Of a DNA stretch of 21,978 nt, positions 1 through 21,978 are shown piece after piece; the first letter of the stretch is position 1, and every line of letters begins with the position of its first letter. Both the position numbers and the translations under genes were made by a program. The notes under the pieces are model-generated. The model saw only the letters and a program-made list of their open reading frames with translations. It made no database searches and was not told where the DNA came from. The DNA lies in assembly GCA_016190205.1 (NCBI GenBank), contig JACPQZ010000010.1, positions 1-21,978 of the forward strand, read 5' to 3'. The DNA comes from Candidatus Omnitrophota bacterium. GTDB taxonomy: Bacteria > Omnitrophota > JACPQZ01.

Positions 1-15
1 ACCACGCGGGAAAGT

Positions 16-1068
16 GTGCGCGTCCTGGGCCTTGAGGATACCGGCGAGTGGCGGGCGGCGCTGGAACAGATCCCTGGAGGGTGTGAGCCATTCTTCCTGC
101 CGGAATTCTACAGGGTTGCGGCGGACCATGCGCATGCGCAGGCTGAATGCTTTGTTTTTGAAGAAGATGGATCCCTGGCGGTGTATCCGTATCTCAGACG
201 CCGGTTGAGCGCCCTGCCTTTTATTCCGGGCAATTCGCTGTTATGCGACCTGACCGGCGGCTACGGTTACAATGGCGCAGTCAGCACATCCGGGGACGTG
301 GAGTTCGCGCGCCGGTTCCGTGAGGCGTTTTGCAATCATTGCGAGACGTCGCATGTCGTGACGGAATTCGTGCGCTTTCACCCTCTGCTCGGCAATGCCA
401 AGCTCTTCGCCGGTGATTGCACCATCACGCTCGAGAATCAGAATGTCGCGCTCGACTTGCGCCGGCCGCTGGAGGAAATTCGGTCGTCCTATGAGCACAG
501 CTGCCGGAAGAACCTCAAGAAAGCCCGTCGGGAGGGGGTCAGTACGTTTGTTGAGGAGGGGGTGGGGGCCTCCTTCGAGGAGTTTCTGCGACTCTATGAC
601 GGGACCATGGTCAGGGTCGGCGCAGGGAGAGCCTATCGCTTCGAGCGTTCATACCTCGAGGGATTGGCCAGGCGGCTGTCGCCGGCCCCGGTCTTCGTCT
701 ATGCCCAGTGGCGCGGACGGATTGTTTCCTGCGAGATGGCGCTGCGTTCGGGGCAGATCATTTATTCCTATCTGGGCGGCACGGAGGCCGACGCGTTTCC
801 CGTGAGGCCCAATAATGCGCTCAAAGATGCGTTGATCGGCTGGGCGCATGAGGCCGGCTGCAAGTGGTATCTCATTGGGGGAGGACTCAAACCCGGAGAT
901 GACATCTTCCGATATAAGCGGACCCTTGCACCGGATGGCGTGATCCCCTTTCATATCGGCCGCCGGATCTACGACCCGCCGGCTTATGAGGATGTCATCA
1001 GCCGCTGGCAGGCGGCGAGGGCGCCTCGCGCGGCAGACCGCACGCGACTGCAATGTTATTGGGAATGA
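16..1068 (+). CDS. FemAB-like (GNAT-fold) N-acyltransferase, possibly 5'-partial
   Basis: This 350-residue protein resembles the FemAB/BioF2-like acyltransferases common in surface-polysaccharide loci, which move an acyl or aminoacyl group onto an amino group in the cytoplasm. A basic stretch around residues 156-169 (SCRKNLKKARREG) and a C-terminal GGGLKPGDDIFRYKR segment near 287-303, followed by an F-x-IG-x-R motif, are typical of the C-terminal GNAT domain. The GTG at 16 is the first usable start, but the frame stays open to the left edge and only a weak GGGAAAG lies in front of it, so the true start may lie outside the window. The adjacent amino-sugar genes (1907-5167) make an amino sugar a plausible acceptor, but that is inference. 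Family confidence is good; substrate is unknown. Confidence 0.7.
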   Translation: MRVLGLEDTGEWRAALEQIPGGCEPFFLPEFYRVAADHAHAQAECFVFEEDGSLAVYPYLRRRLSALPFIPGNSLLCDLTGGYGYNGAVSTSGDVEFARRFREAFCNHCETSHVVTEFVRFHPLLGNAKLFAGDCTITLENQNVALDLRRPLEEIRSSYEHSCRKNLKKARREGVSTFVEEGVGASFEEFLRLYDGTMVRVGAGRAYRFERSYLEGLARRLSPAPVFVYAQWRGRIVSCEMALRSGQIIYSYLGGTEADAFPVRPNNALKDALIGWAHEAGCKWYLIGGGLKPGDDIFRYKRTLAPDGVIPFHIGRRIYDPPAYEDVISRWQAARAPRAADRTRLQCYWE

Positions 1069-1092
1069 AGACACTTTTTCGTCGCCCAACGT

Positions 1093-1100
1093 AAAGGAGA
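1093..1100 (+). promoter_or_regulatory. Shine-Dalgarno of TylF-type gene
   Basis: AAAGGAGA lies 6 nt before the ATG at 1107 and decides against the upstream TTG at 1101. Confidence 0.7.
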
Positions 1101-1106
1101 TTGAAC

Positions 1107-1874
1107 ATGGCACTGAACGATCCGTCGACCGTCAACGAACCGAAGTCGAGCACGCCGGTGGAGGTTGAATTCCGCTTGTTGCTGGAGGATTATTACCGGC
1201 GCTCCCAGGGCTCGTTCAATGACAAGTTGAAGAGCTTCCCCAAATTTGTACCGCGCCAGCACTTGGCGACTTTCCTGGCGAAGTATGAGATCTTTAAACG
1301 GGTCATCGGGATCCATGGGTCCATTGTGGAGTGCGGCGTGTACAACGGCGGAGGCCTGTTCACCTTCGCGCAGGTGAGCGCCATTCTCGAGCCGATCAAC
1401 CACCAGCGGCGCATCGTGGGCTTCGACACCTTCGAGGGATTTTCAGAACTGATGCCGGAGGATCAGTCGAGCGCGTCGGTTTTTGCCCGAAAGGGCGGTA
1501 TGAAGGCTGATTCGTTCGAGGATATTCTGGAGGCTATTCGTCTGTTCGACATGAATCGCGCCTTAGGGCATATGACAAAAGTCGAACTGGTTCGGGGTGA
1601 TATACGGGAAACGGTCCCTCGCTATCTCCGGGAGAACCCGCATACCGTTATCAGCCTCTTGTATCTCGACCTCGATATCTATGAACCGACCAAGATTGCC
1701 TTGGAGCTTTTCCTTCCGCGCATGCCTAAGGGGGCGATCGTGGCGTTTGACGAATTAAATCGGGAAACCTGGCCTGGCGAGACGGTGGCTTTATCCAAGA
1801 CAATCGGGATTAGAAGTGTTCGATTGCAACGGTTTACGTTTGAGCCGAATATTTGTTACTTTGTGGTTGAGTGA
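1107..1874 (+). CDS. TylF/MycF-type SAM-dependent O-methyltransferase
   Basis: This 255-residue protein is a class I methyltransferase of the macrocin-O-methyltransferase (TylF) family, which methylates sugar hydroxyls using SAM and a metal. Visible motifs are the SAM-binding VECGVYNGG (74-82), GFDTFEGF (105-112), LDLDIYEPT (187-195), which carries the family's acidic metal ligands, and FDELN (214-218). The ATG at 1107 is preferred over the in-frame TTG at 1101 because AAAGGAGA (1093-1100) lies 6 nt before it. The preceding 38-nt spacer is one of only two in the window. In context it probably methylates a nucleotide sugar or a glycan residue. Confidence 0.8.
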   Translation: MALNDPSTVNEPKSSTPVEVEFRLLLEDYYRRSQGSFNDKLKSFPKFVPRQHLATFLAKYEIFKRVIGIHGSIVECGVYNGGGLFTFAQVSAILEPINHQRRIVGFDTFEGFSELMPEDQSSASVFARKGGMKADSFEDILEAIRLFDMNRALGHMTKVELVRGDIRETVPRYLRENPHTVISLLYLDLDIYEPTKIALELFLPRMPKGAIVAFDELNRETWPGETVALSKTIGIRSVRLQRFTFEPNICYFVVE

Positions 1875-1906
1875 GTAAATCCCGCGGCGGTTGAGGAATA
1901 GATCGT

Positions 1907-2983
1907 ATGCATACCCAGCTTGATTCATTTTGCATTGGCCCCTCGAAATCCATCCACGATGCCATTAGGCTTATGGACAAGGGTCGTATAGGAATCGTGC
2001 TCGTGGTAGATACGGAGTACCATTTGCTCGGCACGGTCACGGATGGAGACATACGGCGGGCCATTCTGGCGAACGTTGATATTGCGCTTCCGGTAGATAA
2101 CCTCTTGGAGCGCAAAGAGGGAACGCGTTTTTCAAATCCCGTTACCTCGCGGGTGGGTAAGGATCGGAGCACCTATTTGAACCTTCTGAAACAACACCGT
2201 ATTCACCATCTCCCCATTGTGGATGAGGGGGGGCATCTGGTAGGCCTCGTGACATCGGACGACTTTTTGCCCGATCAGACGCTTCCCGTGCAGGCCGTGG
2301 TGATGGCGGGGGGAAAGGGAAGCCGCCTTCATCCCCTGACCCGTGAAAAACCGAAACCCCTCCTGGATGTTGGGGGCCGGCCTCTCCTTGAGATCATCAT
2401 CCAGCAGCTACAGGAAGCAGGAATACAGAAGGTGAAGGTCGCGACGCATCATCAGGCAAAGATGATCAAGGAACATTTCGGGGATGGACGCAACTACGGC
2501 GTGGATCTTTCCTTTACGGAAGAGGACCGCCCTTTGGGAACGGGGGGTGGTTTGGGCCTGCTTGAGATTCCCTGCGAGACGACGCTTGTGATGAACGGGG
2601 ACATTCTCACCCAGGTTGATTTTAGGGCGATGCTCATGTTTCACCGCGAGCATCGGGCCGACCTCACGATTGCGGTGCGCTCCTATGAAATCAAGATTCC
2701 CTATGGGGTGGTGGAGTGCGACGGGCCCGTCGTGAGCGGTGTGAGAGAAAAACCGGTGATGACGCATTTTATCAATGCCGGTATCTACCTCCTGGAGCCC
2801 CTGGTCTATGGCTATATTCCGAAGGGACAGAGATTTGATATGACGGACTTAATCCAAGGCCTTATTGACGATGGACGTTTGATCACCAGTTTTCCAATTC
2901 GTGAGAACTGGATGGATATCGGTCAACACGCCGATTATGAAGAAGCACAAAAACAGGTAACCGACTGGGAGATGAGAAAATGA
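1907..2983 (+). CDS. ptmE: CBS-domain sugar-1-phosphate nucleotidyltransferase (PtmE-like)
   Basis: This 358-residue protein has an N-terminal tandem CBS pair (about 1-122, with two V-x-D-x-x-x-x-LxGxVTxxD repeats) fused to a nucleotidyltransferase domain (about 129-350). The catalytic domain shows GGKGSRLHPLT (135-145), PLGTGGGL (209-216) and the metal-binding NGDI (230-233). The same architecture is found in Campylobacter PtmE, a GlcN-1-P guanylyltransferase that starts the GDP-linked legionaminic acid pathway. The legB- and legC-like genes directly downstream support that role. CBS pairs bind adenosine nucleotides in many proteins, so allosteric control is possible. GAGGA at 1893-1897 is the ribosome site, 9 nt before the ATG. 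The sugar and nucleotide specificity are inferred from context. Confidence 0.78.
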   Translation: MHTQLDSFCIGPSKSIHDAIRLMDKGRIGIVLVVDTEYHLLGTVTDGDIRRAILANVDIALPVDNLLERKEGTRFSNPVTSRVGKDRSTYLNLLKQHRIHHLPIVDEGGHLVGLVTSDDFLPDQTLPVQAVVMAGGKGSRLHPLTREKPKPLLDVGGRPLLEIIIQQLQEAGIQKVKVATHHQAKMIKEHFGDGRNYGVDLSFTEEDRPLGTGGGLGLLEIPCETTLVMNGDILTQVDFRAMLMFHREHRADLTIAVRSYEIKIPYGVVECDGPVVSGVREKPVMTHFINAGIYLLEPLVYGYIPKGQRFDMTDLIQGLIDDGRLITSFPIRENWMDIGQHADYEEAQKQVTDWEMRK

Positions 2984-3963
2984 ATTGGACGGGGAAGCGG
3001 GTGTTGGTGACGGGCGCCGGAGGGTTTATCGGAAGCCATTTGACCGAGCGGCTGGTGGCCCTTGGGGCCCGTACCCGCGCCCTGGTGTTCTACCGTTCGA
3101 ACGGGTCCTGGGGTTGGCTGGATGATTCGAACTGTAAGCAGGATGTGGAAGTCGTGTCAGGGGATATCCGTGACCGGGATAGTGTTAAGCGCGCGGTTCA
3201 GGGTGTTGAGTACGTCTTCCACTTAGCGGCCCTGATCGCGATCCCCTATTCGTATACTGTCCCCGAATCCTTTATCCGTACCAATGTAGATGGAAGTTTA
3301 AATGTACTTCAGGCGGCGCGTGAAGAAGATGTAAGATGCGTCATACATACCTCGACCAGCGAAGCCTACGGGTCGGCACGCCGAGTTCCGATTTGCGAGG
3401 ATCACCCGCTCCAAGCGCAGTCTCCCTATGCGGCCAGTAAAATTGCGGCCGATAAGTTGGCCGAATCTTTTTATTTGTCTTATGGAACGCCGGTCGTGAC
3501 CTTGAGACCGTTCAACACATTCGGCCCCCGTCAGTCGGGCCGCTCTGTTCTTCCAACCATCATTTCACAGTGCCTGACCCAGCAGAAGTTGGTGCTCGGC
3601 AGTCTCCATCCCACCCGCGATTTCAATTATGTCGAAAATATTGTGGACGGGTTCGTCAAGGCGGCCGAAACCCCGCGCGCGGTGGGAAGAACAATCAATC
3701 TCGGTTCGGGAATGGAGCTTCGGATTCAAGAGGCCGTGGATGTGATTACGCGTATCATCGGCAAAGAGATGGTGGTGGAACGGAGTGACGAGCGCGTACG
3801 ACCTGAATCGAGCGAAGTCGTCCGTTTGATTGCGGATAACTCGGCAGCCCATGAGATTCTGGGCTGGAAGCCTTTGATCTCATTTGAGGAGGGTCTGCGA
3901 AGGACGATCGAGTGGATGGAGGAACACTTGGATGTCTATCGTGCAGGCGCCTATGTCCTCTAA
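2980..3963 (+). CDS. legB: NAD-dependent 4,6-dehydratase, LegB-like
   Basis: This 327-residue extended SDR matches LegB, which converts GDP-GlcNAc to the 4-keto-6-deoxy sugar. The Rossmann motif TGAGGFIGSH (11-20), the S/T-S-E-A-YG stretch (125-131) and the catalytic Y150-xxx-K154 are intact. The NGSWGWLD segment (41-48) resembles the NWGWL signature that I associate with LegB-type dehydratases. The start overlaps the preceding stop as ATGA, with GGAG (2968-2971) 8 nt upstream. Its place between a PtmE-like nucleotidyltransferase and a LegC-like aminotransferase agrees with the role. UDP-linked substrates cannot be ruled out. Confidence 0.85.
   Translation: MNWTGKRVLVTGAGGFIGSHLTERLVALGARTRALVFYRSNGSWGWLDDSNCKQDVEVVSGDIRDRDSVKRAVQGVEYVFHLAALIAIPYSYTVPESFIRTNVDGSLNVLQAAREEDVRCVIHTSTSEAYGSARRVPICEDHPLQAQSPYAASKIAADKLAESFYLSYGTPVVTLRPFNTFGPRQSGRSVLPTIISQCLTQQKLVLGSLHPTRDFNYVENIVDGFVKAAETPRAVGRTINLGSGMELRIQEAVDVITRIIGKEMVVERSDERVRPESSEVVRLIADNSAAHEILGWKPLISFEEGLRRTIEWMEEHLDVYRAGAYVL
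3918..3923 (+). promoter_or_regulatory. Shine-Dalgarno of legC inside legB
   Basis: GGAGGA lies 8 nt before the ATG at 3932, within the legB coding sequence, and supports the 32-nt legB/legC overlap. Confidence 0.65.
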
Positions 3964-5167
3964 CCAACAGGGCTCAGTCCAAAGCCGTGCGATCGTTCCT
4001 CTGAGTGCTCCCATGCTTCAAGGGGGTAACGAGTGGAGGTATCTCAAGGAGTGCCTGGAGTCGGGCTGGGTTTCCTCCGCCGGCCCCTTTGTGGAACGCT
4101 TTGAGAGGGAGGTAGCGGCGTTGGTAGGCGCCCAGCATGCGGTCGCGGTTGCGAGTGGTACGGCGGCACTCCATACGGCCCTTAGGGTCGTGGGCGTGGA
4201 GCCGGATGAGGAGGTCATCGTTTCGGACCTTACCTTTATCGCGCCGGTGAACGCCATCCATTATTGCGGGGCCCATCCCGTATTTATGGATGCCGATCCG
4301 GTGACCTGGCAGATGGATGCGCGGAAGCTGGAACGGTTTTTAGATGAGGAGTGCGACTTTCAAGACCAGCGCTTAATCCACAGGCGGACCCGCAGGAGGA
4401 TCCGCGCGATCCTTCCCGTGCACATCCTGGGGCTCGCGTGTGACATGGGCCGGATCATGGACGCGGCGGAGAAATATGGCCTCCGGGTCGTCGAGGACGC
4501 GGCGGAGGCCATGGGCGTGCATTTTTACGGCCGGCATGCCGGGGGTTTCGGGGACGTCGGGATCTTCAGTTTCAACGGTAACAAGATCGTCACGGCAGGA
4601 GGGGGAGGCATGGTAGTAACCGGAGACGCGGGGCTCGCCCGCCGTGCGCGCTACCTGACCACGCAGGCGAAGGATGACGAGATTGAGAGCCTCCATGGCG
4701 AGGTGGGGTATAACTACCGGCTGACGAACATTCAGGCGGCGGTGGGGTTGGCTCAGTTGGAGCGGCTCGAGGGTTTCATCGAGCGCAAGCGCGAGTTGGC
4801 CGGCCGGTATGAGGCGATCTTCAGTGCAGTGGAGGGTGTGACTTGCATGCCGAGTCCGCCAAACACACGGCCCACGTATTGGTTGTATACCGTTCTCCTG
4901 CCCCAAGGGACTCTGCCTGACGTGCGCCGGGCCATCATTGAGGAGTTGGGTGAGAATGGATTTCAAGCAAGAGCCCTGTGGCTGCCGGCCCACCGCCAGC
5001 CGTCCTATCGTTCGTCACCTGCTTTTGAGATACAGGCTGCAGATGACCTTTTTAACAGGGGAATTTGTCTGCCGTCGAGCGTCGGATTAGACCCTGTGGA
5101 TCTTTTGCGCTGTGCCGAGACCCTCGTACAAATCATAAATCGACAACGTTCAGGTGTTGCAGGGTGA
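3932..5167 (+). CDS. legC: LegC-family PLP-dependent sugar aminotransferase
   Basis: This 411-residue DegT/DnrJ/EryC1 aminotransferase resembles LegC, which aminates C4 of the LegB product. It carries SGTAAL (75-80, phosphate binding), VEDAAEA with D189 facing the pyridine nitrogen, and SFNGNK (213-218), in which K218 should hold PLP. The ATG at 3932 is chosen because GGAGGA (3918-3923) lies 8 nt upstream; this gives a 32-nt overlap with legB. An in-frame ATG at 3953 is possible but has a weaker site. Together with the two genes before it, it should give a nucleotide-linked 4-amino-4,6-dideoxy-N-acetylglucosamine. Confidence 0.85.
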   Translation: MSIVQAPMSSNQQGSVQSRAIVPLSAPMLQGGNEWRYLKECLESGWVSSAGPFVERFEREVAALVGAQHAVAVASGTAALHTALRVVGVEPDEEVIVSDLTFIAPVNAIHYCGAHPVFMDADPVTWQMDARKLERFLDEECDFQDQRLIHRRTRRRIRAILPVHILGLACDMGRIMDAAEKYGLRVVEDAAEAMGVHFYGRHAGGFGDVGIFSFNGNKIVTAGGGGMVVTGDAGLARRARYLTTQAKDDEIESLHGEVGYNYRLTNIQAAVGLAQLERLEGFIERKRELAGRYEAIFSAVEGVTCMPSPPNTRPTYWLYTVLLPQGTLPDVRRAIIEELGENGFQARALWLPAHRQPSYRSSPAFEIQAADDLFNRGICLPSSVGLDPVDLLRCAETLVQIINRQRSGVAG

Positions 5168-7260
5168 AACACTCACGAATCGTGTTGATTGAGCACCTCA
5201 CCTTGCGAAACTGGTTTTGCTCCATTCTCCCGGACTTAATTTCGCGCCGAGTTCACGGGCAGCGGGGTCCCGTGGTCTGTTATATTCTTGAAAGTTCCCG
5301 CCTTGTTCTTGGGGTGGCGGCGCTCACCGGAAGGGTTGCGGGCGTTCGGGCGAAATGGCTGGACTACCGTTTGCTCGATGTACGTGATGAGCGCGGTCTT
5401 TTGCTGCGTGAGCGGATCCGCTGGCAAGATATGGATGAAATTATGGCGCTGGTGGTTGAAACCCCGGAATACCGGGAGTCGCTGCGGGCTGAAGGCTCTT
5501 CGGGGACACGCTTGGGCTTTTACCTAAGCAGGGTCTTGGCGTCGGATGGGGTGCTCAGACGTGACGTTATCTCGCGGTCCGCATTGGTCATTCAGTTAGC
5601 GGCATGGAAGGTTAGGCAGGAGGGCGGAACGCCGGGAGTCCCCCTATTATATATGGAACGGCGGCCATGGTTGGAAGTCCTTATGCGCTATGCCGCCCGG
5701 CACGGGGTGGAGGTCATTCCGGTGCCGGCCTCATTTTCCCTGCGCAGCTTTTTGCTGGGTTCCTTAAATCCCAGGCAGGCGCACATCCTAAAATGGTTGC
5801 TCGATCACTTGCCGGCATGGGTTCCCGGCAGTTTGGGGCACGGGCTTCCCAGGCCCGTCTTTCGGGCGCCGGATCGCCCGTTCTCCACCGGCCCTCTCCC
5901 CGCCCGTCTGGGTATCGAGTTCGGAGGGCAGCTGAATCTCGAGGATCCCAGACTGCATTCCGATCTTTTTTTCATGTTCCCGTCCGACCTCAAGAAGGAA
6001 GACATGGTGGTCACGTTCGCGTTTCCGAAGGCCCCCTTCGACGTAGAGCGAGAGCGCGAGTTAAATCAAAAAGGCATTCGGGCCGCCGTGCTTCAGTCGA
6101 ATGTCCGGTCTGTTACGAGGGCGCCCGCGTCGATATCCAGGGTACAGGGACTGGAACGTCGATGGCTGGCGGAACGGATCCATAATTACAAGCTCCAGGG
6201 GGATGCCTGGAAGAGGCTTTTCGAGGAGGAGAACATCCGGCTCTTCGTCACATGGTTTATCTATGACGAAATCCATTGCATCATTCGGGACGCCGTCCGG
6301 GAGTGCGGCGGGTTGTTGGCCACGTACCAGCGTGCCTATGAAGACCATGCCTCTCCCCAGACAGGCGTTTCGACGGATATCTTCTTCGGGTATTCGAATG
6401 CGAGCGTGGAAGGGGATGCGCGCGCTTATTCCGAGATCGAATATTTCGTGACCACGGGATATCTCGGAGATTTTCGTTTCCCGCTGCTGCGGGAAGAGGC
6501 CCGGGCTGTACGGGCACGGTTACACCAGAGCGGCGCGACCCGTATTCTCGCCTATCTGGATGAGAACTCGACCGGCAATGAGCGCTGGCACTACGGGCAC
6601 GGTATGACCCGGAATAATTACGCCTTTCTCCTGGAGAAGGTGCTGACGGATTCCCATTTGGGACTGGTGATCAAGCCCAAGGCGACCTCGACGTTGAGAA
6701 ACCGGTTGGGGCCCGTGGCGGACCTCCTGGATAGGGCCAAGGCGACGGGCCGTTGTTATGTCTTCGAAAAAGGGGGGCGGCACGGCGCCTACCCCCCCTG
6801 CGCAGCCGCCCTGGCTGCAGATGTGTGCGTGCACGGGCATCTATTGGCTGGAACGGCGGGGATCGAGTCGGCCCTGACCGGTGTTCCGACTTTACTTTTG
6901 GACAGTGAGGGTTGGCCCGTCAGTCCGCTCTATCAACTGGGGGTTGGGCGCGTAGTCTTTAAAGATATGGAATCTCTTTGGAAGCGCTGCGTGGATCATT
7001 GGAACGTTCCGGGGGGCGTGCCTGGATTGGGAGACTGGGGATCGTATCTGGATCGTTTTGATCCATTTCGTGACGGCCGAGCCGCCGAGCGCATGGGGAC
7101 CTACCTCTACTGGGTGCTCGAGGGTTTGCGCTTAGGTAGCGCCCGCGAAACGGTTCTGGCGGATGCTGCGGAGCGGTATGCCGCCGTGTGGGGTCGAGAC
7201 AAGATCATCTGCCGCGGAGAAGCGCGGCGCACAGGACTGCGCGAGGCGGTGGTCCCATGA
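5164..7260 (+). CDS. Large surface-carbohydrate protein with GT-B-like C-terminus, function unknown
   Basis: This 698-residue soluble-looking protein has no confident functional match. The C-terminal third reads like the second Rossmann domain of a GT-B glycosyltransferase: LDENSTGNERWHYGHGMTRN from about 465, VIKPKATST near 502, and GTAGIESALTGVPTLLLDSEG near 561-581. The last of these has the small-residue, E-S-x-x-x-GVP pattern of GT-B donor sites. It resembles proteins annotated as 'surface carbohydrate biosynthesis protein' in Leptospira-type LPS loci; that is a recollection, not a search. The GTG start overlaps the legC stop as GTGA. The N-terminal half (1-330) is unassigned. Its position after legC suggests it acts on that module's product. 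Confidence 0.55.
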   Translation: MKHSRIVLIEHLTLRNWFCSILPDLISRRVHGQRGPVVCYILESSRLVLGVAALTGRVAGVRAKWLDYRLLDVRDERGLLLRERIRWQDMDEIMALVVETPEYRESLRAEGSSGTRLGFYLSRVLASDGVLRRDVISRSALVIQLAAWKVRQEGGTPGVPLLYMERRPWLEVLMRYAARHGVEVIPVPASFSLRSFLLGSLNPRQAHILKWLLDHLPAWVPGSLGHGLPRPVFRAPDRPFSTGPLPARLGIEFGGQLNLEDPRLHSDLFFMFPSDLKKEDMVVTFAFPKAPFDVERERELNQKGIRAAVLQSNVRSVTRAPASISRVQGLERRWLAERIHNYKLQGDAWKRLFEEENIRLFVTWFIYDEIHCIIRDAVRECGGLLATYQRAYEDHASPQTGVSTDIFFGYSNASVEGDARAYSEIEYFVTTGYLGDFRFPLLREEARAVRARLHQSGATRILAYLDENSTGNERWHYGHGMTRNNYAFLLEKVLTDSHLGLVIKPKATSTLRNRLGPVADLLDRAKATGRCYVFEKGGRHGAYPPCAAALAADVCVHGHLLAGTAGIESALTGVPTLLLDSEGWPVSPLYQLGVGRVVFKDMESLWKRCVDHWNVPGGVPGLGDWGSYLDRFDPFRDGRAAERMGTYLYWVLEGLRLGSARETVLADAAERYAAVWGRDKIICRGEARRTGLREAVVP

Positions 7261-8861
7261 AGTTTGAGCCGGATCATTTCCGTTCAAGCTGGATGGCGCG
7301 CTATCGGGAGTTGGCAGATCTTATGTACACCGTTAGGAGCACCCTCCGCAGCCGCTCCGTGTTGGCAGTCTCGACCTTAAACCCTCGGCACCCTATTTCT
7401 GAAGACCATCGCCGCATGGTCCGGGAACTCCAGACGCAGGGACACCTCACCTCCCCTTCGCTTCTCCGTTTGGCGGTTCAGGCTGTTCTATTCGGATGTC
7501 TCGTCCTGCTTGAGGCCGGCGCGCTTTTTTATCTGCGGCTTCACTTCCGCAAGGAGCTTGTGCGGGATCAAGACGCGCCGGCGGACCTCGTCATGAAGGG
7601 ATACGCATTTCGGCCCGTGGAGCCGGACGACGGGAACGATTTCTACTACGGGACCCTTTTCGACGACCTCGAGGAGCGTGGTGTCCGGTGCGTACGCCTG
7701 ATCGGAGACGCGCGCGGGGGGATTGATGTTGAATTTACGCGGGCGGCATTCGCCTGCCGCAGGATCCGGACTCTTCCGGAGCTTGTGTGGGTATCTCCCC
7801 GGGTGGTGATCGAAGAAGGCGTCCGGCTCCTCGGGACGGCAGTTCAGCTTATCGCCATGGGCCGCGCCCGAGAACGTCTCATGTCGGATTTCTGCCGGGT
7901 GGCCGCTGCGGGGAGCTTGCGCCGGCATCCCCTGCGCTCGGCCCTAGCCTACCACGTGGCCCGGGCCGTCGTGAAAAAATTACGTCCCAAGGTTTTCCTG
8001 ACGCTTTTTGAAGGCCAGCCTTGGGAGATCGTCATGCGGCACGGAGTCAAGGATGAGCACCCCCCCTGCCGGACTGCCGGTTATCAACATACGGTGGTGA
8101 TGCCACATGCCTTGTCTCTGATTCGTCCAAACACCGGCTCCTGGGAACGTTCTGTTCCCGAATGGGTCCTGTGTACGGGGGAGCGCACGAGGGACATGAT
8201 GCTCGAGGGGCATGCGCCTCACCTCAACCGCTTCGTCGTGCTGGGTTCCTATCGGCATGACGGTTCTCACTCGGTTGCCGACGGCCCCGCCCCCGCACGC
8301 AGGACCGTTTTGGTGCTGCCTGAAGGGGTTCTGGAGGAGGCATGTCTCCTCTTCGGTTTCGCCATGAGGGCCGCGCGGCTCGTGCCGGACCATACCTTTA
8401 TATTCAGGTGCCATCCGCGGGTGCCTTACGAGCGGGTTTCGCGAGCCATGAGGCAGAGGCCCGACCGGCAGTCCAACATCCGGGTGTCAGACCGCGCATC
8501 GATCGCGGATGATTTCGCACGCGCGTCAAGTGTGTTGTATCGCGGTACCTCGTCGGCCTTTTACGCCGTCCTGAAGGGTCTTAAGCTGTTTTACTTGCAC
8601 GATGCGTCTCATCCGGACGTCGATCCGCTCTTTGAACTCTCTGCTTGGCGTGAGACCGTTTCTGCGCCGGAAGAGCTCAAGGTCCGGCTGAACGCGCTCG
8701 CATCAGACCCCCGAGAGATGCTCGAAAGGCCGTGGAACGAAGCCTGCGATTACGTCCGGGGCTACACCCGGCCCGTGAGCGCCGAGACACTCGAGCGTTT
8801 CCTTTTCGAGGCGGGGCTCAATCAAGGAGAACCCTTGCGTGCTGGCACAAGTCCTATTTAG
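7257..8861 (+). CDS. Putative GT-B glycosyltransferase with HP and TSS motifs and one N-terminal membrane segment
   Basis: This 534-residue protein has one strongly hydrophobic stretch at about 70-95 and a C-terminal region with the pattern of polysaccharide GT-B enzymes. The pattern is LPEGVLEEACLLF (near 350), RCHP with H386-P387, and YRGTSSAFYAVLKG with GTSS at 430-433. HP and S/T-S motifs occur in bacterial sialyltransferases, Kdo transferases of capsule loci and CDP-glycerol transferases, so the donor is not fixed. The ATG at 7257 overlaps the previous stop as ATGA. In-frame starts further upstream (7188) would only add residues shadowing the previous gene. The neighbouring CMP-sugar-type gene at 11467 makes a nonulosonate or ulosonate donor worth considering. 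Confidence 0.5.
   Translation: MKFEPDHFRSSWMARYRELADLMYTVRSTLRSRSVLAVSTLNPRHPISEDHRRMVRELQTQGHLTSPSLLRLAVQAVLFGCLVLLEAGALFYLRLHFRKELVRDQDAPADLVMKGYAFRPVEPDDGNDFYYGTLFDDLEERGVRCVRLIGDARGGIDVEFTRAAFACRRIRTLPELVWVSPRVVIEEGVRLLGTAVQLIAMGRARERLMSDFCRVAAAGSLRRHPLRSALAYHVARAVVKKLRPKVFLTLFEGQPWEIVMRHGVKDEHPPCRTAGYQHTVVMPHALSLIRPNTGSWERSVPEWVLCTGERTRDMMLEGHAPHLNRFVVLGSYRHDGSHSVADGPAPARRTVLVLPEGVLEEACLLFGFAMRAARLVPDHTFIFRCHPRVPYERVSRAMRQRPDRQSNIRVSDRASIADDFARASSVLYRGTSSAFYAVLKGLKLFYLHDASHPDVDPLFELSAWRETVSAPEELKVRLNALASDPREMLERPWNEACDYVRGYTRPVSAETLERFLFEAGLNQGEPLRAGTSPI
8824..8830 (+). promoter_or_regulatory. Shine-Dalgarno deciding a GTG start
   Basis: AAGGAGA lies 8 nt before the GTG at 8839. It favours that codon over the in-frame ATG at 8872 and gives an overlap with the previous gene's end. 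Confidence 0.65.
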
Positions 8862-9636
8862 GTGGAATAAGATGCGTTGGGGCATTGCCTCCAGGCTGGG
8901 CGCGAGGCGCACCTGGGTCTGCCGGGGGATTAGGGTGCGGCTCTGTGAAAGCAGTTGGATCACGCATTACCGTTACCTGACGTATGACAGCAAGGAGCCC
9001 GAGACCCTGGATTGGATCGACCGGTTTCTGGGGGGCGGCGATACCTTTATTGACGTCGGGGCCAATATCGGTCTTTATACGCTGTATGCGGCGCTTCGGC
9101 ACCCCCGCGCGCGCATTGTGGCCATTGAGCCCGAGTATTCAAATCTGCATCTTTTAAAGGAAAATCTCGTGGCCAATGGACTTGAACAGCGGGTGCAGGT
9201 TTTTTCTATGGCCCTGCACGACCGGCGCGGCGTGGGGCATCTCTACATTCAGGACAATACGCCGGGTGCCGCGCTCCACACCGTCTCTGACGGCCCTCTT
9301 CACAGGACCCGCGCCGGCAGGCCCGTTCGCTGGGCCGAGGGGGTATATATGCTGACGCTGGATGAGTTCTGTGAGGAACTCAACCTCCGTCCGAATGCGG
9401 TCAAGATTGATGTGGACGGAACGGAACCGGAAATCCTTGCCGGAGCCCGGAAGACGCTGAACTTGCCCGAATTAAGGTCCGTTCTCTTGGAACTTCCATC
9501 TGACCGCACGACCCGGGAGGCCAGTGTACATGCCCTTGAGGCCGCGGGCATGGTGTGCAGTTGGCGTGACACGGGGGGTTTGAGTCCCAACGAGGTGTGG
9601 AGCCGGGGGCAGGGGAGTTATTGTGAAAACACTTGA
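8839..9636 (+). CDS. FkbM-family SAM-dependent methyltransferase
   Basis: This 265-residue class I methyltransferase has the SAM-binding IDVGANIGLYT (71-81), an acidic IEPEY (96-100) ending the second strand, and VKIDVDGTEPEIL (188-200), the signature of FkbM-type enzymes, which methylate hydroxyls on sugars and polyketides. The GTG start is supported by an AAGGAGA site inside the preceding gene and gives a 23-nt overlap. It is followed directly by a second, different FkbM gene. The acceptor is unknown; methylation of a residue made or assembled by this operon is the simplest reading. Confidence 0.8.
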   Translation: MLAQVLFRWNKMRWGIASRLGARRTWVCRGIRVRLCESSWITHYRYLTYDSKEPETLDWIDRFLGGGDTFIDVGANIGLYTLYAALRHPRARIVAIEPEYSNLHLLKENLVANGLEQRVQVFSMALHDRRGVGHLYIQDNTPGAALHTVSDGPLHRTRAGRPVRWAEGVYMLTLDEFCEELNLRPNAVKIDVDGTEPEILAGARKTLNLPELRSVLLELPSDRTTREASVHALEAAGMVCSWRDTGGLSPNEVWSRGQGSYCENT

Positions 9637-10648
9637 CCGGCGGGGCCAGGCTCGGCTGGTAGAAGCCTTTCCAGCCGTGGCGGCTGACGGCCTATGCGTC
9701 GTGGACGTCGGCGCCTTGGGCGGTGTCCACCCGCTTTTTGGAGAGTTGGCTCCGCTTCTGGATGTGGTGGGATTCGAGCCGGATGACGAAGGGTATGGCA
9801 AGTTGGCGTTGGATACGGCGCGGCGTTCGCCGCCCTTCCGGTCGCTGACCCTCTTACCCTATGCACTGGGCCGTGAAGATGGTCTTAAGGAGCTTCTTCT
9901 CTGCCGGGCCAAGGGCAGGAGTTCACTCCTGAAACCCCGGCGCGCTTTTTTGAACCGCTTTCCGGATGCGGAGCGTTTTGATGTTGTGCGTTCCATACAA
10001 ATCCCCGTGCGGTCATTGGATGGCCTGGTGGCGCGCGGGGAGAGGGGCATGCCGGGACGGCTTGATTTTTTAAAGGTCGATGCGCAAGGCTATGAACTCG
10101 AAATTCTCGAGGGGGCCCGGCAGGCGTTGAGCAAAGACATTATGGCTGTAGAGGTCGAGGTTTCGTTTTCAGAAATTTACGAGGGTCAGCCCCTGTTTCG
10201 GCACATCGACGCTTTTTTAGCCGACCGAGGGTTTTCCTTGTTCAAGCTGAGGCGCTTTTCCTGGGTGCGCCAGGTCTTTCGGGCCCAAGTCCAGGAGAGC
10301 ACAGGTCAATTGATTTTTGGAGAGGCCCTCTATCTTAAGGATGTCTTAGAGGAGGCAGGACCGGGAGATGTGAGGCGTCACCACGTGGAGGCCCTCATCC
10401 TCTTCGCCTGTCTGTATGGCCTGGCAGATCTTGCGTGGGAGCTGACCTCCTGGCCTGGGGCCCGGGGGTTGAATGTTGAGGGGATCCGCCGTTACATCGC
10501 CAACCGGTGCCGGGGCCGCTGTTTGAGCCCCGGTTCTGTGGCGCCCTTTTTGGGCGGTCTTGTGCGCGACGTGGCACGCACCGCCGTACGCCGGCTCCGC
10601 AAGGGCCGGTGGTGCCGAGCAGATGATGAATGTTACACCAGGGAATAG
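9623..10648 (+). CDS. FkbM-family methyltransferase with C-terminal extension
   Basis: This 341-residue protein has a SAM-binding VVDVGALGGVHPLF segment near 26-39, FEPDD near 51-55, and LDFLKVDAQGYELEILEGA near 147-165, which matches the FkbM core. The usual core ends near residue 240. About 100 further, probably helical residues follow, ending in a basic tail; I do not recognise them. The GTG start overlaps the previous gene by 14 nt, with GGGGAG at 9611-9616 upstream. It shares only family motifs with the FkbM gene before it, so the pair is not a recent duplication. Confidence 0.75.
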   Translation: MKTLDRRGQARLVEAFPAVAADGLCVVDVGALGGVHPLFGELAPLLDVVGFEPDDEGYGKLALDTARRSPPFRSLTLLPYALGREDGLKELLLCRAKGRSSLLKPRRAFLNRFPDAERFDVVRSIQIPVRSLDGLVARGERGMPGRLDFLKVDAQGYELEILEGARQALSKDIMAVEVEVSFSEIYEGQPLFRHIDAFLADRGFSLFKLRRFSWVRQVFRAQVQESTGQLIFGEALYLKDVLEEAGPGDVRRHHVEALILFACLYGLADLAWELTSWPGARGLNVEGIRRYIANRCRGRCLSPGSVAPFLGGLVRDVARTAVRRLRKGRWCRADDECYTRE

Positions 10649-10654
10649 CTTGAC

Positions 10655-11470
10655 GTGAGTCTCATGCGTTCAAAAACGCTATCTTTTAATGAGGGACCGC
10701 TTTTCGGGGCCTGGACCCAGTTTGGTCACCCTTCCATCACAGAGATTTTTGCCGCGTCGGGGTTTGACTTTATCGGCATTGATATGGAGCACAGCACGAT
10801 CGCGCTCGGCGAGGCCCAGCGTATTATTGCCGCTGCGCATGCGGGGGGAGCCGCCTGCCTTCCTCGCATTTCCTCGCACAACGGTGTGCAGGCGAGCCGT
10901 CTATTGGATTCGGGGGCAGATGGGATAATCGTCCCCAACGTGCAGACGCTTGACCAGGTGCGTGAGGCGGTGTCTTGGATCAAGTACCCGCCGCAAGGCA
11001 TGCGTGGTTTTGGCGTCGCACGGGCCCAAGGGTATGGATTTGATTTTGATCAGTATGTGTCCACATGGAACGCGCGTGCGGTGCTGGTGGTGCAGATTGA
11101 GTCGATGCGCGGCGTAGAGCAGGCAGAGGCGATCGTAAGTCATGAGTCCGTGCAGGGCGCTATGATTGGGCCCTATGATATTTCGGGTTCACTCGGAATC
11201 CCGGGTAAGCTCTCACACCCTCGCGTAAGGGAGGCTTGCAGAAGGGTGATTGAAGCCTGCCGGCGATGCGGAAAGGCCTGTGGAACCCAGGTGGTGGACC
11301 CGACAGACGAAAACGTGCGCGAGGCGCTGGCCGAAGGGTACCGCTTTGTGATTTTGGGGGCGGACGTCTTCCTTTTATGGAAGTGGGGGGAGAGAATGCA
11401 CGCTATTGTTAAGACCCATCGTGATGAATATAAAGCCCAAGCCCCGGCAAAAGTTATGAGGTTAAAGTGA
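10655..11470 (+). CDS. HpcH/HpaI-type class II pyruvate aldolase
   Basis: This 271-residue protein belongs to the HpcH/HpaI aldolase family, metal-dependent enzymes that reversibly join pyruvate (or a related 2-keto acid) to an aldehyde, giving 4-hydroxy-2-oxo acids. The active-site positions align closely with E. coli HpaI: IDMEH with H46, PRISSHN with R71, VQIES with metal ligand E149, and GPYDISG with metal ligand D175. It therefore looks catalytically complete. The GTG at 10655 and the ATG at 10664 are both possible starts, and neither has a strong ribosome site. The next gene overlaps it and encodes a CMP-sugar-type transferase, so a biosynthetic role making a 3-deoxy-2-ulosonic acid is inferred rather than catabolism. 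Confidence 0.82.
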   Translation: MSLMRSKTLSFNEGPLFGAWTQFGHPSITEIFAASGFDFIGIDMEHSTIALGEAQRIIAAAHAGGAACLPRISSHNGVQASRLLDSGADGIIVPNVQTLDQVREAVSWIKYPPQGMRGFGVARAQGYGFDFDQYVSTWNARAVLVVQIESMRGVEQAEAIVSHESVQGAMIGPYDISGSLGIPGKLSHPRVREACRRVIEACRRCGKACGTQVVDPTDENVREALAEGYRFVILGADVFLLWKWGERMHAIVKTHRDEYKAQAPAKVMRLK

Positions 11471-12327
11471 AGGAAGGGCCGAGCGAGCGGGTAGATAACC
11501 TTGCCATCCGTATTGCCGTGGTCATCCCGGCCCGCATGGCATCCAGCCGTTTTCCGGGCAAGCCCCTTGTCCGTATACGGAATCTGCCCATGATCGAGCA
11601 CGTGCGCAGGAGGGCGCTTCTGTGTCCAGGTTTCACCGAGCACGTGGTGGCGACCTGTGATCAACCCATTGCTGAAGTAGTCCGCGCATACGGCGGCCGT
11701 GTCATCATGACCTCTCCGGATCATCCCGGCGCCGTAGATCGAATTGCTGAAGCGGTGGAAGGCATGGATTGCACCCATGTGGTCAATTTGCAGGGTGATG
11801 AGGTTTTGGTCCTGCCGCAGGATCTGGAAAAACTGATAGAGGCCGTGCGGCTTGCCCCCGGGGTCAAGGCCTGGACGGCTGTGGCGCCCATAGAGCGGCG
11901 GGAGGAGTTGGGTGACCCTTCGTGGGTCAAGTGCATCCTTTCCCGTTCGGGCCGTATCGCCTTTTGTACGCGTGACTTCACCTCTCTGCCTGTGTCGGCT
12001 GAAAAGAGTTTTCGCCCCGTGCACAAAATCCTGGGGGTGTCGGTGTTTCGCAAGGATTTTTTGGCTGCTTATCTTGCCCTCGAGAGGACGCCTCTGGAAA
12101 TGGCGGAGGCAATCGATCAGTCCCGGCTCATTGAGCACGATATTGTGATTCAAGGCATCCGCTTTGCCAAAGGATATACGGGCATTAATTATGCCAAGGA
12201 GGTTCCCCTCGTGGAGAGCTGTCTGGATGAGGACGCCCTCCAGGGCATGGTGTTGAAGCGGATATTGCCTCAAGAGGCACTCTTTGTTTCCTCCGTCGGC
12301 GGGACCCGGAGTGCCCGGCATGAATGA
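11467..12327 (+). CDS. KdsB-like CMP-ulosonate cytidylyltransferase (divergent)
   Basis: This 286-residue protein is clearly of the KdsB fold, which activates 3-deoxy-ulosonic acids with CTP. Residues 20-35 (IPARMASSRFPGKPL) are the nucleotide-binding loop, followed by MTSPDH (81-86), DRIAEAV (91-97), VNLQGDE (106-112) and a KILG (187-190) equivalent of the KHLG region. It differs from true KdsB at several specificity positions: QGDEV instead of QGDEP, GAVDR instead of SGTDR/SGTER, and GINYAKEV (239-246) instead of GVDTPEDL. The start is a GTG overlapping the aldolase stop as GTGA; about 15 residues precede the usual N-terminus. The substrate is probably not Kdo itself. Confidence 0.75.
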   Translation: MKEGPSERVDNLAIRIAVVIPARMASSRFPGKPLVRIRNLPMIEHVRRRALLCPGFTEHVVATCDQPIAEVVRAYGGRVIMTSPDHPGAVDRIAEAVEGMDCTHVVNLQGDEVLVLPQDLEKLIEAVRLAPGVKAWTAVAPIERREELGDPSWVKCILSRSGRIAFCTRDFTSLPVSAEKSFRPVHKILGVSVFRKDFLAAYLALERTPLEMAEAIDQSRLIEHDIVIQGIRFAKGYTGINYAKEVPLVESCLDEDALQGMVLKRILPQEALFVSSVGGTRSARHE

Positions 12328-13279
12328 CGTACTGGAATCTCTGTTAGCCCGCGTCGAGACCGAACAGTCATCCCCTCGTAATGTTTCTTCATACTGGAAG
12401 CATTACGGCAGTCTGACCGAAGTGAAGCGGGTCCATGGGCGTTTGGTGCTGCGGGCGGCTGGAATGGACCCCGTGAGACCTCAGGGGCCGGTCGAGCTCA
12501 TCGTGCGTGGTTTGGAGCGCTGGTCCTATAGGCGTGTGACGGCACGGTACCGGCACTTTCCTAAAGTTTGGCGCGAGGCTCTAGGTTTGATCCGCACCCT
12601 GGGTTTAGGGGCGACTTATAATGCGTTTAAACTTTCGTCGGCCTTGAGCCTGTTGGCGGATCACTGGGAGGAGCACAGCCTTAAACCACGGACGTTTTAC
12701 CTGATAGGCGATGGGGATGGTTTTTTAGGGGCCCTCATCAGGCGTTTTGTCCCGGGGGCGCGGCTTTACTGCATTGACCTGGCCAAGATGCTGGTATTCC
12801 AAGCAAACACGCATATGCGCGCCGAGCCGCGCGCGCGTTTTACTGCTGTCACGGGCGGCGCGAAGACGGATCCCGCTGCGGAAATCCATTTTGTTTCTCC
12901 GGATGAAGCGGATAGTCTAACGGAGGCGTTTGACTGCGCCATCAATATCGCCAGCATGCAGGAGATGAACCACGAGAGCATCGTGCGTTACTTCCATCTT
13001 TTGCGCCGCACGGGTTCCAGGGATCATCGGTTCTACTGTGTCAACCGGGTGGAGAAGACATTACCGGGCGGGGAGGTCATCCGTTTTCATGAGTATCCAT
13101 GGCGAGGGCAAGACCAAGTATTTATGGACGGCCCATGCCCGTATTACGCCCACTTCTATTCTCGCCAGACGTTGGCGCGGGGGCCTCGTTGGGGACCCTG
13201 GGGCTTCCGGGTCCCCTTTGTCAACTATTTTGACGGGGAGATGGTACATCGTTTAGCGAGCTTGGCACCGCTGCCATGA
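12320..13279 (+). CDS. Putative sugar O-methyltransferase
   Basis: This 319-residue protein resembles the family annotated as putative sugar O-methyltransferase in glycan loci. A divergent SAM-binding loop FYLIGDGDGFLG lies at 126-137, with the strand-ending acid in CIDLAK (D153). NIASMQEMNHESI (209-221) is a distinctive QEM motif of that family. The ATG at 12320 overlaps the preceding stop (ATGAATGA) and has GGAG at 12308-12311, 8 nt upstream. It lies between a CMP-transferase and a 2-hydroxyacid dehydrogenase, so it may methylate the ulosonic acid or its nucleotide. The assignment rests on motif recall, not on a search. Confidence 0.62.
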   Translation: MNDVLESLLARVETEQSSPRNVSSYWKHYGSLTEVKRVHGRLVLRAAGMDPVRPQGPVELIVRGLERWSYRRVTARYRHFPKVWREALGLIRTLGLGATYNAFKLSSALSLLADHWEEHSLKPRTFYLIGDGDGFLGALIRRFVPGARLYCIDLAKMLVFQANTHMRAEPRARFTAVTGGAKTDPAAEIHFVSPDEADSLTEAFDCAINIASMQEMNHESIVRYFHLLRRTGSRDHRFYCVNRVEKTLPGGEVIRFHEYPWRGQDQVFMDGPCPYYAHFYSRQTLARGPRWGPWGFRVPFVNYFDGEMVHRLASLAPLP

Positions 13280-14253
13280 ATTCAGCCCAACCCACTGTTG
13301 TGGTAGCCCTTCAGCAGTTTTGCTCCGGTGATCCGGCCCCCCTCAATCTCTTGAAACATGCGGGGATCGCAGTCCGGTTGAACGACCTAGGGAGGCGCAT
13401 GCAGCCGGAGGATCTCAAAGGCCGGCTGGCCGGGGCCGATGCGGTGATAGCAGGTGTCGAGACATATCCTGCTGCGCTTCTGAAATCGTTACCACGGCTC
13501 AAGCTCATCAGCCGCTGCGGTGTGGGGACGGATGCGATTGATCTGGAGGCCTGCCGGCGTCTGGGGATAGAGGTCAGGACCACCCCGGAGGAGACGGTCA
13601 CACCCGTTGCAGAGATGACCGTGGCCATGATCTTAGCGCTGGCTCGCAATCTGCCCTTACATATCACGGAGTCCAACAGCGGCCAATGGAAGAAGCGAAT
13701 GGGACATCTGCTGTCAGAGTGGACCATCGGCATCGTTGGATTGGGCAGGATTGGCAGGGCCGTCGCACACCTTTTGTCCGGATTCGGGCCCCGTATAATC
13801 GCGGTGGATCCGCTGCTTCAGCCGGCCGGCTGTCCCGCATATGTTGAAATTAGTTTATGGGGGGATCTCCTGCGGCAGGCGGATTGCGTCAGCCTCCATG
13901 TCTCACGGAGGCCTGAAGAAGGTCCGCTTCTCGGACCCAATGAATTTCGGGAGATGAAGAAAGGCGCCTGTCTTGTGAACACCGCGAGAGGCTTCCTGAT
14001 CGACGAACACGCACTAGAGGAGTCATTGAGGACGGGACATATTGCAGGGGCTGCGCTGGACGTCTTTGCAAGCGAGCCCTATCAGGGCCCCCTTTCCAAA
14101 CACCCGAACTGTATTTTAACGCCTCATGTATCTACCTTAACGAAGTCTTCCAGGATGGCGATGGAGCTCAAGGCGGCCCAGCACGTTGTAGATTTCTTTA
14201 GCGGAGTGAGGGGTCAACGGGACCCTGTTTTATTCCAGTTTGAAGGGAGGTGA
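13276..14253 (+). CDS. D-isomer-specific 2-hydroxyacid dehydrogenase (SerA-like)
   Basis: This 325-residue enzyme has the full fold of the D-2-hydroxyacid dehydrogenases, which interconvert 2-hydroxy and 2-keto acids with NAD(H). GLGRIG (155-160) binds NAD, and D178 in IAVDP selects NAD over NADP. The catalytic triad is R238 (NTARG), E267 (ASEP) and H284 (TPHVS). It lacks the ACT-type C-terminal domain of many phosphoglycerate dehydrogenases. The start overlaps the previous stop as ATGA. Embedded between sugar-modifying genes, it is more likely to serve a dedicated glycan precursor pathway than serine synthesis, but that is inference from context. Confidence 0.8.
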   Translation: MNSAQPTVVVALQQFCSGDPAPLNLLKHAGIAVRLNDLGRRMQPEDLKGRLAGADAVIAGVETYPAALLKSLPRLKLISRCGVGTDAIDLEACRRLGIEVRTTPEETVTPVAEMTVAMILALARNLPLHITESNSGQWKKRMGHLLSEWTIGIVGLGRIGRAVAHLLSGFGPRIIAVDPLLQPAGCPAYVEISLWGDLLRQADCVSLHVSRRPEEGPLLGPNEFREMKKGACLVNTARGFLIDEHALEESLRTGHIAGAALDVFASEPYQGPLSKHPNCILTPHVSTLTKSSRMAMELKAAQHVVDFFSGVRGQRDPVLFQFEGR

Positions 14254-14255
14254 AC

Positions 14256-15158
14256 GTGAGCGGACGAGAAAAGATGCTGGTGACCGGCTCCGGCGGAATG
14301 GTGGGAAGTTATGTGTCCCAGGTTTTTCAGGACTTTGATCTCATTCTCACGGATATTCGCAAGGGGGAGCATATCTTAGACGTGCGCCGCGCCGATAAAG
14401 TGGACAGCGCGATACGCAGCGCGGGACCTGATTTTGTGCTTCATCTTGCCGCTGCAACCGATGTGGACCGGTGCGAGCAAGAACCGGACTGGGCCTATGA
14501 GACCAATGCCATGGGCACGCAAAACGTTGCCCTGGCTTGCCAAAAACACCATATCCCTATGATCTACATCAGCACCGCCGGTGTTTTTTGGGGCGACCAA
14601 GAGGAGCCTTACATCGAGTATGACGAGCCCCGTCCCTGTAACGTTTACGGCGTGTCAAAACTCGCAGGAGAGCGGATTGTCACTTCACTCTTGCCGCAGT
14701 TCTACATCGTCCGCGCAGGATGGATGATCGGAGGCGGCGGGAGGGACAAGAAGTTCGTAGGAAAGATTTGCCGCCTCATCGCGGACGGGCATTCTCCGAT
14801 CAAGGTGGTCAGTGACAAGTGGGGCACGCCCACCTACGCCAGGGACCTCCTCCAGGGCGTGCGCACCCTGATCCGCACCGGGTACTACGGGCTCTACCAC
14901 ATGTCGAATCGCGGGAAGGTGTCACGTTATGATATCGCCCTCGCCATTCGCGACATCCTCAAGCGCACCGATGTAGAGATCATACCGGTATCGTCGGGCG
15001 AGTTTCCTCTGCCCGCTGCCCGCGCCAGGTCTGAGTCGATTCGTAATTTTAAGCTGGAAAAGCTGGGCATCTATACGATGCGTACCTGGCGGGAGGCCTT
15101 GGAAGATTATCTCCGGACTGAAATCATGAAGGAGGTTTCGTGCGCACCCTCTTCCTGA
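14256..15158 (+). CDS. RmlD-like extended SDR (NAD(P)-dependent sugar reductase/epimerase)
   Basis: This 300-residue protein is an extended short-chain dehydrogenase close to dTDP-4-dehydrorhamnose reductase (RmlD). It has TGSGGMVG (10-17), HLAAATDVDRCE (63-74), which is typical of RmlD, the catalytic S106-T107 and Y131-xxx-K135 (YGVSK), and WGTPTYARDL further on. GGAGG (14246-14250) favours the GTG at 14256; a GTG at 14250 that overlaps the previous stop is the alternative and adds two residues. RmlB, RmlA and RmlC are absent from the window, so it may reduce or epimerise a different keto sugar, perhaps in the preceding aldolase module. Confidence 0.72.
   Translation: MSGREKMLVTGSGGMVGSYVSQVFQDFDLILTDIRKGEHILDVRRADKVDSAIRSAGPDFVLHLAAATDVDRCEQEPDWAYETNAMGTQNVALACQKHHIPMIYISTAGVFWGDQEEPYIEYDEPRPCNVYGVSKLAGERIVTSLLPQFYIVRAGWMIGGGGRDKKFVGKICRLIADGHSPIKVVSDKWGTPTYARDLLQGVRTLIRTGYYGLYHMSNRGKVSRYDIALAIRDILKRTDVEIIPVSSGEFPLPAARARSESIRNFKLEKLGIYTMRTWREALEDYLRTEIMKEVSCAPSS
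15129..15136 (+). promoter_or_regulatory. Shine-Dalgarno of GT4 gene
   Basis: AAGGAGGT, the core GGAGG ending 4 nt before the GTG at 15140, lies in the 3' end of the SDR gene and supports the overlapping GTG start. Confidence 0.65.
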
Positions 15159-16255
15159 CCGTTCACCCTGCGGAGGGTCCCAGCAGCCGTTACCGAGTCT
15201 TACAGTACATTCCGCATTTTGAGGCCAACGGTATTCACTGTGATGTGAGTCCCTTTCTTTCCCGGGAGTTTTACCGAATCGTCTATCGGCCGGGGCAACG
15301 CCTGCGCAAGGTGAAGCATCTGGCGGGGAGCCTGTTGCGGCGTATGCGGGATATTGCGCGCTTACGCCGATATGATCTTGTTTTTATTCACCTCGGCGCG
15401 GTTCCCTTTGGACCTCCTTTGTTCGAGTGGATTCTCAATAACCTGAAAATTCCCTATGTATTTGACCTGGATGACGCCTTATTTTTAAGGGAGAACCATT
15501 CCCGGCATGGCATGGCAAGCTGGTTTAGATGCCCCAGTAAGTACGGGTCTATTCTGCGCTGGAGCCGGCACGTCATCACGTGTAACGATTTTCTAAGCGA
15601 ATATGCGCGGCGGTATACAAAACAGGTGTCTATGATCCCCACCTCTTTAGATCTGGAGATGTTTAGGCCGCTTACGGAACGCCCTAAGAATTCTCGTCCG
15701 CTGATCGGTTGGATAGGAAGCCACACGACAGCCCCCTATCTGAATCTTATGAAACCTGTTCTCGCGCGCCTGGCCCAAAAGCACCGCTTCACCTTTAAGG
15801 TCGTGGGGGCGCCCGGGCCCGTCCGCATCCCTGGGGTGGAGGTCGTTCAGGAGGATTGGTCGCTCGAGAAGGACGTGGCTCGTTTTCAGAAGTTAGATAT
15901 AGGGGTCTATCCCTTACCGAGGGATACCTGGGTCAATGGCAAGAGCGGTTTTAAGACGATTCAGTATATGGCGGTTGGCGTACCCTGTGTGGTATCCCGG
16001 GTGGCCCGTAATTGTGAGATTGTGGAGGATGGTGTGAATGGCTTTTTGGCGGATACAGAGGAGGAGTGGCTGCAAAGGCTGGAGATCCTGCTCACCGACG
16101 CCGGCATTCGAGATAAGTTCGCCCGGGAGGGCAGGAGGACTGTGGAAGAGCGCTTTTCCATGCGAGGGCATGTTCCCCGCTATTTGGAGATCTTCCAGCA
16201 AGCGGCCCGGAGGGCTCAAGGCCTGCGCGCTCAAGAGGAATGCCGCAAGTTATGA
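15140..16255 (+). CDS. GT4-family glycosyltransferase
   Basis: This 371-residue GT-B enzyme has an N-terminal acceptor domain starting MRTLFLTVHPAEGPSSRYR, a DLDDALFLR segment near 111-119, and a donor domain with IGWIGSHTT near 191-199. GKSGFKTIQYMAVGVPCVVS (about 270-289) stands in place of the common E-x7-E region of GT4. It probably adds one sugar from a nucleotide donor to a lipid-linked glycan at the inner face of the membrane. The GTG start has AAGGAGGT (15129-15136) a few bases upstream and overlaps the previous gene by 19 nt. Donor and linkage are not predictable. Confidence 0.8.
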   Translation: MRTLFLTVHPAEGPSSRYRVLQYIPHFEANGIHCDVSPFLSREFYRIVYRPGQRLRKVKHLAGSLLRRMRDIARLRRYDLVFIHLGAVPFGPPLFEWILNNLKIPYVFDLDDALFLRENHSRHGMASWFRCPSKYGSILRWSRHVITCNDFLSEYARRYTKQVSMIPTSLDLEMFRPLTERPKNSRPLIGWIGSHTTAPYLNLMKPVLARLAQKHRFTFKVVGAPGPVRIPGVEVVQEDWSLEKDVARFQKLDIGVYPLPRDTWVNGKSGFKTIQYMAVGVPCVVSRVARNCEIVEDGVNGFLADTEEEWLQRLEILLTDAGIRDKFAREGRRTVEERFSMRGHVPRYLEIFQQAARRAQGLRAQEECRKL

Positions 16256-17679
16256 GTACGTATCCCCACGTATTTACAGAGGCCCTATTCCTATTCGGGG
16301 TAGTGGCTTTTCTCACGTTGTGGCTTCTGACACTGCTCTTTGCCAAGGACCCGCTCTTTAAAAAACTGGTCCTCGCCTCCTATCTTCTCCGGCTCGTTAT
16401 CGCATTATGCTTCTTTTTTGCATCCTATTTGGGCTGGCCTTTCTTGCAGGAACTCCAGAGGGGAAACGGATTTTGGGATTTCGCGCCCGATTCCGACGGT
16501 CATCATTATTTGGGCGGGGTGACCGCTGATAGCTGGGGTAGAGGAGGGCCGGCTTCAACTCATGATTTCAGCCTGAAGTACACGTCATGGGTAGGCGGCC
16601 TTTACTTCCTTTTTGGCGTGAATGCCCTGTATCCAATCATCTTCAACTGTTTCATGGCTTCCTTGAGCGGTTTGTTTGCGTATCTGATTGCGAAGCGGTT
16701 TTTTAACGTGGGTCGAGCGCGCGTCTCGGGCTCCCTGGTTTTGTTTTGGCCGTCTACCCTGATCTGGTCTACACAGCTTTTGAAAGATAGCGTCGCTTCC
16801 TGTCTGATATTCGCGTCCCTTTTGGGCGTCAGTGTTTTAAGCGAGGAGTCGAGTTCCAGAAGGACGCCTTTGGGCCGGATTCTTTCCTACTGTGTTGTGG
16901 CGCTCATCGTCATTCTCATGATGGGATTCCGCATTTATCTGGGCGTGGCGATGGCCATCGCCGGGATCGTTGCATTTGTACTGCCGGATAGTTCTAACTT
17001 TTTTCGACGAGGCCGCATGTGGAAAAGCCTGAAGGCCTCGGGTATCGGGTTCCTGATCTTTTTTTCAATGACGTTTTTATGGTTTGCTGGGGGTCCCAGC
17101 TTAATCTTCCGTGCTTCATCGCAGGGCGCGCGCGAGGATACCGTGACGGGACATGTTTTTGACCGTTTTGATGAACTCCTCGAGTTCGTCAGCTTGGATC
17201 AGATCCGAATCGTACGTAGGGGTTATCGCTCTACAGGCGGGCATTCGCTCATGGATCGAGAGCGCGAATTAAGGGGGATCTGGGAGATTGTTACCTATTT
17301 GCCGCGGGCGCTCGCCATCGGTTTCCTGGCCCCTTTCCCATGGCAGTGGTTTGACAGCGGCGGGAGTACGGGTATTATGAGAACGTGGTCTGCGCCTGAA
17401 ATGCTCCTGATCTACCTCATCTCCATACCCCTTCTCATCAGTTTTTGGCAAACCGGCTTTCGGGGTCCCCGGGCCAGGGTATTCACCGGAGTCTTTATAC
17501 TCATCCTGGCGGTCACCATGAGCTTGGTGGTAGCCAATCTGGGTATCCTCTTTCGCGTGCGTCTGCAATTCCTGCTTCCCATGCTCATATTTATGCCTCC
17601 CGTCAAGCCCTTATTGATTCGCATCAAAGAATGGGTCAGGCTGATCCGCTTGAGTTTTCAGGAGGTGACCTTTGGATAA
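16252..17679 (+). CDS. Polytopic membrane protein, Wzy/GT-C-like
   Basis: This roughly 475-residue protein is strongly hydrophobic, with about ten predicted membrane segments by eye (for example around 9-30, 37-60, 105-135 and 210-235, and several near the C-terminus). After the first helices, a loop carries FAPDSDGHHYLGG (77-89). Acidic pairs at this place are typical of GT-C transferases that use polyprenyl-phosphate sugars, and a similar layout occurs in O-antigen polymerase-like proteins. WPSTLIWSTQLLKDS follows. The ATG at 16252 overlaps the previous stop as ATGA; an in-frame ATG at 16240 would leave no spacing for its AGAGGA. Whether it polymerises or transfers is open. Confidence 0.6.
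   Translation: MSTYPHVFTEALFLFGVVAFLTLWLLTLLFAKDPLFKKLVLASYLLRLVIALCFFFASYLGWPFLQELQRGNGFWDFAPDSDGHHYLGGVTADSWGRGGPASTHDFSLKYTSWVGGLYFLFGVNALYPIIFNCFMASLSGLFAYLIAKRFFNVGRARVSGSLVLFWPSTLIWSTQLLKDSVASCLIFASLLGVSVLSEESSSRRTPLGRILSYCVVALIVILMMGFRIYLGVAMAIAGIVAFVLPDSSNFFRRGRMWKSLKASGIGFLIFFSMTFLWFAGGPSLIFRASSQGAREDTVTGHVFDRFDELLEFVSLDQIRIVRRGYRSTGGHSLMDRERELRGIWEIVTYLPRALAIGFLAPFPWQWFDSGGSTGIMRTWSAPEMLLIYLISIPLLISFWQTGFRGPRARVFTGVFILILAVTMSLVVANLGILFRVRLQFLLPMLIFMPPVKPLLIRIKEWVRLIRLSFQEVTFG
17660..17668 (+). promoter_or_regulatory. Shine-Dalgarno deciding a TTG start
   Basis: AGGAGGTGA, a near-perfect anti-16S match, ends 3 nt before the TTG at 17672. It is the main evidence for this rare start codon. 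Confidence 0.75.
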
Positions 17680-18880
17680 ACGCTTAGGGTTGTTGTGGTT
17701 CGTGGCCACCGCCGTGCGGGTGGCGCTCATCTGGGTGCAGTATCGCTATCAGTACTTCGGCGTGGACTTCATGGCGGCCGACTCGCATGGCTATGTCATG
17801 CTGGCAAAAAATATTCTAAAAGGGGCAGGGCTTACTTTTGACGGCGTGAGTCCCACGGCGGGGGTGGCGCCCGGTTTTCCCGTATTCCTGGCGGGGCTTT
17901 TTCTCATAGGAATTCAAAGCCCCGTGGCCATAGCCTTGGTCAATTCGCTGATGGGGGGTATGACCTGCGTCCTGGTCGCCGCTCTGGGTACTCGCCTGGG
18001 AGGAAGGACCGTGGGGCTTGCCTCAGGGTATATCGCGGCCTTCTACCCGCACCTCCTCTTCTGGACTCCCTATGTTTTAACAGAAACGCCCTTCATCTTG
18101 GCTATCGTATGGGCCTTGCATTTGCTACTGCGTTTCATCGAGCATCCTTCTGCCGGCCGCGCTATCCTGTGCGGTCTGGTATTGGGGTGTGCGGCGCTCG
18201 TGCGTCCCATCGCCCTGCCATTCCTCATATTCGCAACACCCTGGCTGGCGTGGCAGTTCCGGCGGAGCGGGGACAGGTTGCGCTGGGTGGCCATCCTCGC
18301 TGTCACGGCCTCGCTTCCGTTGGGCGCCTGGGCCGTCCGGAATTCGTTGGTGATGGGCGCTCCCATCGTGACGTCCACAAACGCGGGCGGTGATTTTTAC
18401 ATGGGAAACAGCCCGGGGGCTACGGGCGGAAGCCGAGGTTATGTGGACCGGAAGGACTTCGATCCCTATCCGGTGCCGCCCGGCTTGTCCGAGGTCGAGG
18501 TCAATTCGCTCTTTTGGAGGGAGTCCTTAAAGTTCCTGCGGGAGCACCCGGGGGCCGTCCCGCGGCTTTTTGTGAGAAAGCAAATGAATATGTGGCGGCC
18601 GACCTATGAACGAGCCTCCTTAAGGAACTGGCTGATTCTGGGCGGATCGTACATCCTGACGATGTGTTTCTCCGTCTTGGGGATAGCATACGCTGTGCGA
18701 ACCCGGCTGTCCCTTCCCGTCACGCGCCTCCTGCTTATCTTCATCGGCGTGTTCGTCGTTCAGCACGGAATCGTGACGGGCATGATTCGGTTTCGCGTCC
18801 CCGTAGAGCCTGCGCTGATCGTCTTTGCCGGCATGGGTCTTGCCTTTGCCTTTTCCCTGCCGAAGGAAACTGCCTCATGA
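17672..18880 (+). CDS. GT39/ArnT-like GT-C membrane glycosyltransferase
   Basis: This 402-residue membrane protein fits the PMT/ArnT-like GT-C enzymes, which move a sugar from a polyprenyl phosphate on the outer face of the cytoplasmic membrane. The first loop holds AADSHGYVMLAKNIL (35-49), whose D37 matches the family's catalytic acidic position. GVAPGFPVFLAG and PYVLTETPFIL follow in the expected order before further helices. The start is a TTG with a near-perfect Shine-Dalgarno just upstream, overlapping the previous stop. The Dpm1-like gene that overlaps its 3' end could supply its donor. Confidence 0.75.
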   Translation: MDKRLGLLWFVATAVRVALIWVQYRYQYFGVDFMAADSHGYVMLAKNILKGAGLTFDGVSPTAGVAPGFPVFLAGLFLIGIQSPVAIALVNSLMGGMTCVLVAALGTRLGGRTVGLASGYIAAFYPHLLFWTPYVLTETPFILAIVWALHLLLRFIEHPSAGRAILCGLVLGCAALVRPIALPFLIFATPWLAWQFRRSGDRLRWVAILAVTASLPLGAWAVRNSLVMGAPIVTSTNAGGDFYMGNSPGATGGSRGYVDRKDFDPYPVPPGLSEVEVNSLFWRESLKFLREHPGAVPRLFVRKQMNMWRPTYERASLRNWLILGGSYILTMCFSVLGIAYAVRTRLSLPVTRLLLIFIGVFVVQHGIVTGMIRFRVPVEPALIVFAGMGLAFAFSLPKETAS

Positions 18881-19626
18881 AGAAACTCTCCGTCGTCATA
18901 CCCATTTATAACGAAGCTGCCACCATTACCTTGATTCTCCAAAAGATCGGGGCGCTGGATCTGCCGGTTGTGAAGGAAGTGATAGCCGTCAATGACGGGT
19001 CCACCGACGATACGCAGGAGGTGCTGGAACGTCACCGTAACCTGGTCGATCAGCTGGTGGTCATTCCCAAGAACCGTGGCAAGGGCTGGGCGGTGCGAAT
19101 GGGACTTGGACGGGCAACGGGCGACTACGCGATTATTCAGGATGCCGACCTAGAGCTGGATCCCGGCGAATATTCCGCGCTCCTCGCGCCGCTGCTCAAG
19201 GGGAAGGCCCAGGTCGTCTACGGTTCCCGCTTTCTTAAGGCCAGCCGTTCTATTCCCTGGCAGATTCGCGTGGCCAATCGTGTTTTGACATTCCTGACCA
19301 ACCTCTTGTATCGAAGCCGGCTGACGGACATGGAGACTGCTTACAAGCTTTTTGATCGATCTATTTTCGAGAGGATCAAATTGGACAGCACGGGTTTTGA
19401 TTTCGAGCCCGAGATCACGGCCAAGCTGCTTCGTCTAGGGTACCGCATCCATGAAGTGCCTGTAAGCTATTTGCCGAGAAGCCGTGCCAGCGGTAAGAAG
19501 ATTGGCTGGAAGGATGGGATTGAAGCAGTGGAGACACTCATTCGCTGCCGCTTCAGTCCGCGTGGGCTGTTTTCTGTATCTGGGGATATTGAGCGAGTAC
19601 GTCCATGTGCGGTTTCGCAGGAATAA
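18877..19626 (+). CDS. GT2 family, polyprenyl-phosphate sugar synthase (Dpm1-like)
   Basis: This 249-residue GT-A enzyme starts KLSVVIPIYNEAATI and carries VNDGSTDDT (38-46) and the metal-binding QDADLELDP (88-96). These, with TDMETAYKLF and an F-D-F-E-PEI stretch, are typical of dolichol/undecaprenyl-phosphate mannose or glucose synthases. No membrane segments are evident at the C-terminus, so it is the soluble or peripheral type. It begins with ATGA overlap on the GT39-like gene, which fits a donor-acceptor pair: this enzyme charges the lipid and the GT-C enzyme uses it. Starts further upstream in frame lie inside the previous gene and are not needed. Confidence 0.82.
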   Translation: MKKLSVVIPIYNEAATITLILQKIGALDLPVVKEVIAVNDGSTDDTQEVLERHRNLVDQLVVIPKNRGKGWAVRMGLGRATGDYAIIQDADLELDPGEYSALLAPLLKGKAQVVYGSRFLKASRSIPWQIRVANRVLTFLTNLLYRSRLTDMETAYKLFDRSIFERIKLDSTGFDFEPEITAKLLRLGYRIHEVPVSYLPRSRASGKKIGWKDGIEAVETLIRCRFSPRGLFSVSGDIERVRPCAVSQE

Positions 19627-21527
19627 TCCACTGGGATTCCCAGCCTGTATTGCGATGTGATTTGGAATCTATCCTGGCCCGGTTAAGGCACCGCGGTCCG
19701 GATGAGGCCTTTGCCGAAGTCCCTGCCGAAGGGGTGGGGCTGGCCCATGTCCGTCTGCGCGTCCTGGATCTTTCTCCCTTGGCCCGACAGCCCATGTCGA
19801 ACGACAGCCGGACCCTGTGGCTCGTTTACAATGGGGAGGTGTACAATTTCGCCCGACTGCGCGCAGAGCTTCAAACCCTCGGCCATCAGTTTAAGAGCCA
19901 GTCGGATACCGAGGTCGTTCTCAAGGCGTATGAAGCCTGGGGACACGAGGCGTTTTCGCGCCTGGATGGGATGTTTGCCGTGGCGCTCTGGGATGCCCGC
20001 AAGAGGGAGTTGACGCTGGCCCGGGATCGCGTCGGAAAGAAGCCTCTCTTTTACTGGACGGACGGCCGCTGTCTTGTTTTCGGCTCCGAGATCAAGGCCC
20101 TTTTCTGTCATCACCACGTCCCGAGAGAAGTGGACGAGGAGGTGCTGGGATTTCTTTCGGTCTTCGGCCACCCCCCGGGCGAGCGCACGGCCTTCCGCGG
20201 CATCCGTCAGGTTCCTCCTGCAGCATCTTTAAGTTTTTCTTCGGACGCCTTCTGCCAGCCGCGGACCCAGACGTACTGGCGGCTCCAGTTAGAAGGAGGG
20301 AATCGCGCGGACAGGGAAAAGGTGGTGCGGGAGCTCCGGTGGCTTGTGGAGGACGCTGTTCGGAAGCGGATGCGGGCCGACGTCCCTGTGGGGGCGTTTT
20401 TGAGCGGGGGGGTGGACTCCAGCACCGTGGTCGGCCTGATGAGGCGCTTTAATCCGGAAGGCCGTCTTAAAACTTTCAGCGTGGGTTTCAAGGATAGTCC
20501 GGATTACAATGAGCTTCCGTTTGCAGAAGCCGTGGCCAAACGGTTTGGGACGGAGCATACCTCATACCTCATTTCTGCACAGCCTTTTGATATGATCGAG
20601 CGCCTGGTGTGGCATCACGATCAGCCCTTTGGGGATTCGTCCGCCGTCCCCCTCTACCTTTTATCGCAGCGGGCGAGGGAAGAGGTCACCGTGGTCCTCA
20701 CGGGAGACGGCGGGGACGAGCTCTTCGGAGGCTATCTGCGCTTTCCGGCCGCCCTTTGGGCGGAAAAACTCCCGCGGGGTCTCATGGGCACGTTGAGCCG
20801 TCTCCTTCAAGGCGTTTCGGGTCTCAAGGATCGCTCGCTTTTACGACGCACCCAGCGTTTTTTTGAAGCCGCCTCACTGCCATTTTTAGAGCGTTATCTA
20901 AAACTCGCGGGGCATTTCGGATCGCAAATCCCTTTGTGGGATGCATCCCGGGCGGCTGTAGAGAGAACCGCGATGGAATGGATGAAATGCCGGTGGGAGG
21001 AATCTCGCGCCTGGTCGCCCCTGTCACGGCTCTTGTACTTCAATTTTAAGGAGTATCTTCCCAACGACCTCATGGTCAAGTCGGACCGGTGCACCATGGC
21101 CCACGGGCTGGAGGCGCGTTCACCTTTTTTGGACACGCGCTTGATCGAATATGTCGGTCTATTGCCCGATCCATTTAAAATATCGGGATGGAAAACCAAG
21201 GTCATTTTAAAAGAAGCCTTCCGGGATCTCTTGCCGCGTACCATCCGCCGGCGCTCCAAGACGGGATTCGGCGTACCCTTAGGATCTTGGTTCCGGGGCC
21301 CATGGCGGGAGCCTTTGCTGGACCTCTTGACGCCTTCTGCCCGCATCCTTCGGATGGGGGTCCGGTGGGGGGCCCTTGAGCAACTCATCCAAGCGCATTT
21401 GGCGAAGAGATGCGATGCAGGTCACGCGCTTTGGTTTCTCTTGACATTCGAGATGTGGTTGCGCGAGCAGGAGCGTCCCGTCACTCGCGCAAATCACCAA
21501 CCCGTAGGTGCGAGTCATGCAGTCTAG
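19605..21527 (+). CDS. asnB: Glutamine-hydrolysing asparagine synthetase homologue (glycan amidotransferase?)
   Basis: This 640-residue protein has both domains of AsnB-type enzymes. The N-terminal class II glutaminase begins MCGFAG with nucleophile C2 and has RHRGPDE (28-34). The synthetase domain has the ATP-binding LSGGVDSS (266-273) and GDGGDELFGG near 366-375. C2 fixes the start at 19605, giving a 22-nt overlap with the GT2 gene and only a weak ribosome site. AsnB homologues in O-antigen and capsule loci amidate uronic or other acidic sugars, which is the likelier role here, although free asparagine synthesis cannot be excluded. The stop TAG (21525-21527) lies inside the left end of the palindromic element. 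Confidence 0.85.
   Translation: MCGFAGIIHWDSQPVLRCDLESILARLRHRGPDEAFAEVPAEGVGLAHVRLRVLDLSPLARQPMSNDSRTLWLVYNGEVYNFARLRAELQTLGHQFKSQSDTEVVLKAYEAWGHEAFSRLDGMFAVALWDARKRELTLARDRVGKKPLFYWTDGRCLVFGSEIKALFCHHHVPREVDEEVLGFLSVFGHPPGERTAFRGIRQVPPAASLSFSSDAFCQPRTQTYWRLQLEGGNRADREKVVRELRWLVEDAVRKRMRADVPVGAFLSGGVDSSTVVGLMRRFNPEGRLKTFSVGFKDSPDYNELPFAEAVAKRFGTEHTSYLISAQPFDMIERLVWHHDQPFGDSSAVPLYLLSQRAREEVTVVLTGDGGDELFGGYLRFPAALWAEKLPRGLMGTLSRLLQGVSGLKDRSLLRRTQRFFEAASLPFLERYLKLAGHFGSQIPLWDASRAAVERTAMEWMKCRWEESRAWSPLSRLLYFNFKEYLPNDLMVKSDRCTMAHGLEARSPFLDTRLIEYVGLLPDPFKISGWKTKVILKEAFRDLLPRTIRRRSKTGFGVPLGSWFRGPWREPLLDLLTPSARILRMGVRWGALEQLIQAHLAKRCDAGHALWFLLTFEMWLREQERPVTRANHQPVGASHAV
21504..21510 (+). promoter_or_regulatory. 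Ribosome site for the last glycosyltransferase
   Basis: GTAGGTG ends 6 nt before the ATG at 21517, inside asnB. It supports translation starting upstream of the palindromic element and reading through it. Confidence 0.5.
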
Positions 21528-21978
21528 AAGCTATCCCGATACCTCACTTCGTAGCGAAATCGCTGATTTTGAAGCCGAGCCGCAGCGACGTGAGGCGCCG
21601 CGCACCCGCAGTGGTGCGCAAGCCGAGCGGCGCAAAGGCGCAGGCCAAAAGCAGCGATTGCAGCAGAAGGGGGGTTTCGGGATAGCTTCTAGCCCTGTCC
21701 CCATCCTTCGGATCATCGCCCGGCTGAATATAGGGGGTCCTGCGATCCAGGCGATTACCTTAACCCAGCGGCTGGGGCCCCCTCGGTACGAGTCCGTTTT
21801 AGTGGCAGGCGAGACTGCTCGCGGGGAAGGGGATATGAGTTATCTGGCAGACGGGAGCCCGGTTAACCTTATCAAGCTGCGCTCTCTCGGCCGCTCTATG
21901 AACCCATGGCGCGATCTAAAGGCCTGGTTAGGGATCCTGGGTATTCTCATGCGGGCTCGCCCCCGCCTGGTGCATACG
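21517..21978 (+). CDS. GT4-family glycosyltransferase, 3'-truncated by window, with in-frame palindromic insertion
   Basis: Reading from the ATG at 21517 gives 154 codons with no stop to the right edge. From residue 60 the protein is a typical GT4 N-terminus: PVPILRIIARLNIGGPAIQA, then YESVLVAGET and later RPRLVHT. Residues 4-58 are encoded by the palindromic element and are polar, rich in R, E, Q, K and A, unlike a GT4 start. Removing the element's net 165 nt leaves MQSSPVPILRII, a normal-looking start. The ATG overlaps the asnB stop and has GTAGGTG upstream. The next in-frame ATG (21835) is inside the domain; a TTG at 21658 lacks a ribosome site. The gene is therefore either translated through the element or started at a poor codon within it. 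Confidence 0.75.
   Translation, partial: MQSRSYPDTSLRSEIADFEAEPQRREAPRTRSGAQAERRKGAGQKQRLQQKGGFGIASSPVPILRIIARLNIGGPAIQAITLTQRLGPPRYESVLVAGETARGEGDMSYLADGSPVNLIKLRSLGRSMNPWRDLKAWLGILGILMRARPRLVHT
21524..21692. mobile_element. MITE-like palindromic element inserted in a coding sequence
   Basis: The ends are inverted repeats: 21524-21543 (CTAGAAGCTATCCCGATACC) pairs with 21673-21692 at 19 of 20 positions. An inner pair, 21558-21571 and 21646-21659, matches at 13 of 14. A central hairpin has stems GCGCACC (21600-21606) and GGTGCGC (21613-21619) around a 6-nt loop. All three pairs are nearly concentric, so the whole element can fold as one long imperfect hairpin. CTAG (or TCTAG) at both edges may be a target duplication; the net insertion is 165 nt. 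It encodes no transposase and resembles a non-autonomous palindromic repeat. Confidence 0.8.
21600..21619. repeat. Central hairpin of the palindromic element
   Basis: GCGCACC (21600-21606) and GGTGCGC (21613-21619) form a perfect 7-bp stem with a CGCAGT loop, centred within about 2 nt of the element's midpoint. Confidence 0.75.

Follow-up and report, generated by a model that had tools for sequence, protein, structure and literature searches.

In Rickettsia and Wolbachia, palindromic elements of ~105–150 bp, with terminal inverted repeats, a long hairpin and an open frame, lie in frame within conserved protein genes (PMC2229807, PMC10969869). In Rickettsia, at least 19 protein genes are known to contain such an element (RPE) (PMC2229807, PMC10969869). 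Correia/NEMIS, ERIC and RUP are MITEs of 100–200 bp with 5'-TA-3' termini that form hairpins, and some of their open frames are fused to genes (PMC2229807, Table 1). In Coxiella, some copies of QMITE1 and QMITE2 provide the gene before them (ubiB, CBU_2020) with its stop codon, or lengthen a gene in frame (PMC5896051). From these QMITEs, MITE-supplied stop codons and extensions are already known singly.

The stretch of DNA analysed here (the window, 21,978 nt) belongs to the 1.65-Mb assembly of a groundwater bacterium, probably of the phylum Omnitrophota (G000; 76 contigs, 92.8% complete). Near its end, a palindromic mobile element lies inside the overlap of two genes and truncates neither. 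The upstream gene (19605–21527, plus strand) encodes a 640-aa asnB-type amidotransferase that matches PF00733 and TIGR03108 (E 1.2e-154, up to residue 621 of 640). Its stop codon TAG (21525–21527) consists of the first TA of the element and the G that follows. The downstream gene (21517–21978, plus strand) encodes a GT4 glycosyltransferase. It starts at an ATG at 21517, 6 nt after a putative Shine-Dalgarno-like AGGTG (21506–21510, plus strand) that the insertion leaves untouched. The contig ends within this gene, at 21978, and the window thus holds only the first 154 codons.

The element is delimited by its repeats, its hairpin and an empty allele. As first reported in the preliminary description, two copies of TCTAG (21523–21527 and 21688–21692) are spaced exactly 165 nt apart. 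That description had drawn the element from CTAG to CTAG; the unit is better drawn from TA to TA, at 21525–21691, as 165 nt plus one TA. The left TA (21525–21526) is at the same time the TA of the asnB stop codon, and the right TA occupies 21690–21691. Inside them lie perfectly matching 13-bp terminal inverted repeats, GAAGCTATCCCGA on the left (21527–21539, plus strand) and its reverse complement, TCGGGATAGCTTC, on the right (21677–21689, minus strand). Drawn wider, as CTAGAAGCTATCCCGA (21524–21539) and TCGGGATAGCTTCTAG (21677–21692), the repeats are still perfect. Folding of the 172-nt RNA gave one hairpin over the whole length, at -100.7 kcal/mol; of 200 shuffled sequences, none was equally stable (z -9.9). 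As DNA the element likewise forms a single full-length hairpin. Searches of Rfam and of plasmid and phage records with the element, and of viral contigs with its pattern, returned no match. The element is short and multi-copy, carries terminal inverted repeats and encodes no transposase; it is MITE-like, that is, non-autonomous, flanked by TA, fully palindromic and placed at a YTAR-like target.

When the portion of the glycosyltransferase beyond the element was used as a query, it matched a second contig of the same assembly, C43 (G000:C43:23-307, 95% protein identity), which starts with the same gene and an empty site, GTGCAGTC-TA-GCCC. The first bases of this contig are GGCATGAGTCGTGCAGTCTAGCCCTGTCCCC. 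It has one TA, within GTCTAGCCC, where the window has TA-163 nt-TA; the target-site duplication, TA or the CTAG that contains it, is therefore single in C43 and double in the window. The empty allele is shorter than the filled one by exactly 165 nt, with the frame downstream preserved. From TCTAG onward, C43 and the sequence after the element in the window are identical at 282 of 291 nt. The C43 glycosyltransferase is intact (L098:11-1228), a 405-aa GT4 protein with PF13439 and PF13692, in which the TIGR03088 match begins at residue 8. Excision of one unit had been predicted to restore a plausible GT4 start, and C43 carries this join naturally (V/M-QSSPVPILRII), in a gene that begins GTG-CAG-TCT, with GTG in place of the ATG of the window. 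The asnB stop codon had been expected to persist with or without the insertion, and TAG is indeed seen in both alleles.

C43 could also represent a paralogous asnB–glycosyltransferase junction on the same chromosome, in which case the insertion would stand and the strain polymorphism would not. The contig begins only 18 nt upstream of the TA, its last 16 bases before TCTAG carry four mismatches to the window, and the downstream parts differ at nine of 291 positions, all of which would suit a paralog. However, the start of C43, when translated in the asnB frame, looks like the end of an asnB (GMSRAV-stop, GASHAV-stop in the window), yet no second asnB was found in the 92.8% complete source assembly, where the locus has one other match only. 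In addition, C43 is fully identical to the window contig, C76, over the last 72 nt of the latter, as expected of a strain bubble in a metagenome assembly. Because of this identity and the lack of a second asnB, C43 is more likely a strain variant, and we regard paralogy as improbable. The same empty site would result if slippage between the TCTAG repeats had deleted the element precisely in the C43 strain.

Under an insertion in one strain, the glycosyltransferase acquires codons 4–58 from the element. In agreement with the preliminary description, the 165 nt amount to 55 codons added in frame, and the glycosyltransferase frame is free of stop codons throughout the element. The added 55 residues follow residue 3, end in GGFGIAS and precede the GT4 fold, whose first residue in the empty allele is residue 8; the stretch is basic and probably disordered. 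The intact start codon, ribosome-binding site and open frame suggest that it is translated, and tryptic peptides such as SEIADFEAEPQR and GGFGIASSPVPILR would mark translation through the element. Glycosyltransferase relatives from other Omnitrophota lack the added segment. In 27 of 28, the distance from the start to the NIGG motif is 10–34 residues; the empty allele has 15 residues here and the filled allele 70. The 28th relative is a long fused frame. The repeat nature of the element, the empty site, the exact 165-nt difference, the open frame and the absence of the segment from relatives were observed directly. We conclude with high confidence that, in one strain, a MITE-like element entered the asnB stop codon at its TA, rebuilding that stop and extending the glycosyltransferase in frame.

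A search of the source genome with the element revealed five copies of full length, a further copy that is truncated by a contig end, and a half-element. Identity to the window copy is 94% on C70, 90% on C73, 97–100% in two parts on C54, 99% on C49 (the truncated copy) and 75% on C23. The C54 copy (G000:C54:24408-24646; L042:1909-2147) is a 237-nt unit with 72 nt extra, lies in the opposite orientation and sits on the stop codon of uvrA, at the start of a gene for a TPR protein. A frame of 896 codons is open through this unit into the TPR protein, adding ~80 residues before its signal-peptide-like segment, SKIFCKVFFGAALVLACAAPFSPARA. The TPR gene probably carries a second in-frame insertion, of the kind that the preliminary description had proposed to look for. 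The half-element (G000:C43:28333-28358; L040:1833-1858) reads GGFGIAS in frame into a membrane protein. This protein, of 625 codons and with a weak PTPS_related match, has no ATG, GTG or TTG before its membrane part; upstream there is a TGA and then only ATA or ATT. The right end of the C49 copy (G000:C49:34826-34927; L043:3827-3928) is in frame with the next gene. That gene is small and coiled-coil-like, and no ATG, GTG or TTG occurs between the element and a Met ~45 residues in.

In this genome, each of the five full-length copies has a length divisible by three (165, 237, 165, 165 and 195 nt). Seven of their ten orientation readings are open in the phase that places the T of TA at codon position 3 (phase 2), and none is open in the other phases. 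Both the window copy and the C54 copy use phase 2. Only 5 of 108 readings from other genomes were both a multiple of three and open. A unit length divisible by three was considered as a rule for the whole family and rejected, as it holds for only 13 of 23 copies. The two in-frame cases do not prove selection for coding, because the copies between genes (C70, C73 and C23) also have open phase-2 readings and the five copies share ancestry.

The hairpin stem begins 8–9 nt into the glycosyltransferase coding region, and a structure of about -100 kcal/mol at +8/+9 may block or lower translation of the gene. The mobile insertion could accordingly have inactivated or strongly lowered the glycosyltransferase, with the hairpin stopping initiation or serving as a cleavage site for RNase III, and with an open frame that merely follows from the sequence of the family and has no function; we hold this to be quite possible, though we do not favor it. 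The hairpin starts within the ribosome footprint, most family copies are outside genes, and the phase-2 openness of the intergenic copies means that openness here is no proof of selection. Against silencing, the start codon, the Shine-Dalgarno sequence and the frame are all intact, ribosomes arriving from asnB would reach the base of the stem, and the frame at the uvrA/TPR junction offers a second in-frame case. In the in-frame extension that we prefer, ribosomes translating asnB would terminate inside the stem base and could open the stem for re-initiation, and the effect on the glycosyltransferase enzyme would be near-neutral.

A covariance model built from seven copies was used to search 384 Omnitrophota genomes, nine of which contained relatives of the element; two Elusimicrobia MAGs contained them as well. 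Across seven members from the two phyla, 21 of 60 consensus pairs were changed on both sides. Such compensatory changes along the hairpin would be expected of a structured RNA, and the segment might be a conserved regulatory RNA, or else an original part of the protein, with no insertion at all. We consider this extremely unlikely, since the arms of a palindromic transposon co-vary too and the segment is multi-copy at unrelated loci, has an empty site, is absent from the relatives and has no Rfam match. The multiple copies and the relatives that lack the segment equally speak against a single-copy feature conserved in all orthologues, which the preliminary description had named as the finding that would overturn an insertion. 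The mobile element so identified has ends that vary among genomes (GAAGCTATCCC, GAGCCTATCC, GAAGTCATCCC, GAGCTCAGCCC and GGAGCCTGTCC), almost all beginning right after TA or one base later. Nearly every copy ends in TA or a one-base variant, and Y precedes the left TA in 19 of 23 copies.

One of the Elusimicrobia MAGs (G385; L106–L123) holds ~24 copies of the same core hairpin, forming a modular palindrome family, in which this core is enclosed by three or more distinct sets of terminal arms, TAGTGTAGTGTCCCGTAAATAACTGGACATTTGG and TAGGAGCCTGTCCGACATAAG among them. Two other genomes, G041 and G384 (L155, L156, L157 and L160), carry mini-palindromes, AGAGCCTATCCGGCTCT, together with short palindromes that have the same ends and another core; these probably arose by internal deletion or represent additional types of MITE. 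The solo ends in these two genomes were considered as IS ends and rejected, as they proved to be half-elements or remnants of deletions such as AGAGCCTATCCGGCTCT.

Most of the 23 surveyed copies lie between genes or on stop codons, and insertion inside genes is not the main habit. In 12 of the 23, the end TA is the TA of a TAA or TAG stop codon (ORFs of at least 100 codons), compared to 4.5% of nearby TA sites. With called genes, 11 of 23 copies are on a stop codon versus 8.8% of tolerated TA sites, or versus 18.8% when only YTAR sites are counted (P ~0.001); the binomial tests take copies as independent, and copies from the same genome are related, though at different loci. By our own reading, the base after the far-end TA is A or G in nearly all stop-sited copies, so that a stop codon is present at the empty site as well and the gene was not shortened. 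The element end, TA+G or TA+A, rebuilds the stop codon.

For the mechanism, we envisage that a transposase acting in trans recognizes the terminal repeats and inserts the element at YTAR-like TA sites. Landing on a stop codon would do no harm, since the element brings its own replacement for the stop; at asnB, its end would rebuild it as TA+G, giving TAG. A downstream gene that already overlaps the stop codon in the open phase would be extended rather than broken. The glycosyltransferase frame would continue because the unit equals 55 codons and is open in the phase used, with the T of TA at codon position 3. Elements of the IS5 family (IS427-type) or of the IS630 type duplicate TA at a YTAR-like target. 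The element resembles them in its TA/YTAR target; searches with DDE_Tnp_1, DUF4096 and DDE_3 returned transposases, none of them with matching ends, in the 11 element-carrying genomes, which are incomplete MAGs. Tentatively, we propose that a core hairpin shared by Omnitrophota and Elusimicrobia under interchangeable ends prefers TAA/TAG stop codons, which its own ends restore, and is tuned in this lineage, by lengths in multiples of three and one phase open in both orientations, to enter stop/start overlaps harmlessly. A limited literature search found no description of a stop-codon bias, a single open phase in both orientations or exchangeable arms.

Compared to the Coxiella QMITEs, which are likewise short MITEs, the element differs in length and direct repeats, and its extension is N-terminal to the downstream gene whereas theirs are C-terminal. 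It shares terminal inverted repeats, TA at both ends and a hairpin with Correia/NEMIS, ERIC and RUP. These occur in other hosts, while the element has, in its source genome, a single open phase common to both orientations, and its sites are over-represented at stop codons. The likeness to the Rickettsia elements raised in the preliminary description holds by analogy only. Judged from descriptions in reviews, the two are alike in the palindrome, the hairpin, the open frame and the in-frame insertion (in the GT4 gene and probably in the C54 TPR gene), and the element appears to work like an RPE. However, it belongs to another phylum and lies mostly at gene boundaries, its in-frame fusions amount to two at gene starts and one or two uncertain ones, and we do not claim RPE membership. 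The best-known protein-coding palindromes are those of Rickettsia and Wolbachia; the element represents a family apart from these, in phyla that are uncultured. Because one assembly holds both a filled and an empty site, survival of the gene after insertion becomes directly testable, and the stop-codon habit offers a simple rule for small mobile DNA living in dense operons.
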